Source: an uncultured Halomicronema sp. (GTDB taxonomy: Bacteria > Cyanobacteriota > Cyanobacteriia > Phormidesmidales > Phormidesmidaceae). Taken from it: a stretch of 47,762 bases of DNA. The stretch lies in NCBI GenBank assembly GCA_937899725.1, contig CALCCA010000127.1, positions 1 through 47,762 on the forward strand, given 5' to 3'. The position numbers and the translations under genes are program-made. A model generated the notes under the pieces. That model was given only the letters and a program-made list of their open reading frames with translations, searched no databases and was not told where the DNA came from. Shown here piece after piece: positions 1-47,762 of the stretch. Numbering within the stretch: the first letter of the stretch is position 1; every line of letters starts with the position of its first letter.

Positions 1-194
1 AATGGGATGCTCTCACCCCATCATTATTTTTCTCTGTAGAAGGTGACCTACTCCCGGTACGTTTAGCCCCTGAGCATTCAACCGCAGCATATGTGCACGG
101 TCACGAGTTCGATAGGGTACGCTCTGGGCTTGCCGCAGTTCGCTTAAGGTGCGGTCTTCTTCTGCAGTCAATGTGATACGCAGGGGGCGGGCAT
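1..194 (-). pseudogene. IS630-family transposase, N-terminal remnant
   Basis: Read on the minus strand, this stretch encodes the start of an IS630/Tc1-type transposase helix-turn-helix region, with the recognisable runs LTAEEDRTLSELRQ and RTRDRAHMLRLNAQG. The natural start is probably the ATG at 192-194, giving Met-Pro-Ala-Pro. That ATG is out of frame with the rest because one C seems to be missing from the run of C's just after it. The reading frame ends in a stop at about position 10, soon after the first helix-turn-helix, and the sequence there no longer looks like the family. This is therefore a decayed fragment, probably not expressed. The remainder of the element, if any, lies left of the window. 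Confidence 0.6.
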
Positions 195-307
195 AGAGGC
201 TGACTCTGGCAACTCCAACATCTTACATTTAATTCTAACTGCCTACTTATGATACATTGACTTGCGTTTCCCCAACCCATGGATAACTGTCCCACACGTC
301 GCGCTGG

Positions 308-388
308 CTGAGCGGAGTCGAAGCCAGATCTCCCCCCCAAAAGTCCCCTTAGCCCCTCTGGGGCGGCAAAGCCAACGACTCCGCTCAG
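308..388. repeat. 13-bp inverted repeat related to the MITE hairpin
   Basis: CTGAGCGGAGTCG at 308-320 is perfectly inverted at 376-388, with about 55 bases between. The same 13-mer forms one arm of the internal hairpin of the MITE copy at 23370-23526. This may be a degenerate relative of that element with a longer loop. It lies immediately upstream of the kinase-like gene starting at 404. Confidence 0.5.
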
Positions 389-403
389 GGGACGGTTACA
401 CCC

Positions 404-1273
404 ATGGCTGAGCAACAAGGCAATGAAATAGTCAAGTTTGTAAAAATAAATTTCCCAGGTTGCGGTCAGCGGATTTCTATCGTGGGCACAACCGGCTCAG
501 GCAAAACGACTCTCGCCAAACAAGTTGCTCAAAGAAAGCAAATTCCTCACATCGAGTTAGACAGCTTATTTTGGGGACCGAATTGGACCATGACTGCACC
601 TCAGGTCTTTCGAAATCGAGTCAGCGAGGCTTTGAAAGGAGATCACTGGATCGTTGATGGCAACTACAGTGTCGTGCGCGACATCGTTTGGGGTCAGGCT
701 GACACCGTCGTGTTTCTGGACTATTCTTTTTGGCTAATTATGGGGCGGTTGTGGCGACGAACCTGGCAGCGATCGCTCACACAAGAAACCCTTTGGAGCG
801 GCAATCGAGAAACTATCCGTAAGGCATTTTTCAGTCAGGACTCCATCTTGCTATGGATGCTGAAAACCTATCCCAAAAATCGTCAAAAATATCCTGAACT
901 CTGGCAGCGATCTGAACATGCGCATCTATCTATAGTGCATCTGACATCGCCCAAAATGACGGAGGCATGGTTGTTGAGTTTGAGTCTTTCAATCAGTTTA
1001 CTGGTGAGTTCAACTGATTCAAGCTACCGCCATTTTGAGCCCTATGTTTTCACCGCCTCACGCTGGTTCATCCGCAGCACAACTAACGCCAAAACCCCGA
1101 TCACCAAGCCCCAAAAGGCCGAGCCAATGCCCAAAATCGTGATGCCAGAGGCCGTGACCAGAAACGTGATCAGAGCCGGTTCGCGTTCCTTTTCTGCCGC
1201 TAACGCCGTGACTAAACCGTTGCCAATCGTGCCCAGCAGAGCCAGCCCTGCGATCGCCAACACTAGCTCTTGA
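404..1273 (+). CDS. P-loop kinase-like protein (FlaR/adenylate-kinase-like), run-on C-terminus
   Basis: The N-terminal ~190 residues match the small P-loop NTPases annotated as 'topology modulation protein' or FlaR-like kinase. There is a Walker A motif GTTGSGKTT near residue 28, followed by IELDSLFW, WIVDGNYS and a Trp/Arg-rich LWRRTWQRSL stretch. The substrate of this family is not established. Family members are usually about 170-200 residues. Here the frame continues some 95 residues past the expected end (around 975) and reads antisense through the last ~230 bases of the convergent benE gene. That tail is low-complexity and probably not native. A +1 shift near 970 would meet a stop at once (975-977), so a lost stop or small indel is likely. 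No clear Shine-Dalgarno precedes the ATG. Confidence 0.65.
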   Translation: MAEQQGNEIVKFVKINFPGCGQRISIVGTTGSGKTTLAKQVAQRKQIPHIELDSLFWGPNWTMTAPQVFRNRVSEALKGDHWIVDGNYSVVRDIVWGQADTVVFLDYSFWLIMGRLWRRTWQRSLTQETLWSGNRETIRKAFFSQDSILLWMLKTYPKNRQKYPELWQRSEHAHLSIVHLTSPKMTEAWLLSLSLSISLLVSSTDSSYRHFEPYVFTASRWFIRSTTNAKTPITKPQKAEPMPKIVMPEAVTRNVIRAGSRSFSAANAVTKPLPIVPSRASPAIANTSS

Positions 1274-2223
1274 GGCAGCGCCGCAAAAATGGAGCCGACC
1301 GTTGCGCCAAACAAGCCGATCGCGATGTAAAAGACACCCACAGCGACGGCAGCAACATAGCGTTTGCTGGGATCTTCATGGGCTTCTCGTCCCATCGAAA
1401 TCGCCGCAGTAATCGCGGCTAGATTAATCGCAAAAGCGCCAAAGGGAGCCAGCAGCAAAGTAGCCACGCCCGTCCAGCCAATCAGGGGAGAACTGGGTAC
1501 GGTGTAGCCAGAAGCGCGAATGACGGCGACGCCGGGTACATTTTGCGATGCCATCGTGACGATAAACAGCGGCAGCGCCATCCCCATCAGGGCACTGAGG
1601 GAAAATCGCGGCGAGGTAAACACGGGCGTGGCCCACTGCAACTGCACCGCCTCTAGTTGCAAGAGCCCCTGGCTACCGGCAATTAATACCCCGAGCACCA
1701 GGGCGGCGATAATGGCATAGCGCGGCTGCGTGCGTCGCATCAGCAGGTAGAGGCCAAACATGGCGAACACCATGACAAACTGCGCTTGCATCGCCAGAAA
1801 GACGTTCAACCCAAACTGCAGCAACACCCCGGCTAGCATGGCCGCCGCCAGCGATAGCGGCAGATGTTGGATGAGCCGTTCAAACCAGCCGGTAAAGCCC
1901 ACTAGCGTGATCAAAGCAGCAGAGATGAGGAACGCCCCGATCGCCTCTGGCATCGTCACATCGGCAGTCGTAGTAATCAGCATGGCGGCCCCCGGCGTTG
2001 ACCAGGCCGTCACAATCGGCACCCGATAGCGCAGCGATAGGCCAATACTGGTGAGCCCCATGCCCCAACCCAAGGCCCAAAGCCACGAGCCAATCTCGGC
2101 GGGGGTTGCCCCCAGCGACTGCGCCGCCTGAAACACAATCACCCCCGCCCCCGTAAACCCGACCAGCACGGTGACGAAGCCCGCAATCACCGCTGAAATT
2201 GAAAAATCCTTCGTGATCGTCAT
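1042..2223 (-). CDS. benE: BenE-family benzoate/H+ symporter-like transporter
   Basis: A 393-residue, very hydrophobic protein with roughly 10-12 membrane segments. It resembles the BenE family (benzoate:proton symporters, related to the nucleobase transporters) over its whole length, including the segments GWGMGLTSIGLSLRYR, TAWSTPGAAML and FAINLAAITAAI. It should be an inner-membrane transporter; the real substrate cannot be read from sequence, and no aromatic-degradation genes are nearby. It lies 62 bases downstream of an AraC-type regulator on the same strand, so the two may be cotranscribed or the regulator may control it. Its 3' end is overlapped by the run-on tail of the convergent gene at 404. 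Confidence 0.85.
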   Translation of the reverse strand: MTITKDFSISAVIAGFVTVLVGFTGAGVIVFQAAQSLGATPAEIGSWLWALGWGMGLTSIGLSLRYRVPIVTAWSTPGAAMLITTTADVTMPEAIGAFLISAALITLVGFTGWFERLIQHLPLSLAAAMLAGVLLQFGLNVFLAMQAQFVMVFAMFGLYLLMRRTQPRYAIIAALVLGVLIAGSQGLLQLEAVQLQWATPVFTSPRFSLSALMGMALPLFIVTMASQNVPGVAVIRASGYTVPSSPLIGWTGVATLLLAPFGAFAINLAAITAAISMGREAHEDPSKRYVAAVAVGVFYIAIGLFGATVGSIFAALPQELVLAIAGLALLGTIGNGLVTALAAEKEREPALITFLVTASGITILGIGSAFWGLVIGVLALVVLRMNQREAVKT

Positions 2224-2285
2224 GCCTGCTCCCTGGGTGCCATTAATCGGTTGGCCGATTCGCTTTAGCTTAGGGCCGCCTCGGG

Positions 2286-3125
2286 TTACCGATCTTGGAC
2301 AGAATTGACCTTTTGATACTGACCAGGGGTGACGCCAAAGGCTTGCTTAAAGGCGCGGGTCAGGTGGCTTTGGTCATAAAAGCCGTGGGCGATCGCGATC
2401 GCCGCGATTGAGTCCGGCCTTTGCAGGGCTTGCTTGGCTTGCAACAGTTGCCACTGCTGCTGATACTGATGGGGCGGACAGCCCACCTGCTGCCGAAAGC
2501 TGCGGATCAAATAGTACGGACTCAGGTTAACCAGCCGGGCCAACTCATCCAGCGTCACCCGTTCTGCATGGTGCGCCTCTAAGTAAGCCCGCACGACCGC
2601 CACGGCTTTTGATTCTGCGCCCGGTATGTGGAAATCCACCCAAGACGGGTCACCCCGCAGAAAAATCTGAGCCAGCAACTCCAGCAGCAGTGACTGTTGT
2701 TGCAGGGGTGAGGAGGGTAAGGTCAGGGCTTGAAACAACTCATAGAATCGCGATCGCAGCGCAGGTTCCCACACAATTGTTTCCTTAAAGTAAGGCATGC
2801 CGGGTCTGGCGTAGTCGAACTGAGCCAAGGCCCGTTCGATCGCCGCTAAGTCGATATAGATATTGCGAAATGACCATCCCGTGTCAGCCGAAACTGCTTG
2901 CCCGGTATGCACCTCACCCGGATTCAGCAGCTTCAAGCTGCCGGGATAGTGATGTTGATTGTCGCCCCGCAGTAAACAGCGGCCCAGCCCCCCTTCATTC
3001 ACGCCAATCGTATAGGCCGCATGAAAGTGCTTGCCAAACTGCTGGGAAAACAGCGTGGCTTCAAACAGTTCCAGGCCAGATAGCGGGGGTTTCCACAAAC
3101 AAGCGGATTCCGTGGGTACAGGCAT
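2286..3125 (-). CDS. AraC-family transcriptional regulator
   Basis: A 279-residue protein with the usual order for the family. An N-terminal cupin-like sensor half (residues ~15-160, with FGKHFHAAYTIGV and LLNPGEVHTGQA) is followed by a C-terminal double helix-turn-helix (residues ~180-275, with LDELARLVNLSPYYLIRSF and IAIAHGFYDQSHLTRAFK). It is expected to bind DNA in response to a small ligand. The neighbour downstream on the same strand is the BenE-like transporter, the likeliest target. The start chosen has a compact N-terminus in line with the family. Confidence 0.87.
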   Translation of the reverse strand: MPVPTESACLWKPPLSGLELFEATLFSQQFGKHFHAAYTIGVNEGGLGRCLLRGDNQHHYPGSLKLLNPGEVHTGQAVSADTGWSFRNIYIDLAAIERALAQFDYARPGMPYFKETIVWEPALRSRFYELFQALTLPSSPLQQQSLLLELLAQIFLRGDPSWVDFHIPGAESKAVAVVRAYLEAHHAERVTLDELARLVNLSPYYLIRSFRQQVGCPPHQYQQQWQLLQAKQALQRPDSIAAIAIAHGFYDQSHLTRAFKQAFGVTPGQYQKVNSVQDR

Positions 3126-3455
3126 CGTCGGGGCTCACGGGCGATCAACCGAAGCCCTCAAATACTGACACGAAAGTGTTCTGAAGTGGCGGTTACGAGC
3201 TGATCCAGGAACTGAAGGCATTGCGTCATCAAGGGATGAATGGATCTAAGCACTGGATTTGGTCAGCCCCCTTGTCCTGTATGCCCGAAGGGCTTTCAGC
3301 CACCAATTCTGAGGGACTTTAAGAATCGCTCCCCAGAATTGGGCAACAATATACTTGACGCACCAAAGTTTTCGACGACACCAAAATATAGATTGAATTT
3401 TGCTGCAATTCTAATAATACAGAAGCCGCTGTCTGTTAGTCTCTTCAACAAGAAA
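3126..3455. other. Intergenic stretch without a supported gene
   Basis: Between the AraC gene start and the terminator of the tiny-gene operon I see no gene. The only long open stretch (plus strand from about 3240) has no ribosome binding site and no recognisable protein pattern. Base composition becomes visibly AT-richer from about 3350 rightwards. Confidence 0.5.
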
Positions 3456-3477
3456 CCCACCAGCGGCAACTGGTGGG
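3456..3477 (-). terminator. Rho-independent terminator of the tiny-gene operon
   Basis: CCCACCAG at 3456-3463 pairs perfectly with CTGGTGGG at 3470-3477 around a six-base loop. On the minus strand the hairpin is followed by a T-rich run, TTTCTTGTT. It sits 29 bases after the stop of the 44-residue gene, where a terminator for that transcript is expected. Confidence 0.75.
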
Positions 3478-3506
3478 CAGCAAAAACGGATTAAACGAAG
3501 AAGTGC

Positions 3507-3641
3507 TTACTTCTTTTTGCGCTTCTCACGTTGAGATAACGCCGATCCAGCAGCAGACCGCTCTGACTTGCTGGATGTCTTGTCCCTAAGGACTTTTGAT
3601 GCATTTGAGGCCGCTTTCCGGCTGGTTTCTTTTTTAGGCAT
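3507..3641 (-). CDS. Tiny Lys/Ser-rich basic protein (44 aa)
   Basis: A 44-codon gene beginning MPKKETSRKAA, containing ASNASKVLRDKTSSK and SAAGSALSQREKRKKK. A strong Shine-Dalgarno, AAGGAGG, lies seven bases before the ATG and overlaps the end of the preceding gene. The pattern 'A-S-K-V-L-R-D...TSK...KSAAGSALSQ' resembles short proteins I have seen in accessory regions of many bacteria, whose function I do not know. It is very basic, has no signal peptide or membrane segment, and could bind nucleic acid. It is the second gene of a two-gene unit ending in a clear terminator, divergent from a MerR-type regulator. Its good initiation site and family-like motif make a chance reading frame unlikely. 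Confidence 0.75.
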   Translation of the reverse strand: MPKKETSRKAASNASKVLRDKTSSKSERSAAGSALSQREKRKKK

Positions 3642-3652
3642 CGTTTTCCTCC

Positions 3653-3796
3653 TTAAAGGATTTGACTCTGAACAGACCACGATACCTTTGAGCGATTTCG
3701 CCGAGTTGTCGTGGTTGTTTTGATCCGAACTGGGATTAGGCGACCGCCTACGCGGACGCTTTTAGTCGTTGTACGTGTTCTACGTCGAATCGACAT
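3653..3796 (-). CDS. Tiny Arg/Thr-rich basic protein (47 aa)
   Basis: A 47-codon gene beginning MSIRRRTRTTTK and followed by VRVGGRLIPVRIKTTTTRR. The ATG is preceded at good spacing by AAGGAG. Its stop overlaps the Shine-Dalgarno region of the 44-residue gene, so the two are probably translationally coupled. The composition (about a quarter Arg plus Lys, a quarter Thr) is unlike the surrounding chromosomal genes. I do not recognise a family. It may be an RNA- or DNA-binding peptide or a small toxin or antitoxin; the sequence does not decide between these. Confidence 0.62.
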   Translation of the reverse strand: MSIRRRTRTTTKSVRVGGRLIPVRIKTTTTTRRNRSKVSWSVQSQIL

Positions 3797-3993
3797 AGTC
3801 GTTTCTCCTTAGAGAATGAACATTGCCTCAGCTAAAGCCAAGACACATCAATATTATCTCAACGTTCTAAAAAAGATCTAGATTAGAATATCGTTGCTTT
3901 TTCGTAGCAAAACGTTGTTAAATATCTTTAAGCAAGCGTACCTGTTCTAGAATAATGAGGTTTAAAGGATGCCGTAAGCACCACAAGGAAGCT
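3797..3993. promoter_or_regulatory. Divergent AT-rich promoter region of the MerR / tiny-gene locus
   Basis: A ~200-base AT-rich spacer between two divergent units. On the minus strand a plausible -10, GATAATAT, sits around 3850-3858, upstream of the 47-residue gene. A loose inverted repeat, TTCTA...TAGAA, at about 3864-3887 is centred on the palindrome ATCTAGAT. A second pair of AACGTT words lies at about 3861 and 3911. MerR-type regulators usually bind such dyads inside a promoter, so autoregulation of both units is a reasonable inference. The exact promoters are not certain. Confidence 0.4.
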
Positions 3994-4512
3994 ATGACCA
4001 AAGAGCAGGACATTGGCATAAGTGGCTTTACGCGGCAAGAGGCGCTTAGATTGACGCAGTGTACGTCTAGTCGTCTTGTCTACCTTGAAAAAGTCGGGCT
4101 AATTAATCCAACTCGAATTGGATCAGGGCGGAAACCGCTTGTTCTTTTTTCTTGGGATCAGATTGTCGAGATCAAGGCAATTAGAAGCCTAAGAAAAGAT
4201 ATTTCTCTTCAGACGATCCGTAAAATAATTGATTTTCTAAATCAAGCAGGATATGACAAAGGTCTAAAACAAAAGCGTCTTGTCGTTGTCAACGATGATG
4301 TTTTTTGGGTGAAATCAGACTTGGCTGACCTAGGAGAATGCATTGAGGCGCTGATTGTCGCCAGCAAGAAAGAGGGGCGAGTTGGACAGTATGTCTTGCT
4401 GGTTATTCCGCCGCTGGTAGATATTGTTAACGAGATTTGGGAAACAGCCAAGCAGTCAAATGTAATTGACTTTGAAAGCTTCAAGGTTAGAGCCAAAGCT
4501 CAATCAGCCTAG
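3994..4512 (+). CDS. MerR-type HTH regulator
   Basis: A 172-residue protein. The N-terminal ~75 residues form a winged-helix MerR-like DNA-binding domain (FTRQEALRLTQCTSSRLVYL, then FSWDQIVEIKAIRSLRKD and QTIRKIIDFL). The C-terminal ~95 residues carry a region I do not recognise (VVVNDDVFWVKSDLADLG, then QYVLLVIPPLVDIV). There are no cysteines placed as in metal-sensing MerR proteins. An upstream in-frame ATG at 3955 has no ribosome binding site, while the ATG at 3994 follows CAAGGAA at good distance, so I use 3994. It is divergent from two tiny basic-protein genes and probably regulates them. Codons and base composition are AT-richer than in flanking genes, which suggests acquisition by transfer. 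Confidence 0.8.
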   Translation: MTKEQDIGISGFTRQEALRLTQCTSSRLVYLEKVGLINPTRIGSGRKPLVLFSWDQIVEIKAIRSLRKDISLQTIRKIIDFLNQAGYDKGLKQKRLVVVNDDVFWVKSDLADLGECIEALIVASKKEGRVGQYVLLVIPPLVDIVNEIWETAKQSNVIDFESFKVRAKAQSA

Positions 4513-4532
4513 CGCAAGAACTGAGCTTGGCC

Positions 4533-5411
4533 TCATCCCGAGTTTGTCGCCAAGCTTTGCATGATGCCAGTAATGTTGTCGTCAGCGTATCCCTGGGCGA
4601 TCGCCACTCGATACACCTCGCCCACGGCAGCAGCAATCGGCATCGCCGCGTTAACCGCCTGGGCTGATTGCACCCCATAGCGAAAGTCTTTTTCCACCAG
4701 GGCGATCGGAAACAGTGGGGCATGGTTGTTGGCTCGCATCAGCTCCGCCGCTAATTTCACCGCCGGACTCATAATCGGCAATTCCCCCAAACAAGCTAGG
4801 GCCGCATCATGAGATAGACCTTGCTGGGCCAGCACAGTCAAGACCTCGGCCAGCGCCGCCACCTGGATGCCAAACAGCGCATTCACCGCGAGCTTCATCG
4901 CGGTGCCCTGCCCCACGGCCCCCACGGTATACACTTGAGCCGCGCCAGCGTCTGACAAAACGGCTTGACTACGCGCCAGAGTGGCGGCGTCGCCGCCCAC
5001 AAGATAGGTCAGCTTACCCACCTCGGCCTGAGGGCGAGAGCCCACCATCGGCGCATCCAAAAAGGCAGTTCCTTGCTGGTGCAGGACACCATCTAATTCC
5101 TTGACCCACTCAACGGTGAGCGTGCTCGATTCAATCGCGATCGCCGCTTCACTCAATGCCGCAGCGGCACCGGCATCGGCATCCAGCCAGACTGATCGAG
5201 AAGCCTGATCATCCGTCACCATGCTGATCACAATGTCGGCCTCAGCAGCGGCGGTTCGGGGCGTGGCGGCGAACTTCGCTCCTTGCTGCATCAGCGGCTG
5301 TACTCTCTCTGCCGTGCGGTTGTACACCACTACTGAATGCTGGGCGTTGAGTAAGTTCTGCGCGATGCGCGACCCCATCGCTCCGGTGCCTAAAACAGCG
5401 ATTCTACTCAT
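4533..5411 (-). CDS. NAD(P)-dependent beta-hydroxyacid dehydrogenase family oxidoreductase
   Basis: A 292-residue member of the 3-hydroxyisobutyrate / 6-phosphogluconate-like dehydrogenase family. An N-terminal Rossmann fold starts at once with AVLGTGAMGSRIAQNLL. The substrate-binding signature FLDAPMVGSRPQAEVGKLTYLV is near residue 118, and the catalytic-Lys helix GAVGQGTAMKLAVNALFG is near residue 165. These enzymes oxidise or reduce small hydroxyacids or semialdehydes in the cytoplasm; the substrate cannot be decided here. It is divergent from a LysR-type regulator starting 118 bases away, the usual layout for a regulator and its target. Confidence 0.88.
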   Translation of the reverse strand: MSRIAVLGTGAMGSRIAQNLLNAQHSVVVYNRTAERVQPLMQQGAKFAATPRTAAAEADIVISMVTDDQASRSVWLDADAGAAAALSEAAIAIESSTLTVEWVKELDGVLHQQGTAFLDAPMVGSRPQAEVGKLTYLVGGDAATLARSQAVLSDAGAAQVYTVGAVGQGTAMKLAVNALFGIQVAALAEVLTVLAQQGLSHDAALACLGELPIMSPAVKLAAELMRANNHAPLFPIALVEKDFRYGVQSAQAVNAAMPIAAAVGEVYRVAIAQGYADDNITGIMQSLATNSG

Positions 5412-5529
5412 TGGGCAATCTCCTGACAGGTCTGTGAATTGAGCATAGGGACTGCAAGATAATCAATAAAGGCTTCCAAACGAACAACTCTCATGCAGCT
5501 CACGCACGAATCAGCCCTAAAATAACGGC

Positions 5530-6426
5530 ATGGATGTCTCCACGCTGCAGCTATTTGTCGAGGTGGTGAGGCAGGGCAGTTTTGCCGCCGTGGCGCGAGA
5601 TCGCCAGCTTGATCCTTCCTCGGTGTCGCGGGCGATCGCCAATCTCGAAAAAGAGCTAGGCGTCCGGCTCTTGCAGCGCACTACGCGTCAGCTGTCGCCC
5701 ACCGAAGCGGGCCTAACCTATTTTGAACGCGTTGAACCGTTAGTCGAAGAGCTGCAGCAGGCGCTGGCAGTCACCACCGATATTTCGCAACAGCCCAAGG
5801 GCCAGCTTCGCGTCACGGCTTCCGTCTCCTTTGGGTTAACGTGCATCGTGCCGCTGCTGCCCCAGTTTGCCGCGCAATATCCTGACCTCACCGTTGATTT
5901 ATTGCTGACCGACGCAGTCGTCGATCTGCTAGCCGAACGGGTTGATCTCGCGGTGCGGCTGGGGCGGCTGGCCGATTCGACTCTGATGGCTCAGCGCCTG
6001 ATGCCGACTCGCTACAGCGTCTGTGCCAGTCCGGCCTATCTCAGACAGGCAGCACCGCTGCAGCAACCGCAGGATGTTGAGCACCACAACTGTTTGCGGT
6101 TTCCGCTTGCTGGGTTTCGCTCGCGGTGGCGATTTCAAGATCATGATGGCGGGCTCACCGAGGTGGCGGTCTCGGGACGAACGGTGATTTCCAGCGCGAT
6201 CGCCCTGCAACAGTGCGCGATCGCGGGCATGGGGTTGGCCTTGCTGCCCCATTGGCTCATTGAGGCCGACATTCAGCGGGGCGATTTGGTCCGAGTTTTA
6301 CCCGAGTACGCAGTCACCGCGACCGACTTCAACACAGCAGCCTGGCTGGTTTATCCATCGCGATCCTACGTACCGCGCAAGGTACGCGTGTTTATCGATT
6401 TCCTCAAGGCGGCGCTGATGGACTGA
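5530..6426 (+). CDS. LysR-family transcriptional regulator
   Basis: A 298-residue LysR regulator. It has an N-terminal winged helix-turn-helix (residues 1-60, LQLFVEVVRQGSFAAVARD, then SSVSRAIANLEKELGVRLLQ) and a periplasmic-binding-protein-like effector domain from about residue 90. The HTH and effector style are of the CrgA/YhjC type. It is divergent from the hydroxyacid dehydrogenase gene and is probably its regulator. No classic T-N11-A operator could be fixed with confidence in the 118-base spacer. Confidence 0.88.
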   Translation: MDVSTLQLFVEVVRQGSFAAVARDRQLDPSSVSRAIANLEKELGVRLLQRTTRQLSPTEAGLTYFERVEPLVEELQQALAVTTDISQQPKGQLRVTASVSFGLTCIVPLLPQFAAQYPDLTVDLLLTDAVVDLLAERVDLAVRLGRLADSTLMAQRLMPTRYSVCASPAYLRQAAPLQQPQDVEHHNCLRFPLAGFRSRWRFQDHDGGLTEVAVSGRTVISSAIALQQCAIAGMGLALLPHWLIEADIQRGDLVRVLPEYAVTATDFNTAAWLVYPSRSYVPRKVRVFIDFLKAALMD

Positions 6427-6496
6427 TGCCCTGGCTCAATTGCTGCATAATCCATGTCATCGGAAAACGCTGTCTCAGCCGCACTTTTAGCGTCGG

Positions 6497-8755
6497 TTAT
6501 TCGCCAGCCGCCTCTAATTTGAAGACCATCACCCCTAGCGGCGGCAGCGTCAAACTCAGGGCCTGGGGCCAACGGGGATGCTCCCATGCATGACTGTGCT
6601 GCCCCCCCGCGTTGCCCATGCCACTACCGCCATAGTCTGGTGCATCGCTGTTAATTAGCTCGCGGTAATAGCCCGGTTGGGGAACACCCACCCAGTAGTC
6701 ATCGTGGGGTTGGGGGGTGAAGTTGCAGACCGTGACGATGAACTGGTCGGAATCGCGATCGCGCCGCAAAAAGGACACCACGCTGTTATCGGCGTCGTTG
6801 CAGTCAATCCACTCAAACCCCTGGGGCGAAAAATCATCGGTGTAGAGCGCCGGTTCCTTGACGTAAAGCCCGTTCAGGTCAGTGACAAACTGCTTGAGCT
6901 GTTGGTGCGGCGCGTGCTCTAAAAGCGGCCAATCCAGGTCACGCCAGGCATTCCATTCCGTCGTCTGGCCAAACTCCATGCCCATAAAGAGGGTCTTTTT
7001 GCCAGGGTGGGTAAACATGTAGGCATAGAGCGCTCGCAGATTGGCGAACTTTTGCCAATCGTCGCCCGGCATTTTTTGGAACAGGTTGCCTTTGCCATGC
7101 ACCACCTCATCGTGGGATAGGGCCAGCACAAAATTTTCGTTAAAGGCGTACCACAGTGAGAACGTCACGCTGTTTTGGTGATAGCGGCGCTGGCCGGGAG
7201 ACTCGCTGAAATATTTCAGCATGTCATGCATCCAGCCCATGTTCCATTTGAAATTGAACCCGAGGCCACCCACATAGGTAGGGCGCGACACATTGGCCCA
7301 CGAGGTCGATTCTTCGGCAATGGAAAGGATGCCGGGATAGTAGCCAAAAATCACCGAGTTGAGCTGCCGCAAAAACTCGACCGCTTCTAGATTTTCGTTG
7401 CCGCCAAAGTGGTTGGGCACCCACTCGCCATCCTCGCGATCGTAGTCGAGGTAAAGCATCGAGGCGACGGCATCGACCCGGATGCCATCGATGTGGTATT
7501 TCTCAAACCAAAACAGCGCGTTGGCAATAAGAAAGTTTCTGACCTCATGGCGCGAATAGTTAAAGACCAGCGTGCCCCACTCTTTGTGCTCGCCTTTGCG
7601 CGAGTCAGAATGCTCGTAGAGATGGCTGCCGTCAAAATAAGCCAGGCCATGACTGTCTTTGGGAAAGTGGCCCGGCACCCAGTCCACAATCACGCCTAAG
7701 CCTGCGGCATGGCACTGATCGACAAAATACATAAAGTCTTGGGGACTGCCGAAGCGTGACGTGGGCGCAAAATGCCCGGCGACCTGGTAGCCCCAGGAAC
7801 CATCAAAGGGATGCTCCGCGATCGGCAACACTTCAATGTGGGTGTAGCCCAACTCCTTGACATAGGGAATCAACTGCTGCGCCAGTTCGCGATAGGTGAG
7901 AAAGCGGGCTTCGGGTTTTTGACTCGCCGCTACGGCAGTGCCCTGGGCGGGTAGCTGCTCAATACTTTCGTGCAGCCAAGAGCCCAAATGCACTTCATAC
8001 ACAGAGACCGGCTGCTCTTGGGGATTGGTGTGGCGGCGCTGCTCTAGCCAATCTTGGTCGTGCCACTCATAGCTCAAGTCAGTGACGATAGAGGCGGTAT
8101 CGGGTCGCACCTGCTGCTGAAAACCGTAGGGATCAGACTTGAGGTACAGGTGTCCTTCCTGGTTTTTGATCTCAAATTTGTAGAGTTCACCTACCTGCAG
8201 TTCCGGGATAAACAGATCCCAAACGCCGCCGTCGAGCCGCCGCATTTGATGCTTGCGACCATCCCAACTGTTGAAATTGCCCACGACTGACAAGCTGCGA
8301 GCGTTGGGAGCCCACACGGCAAAATAAACGCCGCTGACGCCCTGCACCTCCACGGCATGAGCGCCCATCTTTTCGTAAATGAGATGGTGGTTGCCTTCGG
8401 TAAAGAGATGAATGTCGAAGTCAGTCAGCAACGCCGATTTAAAGGCGTAGGGGTCGCGCATGGTGCGCTCATGGCCATTTTCGCTAACTTTGATCAGGTA
8501 GTTGTGGTCTTCGGTGCCGGGCAGTTCGCATTCAAAAAAGTGCGGATGATGGGCCGTCTGCATCGGATATTCTTGCCACTGCTCGGGGCGAATCACCCAG
8601 GCGGCATCGGCATCGGGCAAATAGGCCCGCACCACCCAGCGCGTCTCTCCATCTGGCTGCGCTAACGCATGGGAGCCTAAAACCTCGAAGGGGTTGCTGT
8701 GGCGGTTTTCGACCACGCTATAAACCTGGTCAGACGAAAGAGATGCAGTGGGCAT
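6497..8755 (-). CDS. glgB: 1,4-alpha-glucan branching enzyme
   Basis: A full-length 752-residue GH13 branching enzyme that makes alpha-1,6 branches in glycogen. An N-terminal carbohydrate-binding pair of domains (residues ~20-220, including VYFAVWAPNARSLSVVGNFN) is followed by the catalytic barrel. The GH13 motifs are present: VDWVPGHFPKD, DGIRVDAVASMLYLDY with the nucleophile Asp near residue 427, the acid/base Glu in SIAEESTSW near 480, and LALSHDEVVHGKG. The C-terminal all-beta domain ends in PPLGVMVFKLEAAGE. It stands alone, with no other glycogen genes in the window, and is convergent with the LysR gene. Confidence 0.96.
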   Translation of the reverse strand: MPTASLSSDQVYSVVENRHSNPFEVLGSHALAQPDGETRWVVRAYLPDADAAWVIRPEQWQEYPMQTAHHPHFFECELPGTEDHNYLIKVSENGHERTMRDPYAFKSALLTDFDIHLFTEGNHHLIYEKMGAHAVEVQGVSGVYFAVWAPNARSLSVVGNFNSWDGRKHQMRRLDGGVWDLFIPELQVGELYKFEIKNQEGHLYLKSDPYGFQQQVRPDTASIVTDLSYEWHDQDWLEQRRHTNPQEQPVSVYEVHLGSWLHESIEQLPAQGTAVAASQKPEARFLTYRELAQQLIPYVKELGYTHIEVLPIAEHPFDGSWGYQVAGHFAPTSRFGSPQDFMYFVDQCHAAGLGVIVDWVPGHFPKDSHGLAYFDGSHLYEHSDSRKGEHKEWGTLVFNYSRHEVRNFLIANALFWFEKYHIDGIRVDAVASMLYLDYDREDGEWVPNHFGGNENLEAVEFLRQLNSVIFGYYPGILSIAEESTSWANVSRPTYVGGLGFNFKWNMGWMHDMLKYFSESPGQRRYHQNSVTFSLWYAFNENFVLALSHDEVVHGKGNLFQKMPGDDWQKFANLRALYAYMFTHPGKKTLFMGMEFGQTTEWNAWRDLDWPLLEHAPHQQLKQFVTDLNGLYVKEPALYTDDFSPQGFEWIDCNDADNSVVSFLRRDRDSDQFIVTVCNFTPQPHDDYWVGVPQPGYYRELINSDAPDYGGSGMGNAGGQHSHAWEHPRWPQALSLTLPPLGVMVFKLEAAGE

Positions 8756-9034
8756 GGGGGAATCAATAGGGGAATGTTAACGGGGTGAGGGTGAGGCCAG
8801 CCGACAGCGCGATCGCGGCTGTCAAAAAGCCGTCTGAAAAATACTTAGGATGCGGCTCACCTGAGATTAGCAAAGCACAGCGACGGCGCAAAAACGCAAG
8901 TCGCCCAAAAACCACCGTTTTTTACGAGATCGCGAATGATCGGGGCATCCGCCTAAAATCCGACGATCGCCCAGCACTCCAGCTAGCCTGTGTTGCGATG
9001 CCACCAAGGCTCGGAAATTCAATAATTATGGGTC

Positions 9035-9195
9035 AGTTTTCCCCTCTCGGGAGGGGTGCCGTAGGCGGGGTGGGTTCGATCCCAAGCACTCATGATCAAC
9101 CCACTCCGCAGCCCCTCCTAGGAGGGGAAATGTGATCCTGCTTTGCCTCAAGATAAATTGCAGAATTTATATCATCCTCGTTCCTAAGTCGGTTC
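9035..9195. repeat. Palindromic repeat family B, copy 1
   Basis: The first of two adjacent copies of a ~160-base element. It holds three nested palindromes: CCCCTCTCGGGAGGGG, CCCCTCCTAGGAGGGG, and a longer stem GCGGGGTGGGTT / AACCCACTCCGC enclosing a loop with GCACTCATG. After the stem comes a conserved AT-rich tail (CTCAAGATAAATTGCAGAA, then TCATCCTCGTTCCTAAGTCGG). A shorter third copy lies at 45519-45610. It does not code for protein. Confidence 0.75.
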
Positions 9196-9207
9196 AAGGC
9201 GGAAACC

Positions 9208-9366
9208 CAATTCTCGAGAAGGGTACCGTCGGCGGGGCAGAGGGGTGCGATCCCCAGCACTCATGGTCAACCCACCCCTCTGTCCCGCCGAGGATGGGAA
9301 ATGTGAGCCCACTTTGCCTCAAGATAAATGGCAGGATTTACATCATCCTCGTTCCTCAGTCGGCTC
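9208..9366. repeat. Palindromic repeat family B, copy 2
   Basis: The second tandem copy. The tail and loop are close to copy 1, but the stem is different and longer: CGGCGGGGCAGAGGGGTG pairs with CACCCCTCTGTCCCGCCG. Both arms have changed together relative to copy 1, keeping the pairing while the loop word CACTCATG is unchanged. Confidence 0.75.
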
Positions 9367-9607
9367 AAAATGGGCACCCCAATAAAGCCGATCGCCCGCC
9401 CGACGTTAAGTTTCCACCCCACCACCAGGGTGATCGCCCCCTCACGGTGAAGCTATGAGCAGGACTGTAAATTTACTTCGCGAGAAGCATAACTTTTGAT
9501 AACCAGCCAACTTACTGTAAAGTTAGATACATAATATTCCTGTTTTGTGTCGCCCACTACATTTTGCGACCAGGCATTGATACCTGTGCCGCATACGGAG
9601 AACCCCC

Positions 9608-9859
9608 ATGGCCACAGCCATTGACTATCCCGGCTGTTTGCTCAAGCCTCAACTCACGAGCGATCGCCCCCGCCAACGACCTCCCCTCTGTCAGATCCGC
9701 TACGGGCGGAATACTTGGGTGCAGCTGTTGCAAACGCCTCGCCGAAACATCGGCGCGCGGGCGCGGCTGCTCTGTCAAGAATCACTCTCTACCTGGATTG
9801 CCTGGATTCCGAACCATGGCGAAGTCGTTTTAGACAGAAGCCAGTTTTACAGTTGTTAG
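9608..9859 (+). CDS. Small conserved-looking protein of unknown function (83 aa)
   Basis: An 83-residue protein with an ordered, protein-like composition. CQIRYGRNTWVQLLQTPRR is followed by RLLCQESLSTWIAWIPNHGE and VVLDRSQFYSC. The start has a proper Shine-Dalgarno (ACGGAGAAC) eight bases before the ATG. An overlapping longer frame starting at 9564 lacks these signs. It resembles short cyanobacterial hypothetical proteins I have seen, but I cannot name a family or a function. There is no signal peptide or membrane segment. It precedes the exported OB-fold gene by 29 bases on the same strand. Confidence 0.68.
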   Translation: MATAIDYPGCLLKPQLTSDRPRQRPPLCQIRYGRNTWVQLLQTPRRNIGARARLLCQESLSTWIAWIPNHGEVVLDRSQFYSC

Positions 9860-9888
9860 ACTGCAGGGACATTTCCACTCGGTAGCGT

Positions 9889-10653
9889 GTGGGGAAAAAC
9901 AGCAGTAATTTGCGCCCACGAGATGGGCGACGTCGCAATTTAGTGGTGAAAAGTCCGTTGAAATTGAAGCTGATAGCCGGGCTGCGATCGCTCTTTATCC
10001 TGAGCCTGGTGGGATTAATCAGCCTCAGCGCCGCAGCGGCCGCGATCGCGGGCGCATCACAATTCACCATCGACCAGGCGCGGCAACAGTCTGATGGCAT
10101 TGAAGTCACCATTGCTGGAGTGGTGACCGTGCCCAGCGGCTGGTTTCGCTCCGCCAACTTAGATCAAGGATTTGTCATTCAAGACGCGACCGGCGGGCTC
10201 TACATCACCACCCCTCAGGGATTGCCGTTATCACTGGGAGAGTCGGTCGAAGTCTCTGGGGTACTGGGCAATGACGGCCACGGCCAGCGGTGGGTCAAGC
10301 TAAAGGAATGTCAACGGCGAGGCAGTGCACTCTCAACCGTCGTGCCCAAATCGGTCTCGGCTCAGGTGGCCGGTCAGCAGATGGATGGTCAGCTTGTCAC
10401 GGTGCAAGGCAAAATCGTGCGATCTCTGCAGGATGATGCACCCTATGGCGATCGCCTGTGGATTGAAGACGACACGGGCGAAATTCAGATCTACATACCC
10501 AAATCCACCGCGATTTATCCCCAGAATCTACCGTTTTTGCAGCTTGGCCAAAAGATTCAGGTAACGGGGCTCAGTAGCCAATTTGATGATAATGACGAAG
10601 TGATTCCTCGCCGTCGTGCTGATATTCAGCTGGTGGATGGAATCAGGCGCTGA
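9889..10653 (+). CDS. Exported OB-fold protein
   Basis: A 254-residue protein with a basic N-terminus, a hydrophobic segment at about residues 32-54 (signal peptide or anchor, LFILSLVGLISLSAAAAA), and two OB-fold-like repeats. The first, around residues 62-155, has VTIAGVVTVPSG, FVIQDATGGLYI and GESVEVSGVLG. The second, from about residue 160, has LVTVQGKIVRSL, LWIEDDTGEIQIYI and GQKIQVTGLS. Such extracytoplasmic OB-fold proteins are common in cyanobacteria and may bind nucleic acid or sugar; the role is unknown. The start is a GTG. A second GTG at 9943 would leave a shorter N-terminus just before the signal peptide and is equally possible. Confidence 0.78.
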   Translation: MGKNSSNLRPRDGRRRNLVVKSPLKLKLIAGLRSLFILSLVGLISLSAAAAAIAGASQFTIDQARQQSDGIEVTIAGVVTVPSGWFRSANLDQGFVIQDATGGLYITTPQGLPLSLGESVEVSGVLGNDGHGQRWVKLKECQRRGSALSTVVPKSVSAQVAGQQMDGQLVTVQGKIVRSLQDDAPYGDRLWIEDDTGEIQIYIPKSTAIYPQNLPFLQLGQKIQVTGLSSQFDDNDEVIPRRRADIQLVDGIRR

Positions 10654-10780
10654 CCTCTAACACCTCCTTGATCGGCAAAACGATATCGTGCTGCTGCGCC
10701 CCGGTGGATAGGGTCACTGAGGGCGCGATCGCCACTGCCAGATAAAGCGATTGAGACTTTAAACTAAAGATCCGGCTCCC
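10643..10780 (-). pseudogene. Possible gene remnant, C-terminal end only
   Basis: The minus strand is open for 45 codons and ends in a protein-like sequence (LYLAVAIAPSVTLSTGAQQ, then HDIVLPIKEVLEVSA). The frame has no ATG or GTG start upstream of the conserved-looking part and is closed by a stop at 10781-10783. Its end overlaps the last bases of the OB-fold gene. It may be the tail of a lost gene or a chance open stretch; I could not identify a family. Confidence 0.25.
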
Positions 10781-10820
10781 TTAGTTAATTCCCCTTCGGA
10801 GAAAGCAGCAGAGTAGCGAT

Positions 10821-11897
10821 ATGAGCGAGACCATTAAAGCGATCGATAATCTCCACATCACGGGCTACGAAGAGTTGCCGCCGCCGAATGATCTGAAGCA
10901 GGAGTTTCGGCTTGAGGGGCGAGCCTTGAATACGGTGTTGGAAGGCCACCGGGCGGTTAAAGCGACCCTCGATCGTCAGGAATCGCGGCTCATCGTCGTG
11001 GTCGGCCCTTGCTCAATCCACAATCCGGCAGAAGCTTTGGAGTATGCCCGGCGTCTGAAACCCCTCGCCGACGAGTTGGCAGAGGATTTGCTCATCCTGA
11101 TGCGGGTTTATTTTGAAAAACCACGAACCTCGGTGGGTTGGGAAGGGCTGATTTACGATCCGTACTTGGATGGCAGCCATCGCATTGACCACGGCATTCG
11201 GATCGGTCGCAAGTTGATGCTGGATATTGCTGAAATCGGCCTGCCGATCGCGATCGAGGCGTTGGACTTGATCTCCCCCCAGTATCTACAAGATCTGGTG
11301 AGCTGGACGGCGATCGGGGCGCGGACGACAGAGTCGCCAACCCACCGCAAGCTGGCAAGTGGCATCTCTTCGGCGATCGGGTTCAAAAATAATGTGGATG
11401 GTGAGCTGATGGTGGCGATCAATGCGATTCGCTCAGCGTCTGCCAACCACAGTTTTATTAGCGTCACGGGCGAGGGCAAGGTGGCGGTCTTTCGCACCGA
11501 GGGCAATCCCCATTGCCATGTGATTCTCAGGGGCGGCAAGTCACCTAACTATGATGTCGAGAGTGTGGCGGCTTGCGAAGCCGCTCTAGCCAAAGCGGGA
11601 CATCAGCCCAACGTCATGATCGATTGCAGTCATGGCAATTCCCGCAAGGATTGGCGGCAGCAGCTAGAGGTGTTGAAAGCCGTTTCCCAGCAGGTGCAAA
11701 ATGGGAGTCAGTCGATTATCGGCGTGATGCTGGAAAGCAACTTGAAAGAGGGCAACCAACCGATTCCTGACGACCCGGAAGAAATTCGTCCCGGTGTTTC
11801 GATCACGGATCCCTGCGTGGGCTGGGAAATGACCGAAATCGCGTTACGTGAACTCGCTACGGCAGTCGGGCCGGCACTGAAATCTAGGGCCAACTGA
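10821..11897 (+). CDS. aroG: 3-deoxy-7-phosphoheptulonate synthase (class I DAHP synthase)
   Basis: A 358-residue class I (AroF/G/H-type) DAHP synthase, the first step of the shikimate pathway: condensation of phosphoenolpyruvate with erythrose 4-phosphate. Diagnostic segments are IVVVGPCSIHNPAEALEYAR, RVYFEKPRTSVGWEGLIYDP, IGARTTESPTHRKLASG, GFKNNVDGE, HVILRGGKSPNYD and MIDCSHGNSRKDW, with the metal and substrate residues Cys, His and Glu in place. Length is normal. Which amino acid inhibits it cannot be read with confidence, so the symbol marks the family only. A degraded copy of its 3' end lies 2.4 kb downstream (14309-14381), with a toxin-antitoxin and IS cluster between. Confidence 0.95.
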   Translation: MSETIKAIDNLHITGYEELPPPNDLKQEFRLEGRALNTVLEGHRAVKATLDRQESRLIVVVGPCSIHNPAEALEYARRLKPLADELAEDLLILMRVYFEKPRTSVGWEGLIYDPYLDGSHRIDHGIRIGRKLMLDIAEIGLPIAIEALDLISPQYLQDLVSWTAIGARTTESPTHRKLASGISSAIGFKNNVDGELMVAINAIRSASANHSFISVTGEGKVAVFRTEGNPHCHVILRGGKSPNYDVESVAACEAALAKAGHQPNVMIDCSHGNSRKDWRQQLEVLKAVSQQVQNGSQSIIGVMLESNLKEGNQPIPDDPEEIRPGVSITDPCVGWEMTEIALRELATAVGPALKSRAN

Positions 11898-12004
11898 GCC
11901 AAATCCTGACGGTGATGTGCATTACAAGATGGCTCCAAGAAAACGCCAGAAACTGGAAAATAAGGGTTGGCAAGGGTGCAATATTAGGCGGCTGGCAACT
12001 TCGA

Positions 12005-12295
12005 TTATTTACGACTTTTCCAGTACCCAGGCTCACGGCTACAATACATAACCGCCAAAATCAGAACGTAGTTTTGTTCAATTGTGTAAAGGACACCGTA
12101 GGGAAAACGACGCGCCATGCACCGTCGAACATCTTCATCGATGGCAGCATAGCGGGTCGGAGCTTCCTTAATCCGGTAGACCGTATCCTCGATCGCGTTG
12201 ATGAATGCTTGAGCAACCTCAATTCTCTGCTCTGTATAGTATTGAACGGCTTCAGCGTACTCACCCAGCGCTTCAGGATGAAACCCGTACCTCAT
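12005..12295 (-). CDS. ParE/RelE-family toxin
   Basis: A 96-residue toxin of the ParE/RelE plasmid-stabilisation family. It has YGFHPEALGEYAEAVQYY at the start, then AIEDTVYRIKEAP, DVRRCMARRFPYGVLYTIE and the final VMYCSREPGYW. Members inhibit gyrase or cleave mRNA on the ribosome; which applies here is unknown. Its ATG overlaps the stop of the upstream antitoxin gene (ATGA), the usual coupling for this module type. The protein looks intact. Confidence 0.9.
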   Translation of the reverse strand: MRYGFHPEALGEYAEAVQYYTEQRIEVAQAFINAIEDTVYRIKEAPTRYAAIDEDVRRCMARRFPYGVLYTIEQNYVLILAVMYCSREPGYWKSRK

Positions 12296-12522
12296 GGCTC
12301 AAGCAGCCGTCTCACCTGCGCTAGGGCATCTTCACCGGGAATGGGTTGAACAGAACCCTCTCGCACTTCATCTCTTCGACGCTTTGCTTCAGTTGACCAA
12401 ACCGCTTGAATTGCTGAGTCAGTTTCAAACTCCAAGCTTTCCACCAATTTGTCCGCAAGCAGTGCTCTGGACTCATTGGGCAGGGATAGTAGCTCCTCAG
12501 TCAGTTGCTCAATTGACCGCAT
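12292..12522 (-). CDS. Antitoxin, addiction-module component family
   Basis: A 76-residue antitoxin of the 'putative addiction module component' type. It begins MRSIEQLTEELLSLPNESRA, continues LLADKLVESLE, and ends in an acidic/basic tail that wraps the toxin. An in-frame start nine codons earlier exists (12549), but the ATG at 12522 is preceded by TTTGGAGGG at good spacing and matches the family start. It is followed by the ParE-like toxin with a four-base overlap, and the two should be one autoregulated operon. Confidence 0.88.
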   Translation of the reverse strand: MRSIEQLTEELLSLPNESRALLADKLVESLEFETDSAIQAVWSTEAKRRRDEVREGSVQPIPGEDALAQVRRLLEP

Positions 12523-12579
12523 ATTCCCTCCAAAGGCATTGAGTCGCAATACAAATATTCTATATCAGCCCATTAGCCT

Positions 12580-12837
12580 TCAAATGACTGACCCTGATAA
12601 GTCACCCATCCTCATAGGGCAAGACGTAAACTGCATCTTTGCCATCACGGGATCGAGTTCAGAGGACTCACTCGCGTAAACTTGGTTCAATTTGAGCAAG
12701 ATTTGGTCACGGTTGTACCTTTGCAGATAGATCTGTAACGCTTTTGTGTAGAGCTCGCTGCGCGACATCCCTAACTGTTCAGCGATCGCCTCTGCCTGTT
12801 CAAAAACTGAATCTGGAAGCGAAATTGCAGTTTTCAT
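12580..12837 (-). CDS. Orphan MazE-like ribbon-helix-helix antitoxin with a frameshifted end
   Basis: An 85-residue protein. Residues 1-45 are a ribbon-helix-helix DNA-binding fold (MKTAISLPDSVFEQAEAIAE, then MSRSELYTKALQIYLQ). The middle matches the antitoxin segment LDPVMAKMQ. Relatives end shortly after in a form like 'SLP-x-EDW'. Here one missing base near 12623-12628 changes the end to SCPMRMGDLSGSVI; restoring one base gives Ser-Leu-Pro-Tyr-Glu-Asp-Gly-stop. The MazF-type toxin gene normally just downstream is absent: the next gene is the start of another toxin-antitoxin pair. An ISAs1 element sits 50 bases upstream, in the probable promoter. It is probably a relic. Confidence 0.75.
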   Translation of the reverse strand: MKTAISLPDSVFEQAEAIAEQLGMSRSELYTKALQIYLQRYNRDQILLKLNQVYASESSELDPVMAKMQFTSCPMRMGDLSGSVI

Positions 12838-12891
12838 AGTGACCTTAGCTTAGAGTTTCACTCTTTAGTTATACCTCAGTCATACCCAGGG

Positions 12892-14080
12892 CTATTTCAT
12901 TCTGAAAATGCGTATGAGTGTGTCTAGGCCAAACTTACAATGTCTCTCGGCCTGAGCCATATTATCGAAATCATTGGAACGATAGAGATTCAAAGCAAAG
13001 TTACGGGCGACGGCAAAGATTTGCGGTAACTGATGCATCCGAATACGGGAGGCGTCTTCTCCCTGAGTGACATCCCGAACATAGTGCACCTTATTTTCGA
13101 CGCCCCAGTAACCCCGAATTCGTTGAGCAAAGGCCTCCGCAGACTCGATAAACGAGGCCACATAGTAGCGAGTTTCGGTTTCTAACCGAGGCTGTCCGCC
13201 CTTCTTAAATTGGCGTTGACTCTCGACTCGGATCAAGGTCTGCAGTCCGGGCCAATCGGGGATGTGTTCCAAGGCTGTGCACAAACTCACCACCCGGTGT
13301 TCAATCCGTCCATGCCCCTTGCTGATGTCGGTATGGCTCGCTTCGGCCACAAAATGAGCCTGCACGCTCTTGTGCAGGTTGCCCTGATTCCCTTTCAACG
13401 CCCCGAGATAGTGATTGCCGCTCTCAACAATGAGGCGACAAGTTGGTCTTGGTGCGCGTTCCCTAGCGCCGGAAACCGGCGCGGGGTCGCACCGCTTTTT
13501 GAGTGCTAATGGCATCAAAGGCAAAGACCACTCCGTTCACCGCCAGGTGCTGGATAAATGCTGGCAACGCCTTGATTTCATTAGTTTTGCTGTCTACCTG
13601 ATACGGTTCTAAAATGAGTCCTCGCTCCACGAGATAGACGCTCACCAACTGGATGGCGGGATGCGGCGGGGAGTCGGGGCTGTCGATTTCGAGTTGATAG
13701 GAACCCCGTAAGACTTTGCCATCCATCGCGAGGGTTTCGCCGGGTAACGGTTCTATCCCGAAGAACCGCGCCAGGGCCATGGAGTAGGCTTGATAATCCA
13801 GGGTCAACAGCACGCGCCGAATCGTACTGTAGGACGGGAGTCGTTGTCGGGGTGGGTTGAAGAGTTCAATCAGTTCACAACGGTAACTGTTTAACCAGTC
13901 ACCGATCGCTAGAAAGCCCCGATTTCCAGCCGTTACCGCCAGGGTAAACAGGGCCAAACACAATGTCATTTGGTGTCGTTTTCCAGAAGCCTGGCGCATA
14001 TCAGGGAGTTCGGCAAACGCTTCTAGAATCTCGATGTGTTCTGAGGAAGAGGGGGTAGGCAAACTCATGGCACATTCCAA
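12892..14080 (-). pseudogene. ISAs1-family transposase, disrupted
   Basis: The N-terminal part (205 residues, from the ATG at 14078-14080) has FAELPDMRQASGKRHQMTLC, FLAIGDWLNSY and LAMDGKVLRGS, and runs to VVFAFDAISTQK. The C-terminal part continues in another frame with CRLIVESGNHYLGALKGNQG, YWGVENKVHYVRDV and the end KFGLDTLIRIFRMK. The frame is broken only by the 43-base palindrome at 13451-13493. Removing exactly those bases joins the two parts in frame (Thr-Gln-Lys-Ala-Arg-Pro-Thr-Cys). The transposase is probably inactive as it stands. Confidence 0.9.
13451..13493. repeat. 43-bp palindromic insertion inside the transposase gene
   Basis: A self-complementary unit, GGTGCG...CGCACC, enclosing CCC/GGG and a perfect seven-pair core GCGCCGG-TTT-CCGGCGC (given on the transposase strand). 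It interrupts an otherwise intact ISAs1 transposase, so both its boundaries and the pre-insertion sequence are readable. No second copy was found in this window. It may be a very small mobile palindrome of the REP or tiny-MITE kind. Confidence 0.75.
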
Positions 14081-14308
14081 GTCTCACTATAGTCTGAGAC
14101 CCTAGCACACTATGGCTTCCGCAAGAATGAAATGGCCCTGCAGTCATACCAGAGCTGTAAGAGCTAGCATACTGGGATACCCGCAGATAGCCCTTCGGTA
14201 CGTCCTGAGCCGAACAACAAAGCTAGTCGAAATTTATTAGAGAGAGTCTTTCCGCCCAACACGATGGTCTCTAAAAGGTGTTTCGACCACGGATACCTAT
14301 ATGAGTTA

Positions 14309-14381
14309 GGAAATGTCCGAAATCGCCTTACGTGAACTGGCTGCAGCAGTGGAGCCTGCCTTGAAATCTAGAGCAAATTGA
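14309..14381 (+). pseudogene. Relic of a second DAHP synthase 3' end
   Basis: Seventy-three bases match the last codons of the DAHP synthase gene (11825-11897) at about 82 percent by eye. They encode EMSEIALRELAAAVEPALK-SRAN-stop against EMTEIALRELATAVGPALK-SRAN-stop. Nearly all differences are at third codon positions, so the copy diverged while it was still a working gene. The frame is closed by a TAG two codons before the match, and no more of the gene remains. Similarity stops just after the stop codon. Confidence 0.8.
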
Positions 14382-14609
14382 ACAGAGTAATCGTGACTCT
14401 TGGCGTGGCTAAATTGAGGGATAGACAGCCTTATAAAGTCCAGTCATATAGAGCTTTAAAGATCTGAAAGCTTTGAATTATCCCGCAATTTGCTAATGCC
14501 CAATCAAGGTGAGTTCTAACATTCCGCTTCACCCACCAACATCAATCTCTCAGACTCAACCAAGAGCTCAATATGGTCGGTGTGCAAGTGATTGTTATGC
14601 TTTGAATCC

Positions 14610-15572
14610 CTAGCTACACTGCATTTCGCACCATACATTAGAAAAGTCTTGCCTCTCTAGATCCTGTTTTCTTATCCAGAAATACAGCATTCCAGAATCT
14701 CCCCACTCCCAATCGAGGTTATTGTCACAATCTAACTGAAGTAACAGTTGCCAGTCTTGGACTCCATCTCTTAAAAAAGCCACTTCTGGATCAGAATCAA
14801 TGTCATACTGAAGATAATCAAATCCATGAAAACATAGTTGACACATCTCTTCCATTGGATTTTGAATTTCCATCGGACTGCCAAACAACAGATGCATAGG
14901 TTCTCCGTATGAGGACTCATCCTTAACTAAAATAGTCAACTCATTCCTTTTAGGGAAATCATTTGGGACATCCTCTAAATATTCTTCCAGAAAGGGAGAT
15001 GGCATCAAATATTCACTATCATCTTCAATGTCAAGTATTGCGTCAAGATATCTTGAAGATATCCAACCTGGCTCGAATGACAAACAACAAGAAGCATTGT
15101 GATCTATATCAACTATGTTTCTAAATTTATCAGCCATTCCTTCAGGGAATGAGAGTGACTCAAGATTAGAAATGTCTTTCAAATAGATAACTCTACAAGA
15201 GCCTTTAGAAGAAGCTCTCCAACCTGCTGGCCAATTTACAAAATCCCAGAAGAAACAAAGAACTCCTGACGATGGCAAATCCGGGAATCCTCCATAACGA
15301 GGAACTTCCTCAAGATAAATCTGCCCCAGAAATACTAGCGGAACTACTGGTTCTCGGAGCTTTATCTTGATTTCCTCTATCTTTCTGTCCCAGTATGCTT
15401 CTGTACCACATTCACGACCAGTTTTCTCTGCATACTCCATTTCATCTTGATGAAATGGAGTTGAATCCCAATGCGGCCACTTAAAGTCACGAGGTAATTT
15501 AGGTGATCCGCCAAAAAAAGATTTACTAAAATTTTTGTCTTTAGTGGTTTTAATTCGAATTGTAGGCTTCAT
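14610..15572 (-). CDS. DUF1963 (YwqG-like) protein
   Basis: A 320-residue protein of the DUF1963/YwqG type. It has FFGGSPKLPRDFKWPHW near the N-terminus, VPLVFLGQIYLEEVPRYGG, FPDLPSSGVLCFFWDF, and a C-terminal LLFGSPMEIQNPMEEMC plus LLLQLDCDNNLDWEWGDSG and MLYFWIRKQDL. Its biochemical role is unknown; relatives often sit near toxin or immunity genes. The ATG at 15572 is used, because the frame before it begins only with a TTG. The gene is markedly AT-richer than its neighbours and lies beside the IS and toxin-antitoxin cluster, which suggests recent arrival. Confidence 0.85.
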   Translation of the reverse strand: MKPTIRIKTTKDKNFSKSFFGGSPKLPRDFKWPHWDSTPFHQDEMEYAEKTGRECGTEAYWDRKIEEIKIKLREPVVPLVFLGQIYLEEVPRYGGFPDLPSSGVLCFFWDFVNWPAGWRASSKGSCRVIYLKDISNLESLSFPEGMADKFRNIVDIDHNASCCLSFEPGWISSRYLDAILDIEDDSEYLMPSPFLEEYLEDVPNDFPKRNELTILVKDESSYGEPMHLLFGSPMEIQNPMEEMCQLCFHGFDYLQYDIDSDPEVAFLRDGVQDWQLLLQLDCDNNLDWEWGDSGMLYFWIRKQDLERQDFSNVWCEMQCS

Positions 15573-15748
15573 ACTCAATGTCTTTACATTTGACTATTCG
15601 GTATAACAATTTATTTGGAGATAACCTTTTCACCTAAAGTAATGGACTCTGAAAGTCATCAGGACACTTACATCATGAGGCTTTCGATCGCTTTCAATCC
15701 CATTTGTAGAGGGGTGATTATGTCGAACAACATTCTCTTTTTGCATCA

Positions 15749-17131
15749 CTAGGCGATAGCTGCCACATCCTGTTGATGTAACGAGATGTCGTGGGTGGTG
15801 GCCCAGTTGGAAAGGTCGTCGAGGGCGCGATCGCGGTAGTGGCCGTAGCGCTCCCGCTTGTTTCGAATCTTGGTGGGCAATGCAGGAATGATGCCGAAGT
15901 TCGGCGGCATCGGCTGAAAGTGCTTCGGCTCTGCTGAGCTAATGAAGTCGATCAATGCACCCATCATCATGTTGACCGGTAGGGTCAACGGTTCCTGTCC
16001 CAGCGCCACACGCGCCGCGTTGGTACCCGCGAGCCAACCGCCCGCCGTCGCCGCCGTGTAGCCTTCGGTGCCGACGAGCTGGCCCGCCGCCAGCAGCGTG
16101 GGGCGCTGGTGAAATTGCAGCGTCGCGCTCAGCAGTTCCGGGGAGTTGATGAAGGTGTTGCGGTGCATCACGCCCATGCGAACAAACTCGGCATTTTCCA
16201 GACCCGGAATCAGGCGAAAGACGCGCTTTTGCTCGCCCCAGCGGAGATTGGTCTGAAAGCCGACCATGTTCCACAGGTTGCCCTGCTTGTCTTCTTGGCG
16301 CAGCTGCACCACCGCGTAGGGCTTCTTGTCCTTCAGAGCGGGATCCTTGAAGTGACCCAGGCGAGCGTCGAATAGGCCTACAGGCTTCATCGGGCCATAG
16401 CGCATGGTGTCTTCGCCGCGCCGTGCCATTTCTTCAATCGGCAGACAAGCTTCAAAAAACTTGGCGGTTTCGCGTTCAAAATCCTTCAGTTCCGCCTGTT
16501 CCGCCTCACAGAGCGTCTGCCAAAACTGCAGGTACTGTTCGCGATTCAACGGGCAGTTGAGATAAGCCGCCTCGCCGCGATCGTAGCGTGAGGCCAGGAA
16601 GGCCACCTCATGGTTGATGCTTTCACCCACCACAATCGGGCTAGCCGCATCAAAGAAGCTCATGTAAGCCTGCCCGGTGAAGCGCTGCAGGTCTCGCGAC
16701 AGCGCGTCGCTGGTCAAGGGGCCGGTGGTCAGCACCACAATGCCGTCATCGGGAATCTGGTGTACCTCATCGCGCCGCAGCTCAATATGGGGATGATTCG
16801 CCAAGGTTTCCGTCAGCTCATGGCTAAAAACGCCGCGATCGACCGCTAAGGCCCCGCCCGCTGGCACCTGATGCTCATCGGCTTTGCCAATCACGATCGA
16901 ACCCAATCGCCGCAACTCTTCATGCAGTAGGCCCGAGGCGCGATCGCTCGACTGGGCCCCAAAGGAATTGCTGCACACCAATTCAGCCAAATGTTCGCTG
17001 TGGTGAGCGGGGGACTGCTTGTGGGGGCGCATCTCATGCAAAATGACGGGCACGCCCGCCTGGGCGATCTGCCAGGTGGCTTCGGTGCCCGCGAGGCCGC
17101 CGCCAATTACGTGAATCGGTTTTATCGTCAT
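15749..17131 (-). CDS. trmFO: tRNA (m5U54) methyltransferase, folate/FAD-dependent
   Basis: A 460-residue TrmFO (formerly Gid), which methylates U54 in the T-loop of tRNA using methylenetetrahydrofolate and FADH2. The FAD-binding start is [19 protein letters not shown]. The family segments [32 protein letters not shown] and [18 protein letters not shown] are all present. The frame is open to a GTG at 17173, but the family starts directly at Met-Thr-x-x-Pro-Ile-His, so the ATG at 17131 is chosen. Length is normal. It stands alone. Confidence 0.95.
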
Positions 17132-17215
17132 GCGGTCGAATTGCTTAGTGAATGAGCTGGCGTTACTGATCACTAGTGTGCGTCATCTCAGCGTTCATCT
17201 GCCAGCGCCATGAAC

Positions 17216-17776
17216 TCAGGTTGGCTGCGTGAGAATCGCGTGCTGCAGGCGGATCTCAGCGAGTCGCTCAGCCTGATCGCTGCGGGTGCCGATAGTAAAT
17301 TCACCCACTAGCGCATAGTAAACCATCCGCGCCCGCACCAGCGCCTCAGCGGGGGCGAAGCCAATCTGCAAAAACAAGTCTTTTGTATAGTCCAAACGGC
17401 GTTGATCGACTTGGGCTAACAGCGTAGCGATTTTGGCATCATGGGTGGCCCAAGCTCGAATCGCATTCTCGACCCGACCATCATCTTGAACTGCCAGTTC
17501 AAACAGGTAGAGCAGTTTATTGGTCGCGTTACCGCCGAGTTCTTCCACCTGTTCAATAATGCTGTAGGTTTGGCGCTCCATCCAGGCCTGAAAGACCGCC
17601 TCCAATAGGTCTCCTCGATTTTTGAAATGCCAATAAAAACTCCCCTTGGTGACCCCCATGAGTTTGGCCAGGGGCTCGACCCGGACGGCCTCGACGCCAC
17701 TTTTTGCCAACACCTCAAGTCCCTGACTAATCCAATCCTGCTGGGTCAGGCTTGAGGTCTCGTTTTTCTTGGCCAT
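17216..17776 (-). CDS. TetR-family repressor
   Basis: A 186-residue TetR regulator. Its N-terminal helix-turn-helix is at residues ~10-55 (GLEVLAKSGVEAVRVEPLAK, then MGVTKGSFYWHFKNRGDLLE), with a helical ligand-binding C-terminal domain. Two possible starts exist, 17794 and 17776; the later one is used because the first would place an operator inside the coding sequence. It is divergent from a SnoaL-type ester cyclase gene. Two near-identical dyads in the spacer are its probable operators, one overlapping its own start, so it should repress both genes. Confidence 0.88.
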   Translation of the reverse strand: MAKKNETSSLTQQDWISQGLEVLAKSGVEAVRVEPLAKLMGVTKGSFYWHFKNRGDLLEAVFQAWMERQTYSIIEQVEELGGNATNKLLYLFELAVQDDGRVENAIRAWATHDAKIATLLAQVDQRRLDYTKDLFLQIGFAPAEALVRARMVYYALVGEFTIGTRSDQAERLAEIRLQHAILTQPT

Positions 17777-17836
17777 ACGGTAGCGTATTGACATTAATAG
17801 CTTGCCTTATTAATCTATATCCATACGGCAGCGTAT
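17775..17836 (+). promoter_or_regulatory. Ester-cyclase promoter flanked by two TetR operators
   Basis: ATACGGTAGCGTAT (17775-17788) and ATACGGCAGCGTAT (17823-17836) are dyads of ATACG/CGTAT differing at one central base, 48 bases apart. Between them is a textbook sigma-70 promoter for the plus strand: TTGACA at 17788-17793, a 17-base spacer, then TAATCT at 17811-17816. The left operator abuts the -35 and the right one covers the expected transcription start. This is the arrangement of a repressor that blocks initiation. Confidence 0.8.
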
Positions 17837-17847
17837 TGAGGAAATTT

Positions 17848-18279
17848 ATGATGACTTTACTTTCAGAAAATAAGGCGATCGCGCTCCGCTTCGCTCAGGA
17901 GGGGTGGGCTACCGAGCCCCATTGGCGGCAGACCTGGGATGAGTTGATGAGTCCGGATGTTATCTATCATTTCAACAGCGCTGCAGCACCGATCGCTGGA
18001 TTAGAAGCCAACAAAGCCTTTAACGCCAGCCTCTTTCAAGGCTTTCCGGATATTTATCAAACGATGGGGGATGTGATTGCGGAGAGCGATAAAGTGGTGT
18101 ATCGCACCACCATCCAAGGCACCCAGACCGGCGAGTTTCTGGGGGTTCCCCCCACGGGTAAAGGGGTCAAAGTCAATGACTTTACCCTGCTGCGCATTGC
18201 GGGCGGCAAGATTGTGGAGTGGTGGTATGAGTGCAATTTGTTGGCAGTGATGCAGCAGTTGGGATTGATTGCCACCTAA
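17848..18279 (+). CDS. SnoaL-like ester cyclase family protein
   Basis: A 143-residue protein of the SnoaL/NTF2-like fold. It has FAQEGWATEPHWRQTWDELM near the start, then YHFNSAAAPIAG, LFQGFPDIYQTMGDVI, VVYRTTIQGTQTGEFLGVP, and the final GGKIVEWWYECNLLAVMQQL. The family includes polyketide cyclases and many proteins of unknown role in detoxification or stress. The start at ATG 17848 follows TTGAGGAAA; the open frame extends further left but through the operators. Expression should be controlled by the divergent TetR protein. Confidence 0.87.
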   Translation: MMTLLSENKAIALRFAQEGWATEPHWRQTWDELMSPDVIYHFNSAAAPIAGLEANKAFNASLFQGFPDIYQTMGDVIAESDKVVYRTTIQGTQTGEFLGVPPTGKGVKVNDFTLLRIAGGKIVEWWYECNLLAVMQQLGLIAT

Positions 18280-18415
18280 GCGCCAGCCGTTCTCAGCTAG
18301 CTCACATCTCTGAAGTGGACTTTTAGGTGAGCTTGCTGTTGCTGCCTAGAGCCCTGGCAACCGCTCAGATGAAACGTTTGAACCATTAACAGCTGGGAGA
18401 TCGCCACCTTGAGGG

Positions 18416-20758
18416 TTATTGAAACTGCCGGTTTTGCGGCGACCACACGAGCAATTCGACGCGATCGCCCTGACGCGTTACCAAAGCTGCCGGGCCAGTG
18501 GGCGGCTGCAGCCAGCCTACCAAGGCCGCTGATTGGCCCCACAGATCGCTATACAACAGCTCACCTTCTGGCGAGATCACCAGGTCAATAACGGTGGGAT
18601 CAGACACCGTGAGTCCCAGACTGGGAGCCAGTTCGGGCGAGAGCGTCACCACGATCGCAGATTCCGCTTCGTTGAGCAAATTAACGCGACGGACGCTCGC
18701 CAGAGCCGGGGTCTGCTGCAGCGCTGTTCGCAGCGCGGTAGGCTCAGCCCCCAAGTGAGTTTGCAGGGTTGCGGCGAGGCGATCTCCCAGCTCTGGCTGA
18801 CTTTGCCACAGCGACCAGAAAGATTGTGGGGCGATCGCGGCGGGACTTTGCCACTGGCCGGACGTTGTCACCACCCAGGACGTCCCCGATGCGGTGGACG
18901 GCCCGCTGGCCAAGAGGGCAATACTGCCCCCCTGCGCCTGCACGGCCCTGATTTGAATTGTTGGCCCAGTTTGCCCAGTCGTCGGATTCAGCAACGGCAG
19001 CTGGGCACCGGGACTGAGCCCCAGGGTTTGCATCAGGTCGCGTGCGCCTTGCGCCGACGCCACTGCCAGCGCCGGTAGCTGCGCCTGCCAGCCCTGCTGT
19101 CCATAGCTGGCCTGAACCGTGATGGTATACCACCGCTGCCCCGAGGTCAGGGCCAGCTCGTCGTCGTCAGGCGGCTGCCAGGCATTGAGGTTGGGGCGAT
19201 CGAGGGCGGCGACGGTGCCCAGCAAGCCTCCTGCAGCCGCTGACGGCGCAGTTGATGCAGTCGTTGAGGCCGGACTTGCCGCGCCGGAGGAATTGCCCGT
19301 GGCGATCGCGGGGGCCGGCAGTGCTGGCGGTGCCACTTGTTGAGCGATCGCGTCAAACTCAGCTTTCAAGGTCGTCTGTTGATTAGGGTTAAACCAGGCC
19401 AGCGCCGCCTTTTCGTTCTCCTTTGCCAACAGCAGCAACGCCCCCCAGAGTCGCGCTTCCGGCTGTTGGGGGGTGACCTTGAGACTCGCGCTGAGCCGCT
19501 GCCACACCCGCGCCGATTCTCGCTCTAGTAGCGGCAGCACGGCCCGCTCAAAGCCCGGTTCAGCCGCTTTGACCGGGTCTAACGCCGCCTGCCACTGACC
19601 ATCTAGCAGCAGGGCCAGCAGCTTTTGGCTGGGCTGTGACCAATCGCGATTCGCCTGGCTCTGACTAAATTTGGCATGCAGCATAATCAGCTGGCGCTGC
19701 TGTTCTAAATCGGGTGACCACTGCTCAGCGAGTTGGGTTTTGAGCGGCGACAGCAGCGCCTGAGCTTCTGACCATAGCCCCTGTTTAGCTAAAAACAGGG
19801 CATTTTGATAAGCCTCGGGTGCGGTGTCTGGCGGCAGCGGCAGCGGGGCGAGCGAAATTTCCTGCAGGCGAGTGGTCGTGTTGGCCGCATTGGCCCGACT
19901 CACGCGATAGAGATAAAAATCCGGTTCTAACCCAGTACTCTGGTTGACCAGCAGCTCGGGGAGTCCGGCCTGGTCGACGTTATGCCAGGCGGGCAGGCGA
20001 CCAGCTGGGCTTTGCCAATTGAGGACAGACTGCAGTCGTCGGGTTTGGGCATCCACGTGAAGCAGTTGCCCATAGAGGACCGGGCTGCCCTGCCGGTGCC
20101 AGCGACCGGTGAGCGTTAGCCAGCCACCGGGTAAACCTTCCTCATGCAGCGGTTTGAGGGCTTCTAAGGGCAACCGATGAGTCGAGCCCATGGTACCGGT
20201 ATCACCGCGCGCAATCGGGTCTAACACCTGCGCCTCAGAGGGGCCTTGTACCCGCAGCTGATCGAGCAGTTGCAGCGAGTCAGCCGCCGGACTGCTATAG
20301 AGCCGCAGTTCGACGATCTGGTCACAGTTACGACTACAGGGCGATCGCGTTTCGACAATTGGTAACAGTTGGAGACCCTGCAGTTCGGCCGCATCACTGA
20401 GCTGAGACAGATCAAGGAGGTCGCCCAAAGACTGCTGGCCCGACAGCTCCGCCTCAATATCAGCCAGGCTCTGCAGAGGGGCGTCGCCCCAGGGGCGGCC
20501 ATCGGGCAAATAAGCGGTCAGCCACTGCGGCGGATGAGGACGAAAAATCAACACGGCACTAGTCCACAAGCTGAAGCCAACGACCGTACCGGCCCCCGCT
20601 AACAAGGCAGTCAACCCCAGCAGGCGCACTAGGCGAGCGATCCCGTTAACGCGAGGGGTGAGGGGGGTAAGCTGCGTCGGTTGGTGAGTTTTGGCCGGTT
20701 TAAACACCCAACCGGCAGCTAAGGAATCTTCAGGGGAGCGAGACGGGGGCATCGGCAT
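18416..20758 (-). CDS. Large membrane-anchored protein of unknown function (780 aa)
   Basis: An N-terminal cytoplasmic stretch of about 42 residues is followed by one membrane segment (residues ~43-72, LVRLLGLTALLAGAGTVVG) and a long extracytoplasmic part. This begins with a Pro-rich stretch (FRPHPPQWLTAYLPDGRPWG), has a beta-rich middle, a helical region at ~320-470 that looks like degenerate TPR-type helices (ALFLAKQGLWSEAQALLSPL), an Ala/Ser/Thr-rich linker at ~495-525, and a C-terminal ~240-residue globular domain. I do not recognise a family by name; proteins of this plan occur in cyanobacteria. It starts 8 bases after the glycosyltransferase gene ends on the same strand, so they are likely one transcript, hinting at a cell-envelope role. 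Confidence 0.8.
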   Translation of the reverse strand: MPMPPSRSPEDSLAAGWVFKPAKTHQPTQLTPLTPRVNGIARLVRLLGLTALLAGAGTVVGFSLWTSAVLIFRPHPPQWLTAYLPDGRPWGDAPLQSLADIEAELSGQQSLGDLLDLSQLSDAAELQGLQLLPIVETRSPCSRNCDQIVELRLYSSPAADSLQLLDQLRVQGPSEAQVLDPIARGDTGTMGSTHRLPLEALKPLHEEGLPGGWLTLTGRWHRQGSPVLYGQLLHVDAQTRRLQSVLNWQSPAGRLPAWHNVDQAGLPELLVNQSTGLEPDFYLYRVSRANAANTTTRLQEISLAPLPLPPDTAPEAYQNALFLAKQGLWSEAQALLSPLKTQLAEQWSPDLEQQRQLIMLHAKFSQSQANRDWSQPSQKLLALLLDGQWQAALDPVKAAEPGFERAVLPLLERESARVWQRLSASLKVTPQQPEARLWGALLLLAKENEKAALAWFNPNQQTTLKAEFDAIAQQVAPPALPAPAIATGNSSGAASPASTTASTAPSAAAGGLLGTVAALDRPNLNAWQPPDDDELALTSGQRWYTITVQASYGQQGWQAQLPALAVASAQGARDLMQTLGLSPGAQLPLLNPTTGQTGPTIQIRAVQAQGGSIALLASGPSTASGTSWVVTTSGQWQSPAAIAPQSFWSLWQSQPELGDRLAATLQTHLGAEPTALRTALQQTPALASVRRVNLLNEAESAIVVTLSPELAPSLGLTVSDPTVIDLVISPEGELLYSDLWGQSAALVGWLQPPTGPAALVTRQGDRVELLVWSPQNRQFQ

Positions 20759-20766
20759 GGCAAGCG

Positions 20767-21981
20767 CTAGCGAGCAGACAAGATCTGGCTATAGGTGTGC
20801 CCAGCTTGTTTCCAGGTATAATCCGCCTCAATCATAGTGCGCGCGTTATGCGATAGGGTGGCTCGAAGATCAAGATTTTCAAAAAGTTGAACAATGGCAT
20901 TGATGTAAGCCTCAACCTCATTGGCCCGCATCGCCCGCTGGGGCACGTTTGCCCCGTCCACCGACAGACCTTCTAAACCGCGATCGCTGGCCACAACCGG
21001 AATGCCCGCTGCCATCGCTTCCAGCGTTTTGTTTTTGATGCCGTAGCCGGCCCGCATGGGAATCACGCACACCGTCGCCTGGTGCAAATAGTCCACCATC
21101 GAAGGGACGCGCCCAGTGACACTCACCCCCGGCAATGCCTTCAAGGCCATCACTTCAGGCGTCGGACGTGAACCCACCAGCGAGAGTTTCGCAGCGGGAT
21201 ATCGCTGACGGACCCGTGGAAACAGCTCTTGGGCCAAGAAGGTCGCGGCATCAATGTTGGGCAGGTTATCCATCGCGCCGATAAACACCAGGTGATACCC
21301 ACCCGGATCGCGCGGGCGCTGGGGAAACAGGTCGAGATCAACGCCGTTAGTCACCACATGAACTGACCGCTGCGGGCATAGCTCTTGCATTTGCGCCGCA
21401 TCTTCTGGCGTCGTCACCACCAGATCGGTGAACTTCTGGCAATACTGCTGCTCGTAGCGTTTCAGCAGGGAGAGGTTGAGGCGATCGCGCCAGGGCTTTT
21501 CGGCAGTACCCGAGGCAAGCTGTTGTTTACAGGTGCCATACACCGAGCTGTGAATATTGACGATGCGCCTCGGCACCGCTGCCTGCAGCCGAGCTGACAC
21601 ATAGCGCTCATTGACGCTGTGCTCACAGGTGAGGGCGTCAAAGGCTTGAGCCTTGACGGCGGCTTCGGCCCAAGCCTGCATCGCCGCTGAAAAGTTGGCC
21701 GTCACGCTCGGGGGCGTGCCCCCGATGAGAAACTGGCCGAACCGTGCTGCTTTGCCCATCACGCTACCCGAACTCGGAGACGGCGGTTTCGGAAACACCT
21801 GTAGATCGCTCACTGCGGCTCTGAGACCAGCAATCTCATCAGGGGTGACCGTGTCATCGGTTTGCGTGGCCAGGGTGACCTCGTGCCCCGCCAATCCCTT
21901 CAGCAGATTGAACGTGCGCACCTGCGTGCCGCCACGCGTGGGGGGAAACGGGAATGTGGCCGACAGCATCAAAATTTTCAT
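20767..21981 (-). CDS. Glycosyltransferase family 4 protein
   Basis: A 404-residue GT-B fold glycosyltransferase. The N-terminus is ILMLSATFPFPPTRGGTQVR, with a middle VVTTPEDAAQMQELCP and NGVDLDLFPQRP. The C-terminal donor-binding half has LVFIGAMDNLPNIDAATFLA, TGRVPSMVDYLHQATVCVIP and LEAMAAGIPVVASDRGLEGL. It transfers a sugar from a nucleotide sugar to an unknown acceptor, probably in polysaccharide or glycolipid synthesis. The frame is open 20 codons further upstream, but the family start is at the ATG at 21981. It is followed closely by the 780-residue membrane protein gene. Confidence 0.9.
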   Translation of the reverse strand: MKILMLSATFPFPPTRGGTQVRTFNLLKGLAGHEVTLATQTDDTVTPDEIAGLRAAVSDLQVFPKPPSPSSGSVMGKAARFGQFLIGGTPPSVTANFSAAMQAWAEAAVKAQAFDALTCEHSVNERYVSARLQAAVPRRIVNIHSSVYGTCKQQLASGTAEKPWRDRLNLSLLKRYEQQYCQKFTDLVVTTPEDAAQMQELCPQRSVHVVTNGVDLDLFPQRPRDPGGYHLVFIGAMDNLPNIDAATFLAQELFPRVRQRYPAAKLSLVGSRPTPEVMALKALPGVSVTGRVPSMVDYLHQATVCVIPMRAGYGIKNKTLEAMAAGIPVVASDRGLEGLSVDGANVPQRAMRANEVEAYINAIVQLFENLDLRATLSHNARTMIEADYTWKQAGHTYSQILSAR

Positions 21982-22363
21982 GGGCAGAAGGGTAAGACCA
22001 ATTCTCACTGATAGGGCTCCCGATGCAACAGGGCAACGCAACAGGAACGAAGGAAGCCGGGGAACAAAAGTTTGTAGCGCTATTGCCGTGATTCTGGATG
22101 GCAGCGTTTTGCGACAAGAACAATGGGACTAGACAGGCGATCGCCCCCCTAATTCGGTAGGCACTCAGGCTGATCTAGTATGCCCGCCTCACCCCACTGA
22201 TATGAAGTCCGCACCGAAAAAATACTGACGCTAGCTGTGGATTCCCGCTGATCGGATGGGCAATTTACAGTAGGGCAGGCAACCTTTTCTAGTCGGTCAA
22301 GTCTGTTGCCTGACGGGGCCGCTGCCCCCAGCAGCTTCCATTCTCAACGCGATAAGGTCATCC
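21982..22363. other. Divergent spacer between two glycosyltransferase genes
   Basis: A 382-base spacer with no supported gene. Open stretches here belong to frames extended from the gene at 20767 or are without start signals. It must hold the promoters for both neighbours, but no convincing -35/-10 pair was found by eye. Confidence 0.4.
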
Positions 22364-23326
22364 ATGGTCAAGGTTAGCGTTTGTATCCCCACCTATAATC
22401 GGTCAGAATTTCTGGCTGAGGCGATCGCTAGCGTGTTAGCGCAGAACTACGACGATTTTGAAATCATCGTATGTGACGACGGCTCCCAAGATGACACTCC
22501 CGAGTTGATGGCCAGCCTGCCAGATCCGCGCCTGCGCTACGTGCGCCATTCGCAAAACATTGGCAAAAGCAACAATATGATTTCGGGCTTTGAAGCGGCC
22601 CAGGGCGAATACTTCATTAAATTCGATGACGACGATCACCTCACCCCTGATTTTTTGCGCGCCACCACCGCGATTCTTGACCAGCACCCTGCGATCGATT
22701 TTGTCAGCACCGATCACTGGGTAATCAACAGCGACAGCCAACGTGAACCCGAACTAACGGCAACCAACTCCGCCCAATGGGGCCGCACGACGCTACCGGC
22801 AGGCCCCATTGCTGATCTGACGGCACGCGTGTTTGATCAGCAAAGTCTGCAAATTGGGGCCACACTGTTTCGCAAGCGGGTGCTGGATGAAGTCAGCTAC
22901 ATGCGACCCAACCTGCAAAACTGTGAAGACAACGACCTGCTGGTGCGGCTAGCCGTGGCCGGCAAGCAGGCTTACTATCTGCCCGAGCGGCTGATGGAAT
23001 ACCGCTTTCACCCGGAACAGCAGGGCATCGGGCGCGCCATCCCCTATCTAAAAGACAAGATTCAGTATCTCAATCTGTACGATTTTGCCGACCCAAAGCT
23101 GGAACAAATTCGCCAGCAGCGGCTGCACGAAACCCAGCTATTACTCGGACTGCGGCTGATTGAAGCAGGTGACACCCAAGCCGGTAAAGTCCTCTTGCAG
23201 CAGGGCAAATCTCATTCCGCTCAAAAGGCCAAAATCGGTCAGCTGATCGCTATTTTTCCGCCGGCGATGCGACCGGCCCTATTCTCTGTCCTGCGCCGCC
23301 TGAAGCCGACCCCCAGCTCGTCTTAG
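22364..23326 (+). CDS. Glycosyltransferase family 2 protein
   Basis: A 320-residue GT-A glycosyltransferase starting VSVCIPTYNRSEFLAEAIAS, with the nucleotide-binding motifs FEIIVCDDGSQDDTPELM and the metal-binding DDDD region in YFIKFDDDDHLTPDFLRA. The C-terminal part NCEDNDLLVRLAVAGK and LMEYRFHPEQQG completes the catalytic domain. The acceptor is unknown. ATAAGG precedes the ATG at good distance. It is divergent from the GT4 gene and shares the polysaccharide theme. A MITE copy follows 44 bases after its stop. Confidence 0.9.
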   Translation: MVKVSVCIPTYNRSEFLAEAIASVLAQNYDDFEIIVCDDGSQDDTPELMASLPDPRLRYVRHSQNIGKSNNMISGFEAAQGEYFIKFDDDDHLTPDFLRATTAILDQHPAIDFVSTDHWVINSDSQREPELTATNSAQWGRTTLPAGPIADLTARVFDQQSLQIGATLFRKRVLDEVSYMRPNLQNCEDNDLLVRLAVAGKQAYYLPERLMEYRFHPEQQGIGRAIPYLKDKIQYLNLYDFADPKLEQIRQQRLHETQLLLGLRLIEAGDTQAGKVLLQQGKSHSAQKAKIGQLIAIFPPAMRPALFSVLRRLKPTPSSS

Positions 23327-23369
23327 CGCCTGCCTGGACAGCCGACTCTAAGCGAGATGCCAGTCGGCC

Positions 23370-23526
23370 TATACCAATTCTCTGAAACTGGGCTACAGAT
23401 CTTCCTTACGACTCCGCTCAAGGAACGTCGGCTGAGCGGAGTCGTCAGCCCGATGGGCAGGCCAGAGTGTCTCCGACTGGGAGAAAGCCGACTGGTCTGT
23501 GTCGCTGTAATTCGTAGAACTGGTAT
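23370..23526 (+). mobile_element. MITE family A, copy 1
   Basis: A ~157-base non-coding element. The left end is TATACCAATTCTCTGAAACT; the right end, GAACTGGTA, is its imperfect inverted complement. Both ends abut TA, consistent with a TA target as used by IS630/Tc1-type transposases. Inside, ACGACTCCGCTCA at 23408-23420 pairs perfectly with TGAGCGGAGTCGT at 23433-23445. Two more copies lie at 41510-41677 (inverted) and 43680-43845. Confidence 0.85.
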
Positions 23527-23534
23527 TCATCAAC

Positions 23535-25232
23535 TCAGGTATTCGCCGCTTGGTGAACGGGGATTTGGATAAAAAAGTTGGTGCCCTGCTCTGGCGTCGA
23601 TTGGCAGGTGAACTGTCCACCGTGTAAATTCGTGATGATTTTATAACTGATTGATAATCCCAGGCCAGTGCCTTTGCCAACCGGTTTTGTTGTATAAAAC
23701 GGATCGAAGATTTTTGATTGCACCGCCGCCGGCATCCCCCCAGCGTTATCGCTAATCTGAACTAGGACTTGATGAGTCGAAGGCATTTTGGTGTAAATGC
23801 GGATCTGTAAAGGGGTCTCCTTTTGCGCTTCGCAGTCAATGTTAGCGGCTTTGTCTTCTAGAGCTTCGATCGCGTTCGTCAAGACATTCATAAAGACCTG
23901 ATTGAGCTGACCCGCATAGCATTCAATGGGCGGCAGCTCACTGTAGCTTTTGGCGACTTCAATCTCTGGGCGACGATCAGTGGCTTTAAGGCGATGGGCC
24001 AAAATCATCAACGTACTATCTAAACAATCGTGTAAGTTGACCGCCTTGCACAGCGACTCGTCCAAGCGTGAAAAGGTGCGCAGTGATTTCACGATGCCCG
24101 CAATCCGCTCTGCCCCAAGGCGCATCGAAAACAAGATTTTAACAATGTCTTTTTTGATGAAAGGCAGATCAATGGATTGATGCTCAGCCGCAATTTCGCG
24201 CGACGGCTCAGGATAGCTTTTTTGATACAGCTCGATCAAAGAGAGAAGGTCTTCGATATAGGCGTTAGCGGGTGCTAAATTGCCATGGATAAAGGTGACT
24301 GGATTGTTGATCTCATGGGCAATTCCGGCAATCATTTGCCCTAAGCTCGACATCTTTTCTTGTTGAATGAGCTGCGCTTGAGTTTGATGCAGTTCTTGCA
24401 GCGTCTGCTCTAGCTCAGTAGCCCGAGACTGGGCCAGGCCTTGGCTCTGTTCTAATTCTTGGGTTTGCTGTTGCAAGGATGCCACCAACTCGTGGAGTTG
24501 TCCCCGCATTTGGTTGAAGGCGTCTGCCAGGGTTGTGAGCTCGTCATTGGTGTTGAGGGCGATCGCCTGCCCCCATTCCCCAGCGGTGAGCTGCTGAGTT
24601 GCCGTGGTGAGCTGTTGTAAGGGCTTGGTGATCGAGCGACTAATAAACCGAGCCAACAGAATGCTACCGATGGCGGCTAAGAGCGCGGCGAGCAGTCCTT
24701 CTAAGAGCGTTTTCTGGAGCTTGACTTGCAGCGGTCGGGTAGACAGCCCCACACTCAGAGCACCCACCGTTTCATCGCCGACAATAATCGACTTACCGAC
24801 AATCAGGCGCTGCGACTCCCATTCTGTAATAAGCACATCATCCGCCAAAAGCGCCTGACCGAAGCGATCGGGTTCCAGATTAAAAGTTTGCTGATCTGCC
24901 GCAAAAGCATCTGCCAGGATGCGTCCATCGGTTTGGTAGAGACGAGCCATGACAATAGACTGCTCGTTCTGAAAGTCTTGACCGAGGTTATTGACAATCT
25001 GACTGGCGTCTTCAAACTGGTTAAAGTACAGCGCATCTCTGCTAGCTACCGATAAAGTATCAAGCAGCAATTTTGCCTGTTGTTCCAATTCTTCACGAAA
25101 GTTAGCCCGCTCACGCACGAGCGAGAACCCACTGACCACTAAGACCGCTGCCACGGCTAAGCCACTCATGGCGGTTGTCAGTTTATTGACGAGAGAGCCA
25201 GCTGAACGCTGAGGACGACGGAGCTTCAGCAT
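23535..25232 (-). CDS. Membrane sensor histidine kinase
   Basis: A 565-residue kinase. Order: a membrane segment at ~22-40; an extracytoplasmic sensor at ~41-172 (ASRDALYFNQFEDASQIVNN); a second membrane segment at ~176-196; HAMP at ~197-250 (RSITKPLQQLTTATQQLTAG); a Gln-rich coiled coil at ~250-295; a dimerisation domain with the phospho-acceptor His306 in GIAHEINNP; and an ATPase domain with NQVFMNVLTNAIEAL, DNAGGMP, FDPFYTTKPVGKGTGLGLSI. It begins directly after the stop of a PhnD-like lipoprotein gene with no gap, so the two are coupled, and the lipoprotein is a likely ligand-binding partner for the sensor domain. No response regulator is nearby. Confidence 0.93.
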   Translation of the reverse strand: MLKLRRPQRSAGSLVNKLTTAMSGLAVAAVLVVSGFSLVRERANFREELEQQAKLLLDTLSVASRDALYFNQFEDASQIVNNLGQDFQNEQSIVMARLYQTDGRILADAFAADQQTFNLEPDRFGQALLADDVLITEWESQRLIVGKSIIVGDETVGALSVGLSTRPLQVKLQKTLLEGLLAALLAAIGSILLARFISRSITKPLQQLTTATQQLTAGEWGQAIALNTNDELTTLADAFNQMRGQLHELVASLQQQTQELEQSQGLAQSRATELEQTLQELHQTQAQLIQQEKMSSLGQMIAGIAHEINNPVTFIHGNLAPANAYIEDLLSLIELYQKSYPEPSREIAAEHQSIDLPFIKKDIVKILFSMRLGAERIAGIVKSLRTFSRLDESLCKAVNLHDCLDSTLMILAHRLKATDRRPEIEVAKSYSELPPIECYAGQLNQVFMNVLTNAIEALEDKAANIDCEAQKETPLQIRIYTKMPSTHQVLVQISDNAGGMPAAVQSKIFDPFYTTKPVGKGTGLGLSISYKIITNLHGGQFTCQSTPEQGTNFFIQIPVHQAANT

Positions 25233-26177
25233 TTATTCAAGCGTCTGATTGTAGAGTTCCTCAAGGCGATCGATGGATTGTTCGACTGGAAACTCGTCGA
25301 ATTTTGCTGTGTTTTCGAAACTTTCTAAGGTTGCTTGTCCTTCTGATGAGGCATCCATAGACAGCAAAACATCTTTAATTGCGTTGCTTTGCTCAGCCGA
25401 TGTTTGGGCGCTGACCAAGACAATATGTCGGGCGACGGGGTCAGTCTCTAGCACAATTCTCATCGCCGATCGCACCTCTTCCGGTAGCGCAGCAAAGGTG
25501 CCGTTGTCCAAAGCTCCAGCATCGACGGCCCCACTGAGCACCAATTCAACAGTATTGCTTTCATCGTCGCTGAAGACAAAGCCAACCTCATTAGCTTGGA
25601 GGCGATCGAGGGCGGCAGATTGTTCCACCAAACGGAGTCCAGCGGCCTGCAAGTAAGCCAATGGCAGCATATAGCCGGATGTCGAAAAGTCGCTTTCCAG
25701 AGCAATTTGGGTGCCCGCCAGATCGGCTGTCGTTTGAATGTCGCTCTCGTTTAGGGTAAAGATCAGACTGCGATATTCAGCGATGCCTCCTTTCCAGCGA
25801 CGCAGCAGCGGTTTTGCCTCGGTACGGGTGCTCATCACCATGACCGGATAAGGGCTATCGAAATAGAGATCGACCTCACCATTACTCAACCAAGTTTGCA
25901 TAGTGTCCAAATCGGGGGCAATTTTAACGGTGGCTCGTTCAATGCCAACGTCGGTCAGACGGCTTTCTAAATAGTCAGCGAGGGGCTGATAAAGGGCGAT
26001 TTTTTCAGCAGGACCGCTGGAGATATCACCGATCACAAGCACCTGATCAGCGGTCAATTCAGCTGCGCTAGCAACCGTCTCAAGGTCGGTGTCTGCAGTG
26101 CGGTTGCCACGACTACAGCTGACCGCAAGCGCCAAAATACCAAAACATAGAAGGCATTTGATGGGTTTAGAAAACAT
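25233..26177 (-). CDS. PhnD-like periplasmic binding lipoprotein
   Basis: A 314-residue phosphate/phosphonate-type solute-binding protein. A lipoprotein signal ends at Cys21 (LALAVSC). The fold follows with VLVIGDISSGPAEKIALYQP, LADYLESRLTD, LDTMQTWLSNGEVDLYFDSP, TTADLAGTQIALESDFSTSG and GFVFSDDESNTVELVLSGAV. No permease or ATPase genes accompany it; instead the next gene, starting with no gap, is a histidine kinase. This favours a role in sensing an oxyanion or similar ligand rather than in transport. The ligand cannot be told from sequence. Confidence 0.9.
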   Translation of the reverse strand: MFSKPIKCLLCFGILALAVSCSRGNRTADTDLETVASAAELTADQVLVIGDISSGPAEKIALYQPLADYLESRLTDVGIERATVKIAPDLDTMQTWLSNGEVDLYFDSPYPVMVMSTRTEAKPLLRRWKGGIAEYRSLIFTLNESDIQTTADLAGTQIALESDFSTSGYMLPLAYLQAAGLRLVEQSAALDRLQANEVGFVFSDDESNTVELVLSGAVDAGALDNGTFAALPEEVRSAMRIVLETDPVARHIVLVSAQTSAEQSNAIKDVLLSMDASSEGQATLESFENTAKFDEFPVEQSIDRLEELYNQTLE

Positions 26178-26677
26178 TGTTTCAATATCGTATTTTGAAT
26201 GATTAGGAACCGTTTATCACGTTGTTAAATAAGTATGCCCCAATCACTCTTATTACTTTGGAAACTAAAGTTTCTTGCCGTATCGCAGCGGTAACAGCTC
26301 GATCCCCGGCTGTCGCCGCCCCCTAAAGCCCTCCGGGCCTGGCTTCGCTAAGAAAAAGGGGCTATTCAATACCTGGATTGAGATGCCCCCTTTGCTAAGG
26401 GAAGTTGGGGGAATCAAGCTTCCGTCAACAACGGTCAAAAACTTAATTTACGCTGTACTTATCGTACGAGCTTAAGATAATGACGATCGCTCAGATAGCG
26501 GAGAATTACTTGCTCTGGGCCAAGAGTGTCGTTGATTGCAGGGTGACTGTTTGCAGTGTGAGTTGCAACTTCAGACCCCACGCTGGAGACTGACAAGGGT
26601 GAAGCCGCGAACCGCTTTACTCTGATTTTCCTGATATGGGGCTTGACGTTGACCACAATCTTCGGTTGCAAGCCGCC
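26178..26677. other. 500-base spacer, repeat debris
   Basis: No gene is supported. Around 26300-26430 there is GC-rich palindromic debris with words like GCCCCCTTTGCTAAGGGAA and GTTGGGGGAAT, typical of degenerate small cyanobacterial repeats. A 70-codon minus-strand frame at 26459-26671 starts with TTG directly after the glycosyltransferase stop, has no ribosome binding site and no family resemblance. The part nearest 26178 must hold the promoter of the PhnD-kinase unit. Confidence 0.4.
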
Positions 26678-27739
26678 TCAAGTCGTGATCGATGGTGGGG
26701 GAGAAACGGTAGGCGCTTCAGAGCCTGGCTGATCTAACCAGTCAATCTGCCGCGCCGCCTCAGGCAATTGGGCCTGGCGCTGGCCGATCGCCCGCAATTT
26801 CGCGCAATACAGGTCTAACGGCCCGCTGATGACGGCCACTGCCGGCGCACGACGGCGCATGATTTGCCAGGTTGATTTGGCAATATCTTTGATCAGCCAA
26901 CGACCCAGGCGACGAACCACCTCTTTGGGCGGCATGGTGGGGCCGAGGTCAACGCCATGCAGTTCGTGCAAATAAAAGTTGGAGCGCCCGTACCGCCGCC
27001 ACTGGCTGGCGAGATCCTTCAAGGTCGAGCGGTGGCGATGGCGCACCAGAGCATCTTGGGCAAAAAAGACTTGCCAATCGGTGGCCATCTGGACCCGCCA
27101 GCAGAGGTCAGCGTCGCCGCCCGTCGTGAGGTGGGGCCGAAACAGACCCGCTTGAGTAAAGGCGGCCTGACGAATGGCTAAGTTTGCCGTTTGCCCATAG
27201 GGATAAAAGGGGTGGGCATAGGTGTAGCGCTGAGTGAGCGTCTCCCGATACTCGGCATAGCTTTCCAGCAGGCTATGACCGGCCAAAGCGGCGATTTCAC
27301 CAATGACCAAACCCACCTCAGCAGCTTGAAAGGGGGCGATCAGTTTGACGAGCCAGTCCGCATGAGGGCGACAGTCAGCATCAGTAAATACCAAAATCTC
27401 GCCGGTCGCCGCTCGAATGCCTTGGTTACGAGCCGCATAGGAGCTTTGAATCTGGGGCTCAGACAACGGCTGGATTTGCAGACCGAAGTCCTGCCCGGTG
27501 GCCTGCAGCTGCTGGAGCTGCGCTGCCGTGTCGTCGGTACTGTTGTTGTCAACCAGCAGATACTCGACGCGATCGCGAGGGTACGTCTGGCGGCATAGGC
27601 ATTTGCCTAAATCAGGCAGATCGGCTGCGCCGTTGTAAATCGGCACGATGACCGAAATTTGCGGCCAGACAATATCGTTAGAGAGCTCAGGGGAAGACAT
27701 AAGTTTGGCGTTCAGATAACGATTTTCTGAGAAAGCCAT
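26678..27739 (-). CDS. Glycosyltransferase family 2 protein
   Basis: A 353-residue GT-A glycosyltransferase with ISVIVPIYNGAADLPDLGKC, VEYLLVDNNSTDDTAAQL, the metal-binding FTDADCRPHADWLVK, and TTGGDADLCWRVQMATDWQV followed by RHRHRSTLKDLASQWRRYGR. This matches the rhamnosyl- or mycofactocin-like GT2 pattern, but donor and acceptor are unknown. Two starts are possible: the first ATG (27739) lies only one base after GGAGG, too close for usual spacing, and a second ATG at 27700 has no clear ribosome binding site. Catalytic residues are unaffected. Confidence 0.88.
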   Translation of the reverse strand: MAFSENRYLNAKLMSSPELSNDIVWPQISVIVPIYNGAADLPDLGKCLCRQTYPRDRVEYLLVDNNSTDDTAAQLQQLQATGQDFGLQIQPLSEPQIQSSYAARNQGIRAATGEILVFTDADCRPHADWLVKLIAPFQAAEVGLVIGEIAALAGHSLLESYAEYRETLTQRYTYAHPFYPYGQTANLAIRQAAFTQAGLFRPHLTTGGDADLCWRVQMATDWQVFFAQDALVRHRHRSTLKDLASQWRRYGRSNFYLHELHGVDLGPTMPPKEVVRRLGRWLIKDIAKSTWQIMRRRAPAVAVISGPLDLYCAKLRAIGQRQAQLPEAARQIDWLDQPGSEAPTVSPPPSITT

Positions 27740-27794
27740 TCCTCCGTAGATTTCCCAGCTGGGCGAGAGGAGTGACAGTTGTCAGCGTGATCTT

Positions 27795-29708
27795 TCAAGC
27801 TAGGGGCTCTGCCCCGGTGCTGCCATTAGCCCCCTGGGTAGCGTAGCCTCGAGGCGTAATCAGCTTACCGGCATACAGCTGAGTGCTGCGGTTGCCGATG
27901 ATCACAGTGGTCAGCATGTCGATCGCCGATTCAAGCATGTGAGCCACATCCGTCAGAACAATGTTTTCGTCCGGGCGGTAGGCTGACTGCACGATCGCGA
28001 CCGGAGTGTCGGGCGCTCGATGCTGCACCAGAATCTGCTGGGCGATCGCGATCTGCTCTGTCCGTTTCTGCGATTTGGGATTGTAGAGGGCGATGACGAA
28101 GTCGGCTGCCGCTGCCGCCTGCAGACGCTTCTCAATCACGGGCCAGGGAGTGAGCAGGTCGCTCAGGCTAATCGCGCAAAAATCATGCATCAACGGCGCA
28201 CCGACCCGAGCTGCCGCTGACTGCAGCGCCGAAATGCCGGGCAGGGTGGCGATGGTCGGAGTTTGACCGTCCCAGCCCTGAGCCTGCAGTGTCTCAAAGA
28301 CCAAACCGGCCATGGCATAGATGCCGCAGTCACCCGAAGAGATGACCGCAACGTTAAGGCCCCAGTTCGCCAGGGTGATCGCCCGCTCGGCCCGCTGTCG
28401 TTCCTGCGTGATCGGCCAGGGCTCAACGATTTGCCCCGGTCGCAACAGGGGCCGAATCAGATCAACATAGAGGCGATAGCCAATCACGGCGTCAGCCTGA
28501 GCGATCGCGGCCTTGGCCGCTGGCGTGATCTGATCCAAGCTGCCGGGGCCAGTACCGACGAGAGCCAGGTGACCAATTCGCCCCGTATATTCCTGCTGGG
28601 CCTGGGCGATCGCCACGGTGACGGCCCCTGGCTGTGCCGCCGCCCGAAAGACCTGCTTGGTAACACTGAGCTGGAGGTCGCTCCCAGCCTCAGAATGTTG
28701 CTGGGCGGCTAAGAGTGCTGCAGCCTCAGCCACGCTAGGAGTACCGACCGCTTTTTCCACCACGGCGGAAGGATGAGGCACGATAATTTTGCTCAACGCT
28801 GCTGCAGTGAAGCACCGTAGCGGCCACTGTCGTTCCTGGCAGAGCTGCACCAGTCCTATTTCATCAGCTTTGAGATCAATCGTGGCAATCCCCGCAATCG
28901 CCCCCTGAGCCAGATGATGAGTTTGGCAGGCAGTGGCGATCGCCTGAGCGATTAGGGCTTGTGAGGTACCGCGCTCGCAGCCGATACCCAGCCATAGCAC
29001 CCGCGGATGCCACTGCGCTTTCGGCAACTCGGCTTCAGGCGCAAACTGCCGCTGGATGGCACTAATCCACACGCGAGCCTGAAGAGGTGAGGACGCCTCC
29101 GCAGGCAGGGGCGGCACGTCGGGCCAGCCCAACTGAAAGAAATGATCGGCGGGTAAATGCTGCTGCCAAACTGCTGAACCCGCGTCTTGAATGACCTGTA
29201 CCAATGCTTGCCGGGCGATCGCGCTGGCCACCCGCGTCCAGTCGCCGCTGCCCTTTGTCCAGCCAAAGGGTTGCCCCAATAGATCGATACCCGGCAGGTA
29301 CCGATGATGAGCAGAACCAGTAATCACCGCTTGGGCATTTAATAGATGACTGAGGCGCTGCGTCAGGCGATCGCCGCCGCCCTGGTGGCCGCCACAGAGA
29401 CTGATGGCAAATTGACCCGCTTCATCCAGCACCACTACAGCGGGATCTGTCTGCTTATCTTGCAGCAAAGGCGCGATCAGCCGCACGACCGCCCCCGTCG
29501 CCAGGCAAAAGATCAGGCCAGCTTGCTCGTTCCACAAGGTTGTGATCGTATTCTGTAGCGGCCCTGAGTAAACCTGTATCGTGATATCGGCAGTTGGTTC
29601 AAGGGCAGGGGCTACAGATTGAGGCACCCACAGCGTCGCGGGCAAGGCAGCACAAACGGGAATCAGCGATCGCGCCCCGGCCGGGGTCGTAGTAATAGCC
29701 GCAAACAA
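27795..29708 (-). CDS. cbiG-cobJ: CbiG-CobJ fusion, cobalamin biosynthesis
   Basis: A 637-residue fusion. Residues ~1-350 are CbiG (cobalt-precorrin-5A hydrolase), with an N-terminal part ISLCGGHQGGGDRLTQRLSH and a C-terminal part VLWLGIGCERGTSQALIAQA then DEIGLVQLCQERQWPLRCF. From about residue 380 it is CobJ/CbiH (precorrin-3B C17-methyltransferase), with LALVGTGPGSLDQITPAAKA, PITQERQRAERAI, SSGDCGIYAMAG, LPGISALQSAAARVGAP and DFVIALYNPKSQKRTEQ. The two enzymes act in ring contraction of the corrin ring, on neighbouring steps, and the fusion is usual in cyanobacteria. The start appears to be a TTG following GGGAG. No B12 riboswitch was recognised upstream. Confidence 0.95.
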   Translation of the reverse strand: MFAAITTTPAGARSLIPVCAALPATLWVPQSVAPALEPTADITIQVYSGPLQNTITTLWNEQAGLIFCLATGAVVRLIAPLLQDKQTDPAVVVLDEAGQFAISLCGGHQGGGDRLTQRLSHLLNAQAVITGSAHHRYLPGIDLLGQPFGWTKGSGDWTRVASAIARQALVQVIQDAGSAVWQQHLPADHFFQLGWPDVPPLPAEASSPLQARVWISAIQRQFAPEAELPKAQWHPRVLWLGIGCERGTSQALIAQAIATACQTHHLAQGAIAGIATIDLKADEIGLVQLCQERQWPLRCFTAAALSKIIVPHPSAVVEKAVGTPSVAEAAALLAAQQHSEAGSDLQLSVTKQVFRAAAQPGAVTVAIAQAQQEYTGRIGHLALVGTGPGSLDQITPAAKAAIAQADAVIGYRLYVDLIRPLLRPGQIVEPWPITQERQRAERAITLANWGLNVAVISSGDCGIYAMAGLVFETLQAQGWDGQTPTIATLPGISALQSAAARVGAPLMHDFCAISLSDLLTPWPVIEKRLQAAAAADFVIALYNPKSQKRTEQIAIAQQILVQHRAPDTPVAIVQSAYRPDENIVLTDVAHMLESAIDMLTTVIIGNRSTQLYAGKLITPRGYATQGANGSTGAEPLA

Positions 29709-30186
29709 AGATAACAGGCTCCCTTATCTGAATCATCGCCCGATCAAACTGGCGTGCCCTCACTATCGCATCTGCCTGAGCGCGTTCGAGAGTCATTCAG
29801 CCGTCTAGACTCTACCCACCGCAAACGTGGATTTACCAAGCCAACGAGACACAGGCAACACCCGCATCAAAGGTGAGTATTTGCACTTAATTTTTCTTGG
29901 TAGCAAAATAAAATTCAACTTAAGTAAGATTTCCCACGTCAAAGTCACGTATACTTAATAAAGTGTTACACAACTGAGTTAACGGGACTAAATGTGCTGT
30001 TGACGGTTGCAAAGCAAATTTGTCGGCAGTGTGTTTAAGCGCCTCTGCAATTTTGGCCAGTACCGCCGGTTTCTGCGACTGCTCATAGTCTACAGAATCA
30101 CACCAGCCAACTAGCGGACGCTTAACCGTCAACCACTGCCGCTGACAACAATGTTTTACCGAGTCAATTGAGTTTGGATAACTGTA
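29709..30186. other. Spacer upstream of cbiG-cobJ
   Basis: No supported gene. A minus-strand frame at 29920-30201 starts only with TTG, lacks a ribosome binding site and has no family resemblance. No B12-box-like element (AGCCACTG) was seen. From 29880 to 30000 it is AT-rich and may hold promoters. Confidence 0.4.
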
Positions 30187-30408
30187 ATGACAACTAACCA
30201 ACTGAATGCCGATTTCGGTCAGCCCCAGAGCTCTAAGCTGAGTGTCTTGGGAATTATCTTTCTCATCATAGGCGCGCCTAACGTATACGCCTTTTTTCAG
30301 CGCCGGGCCGACAATGCCAGCTATGGCGGCAACGGCGTGCCTCGCTATCTTTTCGCGGTTTTGTGTGCGATGGTGATCGCCGGCCTCGTTGAGCTATCTG
30401 TCGTCTAG
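30187..30408 (+). CDS. Small membrane protein of unknown function (73 aa)
   Basis: A 73-residue protein with two likely membrane segments (LSVLGIIFLIIGAPNVYAFF and YLFAVLCAMVIAGLVELSVV) around a short polar loop, RRADNASYGGNGVPR. The loop is Gly/Asn-rich and looks conserved. It resembles small cyanobacterial membrane proteins, but I have no functional assignment. A perfect 13-base hairpin follows 46 bases after the stop and probably terminates its transcript. Confidence 0.75.
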   Translation: MTTNQLNADFGQPQSSKLSVLGIIFLIIGAPNVYAFFQRRADNASYGGNGVPRYLFAVLCAMVIAGLVELSVV

Positions 30409-30454
30409 CTCCGCCGTGCCTGAGGCAATAGGGTAGCGAACGCTTTGTTTAAGT

Positions 30455-30490
30455 AATGGCAGCGATGGATCAGCATTCATCGCTGCCATT
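30455..30490 (+). terminator. Hairpin, probable terminator of the 73-aa gene
   Basis: AATGGCAGCGATG at 30455-30467 pairs perfectly with CATCGCTGCCATT at 30478-30490 around a ten-base loop. The T-run after it is poor, so termination efficiency is uncertain; the position after the gene favours a terminator. Confidence 0.6.
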
Positions 30491-30926
30491 GCCGATCTGC
30501 CCGTAGGTGTGCTGGTGAACGCCCAGCCACACTGGTTCGATTCACAACGAGGCAGATGGGGCGGGGCATGAACCTTGAGAGCGAGCGGCTTGGACCGGTG
30601 AACCGCGATCGCTAGCGCCCGTCATCACGGAGGGGATAGGTTGTCCGTCGAACCTTGACTACAGTGCTTACCCAGGGCGTATCGTGCCGACTTAACCTTA
30701 GGAAATTACCAGCAAAATAGCCATGCCGCCAGCCAGCCCCGTCAGCGTGGCGGAGGATGAGGCCATCGGCAAGCCAACACCGGCACAGAACTGGAGTCGC
30801 GGGTCACAGCGTGACACCTTTTGCGGGCCAGCAACGTCATCGATTAATAAACCAGGACAGATTTACTATAGAGAAGCCTCGCTGTCGCTTTGACAGGGCG
30901 TTTGTCCTCCGGCTGTCGATGGTTAG
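30491..30926. other. Spacer upstream of the RusA gene
   Basis: No supported gene. ATCTGCC at 30495-30501 is inverted at 30551-30557 around a T-loop-like GGTTCGATTC, but the unit is only 63 bases and does not fold as a tRNA. The frame at 30757-31113 overlaps the RusA gene in another frame and is not supported. Confidence 0.4.
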
Positions 30927-31376
30927 ATGCGTTGGTGTATCCCCCCGGTCAATCTTGTGCTTCCTTGCGAATTCATCCTTCCCGGTCGGCCTGTTTCAAA
31001 CCAAACCAAAGATAAATCAAAGCTACAGGCGTGGGTCAAGCGAGTTCGTCAGGCGGCCAGCCAGTCATGGGCCAGCGATCGCCCCAGCGACGAGTTTGTC
31101 AGGATTCAGCTGACCTATTATTTTGAGGCGCGCAGCGGCAACGAAGACAGCGTGCCCGACAGCGACAACATCATTAAACCCGTACGCACCGCGTTGGTCA
31201 GCGTCGTTTATGAGCATGACTATCAGGTGACAGATGTGGTGAGCCGCCGCAAAAATTTGAACGGCTCTTTTCGGGTCAAAGGCATGTCGCCGCTGTTAGC
31301 TGAAGGCTTTATTCAAGGGGTAGAATTTGTGCATGTTAGGATAGAACATGCTCCAGATCCGGCTGATTTAGGGTAG
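30927..31376 (+). CDS. RusA-family Holliday-junction resolvase-like nuclease
   Basis: A 149-residue protein matching the RusA family. It has FILPGRPVSNQTKDKSKLQ near the N-terminus and the catalytic acidic cluster in VPDSDNIIKPVRTAL (Asp-x-Asp-Asn...Lys), then a further Asp in EHDYQVTDVVSRRK. RusA enzymes resolve four-way DNA junctions as dimers and often come from phages; in cyanobacteria they are also found in the chromosome. The true start may be later than the first ATG, because the first ~13 residues are not family-like. It lies just ahead of a nuclease-like gene on the same strand. Confidence 0.78.
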   Translation: MRWCIPPVNLVLPCEFILPGRPVSNQTKDKSKLQAWVKRVRQAASQSWASDRPSDEFVRIQLTYYFEARSGNEDSVPDSDNIIKPVRTALVSVVYEHDYQVTDVVSRRKNLNGSFRVKGMSPLLAEGFIQGVEFVHVRIEHAPDPADLG

Positions 31377-31398
31377 TGAGTTCTTGCAGATCGCTTCT

Positions 31399-31716
31399 AT
31401 GAGTTATCGCAATCATCAATCTGGCTTAGAACATCGGCGGGTACTCAAACTCGCGCGCGAATATCGCAACGAAGGTTACGAGGTAACGGTGTACCCCGAG
31501 GCCACAGATTTACCTGAGGGGCTCTCGAAATGTCCGCTCGACATTATTGCTAAAGGGGCAAATCAGGTCATTGCCGTCGAAGTAAGAACGCGGGAAAGCT
31601 TGTCACTCAATGGGTTCGAAGACCTACGGCGGATGGCAGAGAAAATTAAGGAACTGCCGGGCTGGATATTTGAGCTGGTAGTAACCAATCCTCGCCAGCC
31701 TAAAGACGACCATTAA
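31399..31716 (+). CDS. PD-(D/E)XK-like nuclease domain protein
   Basis: A 105-residue single-domain protein. HRRVLKLAREYRNEGYEVTV leads into the nuclease-like core, with Asp in CPLDIIAKGANQ and Glu-x-Arg in VIAVEVRTRESLS (the usual Lys replaced by Arg), followed by DLRRMAEKIKELPGWIFELV. This is the restriction-endonuclease-like fold; I think of the AHJR-like group, without certainty. The ATG at 31399 is used, since the earlier start is a TTG. It sits 22 bases after the RusA gene, probably in one operon. Its last four bases overlap the convergent gene at 31713. Confidence 0.72.
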   Translation: MSYRNHQSGLEHRRVLKLAREYRNEGYEVTVYPEATDLPEGLSKCPLDIIAKGANQVIAVEVRTRESLSLNGFEDLRRMAEKIKELPGWIFELVVTNPRQPKDDH

Positions 31717-32360
31717 TCCACCGAAACCTGGGTCGTGGGCAATCGCCCGACCAGGTTGGCGAGTGCCGCCAGCAGGGCATTGCCCCCCAAGATATAAGAG
31801 GCTCCGGCGACAGTGGGCTCCATTTGGGTGTTACCGGCCAGTAACCCCACCCCCAAAGCCGTTTGCAACGTTCCCATGGCGAGGTCTCGACGGCGGCGCT
31901 TTTTGGGTTTGCGGCTAAGCGGTTGCGTGGCCGGGTAGGCCTGAGCAATGGCTGCACTGAGCTGCTGAAAAGCTGACTGCACCTCATCGCTACTGATGAG
32001 TGGTTGATCGTGATCGGGCGTCGTGAGAAACCGCTCAATCAGTTGCTCTAGCTCATGCTGACTGACAGATAGAGGATGGACGGTTTTCAGTTCTATGGTG
32101 ATTAAAGACGCGCCATCCTTGATCAAAGTTTCGCGCACGGCCTCGGCTGACTGACAATCAGCGATCGCCTGATAAATCAGCTTATCGATCTTATCGGCGA
32201 TCGCCTCGTCAGCTAGATGCGCCAGCACCGCTTGTTGAGCTTGCGCGAGCTGCGCCTCGGCAGCAGGCAGGGGCACCTTTTTTTTGGTGAGCTGATTAAC
32301 CGCTTTTTGCCAATCTTTTAGTGCCCGCAGCAACTGATCAATCTCCGAACCTGACGCCAT
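31713..32360 (-). CDS. Coiled-coil protein with a hydrophobic C-terminus, unknown function
   Basis: A 215-residue protein. The N-terminal ~150 residues are helical and Gln/Ala/Leu-rich (QLTKKKVPLPAAEAQLAQAQ, then LADEAIADKIDKLIYQAIAD). A strongly basic patch follows near residue 155 (RKPKKRRRRD), and a ~45-residue Gly/Ala/Leu-rich C-terminus may lie in or on the membrane (LGVGLLAGNTQ, then YILGGNALLAALANLVG). I do not recognise a family. It is convergent with, and overlaps by four bases, the nuclease-like gene. Its tail suggests a membrane-associated adaptor. Confidence 0.72.
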   Translation of the reverse strand: MASGSEIDQLLRALKDWQKAVNQLTKKKVPLPAAEAQLAQAQQAVLAHLADEAIADKIDKLIYQAIADCQSAEAVRETLIKDGASLITIELKTVHPLSVSQHELEQLIERFLTTPDHDQPLISSDEVQSAFQQLSAAIAQAYPATQPLSRKPKKRRRRDLAMGTLQTALGVGLLAGNTQMEPTVAGASYILGGNALLAALANLVGRLPTTQVSVD

Positions 32361-32745
32361 GAGATGACTCCATTGAAGTAACAGATGTGAACCCTGAGGA
32401 TGCCTCCATTGTGCTCAAAGACGCGACACTGTGGTCAAGGTTTCGCGCCTGTGGCGATGACCCATCAGCCAATATCGCTTATTTAGTTTGTTCTCACCGG
32501 GTGACTGCTGTCCGGGTAAAGGAACGGCCAGGATGGCCATCAAACAAGATGAGAGGGCAGCAACAGGGGTATGTCTGAGTGGGTAAGGGCGAGGCGATCG
32601 CTTTCTTCAGTACGGCTGAGCGCGATCGAAACCTCGTTGGGTAGGCTTCCCAGCCTGCCCCCACCCCACCAGATTACCGACCCTCCACCCCCTACCCTCT
32701 ACCCATCCACCTCTCCTAACGAGACGCTATCTTCGCGCCAATCCC
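32361..32745. other. Spacer with no supported gene
   Basis: A 385-base stretch between the start of the coiled-coil gene and the 3' end of msrP. Short frames here lack start signals or family resemblance. A C-rich run at 32650-32710 is simple-sequence-like. Confidence 0.4.
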
Positions 32746-33735
32746 TTAGGCATAAAGACCAGCCACATACTCGCCGTAGCCGTTGTAGATGACCGTGGGC
32801 TGCTTTTCCCAATCAAAGGGATTGGTGTTGGTGCCGACAATTTTTTCCGTCATTTGAGACCAGCGGGGATGGGGCACCTCCGGATTTACGTTGGCCTCAA
32901 AGCCATATTCGTTCGGAGAAAGGGTGTTCCAGTAGGTGGCGGGCCGCTCTTGCAAAAATTCAATTTTGACGATGGATTTGCCGCTCTTAAAGCCATACTT
33001 CCACGGCGTCACCATGCGGATTGGCGCACCATGCTGCTTGGGCAGGGTGCGACCATAAATCCCGACCGCAAAGAAGGCGAGTTCGTTCGCCATTTCCGCG
33101 ATCGTCAGCGCTTCGACATAGGGCCAGGGCAGGTTCTGAGCGAAACCCCAAGCGGGGCCAGGGGTGATTTCGGGATCATAAAACGAGGTAAAGCTGACGT
33201 ATTTAGCGTCGCTGGTCGGTTCCACATCAGCCATCAGGGCCTGCATCGGAAAGCCCAGCCAGGGGACGACCATGGCCCAAGCTTCGACACAGCGAAATCG
33301 ATAGACCCGTTCTTCGAGGGGAAAACGGTTGGTGAGGTCGTCGAGGTCATATTTTTTCGGATTCTTGACGAGCCCGCCGACTTCTAGCGTCCACGGGTCG
33401 GTGGGCAGGTTTTGCGCATCGGCCCAGATATTTTTGGTGCCGCCAAATTCGTAGAAATTGTTGTAGGTGCTGGCGTATTGCTGCTCAGTGATGGCGCGCC
33501 CCGCATCTCGAAAACCGGGGTGACGCGTCACGTTGTTGAGGGGCTGACCTAAGGTTTCTTGCAGTTCCGGAGCCATCTTGTTAGCCCGCTGACAGCCGAC
33601 GACAGACACGGCTGAAGCGCCCATGCCCATGCCAACGATCGCCTTCATAAACTTACGGCGGTTCCAATAGGCAAATTCTGGCGTGATCTGGCTTTCGGCA
33701 AGCTGCCAAGACTTGGGAAGGTGAATAAAGCTCAT
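32746..33735 (-). CDS. msrP: Protein-methionine-sulfoxide reductase catalytic subunit
   Basis: A 329-residue MsrP (YedY) molybdenum enzyme of the periplasm, which repairs oxidised methionines in envelope proteins. A Tat signal with RRKFMKAIVGMGMGAS is at ~26-45. The Mo-cofactor ligand is Cys149 in YRFRCVEAWAMVVPW, followed by YVSFTSFYDPEITPGPAWGF, LPKQHGAPIRMVTPWKYGFK and SIVKIEFLQERPATYW. Its usual membrane haem partner MsrQ is not next to it, as is common outside enterobacteria. It is divergent from the DUF72 gene 63 bases away. Confidence 0.94.
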   Translation of the reverse strand: MSFIHLPKSWQLAESQITPEFAYWNRRKFMKAIVGMGMGASAVSVVGCQRANKMAPELQETLGQPLNNVTRHPGFRDAGRAITEQQYASTYNNFYEFGGTKNIWADAQNLPTDPWTLEVGGLVKNPKKYDLDDLTNRFPLEERVYRFRCVEAWAMVVPWLGFPMQALMADVEPTSDAKYVSFTSFYDPEITPGPAWGFAQNLPWPYVEALTIAEMANELAFFAVGIYGRTLPKQHGAPIRMVTPWKYGFKSGKSIVKIEFLQERPATYWNTLSPNEYGFEANVNPEVPHPRWSQMTEKIVGTNTNPFDWEKQPTVIYNGYGEYVAGLYA

Positions 33736-33798
33736 GGGCGATCGCGAATAGGCTATCGCCTACCGATTGTTACACTTTTCCTACGGTGAAGGGGTGAC

Positions 33799-34665
33799 AT
33801 GATGCTGTATCTCGGCTGCGCGGTGTGGGCGTTTAAAGACTGGGTGGGTGACTTTTATCCGGCGGGAGCCCGACCTGCGGACTTTTTGCGGCTTTATGGC
33901 GATCGCCTCACGACCGTTGAGGGGAATACAACGTTTTATTCCATTCCGGATGCGGCAACGGTCGATCGCTGGGCGGCGCAAACGCCGGAGACCTTTCGCT
34001 TTTGTCCCAAAGTGCCGCGTCTCTATTCCCACAGTGGAGAGCTGATGCCCCACTTACCCCAGACGCTGGACTTTTTGGCCACCCTGCAGCGGTTAGGGCC
34101 GCGCCTGGGGCCGATGTTTTTGCAACTGCCGCCCAGCTACAGCCCCGAGCGGTTCAGTGACTTAACGCAGTTTTTGACCGAGTGGCCCCGTCAAACCGCC
34201 CCGATCGCCGTGGAGGTACGCCATTTAGACTGGTTTCGCCAAACTCACGCCGATCGGTTAAATGATCAACTACGGCAATTGGGGGTGGGTCGAGTCATGC
34301 TTGACAGCCGCACCATGTATGACGGTCAGGCCGATGGCCTGCCGGATCCGCAGTTCACCTCAGAGCGTCGCAAGCCTAACGTGCCCCTGCAGCCAGTAGT
34401 CACCGCCGACTTTTGCCTGGTGCGCTACATCAGCCACCCGGACTTACATTTCAACGAACCCTATGTGACCAAGTGGGTGCCGCGTTTGCAGGCTTGGTTA
34501 GCGGCGGGGAAGACGGTTTACCTATTTATCCACTGCCCCAATGAGGCCCAATCACCGGCGATCGCCCGCTACTTTTACGACACGTTGAAGGGCACCATGC
34601 CCAATCTGCCGAGTTTGCCCTGGGATGAAATTGAGCCGCCCGCCGCTCAACTTAGCCTGTTTTGA
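33799..34665 (+). CDS. DUF72 family protein (YecE-like)
   Basis: A 288-residue DUF72 protein, a TIM-barrel family of unknown reaction. Typical features are LYLGCAVWAFKDWVGDFYP, LTTVEGNTTFYSIPDAATVD, FCPKVPRLYSHS, PMFLQLPPSYSPERF, IAVEVRHLDWF and the C-terminal YLFIHCPNEAQSPAIARYFY. Two ATGs in a row begin the gene and either may be used. Its 3' end overlaps that of the convergent TspO-like gene by 14 bases. Confidence 0.9.
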   Translation: MMLYLGCAVWAFKDWVGDFYPAGARPADFLRLYGDRLTTVEGNTTFYSIPDAATVDRWAAQTPETFRFCPKVPRLYSHSGELMPHLPQTLDFLATLQRLGPRLGPMFLQLPPSYSPERFSDLTQFLTEWPRQTAPIAVEVRHLDWFRQTHADRLNDQLRQLGVGRVMLDSRTMYDGQADGLPDPQFTSERRKPNVPLQPVVTADFCLVRYISHPDLHFNEPYVTKWVPRLQAWLAAGKTVYLFIHCPNEAQSPAIARYFYDTLKGTMPNLPSLPWDEIEPPAAQLSLF

Positions 34666-35437
34666 GCGGGCGGCGTGATCGTGAGCGCTGCCAAACCAGC
34701 AACGCCAGCAGGCCAATCGCGGCCAGGGCAGCGGTGAGCCAAATGGCCAGTATCGTCGAGTGCCGCACCGCAATGGCAACGTAGGCCCACACAAACACCA
34801 GCGTAAACGGCACGTCTTGGCGGGTAAAAATCACCACCGCCGCGATCGCCGCTGTCACCAGCACCATCACCACCGTCCAAGTGACGCTGCTGTAGTCGCC
34901 GCGCCAGCCGGAGTCGTAGAGCGCTGAGGCGACATTCACCACGGTGGCAACGGCGATCCACCCCAGGTAAAGACTGAAGGGGTAGCGCGCAAACCAGCGC
35001 CGCTGCCGGGTGGCGGCAGCATCGCCATACAGAATTAGATAGACGATCATCAAAGGCACCAAAATGCCCAACATGGCCAAAACGGATAGCCAGAATAACT
35101 TCAGCGTAAACAGAAAAATCCAGACCATCTGAGCCAGACAGGCCACAATCAATAGCTGATTGACCCGGCGAATCCCCGCATCCTGTCGCTGCTTTGGCCC
35201 CAGCTGGTAAACGCCATAGGCCATCAGCCCAAGATAAATCAGGCCCCAAATCGCAAAGGCATAGTTCGCCGGGGTGATCAACACGCCCGCCAGGGTCGTA
35301 TTGGCAATTTCGCCCACGTTCTCGCCGCCGGGGGCATAAAAATTGGACAGCGTATTTACCGCCAGCGTGCCGATAATCGCCAACAAGGTGGCGATCGCCA
35401 GCCCCCAACCCGCTGCTGGTGTTTGCCGATCATCCAT
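34652..35437 (-). CDS. TspO/MBR-like membrane protein
   Basis: A 261-residue, highly hydrophobic protein with about seven membrane segments. It has YAPGGENVGEIANTTLAGVL, TPANYAFAIWGLIYLGLMAY and LGWIAVATVVNVASALYDSG. It resembles the longer TspO-like proteins of cyanobacteria (tryptophan-rich sensory family), which are related to tetrapyrrole-binding TspO; its own ligand is unknown. The second half has several Trp in the membrane region, as in the family. It overlaps the DUF72 gene tail to tail. Confidence 0.78.
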   Translation of the reverse strand: MDDRQTPAAGWGLAIATLLAIIGTLAVNTLSNFYAPGGENVGEIANTTLAGVLITPANYAFAIWGLIYLGLMAYGVYQLGPKQRQDAGIRRVNQLLIVACLAQMVWIFLFTLKLFWLSVLAMLGILVPLMIVYLILYGDAAATRQRRWFARYPFSLYLGWIAVATVVNVASALYDSGWRGDYSSVTWTVVMVLVTAAIAAVVIFTRQDVPFTLVFVWAYVAIAVRHSTILAIWLTAALAAIGLLALLVWQRSRSRRPLKTG

Positions 35438-36160
35438 AGACTTACCTCACGGCCCTGTGTCATCTATCTTTATCGTGCCGCACTTTGCTGTCATCTTGCG
35501 CGAGCACGAGCGTCACCCTGGAGATCGCAAGCAACCCCGCAATTAGCTGGGGGCATTACGCAGAGCAATTGACACATCCGACAACCATAAACAGCCATCC
35601 GCATAGAAGGGGCAGATTTGATATGAGCCCCCCCGAGCCCCCAGCCTGGCCAAGAGACTTTATGGCGGGTCTGCCGCTCGCTGTCCATCACCTGTCTTCT
35701 AGCCAGCGCGGAGGCAAGAGTCTGACTGAGCCAAGACTGCCTCATCCCTCACGCCAAAATCCAGCGATTAACACGACTCGTTTGGGCTAGAGAAAAGTAG
35801 AAGGACTGAGTCAAAAAAGTTGGCATTAGAAGTCTTAAACAGGCTGATTCTCAGGTCTAATACTAGACATGAGAAAGCACTTTTACACTGAACTCAATTC
35901 CACCAGTGGCGATCGCCTTTCTCAAGCTGACAATAAGCTTTGTAATTCATCAATCAGCCGTTACAGAACAAATAAAGTCTTTTTAAGGCGTGAATCTCAT
36001 GATCCCATATTCGGCCATACTACAGAGAGAGAGGCCTCTCTACAGCCAAACCAAACATAAAGACAGACACATTCAACTCTGAATCTCTAACTTTTGATAG
36101 AGGTTTGATTCGTGGGAAATCACTGTAAACTATGTCGAAACTGTTTTGAGGAAATTCATC
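35438..36160. other. 723-base spacer with no supported gene
   Basis: No frame here shows both a start signal and a recognisable protein. The 63-codon plus-strand frame at 35869-36060 has an ordinary composition but no ribosome binding site. The last 100 bases are AT-rich and precede the lipoprotein gene: TGTAAACT around 36124-36131 could be an extended -10, but this is weak. Confidence 0.4.
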
Positions 36161-36346
36161 ATGAAAATGACTCGTTTGATGGCATTGCCTCTCATTCTTG
36201 GTCTATCGATGCTGACGATTGCCTGCGGTGGTCCGGAAGCCGGGGATGAAGGCATTGACGAGGGTGTCGGTGAAGAAGACGTGATGGAAGACGAGGGGGT
36301 CGAAGAACCGGAAGAGGCTGAGGAAGAACCAGCCGAAAGCGAATAA
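36161..36346 (+). CDS. Small, very acidic lipoprotein (61 aa)
   Basis: A 61-residue precursor with a lipoprotein signal, MALPLILGLSMLTIAC, with the lipobox Cys at residue 22. The mature 40 residues are nearly half Glu/Asp (DEGIDEGVGEEDVMEDEG, then EEPEEAEEEPAESE) with no hydrophobic residues to fold around. The open frame starts earlier with TTG, but the ATG at 36161 follows TTGAGGAAA at ideal spacing. The protein should be an acidic tail tethered to a membrane. A terminator follows five bases after the stop. Function unknown; a cation buffer or spacer is conceivable. Confidence 0.85.
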   Translation: MKMTRLMALPLILGLSMLTIACGGPEAGDEGIDEGVGEEDVMEDEGVEEPEEAEEEPAESE

Positions 36347-36351
36347 GGGCG

Positions 36352-36389
36352 ATTGCCGACCTTTTAACCGTTTTAGAAAGGTCGGCAAT
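36352..36389 (+). terminator. Rho-independent terminator of the lipoprotein gene
   Basis: ATTGCCGACCTTT at 36352-36364 pairs perfectly with AAAGGTCGGCAAT at 36377-36389. Being nearly symmetric, it could also serve the convergent fcl gene ending at 36473. Confidence 0.75.
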
Positions 36390-36472
36390 TGGGTTGGCTC
36401 CTGAGTCATATCAGCAGTCATATTGGTAGCCACCGCCTCACCCAAGGCGTGGCCAGACCGGAGCATGGCTGA

Positions 36473-37414
36473 TTAAGCTCTGAGGGTATCGACGTTTTCT
36501 AGATACCAGGCGTAGGTTTTTTCGATCCCGGTTTTCAGGTCGGTTTGGGCCTGCCAGCCCAGCGAGTTGAGGCGTGAAACGTCGAGCAGCTTGCGGGGCG
36601 TGCCATTGGGTTTAGAGGTGTCAAATACCAACTCGCCCTCAAAGCCCACCACGGCTTGAATGGTCAGTGCCAACTCTTTGATGGAGATTTCTTGGCCGGT
36701 GCCGACGTTGACAAAATCAACATCATCGTAGGTTTTCATCAGATAAATCAGCGCATCCGCAAGATCATCGACGTACAGAAACTCTCGCAGCGGTTCCCCG
36801 GTGCCCCAGACGGTGACGGTGCTCGCTTGATTAATTTTGGCTTCGTGAAACTTGCGCATCAGCGCCGGCAGCACGTGGGAATTATTCAGGTCAAAGTTGT
36901 CGTTAACGCCATAGAGATTGGTGGGCATGGCTGAAATAAAGTTGACGCCATATTGCCGGCAATAATTTTCGCAGAGCTTGAGGCCGGCAATTTTAGCGAT
37001 CGCGTAGGGCTCGTTGGTCGGCTCCAGGGCGCCGGTGAGCAGATAGTCTTCCCGCATGGGTTGGGCACACAGCTTGGGATAAATGCAGGATGAGCCTAAG
37101 AACAGCAGTTTTTGCACCTGGTGGCGATAGGCGCTGTGAATAATGTTCGACTCAATCATTAGGTTGTCGTACAAAAATTCGCCGCGATAGACATTGTTTG
37201 CCTGAATACCGCCAACCTTGGCTGCCGCCAAAAAGACGTACGCTGGCTTCTCAGTGGCAAAAAAGTCTTCGACGGCTTGCTGCTGCCGCAGGTCAAGCTC
37301 ACGACTAGAACGCACAACCAGATTCGCGTAGCCCTGCTGTTGGAGGGCTCGAACAACAGCCCCGCCGACTAAACCATTATGTCCGGCGACAAAAACTTTC
37401 GCTTGAGAATCCAT
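36473..37414 (-). CDS. fcl: GDP-L-fucose synthase
   Basis: A 313-residue member of the GDP-L-fucose synthase family (Fcl/WcaG), which converts GDP-4-keto-6-deoxy-mannose to GDP-fucose for polysaccharides. The Rossmann start is [20 protein letters not shown], followed by [15 protein letters not shown], the Ser region [17 protein letters not shown], the catalytic Tyr-x-x-x-Lys in [16 protein letters not shown], and the NADP/substrate part [20 protein letters not shown]. The frame is open a further 49 codons upstream, but the family begins with this ATG (37414; 37423 is an alternative). The usual partner gmd is not in the window. Confidence 0.94.
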
Positions 37415-37612
37415 AGTATGCATGTCTTGCCTAATACAGAATGGATAGATTGCGGGCCGATAGGTCGATGGTCGTGAGGCTTGAGTCAACGTCACAGCAT
37501 GCTTCATGCCGATGGCGTCACCCCGCCCCCAGCCTCTGGTGACCCCCAGCCCTGAAAGCAATCAAGACTTTACTGTATAAAGATGCCCCGGCTGGGGATG
37601 ATTTACACAGGG

Positions 37613-38857
37613 CTAGCTGCTGAGTCCGGTCGGAATGATCAGGCCCACCAGCAAACCCAGCCCGCCCCCCGCTAAAACCAACTGCCAGGTGGGCGTTTTA
37701 AAGCGAATCAGGGCGACCCACGACAGGACGGTGATCGCCCCCGCAATCACAACGAGCCAGAGCGAAGACCGCTCAATAATCGCCGTTTGTGCCAAAGGGA
37801 GGGTCGCGATCGCGATCGCCCCTAAAACGGCTGGGCGTACCGCCATTAAAAAGGCCTTGACATACGGGTTTTGACGCAGCCGTAGCAAGAGTGGTGCCCC
37901 TGCCATGATGAATAAAAATGACGGCGTAAAGATCCCGATACTCGCCACCAGCGCCCCCCATACACCGGCCACCTTGAACCCGACAAAGGCGGCGGTGAGC
38001 ACCACCGGGCCAGGACTGAGCTGCCCGATCGCGATGCCATTGAGAAATTCACTCCGCGTCAGCCAATGGAGCTGCTCAACGACGTCATACTCGAGCAGCG
38101 GAATGATCACCAAGCCACCGCCAAAGATAAACGTACCCATTTTGAAAAAATAGCCCAGCAGGGGCCAAAAGAAGGGGCCAATCCGCTCCCAGCCCCAAAA
38201 GCTAGAGAGGGCTAAGACATCCGCCGTCGGGGTGGCAGCGGTGAGGCTAGCCATCAGCCCCAGCGGCAGCCAGAGCGCCTGAGGCGGCGGCGACTGACGG
38301 GGCCGGTAGATCGCCAGCCCTAGCAAACCCGCCAAAATAAATGCTAGCAGGGGGCTCAAGTTTCCGAACCCGACGGCGATGCCCACCGAGATCGAGATCG
38401 CCACCCCCTGCCAGTCATGCACTGACTTTTTGCCCAGCTTCCAGCAGAATCCCAAAATGATGGCAATCATCACCGGCGCGATGCCAAAGAAAATGGCGTC
38501 TAGCTGGGGTAATGCCTGAAACCGAAAGTACACCCACGCTAGGGTGACGACAATTAAGAAGGCCGGGGCAATAAAAGCCAGACCCGCGACTAACGCGCCG
38601 ACCTGTCCGGCTCTGACGTAGCCTAGATAGATGCCCATCTGCGTCGAGGCCGGGCCGGGGAGCATTTCGCAGACGGCCATACCATCACTAAATTGGTCTT
38701 GCGTGAGCCACTGACGTCGCACCACGGCTTCATCGTTTTGCATCGCAATGTGGGCTTGAGGGCCGCCAAAGCCGATACTGCCTAAGCGGCCAAAGATTCG
38801 GATGAGTTCCCAGAGGCGATCGCGCAAAGAACTCGGTGCATCCGTTGAAGAAGACAT
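37613..38857 (-). CDS. chrA: Chromate transporter, long-chain type
   Basis: A 414-residue ChrA with two homologous CHR halves, each with about five or six membrane segments. It carries the signatures FGRLGSIGFGGPQAHIAMQ and EMLPGPASTQMGIYLGY in the first half, and MGTFIFGGGLVIIPLLEYDV then LSPGPVVLTAAFVGFKVAG in the second. The family exports chromate by proton antiport; where chromate is rare, the physiological substrate may differ. The ATG at 38857 is preceded by GGGGAG; an earlier in-frame start has no such signal. Confidence 0.93.
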   Translation of the reverse strand: MSSSTDAPSSLRDRLWELIRIFGRLGSIGFGGPQAHIAMQNDEAVVRRQWLTQDQFSDGMAVCEMLPGPASTQMGIYLGYVRAGQVGALVAGLAFIAPAFLIVVTLAWVYFRFQALPQLDAIFFGIAPVMIAIILGFCWKLGKKSVHDWQGVAISISVGIAVGFGNLSPLLAFILAGLLGLAIYRPRQSPPPQALWLPLGLMASLTAATPTADVLALSSFWGWERIGPFFWPLLGYFFKMGTFIFGGGLVIIPLLEYDVVEQLHWLTRSEFLNGIAIGQLSPGPVVLTAAFVGFKVAGVWGALVASIGIFTPSFLFIMAGAPLLLRLRQNPYVKAFLMAVRPAVLGAIAIATLPLAQTAIIERSSLWLVVIAGAITVLSWVALIRFKTPTWQLVLAGGGLGLLVGLIIPTGLSS

Positions 38858-38878
38858 GAAGGCTCCCCGTAATCGACA

Positions 38879-39082
38879 GTGCAACTCACCCGGCTCAAAT
38901 TAGGGGCAGAAGCCCAGCAGTTGCTGATTTTCTATTGTGAGCGGCAGTGGGGCATTCAACTGGATGCCTGCAATACATTAGTCACGCGGTGGTCGATCGT
39001 GTTGGAGTGGGAGCATGAGGAGTCAGAGGCTGGGACAAGGTGGAGTCCGGGGGCCGGGCCGCCAGATGACGGGGTGGTTTAG
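38879..39082 (+). CDS. Possible small protein or fragment (67 aa)
   Basis: A 67-codon frame beginning with GTG, divergent from chrA. It encodes an ordered-looking stretch (LKLGAEAQQLLIFYCERQWG, then LDACNTLVTRWSIVLEWEH). The last ~20 residues (after ESEAGTRW) are Gly/Pro-rich and look like run-on. It may be the start of a gene truncated at the 3' end or a small unrecognised protein. No ribosome binding site was identified, because the start abuts the chrA leader. Confidence 0.35.
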   Translation: MQLTRLKLGAEAQQLLIFYCERQWGIQLDACNTLVTRWSIVLEWEHEESEAGTRWSPGAGPPDDGVV

Positions 39083-39293
39083 CCAGTTGAGAGCAGGCCC
39101 ATCGCCGCTAGCGCCGCACGCACCGCAAGGGCATTGATCATTGATTGAGACAATCGTAACAATTGGATAGACCGAGCCCAATAGCTCGCGAAAGCGAGGA
39201 TTCCACCCTTAGCTTTAAACTACATCCATAGATTAAACGAGGCCAATCATGTCAATTCGATAGAATCTGGTCTATGATGCTGGTGACACATCT

Positions 39294-40298
39294 GTGGGGG
39301 AATTTAAGCCGTTGTTTCACGCTACGCTGCATCAACTCAAGGTTTTTGAAGCAACTGCTCGTCACGGTAGCTTTACCCGCGCGGCAGAAGAACTTTATCT
39401 CACGCAACCGACCGTTTCAATTCAAGTCAAACAGTTGACCAAGGCGGTAGGGCTGCCGCTGTTTGAACAAATCGGCAAACGCCTCTATCTGACTCAAGCC
39501 GGGCAACAGCTGCTCAATACCTGCCAGCAGGTCTTTGAAGGGCTCGAACAATTCGAGATGGCGATCGCCGATATCAAAGGCATGAAGCAGGGCCAACTCC
39601 GAATTGCCGTCATTACGACCGCTAAATATTTTGTACCGCGCCTGCTTGGCCCCTTTTGCCAACGCTTTCCGGGCATTGATATTTCGCTCAAGGTGACCAA
39701 TCACCAAAATATTCAAGAGCGCATGGCAAACAATGATGATGATCTCTACATCATCAGCCAAACGCCTGATCAGCCCGATCTAACGGTGCACCCGTTCTTA
39801 GAAAATCCGCTGGTGGTGATCGCGCCGAAAAATCATCCACTGGTGGGCAAAACCAATATTCCCATTCAAGCGCTCAATGGTGAGCAGTTCATCATGCGAG
39901 AACCGGGCTCAGGGACCCGACAGGCAGTGCAATCGCTGTTTGAAGAGCACGATGTCGAAGTCAAGGTGCGCCTAGAGCTGGGCAGCAACGAGGCGATTAA
40001 GCAGGCGATCGCCGGTGGCCTGGGCATTTCCGTCCTGTCGGTACATACCATTATTTCCGAAGGCACTACGGGCGAATACGCCATTCTCGATGTTGAAAAC
40101 TTCCCCATTGAACGGCATTGGTACGCGGCTCACCTGGCGGGCAAACAGCTGTCGGTGGTAGCTGACACCTTTCTCAAGTATCTGCTGGCCGAGAGTCATG
40201 ACATGGCCCAAAAGCTGCTACCGGGCATTCAACTGGCGGCGGGCAAGCCCGATGACAATGGTCAGACGTTAGCTTTAACAGGGAACAAGCTGTCTTAA
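39294..40298 (+). CDS. cmpR: LysR-type regulator, CmpR-like (inorganic-carbon response)
   Basis: A 334-residue LysR regulator. The N-terminal HTH reads LHQLKVFEATARHGSFTRAA, LTQPTVSIQVKQL and GKRLYLTQAGQQLLNTC; the effector domain has GQLRIAVITTAKYFVPRLLG, FIMREPGSGTRQAVQSLF and LGSNEAIKQAIAGGLGISVL. This combination is that of CmpR and its relatives, which respond to 2-phosphoglycolate or RuBP under low CO2. The gene begins with a GTG, or perhaps TTG at 39312; no ATG fits. No target operon (cmpABCD, ndhF3) is adjacent, but a CP12-like gene lies convergent downstream. The final ~25 residues are a non-conserved tail. Confidence 0.85.
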   Translation: MGEFKPLFHATLHQLKVFEATARHGSFTRAAEELYLTQPTVSIQVKQLTKAVGLPLFEQIGKRLYLTQAGQQLLNTCQQVFEGLEQFEMAIADIKGMKQGQLRIAVITTAKYFVPRLLGPFCQRFPGIDISLKVTNHQNIQERMANNDDDLYIISQTPDQPDLTVHPFLENPLVVIAPKNHPLVGKTNIPIQALNGEQFIMREPGSGTRQAVQSLFEEHDVEVKVRLELGSNEAIKQAIAGGLGISVLSVHTIISEGTTGEYAILDVENFPIERHWYAAHLAGKQLSVVADTFLKYLLAESHDMAQKLLPGIQLAAGKPDDNGQTLALTGNKLS

Positions 40299-40441
40299 CA
40301 GCGGGCGATCGCGATGTCATCAAGGATTAACGGTGGCCACCACGGCAGGGATGCTGCATTGCCTGCGTCCACAGGTCGCGTAGAGACGCATTGCACGCCT
40401 ATCGTTAGCGCTCCGTGAGAAGCAACTGAAGATCACGTCTC

Positions 40442-40488
40442 CGATGGCCTGTCAGGATTGGGCAATGCCCAACCCTGACAGGCCATCG
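40442..40488. terminator. Long bidirectional terminator hairpin between cmpR and cp12
   Basis: CGATGGCCTGTCAGG at 40442-40456 pairs perfectly with CCTGACAGGCCATCG at 40474-40488, and TTGGGCA/TGCCCAA extends the stem with one mismatch between. It lies between two convergent genes and is followed by a short T-run on the plus strand. Confidence 0.75.
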
Positions 40489-40523
40489 TTTGATCCTAGG
40501 GATGCGACTTGAGCACCGCCCCT

Positions 40524-40757
40524 TTAGTCCTCATAGATGCGAGCTTCAGGCGCATCGGGATTTTCTTCAAGATATTGGTCGAAGTTGCTTTTTTCGGGCT
40601 CTTGGTGCTGGTGCGACACCTCAGCCTGCATTTCTTCAACGGCATCCCAAGCGGCGGCACATTCAGTAGATTCTGTGCCCTTTTCTGCACAGATCGACCG
40701 CGCCTGGGCCCGGGCTTTTTCTAACTCATCATGAAACTGCTTGCTGTCAACACTCAT
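40524..40757 (-). CDS. CP12-like protein lacking the C-terminal cysteine pair
   Basis: A 77-residue CP12 protein, the redox-switched linker that ties up GAPDH and phosphoribulokinase of the Calvin-Benson cycle. The N-terminal disulfide pair is present (Cys23 and Cys33 in SICAEKGTESTECAAAWDAV), as is the AWD-VEE core. The C-terminal region FDQYLEENPDAPEARIYED keeps the family pattern, but both normal cysteines are replaced (by Leu and Ala). The C-terminal loop that binds GAPDH therefore cannot form a disulfide. Such N-type CP12 variants are described in cyanobacteria and their phages; their role is less clear. The ATG at 40757 follows GAGG; the frame extends eight codons earlier without signal. 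Confidence 0.9.
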   Translation of the reverse strand: MSVDSKQFHDELEKARAQARSICAEKGTESTECAAAWDAVEEMQAEVSHQHQEPEKSNFDQYLEENPDAPEARIYED

Positions 40758-41051
40758 GTTATTAACTCCTCGTGGCTTCAACGGAATCTGATGGAACTTC
40801 GACGATTCGCTTTGGCACAGGCCCTTAACGTTAATCGCTCGGGAGACGGCAGCGGTCTGTCGAAGTCGACGGGGTAACGCCTAGTCGGCAGCGATGATGC
40901 CCAATCCCTCGGGCACAAATCTCCACCAGGCTCAGGCACACCCAGCCTCACAATTTTGAAACAATACCGGACACTTTGGGGAAATCGGTATTTTCGTCGA
41001 TTAATTCTAAATATTCCGGCTCCGTCAAGCCGACCAAGCCGGCTTCACCCT

Positions 41052-41375
41052 TCAGGTCATCGGTGCCCAAAACACTTCCACTTCTGACAGCACAATGATG
41101 CAGCCGGTCAATAAATCCTTTTGACTCGCCAGAAAGGTGTTGATAGCATCCGGCTCAGCCAAAATTCTCACCTCAATCGGCAAGTCAGACGCCAACGCCA
41201 TCTGATTCGCGGTCGGAATCGCCATCTGCGGCCCAAAGCCTTCCATTGCCGCGATCGCGATCGCGCTGTACAGCCCTTGCTCTAACGCCGTAGCCACAAT
41301 CGCGGTGTGCAGGGGACGCGTCCCTGACCGGCTGCTTTCGCTGGTGTAAATACTCAGCTGTTTCCACACTTGCAT
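41052..41375 (-). CDS. DUF190 (PII-like) protein, possible 3' frameshift
   Basis: A 107-residue protein of the DUF190 family, a PII-like trimeric ferredoxin-like fold. It has VWKQLSIYTSESSRSGTRPL, HTAIVATALEQGLYSAIAIA, AMEGFGPQMAIPTANQMALA and LPIEVRILAEPDAINTFLAS. The start used follows GGAG. It ends in a frame in which the final codons come after a run of four T's. A single extra T would open another 40 codons (see findings), so the annotated end is uncertain. Ligand unknown; PII-like proteins often bind nucleotides and regulate carbon or nitrogen transporters. Confidence 0.85.
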   Translation of the reverse strand: MQVWKQLSIYTSESSRSGTRPLHTAIVATALEQGLYSAIAIAAMEGFGPQMAIPTANQMALASDLPIEVRILAEPDAINTFLASQKDLLTGCIIVLSEVEVFWAPMT

Positions 41376-41509
41376 TGCTGAAGTCTCCTGCAGTCTGTCT
41401 ACAGTCTTTTGTACTGCAAGCCCACAGCAATCCACCATTCCTGCCACAAATTAATGCGTTGCGGCAAAGTCCCGTAACATTCGATTCCAGACAGCGGTAA
41501 AAGCCGGCT

Positions 41510-41677
41510 TATAGCAGTTCTACAAATGACAGCGACACAGACCAGTCGGCTTGCTCCCCGCCGGAGACACTGCTTGTTGGCCTGACCTGCCCGTCGGGCT
41601 GACGCCGCCGCTCAGCCGACGTTCCTTGAGCGGCGTCGCAAGGAAGATCTGTAGTCCAGTTTCAGAGAATTGGTATA
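41510..41677 (-). mobile_element. MITE family A, copy 2 (inverted)
   Basis: A ~168-base inverted copy of the element at 23370-23526, about 80-85 percent similar by eye. Ends are TATAGCAGTTCTAC and CAGAGAATTGGTATA, with the surrounding CTTATA / TATAAG extending the terminal symmetry. The inner hairpin arms are GACGCCGCTCA and its complement. Confidence 0.85.
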
Positions 41678-41724
41678 AGCACGACTGCATTCGGCGACGT
41701 TCACCATCATTCGCGGTTTCCAAT

Positions 41725-41758
41725 CAAAAGGGTTCGACAAAACTGCCGAACCCTTTTG
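41725..41758. terminator. Terminator-like perfect hairpin
   Basis: CAAAAGGGTTCG at 41725-41736 pairs perfectly with CGAACCCTTTTG at 41747-41758 around a ten-base loop. Symmetric, with T's following on either strand. It has no obvious gene upstream on either side in the immediate area, so it may mark the end of an unannotated small transcript or of a transcript from further away. Confidence 0.6.
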
Positions 41759-42239
41759 AAGCCTTTATTTAGACTGTAACTTTCAAACTTAAGACACAGT
41801 GTACTTAACTAGCGAGGTTGAAGATGATGCTTGCTAAGGTTTACGCCGCCTGACAACACAGTTGTTAATTGAAATAGCCAGAGAAATCTCTTGGGCTCAG
41901 TTCTGATGTTGTTTTAGCAAGATTTGAACAGTTTTGGAATCTCACCAGCACTCAAAGAATTAACTTTTGAGTGCTTGTATTAGCTATTTAGTTGTTGCTT
42001 TCTTATTTATTAAAGTAGCACATTCAATTTGAAATTTTGGCGGGTTAATGCAAGTTAATATCCGTTTAAAGGTAGTCAACTAAACATGAACTTTTAGCAA
42101 TCAACCCCCAAGGTTGACGTGGGTCATTCCGCTGGCCGACCCGTAATGGCGCCGCGAAAAACCGGGCGGCGGCAGGTGATCGCAAGGAGAGTACTGCCAG
42201 CAGTCGCCCGGTCTAGGGTCGGTCGAAAATTCAGCCGAG
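41759..42239. other. AT-rich spacer with a hairpin, no supported gene
   Basis: About 480 bases, notably AT-rich from 41770 to 42080. AGCACTCAAA at 41947-41956 is perfectly inverted at 41966-41975. Short frames only. It follows the 3' end of the DUF4079 gene and may host a small RNA. Confidence 0.45.
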
Positions 42240-42710
42240 CTAGAAATTTTCTAAAATGCGCTGCACGATTTGGACACCCGTTACCGCTTGCCAGCCAAAG
42301 AGACCCACCAACGCCACGTTGAGCGTGATGTGGGCGGTGCGCGCAATGTCATTGCCTTTTTGCATGAAGGGCACCAAAGAGGCGGAAGTCGCGATAATGC
42401 CAGTCATCCCCAATCCCACTAGCAGGTGAGGCCCAAAAAATAGCTTGCCGTTGTTAACGTAGGTGACGCCCATCCCACCAATACTGCCGAGCACCATAAA
42501 TGCCAGTAGGGCTGACCCCATCCGATGATGACGGCTATTGAATTTGCCTTTGATGAGGGCTTTCTTGGCATCGCCTTCTGCCGATCGCGTTGCCCGAATC
42601 TTCATGCCGAGATAGAGGGCGTAGAGGCTCACCCCTAATAACACCCACATAATCACCGGATGAAAGAAATTCAAATACGGCTTGATTGGGTCCAGTGCTC
42701 CGAGGTCCAT
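42240..42710 (-). CDS. DUF4079 membrane protein
   Basis: A 156-residue membrane protein with four likely membrane segments: FFHPVIMWVLLGVSLYALYL, ALLAFMVLGSIGGMGVTYV, LLVGLGMTGIIATSASLV and LNVALVGLFGWQAVTGVQIV. His residues sit at the membrane edges (HP, HH, H). This is the cyanobacterial/chloroplast DUF4079 family, which resembles cytochrome b561-type helices; function unproven. The start is clear. Confidence 0.88.
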   Translation of the reverse strand: MDLGALDPIKPYLNFFHPVIMWVLLGVSLYALYLGMKIRATRSAEGDAKKALIKGKFNSRHHRMGSALLAFMVLGSIGGMGVTYVNNGKLFFGPHLLVGLGMTGIIATSASLVPFMQKGNDIARTAHITLNVALVGLFGWQAVTGVQIVQRILENF

Positions 42711-42830
42711 AGACTTTCCTGCTATTCATACCTTCATGAAAAATTATAGATGCCCCTTTCCGGAAGGGCTATCGATTGCCAGCGCATTTGCTCGCCGCCC
42801 CTAGGGCGCTAGCTCACGGTCAGGATCAGG

Positions 42831-43532
42831 TCAGGCTGACGGTGCCAACGCCCAATCGACGGCCGCCGCCGCGTGCAAGGCGGTGGTGTCAAACAGGGGA
42901 ATGTCGAGATCGCTTGGTTTGACGAGCAGAGTGATTTCTGTGCAGCCGGCGATGATCGCCTCGGCCCCCATTTCTTTCAACGTGTCAATGATTTTGAGAT
43001 AGGCGGCGCGTGAGGCAGGCTGAATTTTGCCCAGACACAGCTCGTCATAAATGATGCGGTGAATGATCGCGCGATCGCTGGCAGTGGGGATCTGTACCGT
43101 GAGGCCATGCTGATGGCGGAGCCGATCTTTGTAAAACGCTTCTGCCATTGTGAATTGAGTGCCGAGCAAGCCCACAGTCTGCAAATTCTGCGCCTTGATC
43201 GCGGCAGCCGTCGCATCAGCGATGTGCAAAATCGGGAGCTGAGTGGCCGCCTCAATGGCGGGCACGACTTTGTGCATCGTATTGGTGCAGATGACTAACC
43301 CCTCCGCACCCGCTGCTTCGAGTGACTGTGCCGCGATCGCTAAGGCTTGACCAGCGGCCGCCCAATCACCCTGACGCTGCAATACTTCGATGTCGTGAAA
43401 GTCGACGCTGTGAAGCACGACCTTCGCCGAATGCAACCCGCCGAGTTGAGCCTTGACGCGCTGGTTGATCTGCTCGTAATACAGAACAGTGCTTTCCCAA
43501 CTCATGCCACCCAATAACCCAATTGTTCTCAT
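42831..43532 (-). CDS. Aspartate/glutamate racemase family protein
   Basis: A 233-residue amino-acid racemase of the Asp/Glu type with the two active-site cysteines: one in LVICTNTMHKV near residue 82 and one in AIIAGCTEITLLVK near residue 196. The start is TIGLLGGMSWESTVLYYEQI. It interconverts D and L forms of an acidic amino acid (possibly hydantoin-like; exact substrate unknown). It is a single gene. A MITE lies 147 bases upstream. Confidence 0.9.
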   Translation of the reverse strand: MRTIGLLGGMSWESTVLYYEQINQRVKAQLGGLHSAKVVLHSVDFHDIEVLQRQGDWAAAGQALAIAAQSLEAAGAEGLVICTNTMHKVVPAIEAATQLPILHIADATAAAIKAQNLQTVGLLGTQFTMAEAFYKDRLRHQHGLTVQIPTASDRAIIHRIIYDELCLGKIQPASRAAYLKIIDTLKEMGAEAIIAGCTEITLLVKPSDLDIPLFDTTALHAAAAVDWALAPSA

Positions 43533-43679
43533 GACAATGCCCCTAGCAACGGCAGCTGGTTCACGCTTTCCACCCCTTAGAGAGAGACGGTGTCATGGCA
43601 ACACCGCTTTCCCCAAGGCTGGTTCAATTCCTGTTTTAGAGCCTATCAGGTTAAGCCTAGATGGCTGGCTCTCTGGCTA

Positions 43680-43845
43680 ATACCAATTCTCTGAGATTGA
43701 ACTACAAATCTTCCTTTCGACGCCGCTCAAGGAACGTCGGCTGAGCGGCGTCATTAGCCCGACGGGCAGGCCAGGCCAACCAGCAGTGTCTCCGACGGGG
43801 AGCCAGCCGACTGGTCTGTGTCGCTGTCATTTGCGGAACTGGTAC
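43680..43845 (+). mobile_element. MITE family A, copy 3
   Basis: A 166-base copy in the same orientation as copy 1, beginning ATACCAATTCTCTGAGATTG and ending GCGGAACTGGTA. The internal hairpin is GACGCCGCTCA / TGAGCGGCGTC around a 12-base loop. Compared with copy 1 it has a GCCAGGCCAACCAGC segment that copy 1 lacks. Together with the inverted copy 2 it brackets the DUF4079 and racemase genes. Confidence 0.85.
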
Positions 43846-44103
43846 AAATATACTGAAAGCGCCAAAGGCAACGGTTCACAGTTAGGATGCGGAATCAACA
43901 GCCCAGAATTGGTCGATACCGAGGACAAATAGGTCAGTTCGATGAGTCGTTGGGCCAGGCCAAGCGATCAAGGCCGTGGCCGATCGCGATCTCCGTCGTC
44001 AAAGCGTTGCGAGCGATCACATCTGCGATATAGTCAACCTGACATGGGTTAGGCACTCAGCCTGATTGCTAACCCTGCGCCCTATCAGAAAAGGAGAACG
44101 GCC
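43846..44103. other. Spacer upstream of the ParA-type gene
   Basis: About 260 bases with two GCGATCGC-like words and a Shine-Dalgarno (AAGGAGAAC) at 44092-44100 for the ParA gene. No convincing promoter pair was seen. Confidence 0.4.
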
Positions 44104-44763
44104 TTGGCAGCAAGGCGCAAGGACTCATCTCCCAGAGTATTGGCGATTCTCAACGGCAAGGGTGGCGTGGGCAAAACGACCACCGCCGTCAATTTAGCCG
44201 CCATCCTGTCGGAGTCTTATTCTGTTTTGTTAGTTGATGCTGACCCCCAAGCCTCTGCCAACTGGTGGGTGTCACACAATGCTCAGCCCATGACGTTTGA
44301 TATCACACAAGAGACAGATGCCACGCTTCTAGGCAAACTAAAGAAGGTGGATGATTATTCTTTAATTGTGGTCGATATGCCCCCGGCGTTAACTTCAGCC
44401 ACCTTGGCCGCCGTGGTGCCGGTGGCCGACTACATTTTGTTGCCCACGCTCCCCGCCCCAATGGATTTGTCAGCCTTGATCAATACGATCAAAACCGCGA
44501 TCGCCCCAGCTGGCATGGACTATCGAGTGCTGTTCACCAAAGTTGATTCGCGCCGTTTGGCCGAGGCTGCCGAAGCTCAAGAAACCCTCAACAGTTTGGC
44601 GATTCCCGTCTGTGAGACGGTCATTCGCACCTACAAGGCCCATGAACGGGCGGCCCTAGAGGGCGTGCCCATTACCCAGTGGCGCGGGGCTAATGTCAAA
44701 GAAGCCAAAGCCGACTATTACCGGGTTGCCGAAGAAGTACAGCAAGACTGGAGCCAATCATGA
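44104..44763 (+). CDS. ParA-type ATPase
   Basis: A 219-residue ParA/MinD-fold ATPase. It has the deviant Walker [18 protein letters not shown] (signature Lys19 and Lys24 present), Walker A-prime in [15 protein letters not shown], and the Walker B-like [16 protein letters not shown]. It begins with TTG after AAGGAGAACGGCC; no ATG is available near. ParA ATPases position cargo (DNA, carboxysomes, chemoreceptor clusters) on the nucleoid. It overlaps the next gene by four bases (ATGA), so the two are coupled. There are no parB-like gene or parS sites nearby. Confidence 0.92.
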
Positions 44764-45494
44764 CGAAGAAAAACCTATCTGACTTGCTGAAAGCAGAAGC
44801 GACGCCGCCGGCCGCCGCCTCAGAGCAACCAGCCGACGCCTCAAAACCGGCGGTGGCGAAGTCAACCACGGCGAAAAAGACTGCGCGTCGCGGGCCGTCA
44901 TCGCGGGCTAAGTCGACGGCCCGCCGCTCCAGCACCGCCTCAAAGCAGACCCCCAAATCGCCCCCGACGGCAGCCGCCACAACGACGGCTACTAGCAGCA
45001 GTCGCAACGTCACCAAAGCGGATCTCGAAAAACAGGTCACCCAGCTCAAAGCGGAGCTCAAAACCGCTCAAGCCAAAGAATCGAGCCTCAACAAACAGGT
45101 CAAAGATCTGCAAGCAGACATGACCCAGCAGCAAGAACGGCTGTTTGAGCTGAAAGACACCTTAGAGCAGACAAAACGGTCGGCGAAAGCGGATAGCGAC
45201 AAACTCAAAAAAGTCTCCAAAGAGTTGAAGGAGGCGAAGCAGGTGATTCTGAGAATGACGGAAGCCGCCGCTGCTGAGTCCAAACCTGAACCCGCACCGG
45301 TTCCCGAACCCGCACCGGCGCCCGCCCCAGCCGCTAAACCAGCGCTGGCGGTCAAAATGCGTCCTGGTGGCAGCAACGACATTTACCGAGGACGACGCTT
45401 GCCCGCCTACAAAAATGTGCCGGACTACGCGATCGACCACGGCGAGCAAAAGAACAAAATGCTCTCAGATGAAGAAATTGGTTGGGTTGACTAA
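44760..45494 (+). CDS. Disordered/coiled-coil partner of the ParA-type ATPase
   Basis: A 244-residue protein in three parts. The first is a basic, Ala/Ser/Thr-rich disordered N-terminus ([14 protein letters not shown], then [19 protein letters not shown]). The second is a coiled coil at ~85-165, rich in Lys/Gln/Glu ([20 protein letters not shown], then [19 protein letters not shown]). The third is a Pro/Ala linker followed by a conserved-looking C-terminus ([20 protein letters not shown], then [10 protein letters not shown] with a Trp three residues from the end). I know no named family for it. A basic tail, a coiled coil and a C-terminal Trp also describe McdB-type adaptors that work with ParA-like McdA, so a positioning adaptor is a fair inference, with unknown cargo. 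Confidence 0.85.
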
Positions 45495-45518
45495 GGATCG
45501 GCAATTCAAGCATGTGCC

Positions 45519-45610
45519 AGTTTTCCCCTCTCAGGCGGGGTGCCGTAGGCGGGGTGGGTTGACCTCACATCAAATTGCGGAATTGATTAAATCCTTGTCC
45601 CTAGGCAGTC
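45519..45610. repeat. Palindromic repeat family B, copy 3 (short)
   Basis: A shortened copy of the repeat at 9035-9366. It keeps the left end (TTTTCCCCTCTCAGGCGG, then GTGCCGTAGGCGGGGTGGGTT) and the right end (CAAATTGCGGAATTGA...AAATCC-TTGTCCCTAGGCAGTC), but the central palindrome and the second hairpin are missing, as by internal deletion. Confidence 0.65.
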
Positions 45611-45753
45611 AGTGGCATTGATGAGTGACTAGCCAGCCGCGTTCGGCGTGAGGCGGACGCCTGCCGTGATGGAGCCACGCCCACTTTCTAGCCATGAAAA
45701 TACCGCTGCAGCGGGGCGCGATCGCGCTAGCGACGACGCGATTTGTCTGCAAT

Positions 45754-45815
45754 CCCGCATTATGACCAACCATTTCCCCAGAAACCTCGGGGAAGATGTT
45801 TGGTCATGATGCGGG
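45754..45815. repeat. Long interrupted hairpin
   Basis: Left arm CCCGCAT-x-ATGACCAA-x-TTCCCC and right arm GGGGAA-x-TTGGTCAT-x-ATGCGGG pair over 21 bases with two small interruptions, around an eight- or nine-base loop. It lies between the disordered-partner gene and the EamA gene. It may be a transcript end, a small structured RNA or a single-copy palindromic element. No T-run follows immediately. Confidence 0.65.
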
Positions 45816-45990
45816 GGTCACAGCTGGCGATCGCGGGTGACCGGCAGCAACCCTCATAAACCTTGATTTCTTAGAACGTTTTCATCAAGGGCTAAATTTT
45901 ATCGACTAAAGTCATCTCAAATTGTGAGCTGCAGCCCCTACCAAGGCTGTCGCCATTTTTTGCCGACGTTATCGACAGGATTAACTCTCT

Positions 45991-47028
45991 ATGGCCAGCC
46001 CGACGAAAGCTTTTCAACCGTCAGGTCGCCTCTATTTGATGGTGGCGATCGTCATTTTTGGGGCCGCCAACGCGGTGACACGCCGACTGACTGACCTGGG
46101 CGGCGTCAATCTGGTAGATGGGCGTAACCCGATTTCATTTTGCAACGTGTTGTTTGTGGGCAATATCTGTGCGTTGGCATTATTGCTCGTGATTTATCAA
46201 AGCCAGCTGCGACCGGCAATTCTGAAACAGATTTCGGTCAAACAATGGCTCACGCTGACCCTGATCGCGATTCTCAGTGCGGCAGTAGTGCCGATGTTGA
46301 TCTTTACGGCGCTGTCGGTGACCGCCGTCAACAACGTGATTTTGATTGGTCAGATTGACACGCCGCTGGTGCTGGCACTGTCGGTGTTGCTGCTGGGTGA
46401 GCGGGTCAACCGTTGGGTTGTGGCCGGGGCGATCGTCTCGTTTGTTGGCGTCGCTTTGACGGTATTGCTACAGCCGCCGGGCGGCAGCGACATGGTCGAG
46501 ATGGCCATGGGCCTAGACATCGGCCGGGGCGAGTTGTTTACCCTGCTGGCAGCGGTGTTCAAGGCGATTTCAAACCTGATCAGTAAGGTCAGTCTGCGAG
46601 AGATTCCGCTCGGCGTTTTCAGCGTTTATCGCATGTTTATCGGCACGATATTCTTTTTTGTGGCGACGTTGATTCTCTTTGAGCCCGACCACTTTATGGA
46701 TGTGACGTCGCCCTTTCTGTGGCAGTGGATGCTGTTTTATAGCGCTGTCATCGTCGTTGGCGGGCAGCTGGCCTGGTTCAGCGGGCTCAAACAAAGCACC
46801 GCGAGCGAAATTTCCCTGGCGACTGCATTTACTCCGATCGCGGGCGTGCTGGCAGCCTATCTGATGCTGAGTGAAGTGCCCACGACGGCCCAATTTATTG
46901 GCGGTGTCGTAATCATCGCGGGGATTGTGCTAAACCAAATTGGGGTGCGGCAGCTTAACCAAACCGCCTCAGCGCCCAAGCCAGCGCCAGTGGAAATGAG
47001 CGAAAAAGTTATGTTCAAAGGGGTTTAA
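45991..47028 (+). CDS. EamA/DMT-family transporter
   Basis: A 345-residue membrane protein with ten likely segments in two EamA repeats: LMVAIVIFGAANAVTRRLTD and VVPMLIFTALSVTAVNNVIL in the first; IGRGELFTLLAAVFKAISNL and ASEISLATAFTPIAGVLAAY in the second. It belongs to the drug/metabolite exporter superfamily, with substrate unknown. It is followed two bases after its stop by a small membrane protein gene, so they are probably cotranscribed. Confidence 0.88.
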   Translation: MASPTKAFQPSGRLYLMVAIVIFGAANAVTRRLTDLGGVNLVDGRNPISFCNVLFVGNICALALLLVIYQSQLRPAILKQISVKQWLTLTLIAILSAAVVPMLIFTALSVTAVNNVILIGQIDTPLVLALSVLLLGERVNRWVVAGAIVSFVGVALTVLLQPPGGSDMVEMAMGLDIGRGELFTLLAAVFKAISNLISKVSLREIPLGVFSVYRMFIGTIFFFVATLILFEPDHFMDVTSPFLWQWMLFYSAVIVVGGQLAWFSGLKQSTASEISLATAFTPIAGVLAAYLMLSEVPTTAQFIGGVVIIAGIVLNQIGVRQLNQTASAPKPAPVEMSEKVMFKGV

Positions 47029-47030
47029 CG

Positions 47031-47282
47031 ATGGCATCAGAATCTTCGGTATGGCAGCAAAAACCCTGGTGGTGTCAGCCCTGGTCGATCGTGCTGACGG
47101 CCTTTAGCGTCACGACTGGCAGTTGGCTGTTGTTTCATCGCTACTGGCTCACGGGCTTAGTCGGCCTACCGATGATGACCTGGATGGGGTTCTTTTTGCT
47201 GGTTTATCCGCGCCTGATGGCCGAGTCTGGACTGCTTGAGGAAAGCCTCAAGGCCTCTGCTCAAGAACCCTCGGAGAGTTGA
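47031..47282 (+). CDS. Small cyanobacterial membrane protein (DUF6737-like)
   Basis: An 83-residue protein with two likely membrane segments, preceded by a Trp-rich start (WQQKPWWCQPWSIVLTAFSV, then GSWLLFHRYWLTGLVGLPM, then WMGFFLLVYPRLMAESG). I recall this pattern from cyanobacterial small membrane proteins (DUF6737), with moderate certainty. It is probably cotranscribed with the EamA gene upstream. Confidence 0.78.
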   Translation: MASESSVWQQKPWWCQPWSIVLTAFSVTTGSWLLFHRYWLTGLVGLPMMTWMGFFLLVYPRLMAESGLLEESLKASAQEPSES

Positions 47283-47303
47283 ACCAATCCGGCTAAAACC
47301 ACG

Positions 47304-47486
47304 ATGAAACGAGTACGAGAGAAAGCGTGCGATCGCTGCCAGTTGCCAGCGACAAAGCTCTATCGCGTGCAGCTGGATGCCTCAAAGCAATGGCAATTCC
47401 TATGCGATCGCTGCTGGCCCATCGCCAAAGACCACAATCCTCATTACGTTTACGGCGGCACCTGGAAAGCCCAAAAGCGCCACTGA
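47304..47486 (+). CDS. Small zinc-ribbon-like protein (60 aa)
   Basis: A 60-residue protein with Cys-x-x-Cys in ACDRCQLPATKLYRVQ and a second Cys-x-x-Cys in FLCDRCWPIAKDHNPHYVYG, the layout of a small zinc ribbon. It ends in a basic tail with Trp (GGTWKAQKRH). It looks like a short cyanobacterial conserved protein of unknown role, possibly nucleic-acid binding. It follows the small membrane protein by 21 bases and ends in a terminator that overlaps its stop codon. Confidence 0.78.
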   Translation: MKRVREKACDRCQLPATKLYRVQLDASKQWQFLCDRCWPIAKDHNPHYVYGGTWKAQKRH

Positions 47487-47518
47487 GCCGGAATCCTTGA
47501 GTCCAGCTCAGTGGCGCT
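47476..47518. terminator. Terminator overlapping the stop of the zinc-ribbon gene
   Basis: AGCGCCACTGAGC at 47476-47488 pairs perfectly with GCTCAGTGGCGCT at 47506-47518 across a 17-base loop. The stop TGA (47484-47486) lies inside the left arm. It could serve both this gene and the convergent PEP-CTERM gene. Confidence 0.7.
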
Positions 47519-47586
47519 AATTTCATCGATGCTAGTGCTTACGGGGGCAGTAAAACTGCGGCGTGAGGACACCGCAATTCACACCC

Positions 47587-47762
47587 TTAAGCTGATTGCG
47601 AGGGCGATCGCCGTCTCCGGCGCATCGACAAACTGGTGGCTGCCAGCGCGCCCAGTCCGATGACGAAGCCGGGTTCTGGCACTGATGCCACATCAGGCTC
47701 TTCACCACCGGGTTCTTCGCCGCCGGGTTCTTCACCACCAGGCTCTTCACCGCCGGGCTCTT
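47587..47762 (-). CDS. PEP-CTERM protein, C-terminal part only (runs off the window)
   Basis: The minus strand encodes at least four perfect EPGGE five-residue repeats, then DVASVPEPGFVIGLGALA, and a final basic tail (MRRRRRSPSQSA). This is the PEP-CTERM sorting signal: a Pro-Glu-Pro motif, a hydrophobic segment and a terminal Arg cluster, recognised by exosortase. The mature protein is probably exported and processed. Start, domain content and full length lie outside the window. The acidic Gly/Pro/Glu repeats form a flexible stalk before the anchor. Confidence 0.88.
   Translation of the reverse strand, partial: EPGGEEPGGEEPGGEEPGGEEPDVASVPEPGFVIGLGALAATSLSMRRRRRSPSQSA

Follow-up and report, generated by a model that had tools for sequence, protein, structure and literature searches.

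Bacterial genomes commonly carry very small palindromic repeats, and it is unsettled how they move and how repeats without genes pass between species. In Nostoc and its relatives, eight families of small dispersed repeats (SDRs), 21-27 nt long, were reportedly described by Elhai et al. in 2008. The SDRs are said to have a conserved secondary structure with compensatory changes and to be nested in themselves and in other repeats, and they are regarded as mobile. One source gives their size as ~20 bp (PMC2884548). The CGTC REPs (Di Nocera et al. 2013, PMC3733652) are short palindromes with an unpaired CGTC, TGTC or CCTC tag, an 8-9 bp stem whose first two pairs are A-T, a 4-5 nt loop and a CCA-like tail. 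According to that paper, they have no known dedicated transposase, some lie inside ORFs, and apart from a few fortuitous cases they are not associated with transposase genes (PMC3733652). The palindromic elements of Rickettsia (RPEs) are described as inserting in frame into coding genes and adding codons (PMC10969869, PMC3733652); those of one account measure ~150 bp and lie in metabolic genes (PMC10969869).

Here we describe a palindrome in a cyanobacterial genome that, judged from sequence comparisons, is probably a member of a dispersed family of structured mobile elements only ~51 bp long, which are of the REP/SDR kind and ride insertion sequences (ISs). In our best reading, the copies form a new palindrome family that behaves in two ways: in cyanobacteria distant from one another it sits at low copy number within IS transposase genes, and in Phormidesmis-type genomes it grows in tandem or self-nested fashion. 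We know of no element so small that has been described with a comparable transposon-riding life.

The palindrome and its ISAs1 host

The window is the whole stretch of DNA analyzed, 47,762 nt from an uncultured Halomicronema sp. whose genome comprises 6.99 Mb in 216 contigs. Within it, the palindrome lies inside an ISAs1-family insertion sequence, with the following features.

12877..12886, no strand: left 10-bp target duplication of the ISAs1 copy, CAGTCATACC
12887..14140, minus strand: complete ISAs1-family insertion sequence, with 17-bp imperfect terminal repeats at 12887-12903 and 14124-14140
12892..13524, minus strand: orfB, second transposase frame, the ISAs1 catalytic half, open through the element with 17 extra codons
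13445..13495, no strand: 51-bp net gain over uninterrupted ISAs1 copies, with the empty site CAAGTT/TTTTTGAG
13446..13495, plus strand: palindromic element copy, 50-bp core GTCTTGG...CACCGC, antisense to the transposase
13451..13493, no strand: hairpin, with outer arms 13451-13456/13488-13493, middle CCC/GGG 13461-13463/13483-13485, inner stem 13466-13472/13476-13482 and loop 13473-13475
13463..14080, minus strand: orfA, first transposase frame, Pfam DDE_Tnp_1_assoc (2.1e-17), with its TAG end inside the element
14141..14150, no strand: right 10-bp target duplication of the ISAs1 copy, CAGTCATACC; the duplication is perfect

The sequence-only reading had placed the palindrome within an ISAs1 transposase, and the NCBIfam model transpos_ISAs1, which matched the second half of the gene at 6.4e-38, confirmed this assignment. 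That reading had proposed a search for further copies of the palindrome and for uninterrupted ISAs1 copies, and both were found: the segment is not native to all relatives of this transposase, and copies of it exist elsewhere. Uninterrupted ISAs1 copies occur in the same genome (L007 on contig C211, L010 on contig C63) and in related genomes (L070, L071 and L072). From end to end, L070 and L071 measure 1203 bp and the window copy 1254 bp. Such empty copies rule out the palindrome as a native part of ISAs1. Aligned with five uninterrupted copies, the window copy is longer by a net 51 bp (13445-13495) instead of the 43 bp (13451-13493) originally delimited. The repeat unit is 51 bp once the T after the 50-bp core is included; in the window copy, a G stands at 13445 in place of the expected duplicated T.

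At the insertion site, five uninterrupted ISAs1 copies carry a run of seven A (A7), and their transposase halves lie in different frames; the window insertion splits this run. The more distant copies L075, L078 and L082 have a single transposase frame without the A run. The loci given for the A7 site, beside window positions 13443-13500, are L069, L070, L071, L005 and L072, and two more distant ISAs1 copies (L081, L083) have A8 at the same codons. In its sequence context, the A7 of the uninterrupted copies is likely a programmed frameshift or transcript-slippage site. Deletion of the 43 bases had been taken to restore the transposase frame. This restoration is an artefact, because the uninterrupted copies already switch frame at A7; the actual insertion, of 51 bp, has a length divisible by three. 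Its effect on the first transposase frame is to bring in the TAG stop at 13463-13465.

The window hairpin has outer arms GGTGCG/CGCACC, an inner stem of 7 bp and a loop of 3 nt. Of the earlier description as self-complementary from end to end, the arms, the CCC/GGG tier and the seven-pair core stand; full complementarity does not, since an internal loop and a bulge are left unpaired and the palindrome is imperfect. Only 3 of 4772 segments of 43 bases, sampled every 10 bases, equaled or exceeded the fold energy of 13451-13493, that segment itself being counted. When the 50-base unit was folded as RNA, none of 200 shuffles matched it on the plus strand and one of 200 did on the minus strand; the signal was weaker for the 83 bases around the palindrome folded as DNA, where 4 of 200 shuffles folded as well. 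Rfam covariance models returned no match to window positions 13300-13650 at E values up to 1. A group II intron, an attC site or a dif-like site was provisionally set aside, the GGTGCG arm varying between copies. Translational bypass of the mitochondrial byp type was set aside by eye, as the codons on either side of the unit differ.

Elsewhere in the window, two further strong hairpins lie at 30451 and 40441; judged by eye as inverted repeats of 13 bp (perfect) and 23 bp (nearly perfect), they are possibly terminators. The window ends (47696-47762) in a short tandem array of 15/30-bp units.

Copies, structure and host genes

Two further full copies were found in the same genome, on contigs C17 (93% identity) and C143 (96%), and a permissive search of that genome returned nothing below E 0.39 besides these three copies. 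The C143 copy sits in an IS5-group transposase. A relative of the C17 copy (L012), L057, with flanks 86% alike, lies in an IS630-type transposase, and the C17 frames read likewise. Among related genomes, 6 of 58 others gave matches; 3 of 5 other genomes of the same genus yielded no copy. An exact-pattern scan of 84,980 species found 26 loci, all with cyanobacterial titles. A covariance model matched 16 of the 291 class genomes sampled and 15 of the 63 family genomes, this genome counted in each, and one genome gave at least 95 matches. The distribution is patchy, the element being absent from 275 of the 291 class genomes.

Several derivatives accompany the family. A weak match within the same genome, on contig C71 (L036/L037), is a rearranged palindromic derivative of the element: in an IS5-like stretch, apparently at the position of the C143 copy, the left half of the element and an inverted copy of it form a more perfect palindrome. 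At L192 (contig C95 of genome G298), the right arm is inverted within an open IS5 transposase frame, a hairpin rearrangement. A variant family shares the inner hairpin and has different outer arms (CTCGCGCG...CGCTCG); it is represented by L193-L195 in G172, where seven matches were counted, and by L043 in Xenococcus. For the weak hits L196 and L197, the profile gave no confirmation.

An alignment of 35 copies was almost gap-free. In order, the element consists of GTCTTGG, a three-tier hairpin and CACCGCT, and is too short for a gene; its 16 pairs have G-C at the stem base and enclose a 3-nt loop, with a GC(T) tail. Pairing was present in 91.6% of 560 cells, compared with 83.3% after shuffling. 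The covariation score was 0.247 against 0.088, and none of 500 shuffles, which ignore relatedness, was as high. Compensatory changes on both sides affect 6 of the 16 stem pairs, in 50 cells compared with 17.3 in shuffles, relatedness not being allowed for. Every slid version of the structure scored below the actual register. The number of pair types was barely raised (15 versus 13.5, with 37 of 500 shuffles equally high). Outer arms occur as GGTGCG/CGCACC, GGTAGG/CCTACC, GGTGAG/CTCACC, GGTGGA/TCCACC and GGTCAG/CTGACC. We give virtually no weight to a chance hairpin, an ordinary terminator or a native transposase segment: the hairpin with the T run of its target does resemble an intrinsic terminator antisense to the transposase, but the compensatory changes, the dispersed copies and the empty sites argue against all three, and many copies have no T run at the target.

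Strand-specific pairing bears on how the element might spread. Standard pairs fill 545 of 560 cells on the minus strand and 513 of 560 on the plus strand. The gap is due to one pair, columns 24-34, where standard plus-strand pairing is missing from 31 of 35 copies, most of them having C.A, which reads U.G on the minus strand. Spread through RNA into A/T-rich nicks has reportedly been suggested for the Nostoc SDRs. A corresponding route here, in which a transcribed minus-strand hairpin is reverse transcribed into such nicks, would fit this asymmetry and the poly-A positions in ISAs1, IS630 and IS701. We consider it unlikely, because without that one pair the wobble cells number 8 against 10, and the copies are in mixed orientation relative to host genes.

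Reading the frames around the copies and scanning the host frames with Pfam and NCBIfam, followed by a tally by hand, gave 21 distinct host positions in transposase genes, in both orientations and in 10 IS families: ISAs1, IS630, IS5, IS1, IS256, IS6, IS21, IS200/IS605 (TnpA and TnpB), IS701 and ISAzo13. The L189 host is ISAs1 by NCBIfam, the IS6 copy is located in G319, and the copy at L067, inside a TnpA gene of another genome, is an insertion and not a flanking position. When the high-copy genomes G033, G230 and G319 were excluded, 16 of 26 classified distinct positions lay in transposase genes (16 of 28 once two weak hits that lack confirmation are added). The binomial probability of 16 of 26 is 2e-10 if transposases are assumed to make up 10% of the genome and 4e-6 if 20% is assumed. 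Outside transposases, copies sit for instance in a GT41-type gene (L063) and at the 3′ margin of a toxin-antitoxin gene (L186). Transposase residence is not universal, since most copies read in G033, G230 and G319 lie outside transposases; no transposase host was recognized at the loci of G230 (Cf. Phormidesmis LEGE 11477), where L051, L056 and L059 were scanned and the rest judged by eye.

Insertion sites, recurrence and effects on host transposons

Empty sites were found at two positions each for ISAs1, IS1 and TnpB, and also for IS6, IS21, IS5 and the element itself. At both ISAs1 positions (A, that of the window, and B), in IS1 insB, IS6, IS21 and IS5 (L022), at one TnpB position and within the element, the net insertion is 51 bp. 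It is 50 bp in two lineages of IS1 insA, and 52 bp, as aligned, at another TnpB position (L053) and at L190. Beyond the 50-bp core, empty sites thus show 0-2 extra bases. Target preference was read from 119 hits that scored 30 or more, spanned nearly the full profile and had enough sequence on either side; these gave 58 distinct flanks, and removal of same-position copies with a hand list left 48 sites, some of which are still related intergenic repeats and one of which (L160) has the host position of the window. Position −2 is a pyrimidine in 47 of the 48 and position −1 in 46 (T in 39); +1 is T in 38, and C is common at −4 (29) and −5 (26). Among the 48, the unit starts with G 38 times and with C 7 times, mostly followed by TC. 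The other copies, the empty sites and the many unrelated locations in several species bear out the sequence-only guess of a tiny mobile palindrome.

The same host position can be occupied in lineages that differ far more in their flanks than in the element. The window and L049, which occupies the corresponding ISAs1 position in a different species, have flanks 67-80% alike and an element identical at 50 of 50 bases. Corresponding values are 53-67% and 48 of 50 for TnpB loci L168 and L169, 60-73% and 49 of 50 for a pair in IS1 insA, and 75% (on the alignable side) and 50 of 50 for two IS701 subfamilies of G178. Two IS21 copies within one genome (G033) have 150-bp flanks 73-78% alike; their longer open frames, aligned by codon, are 65-66% alike with saturated synonymous divergence, and the element is 98% identical, with one base different. 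On these sequence comparisons, the contrast between element and flanks fits recurrent insertion into a favored position, or intragenomic conversion, better than descent; gene conversion within a genome could be a partial cause of the recurrence. The proposal that the window palindrome was captured shortly after insertion finds no support here: the closest empty copy seen, L071, is 93.5% identical (6.5% different) across the 200 bp compared, and the identical unit at L049 has the divergent flanks given above.

Vertical descent of a few old insertions, with gene conversion keeping an element that is no longer mobile uniform, is a further account of these pairs that we judge quite unlikely. In keeping with it, element variants often track the IS lineage, as the shared unit of the window and L049 illustrates, and several same-position pairs lie within one genome (IS21 in G033, IS701 in G178). 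Against it stand the 21 host positions in 10 IS families of the hand tally, the identical units across species with such dissimilar flanks, and the 23 identical units among 48 full ones in G319.

The effect on the host gene varied. The frame remains open through the unit in IS21, IS1 insB, ISAs1 position B, TnpB of G201, several IS5 copies and a glycosyltransferase gene. In IS1 insA the unit causes a frameshift, and a junction TAA breaks the IS701-like G178 gene. Across seven TnpB copies of G201, 0 of 50 positions vary within the unit, compared with 124 of 1175 flanking positions (Fisher p = 0.007). Three of these copies keep an intact frame with the unit, with dN/dS of 0.08-0.11 across the gene; in the remaining four, the frame downstream is lost. 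Such dN/dS values are what a TnpB still working with 17 additional residues should give, provided that the unit preceded the divergence of the copies.

All 12 G178 copies among the matches listed belong to one IS701-like family, and the junction TAA is present in each copy read, at least 8 of them distinct. Among the 40 scored of 110 candidates, no uninterrupted IS701-like copy spanning the position was found. Several near-identical IS701-like copies of G178 (within L208-L237) lack an internal stretch found in others, for example in L182; these internal deletions make movement in trans likely, and we make no claim of recoding.

This G178 pattern bears on a different reading, that the hairpin is a functional part of the IS and regulates transposase decoding, either as a frameshift stimulator or as a segment that is skipped or bypassed. 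The confinement of the listed copies to one family with a junction TAA, the placement of the ISAs1 hairpin in the A7 run where frames change, and the better conservation of the element than of its flanks would all agree with such a role. We nevertheless regard it as highly improbable, given that uninterrupted copies of the same ISs exist (ISAs1, IS1 and others), that the deleted G178 copies may move in trans, that the A run and the stem are only 2 nt apart, and that copies lie either way round, at a variety of positions and also in arrays between genes. This variability of orientation and placement was the ground for dropping the frameshift-stimulator idea.

Copies in Phormidesmis-type genomes are tandem and self-nested. 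In G319, we counted 48 full units in 40 regions (from at least 95 matches): 31 adjoin another unit head to tail, 14 are in nested arrangements and 23 are identical.

Possible modes of movement and comparison with described repeats

We favor a mobile element of the REP/SDR kind, and for its life cycle we tentatively propose, as something that may but need not hold, that the 51-bp hairpin is a site-preferring transposon parasite that homes time and again to shared conserved positions in the transposases of many IS families, with ISs as its interspecies vehicle and an in-frame length that keeps some host proteins functional. The route would involve site-preferring, unit-length transposition, in which the unit inserts whole behind a short pyrimidine-rich target (approximately CCNYT, often before T) with at most 1-2 extra bases. 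Its own 3′ end (ACCGCT) appears target-like, and a similar TTCCCT lies within the left half; together these would account for the head-to-tail arrays and the self-nested copies, and head-to-tail copies at 51-bp steps are expected where the ACCGCT end serves as target. ISs would act as the vehicle: they are dispensable, multi-copy and horizontally transferred, so that residence in one would multiply the element and take it from species to species. With a length divisible by three and no stop in four of its six frames, the insertion would be tolerable as 17 extra codons. Several observations speak against this account: no Y1 match lies beside a copy among those listed, the net length varies from 50 to 52 bp, most genomes searched lack the element, most copies read in G033, G230 and G319 are outside transposases, and the window copy has its G at 13445.

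Movement on single-stranded DNA by a Y1/HUH transposase (RAYT or IS200/IS605-like) would also suit an REP-type element. The foot of the hairpin would be the recognition site and the pyrimidine-T target would take the role of the tetranucleotide, with no target duplication. The target preference and the resemblance of the element's end to the target are consistent with this route, as is an unpaired 5′ tag, TGTC, CGTC or NCTC with the preceding base counted, close to the CGTC, TGTC or CCTC of the CGTC REPs (PMC3733652). This tag is read only with a preceding T or C, so its first letter belongs to the target. Y1_Tnp matches were present in all ten genomes checked (G319 excluded), 40 in total, but none lies beside a copy among the matches listed; the nearest is 3.7 kb away, from a truncated copy in G033. 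Nor was the RAYT (REPtron) arrangement, a Y1 gene flanked by repeats, seen in these ten genomes among the copies listed. Moreover, the net length ranges over 50-52, and the stem begins with G-C and has a 3-nt loop, not the A-T pairs and 4-5 nt loop given for CGTC repeats. On balance, we consider Y1/HUH-driven movement rather unlikely.

Taking the palindrome as a mobile element, the clean empty sites, the target motif, the recent expansion in G319 with its 23 identical units of 48 and a plausible IS vehicle make the question of palindrome movement testable. For annotation, the family carries a warning, as a number of 'pseudogene' transposases in these cyanobacteria are broken by one defined unit.

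Among the open-licence papers that literature searches listed, no title or abstract opening described the element sequence or a transposase-resident palindrome family. Like a MITE, the element is a small non-coding mobile repeat; at the empty sites, however, target duplications beyond 1-2 bp were not seen, and its ends were not recognized as terminal inverted repeats of any IS. With the RPEs it shares a palindromic unit and, at some sites, in-frame insertion that adds codons, but it is 51 bp long, lies mainly in transposase genes, is cyanobacterial and breaks the frame in several insertions. The likeness to the CGTC REPs lies in a short palindrome with a possible tag at one end, in some copies within ORFs and in the fact that neither has a transposase known to serve it. 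The element lacks their stem, loop and tail, having a 16-bp three-tier stem, a 3-nt loop, no A-T base and no CCA, and it forms direct arrays and nests in itself, whereas those repeats form head-to-head dimers. The SDRs, as reportedly described, are likewise short, structured, dispersed, self-nested cyanobacterial repeats. By description, the element differs from them: it is ~51 bp long compared with the reported 21-27, and in low-copy genomes it resides largely inside IS transposase genes. This transposase residence is the unusual part of the behavior of the palindrome family.
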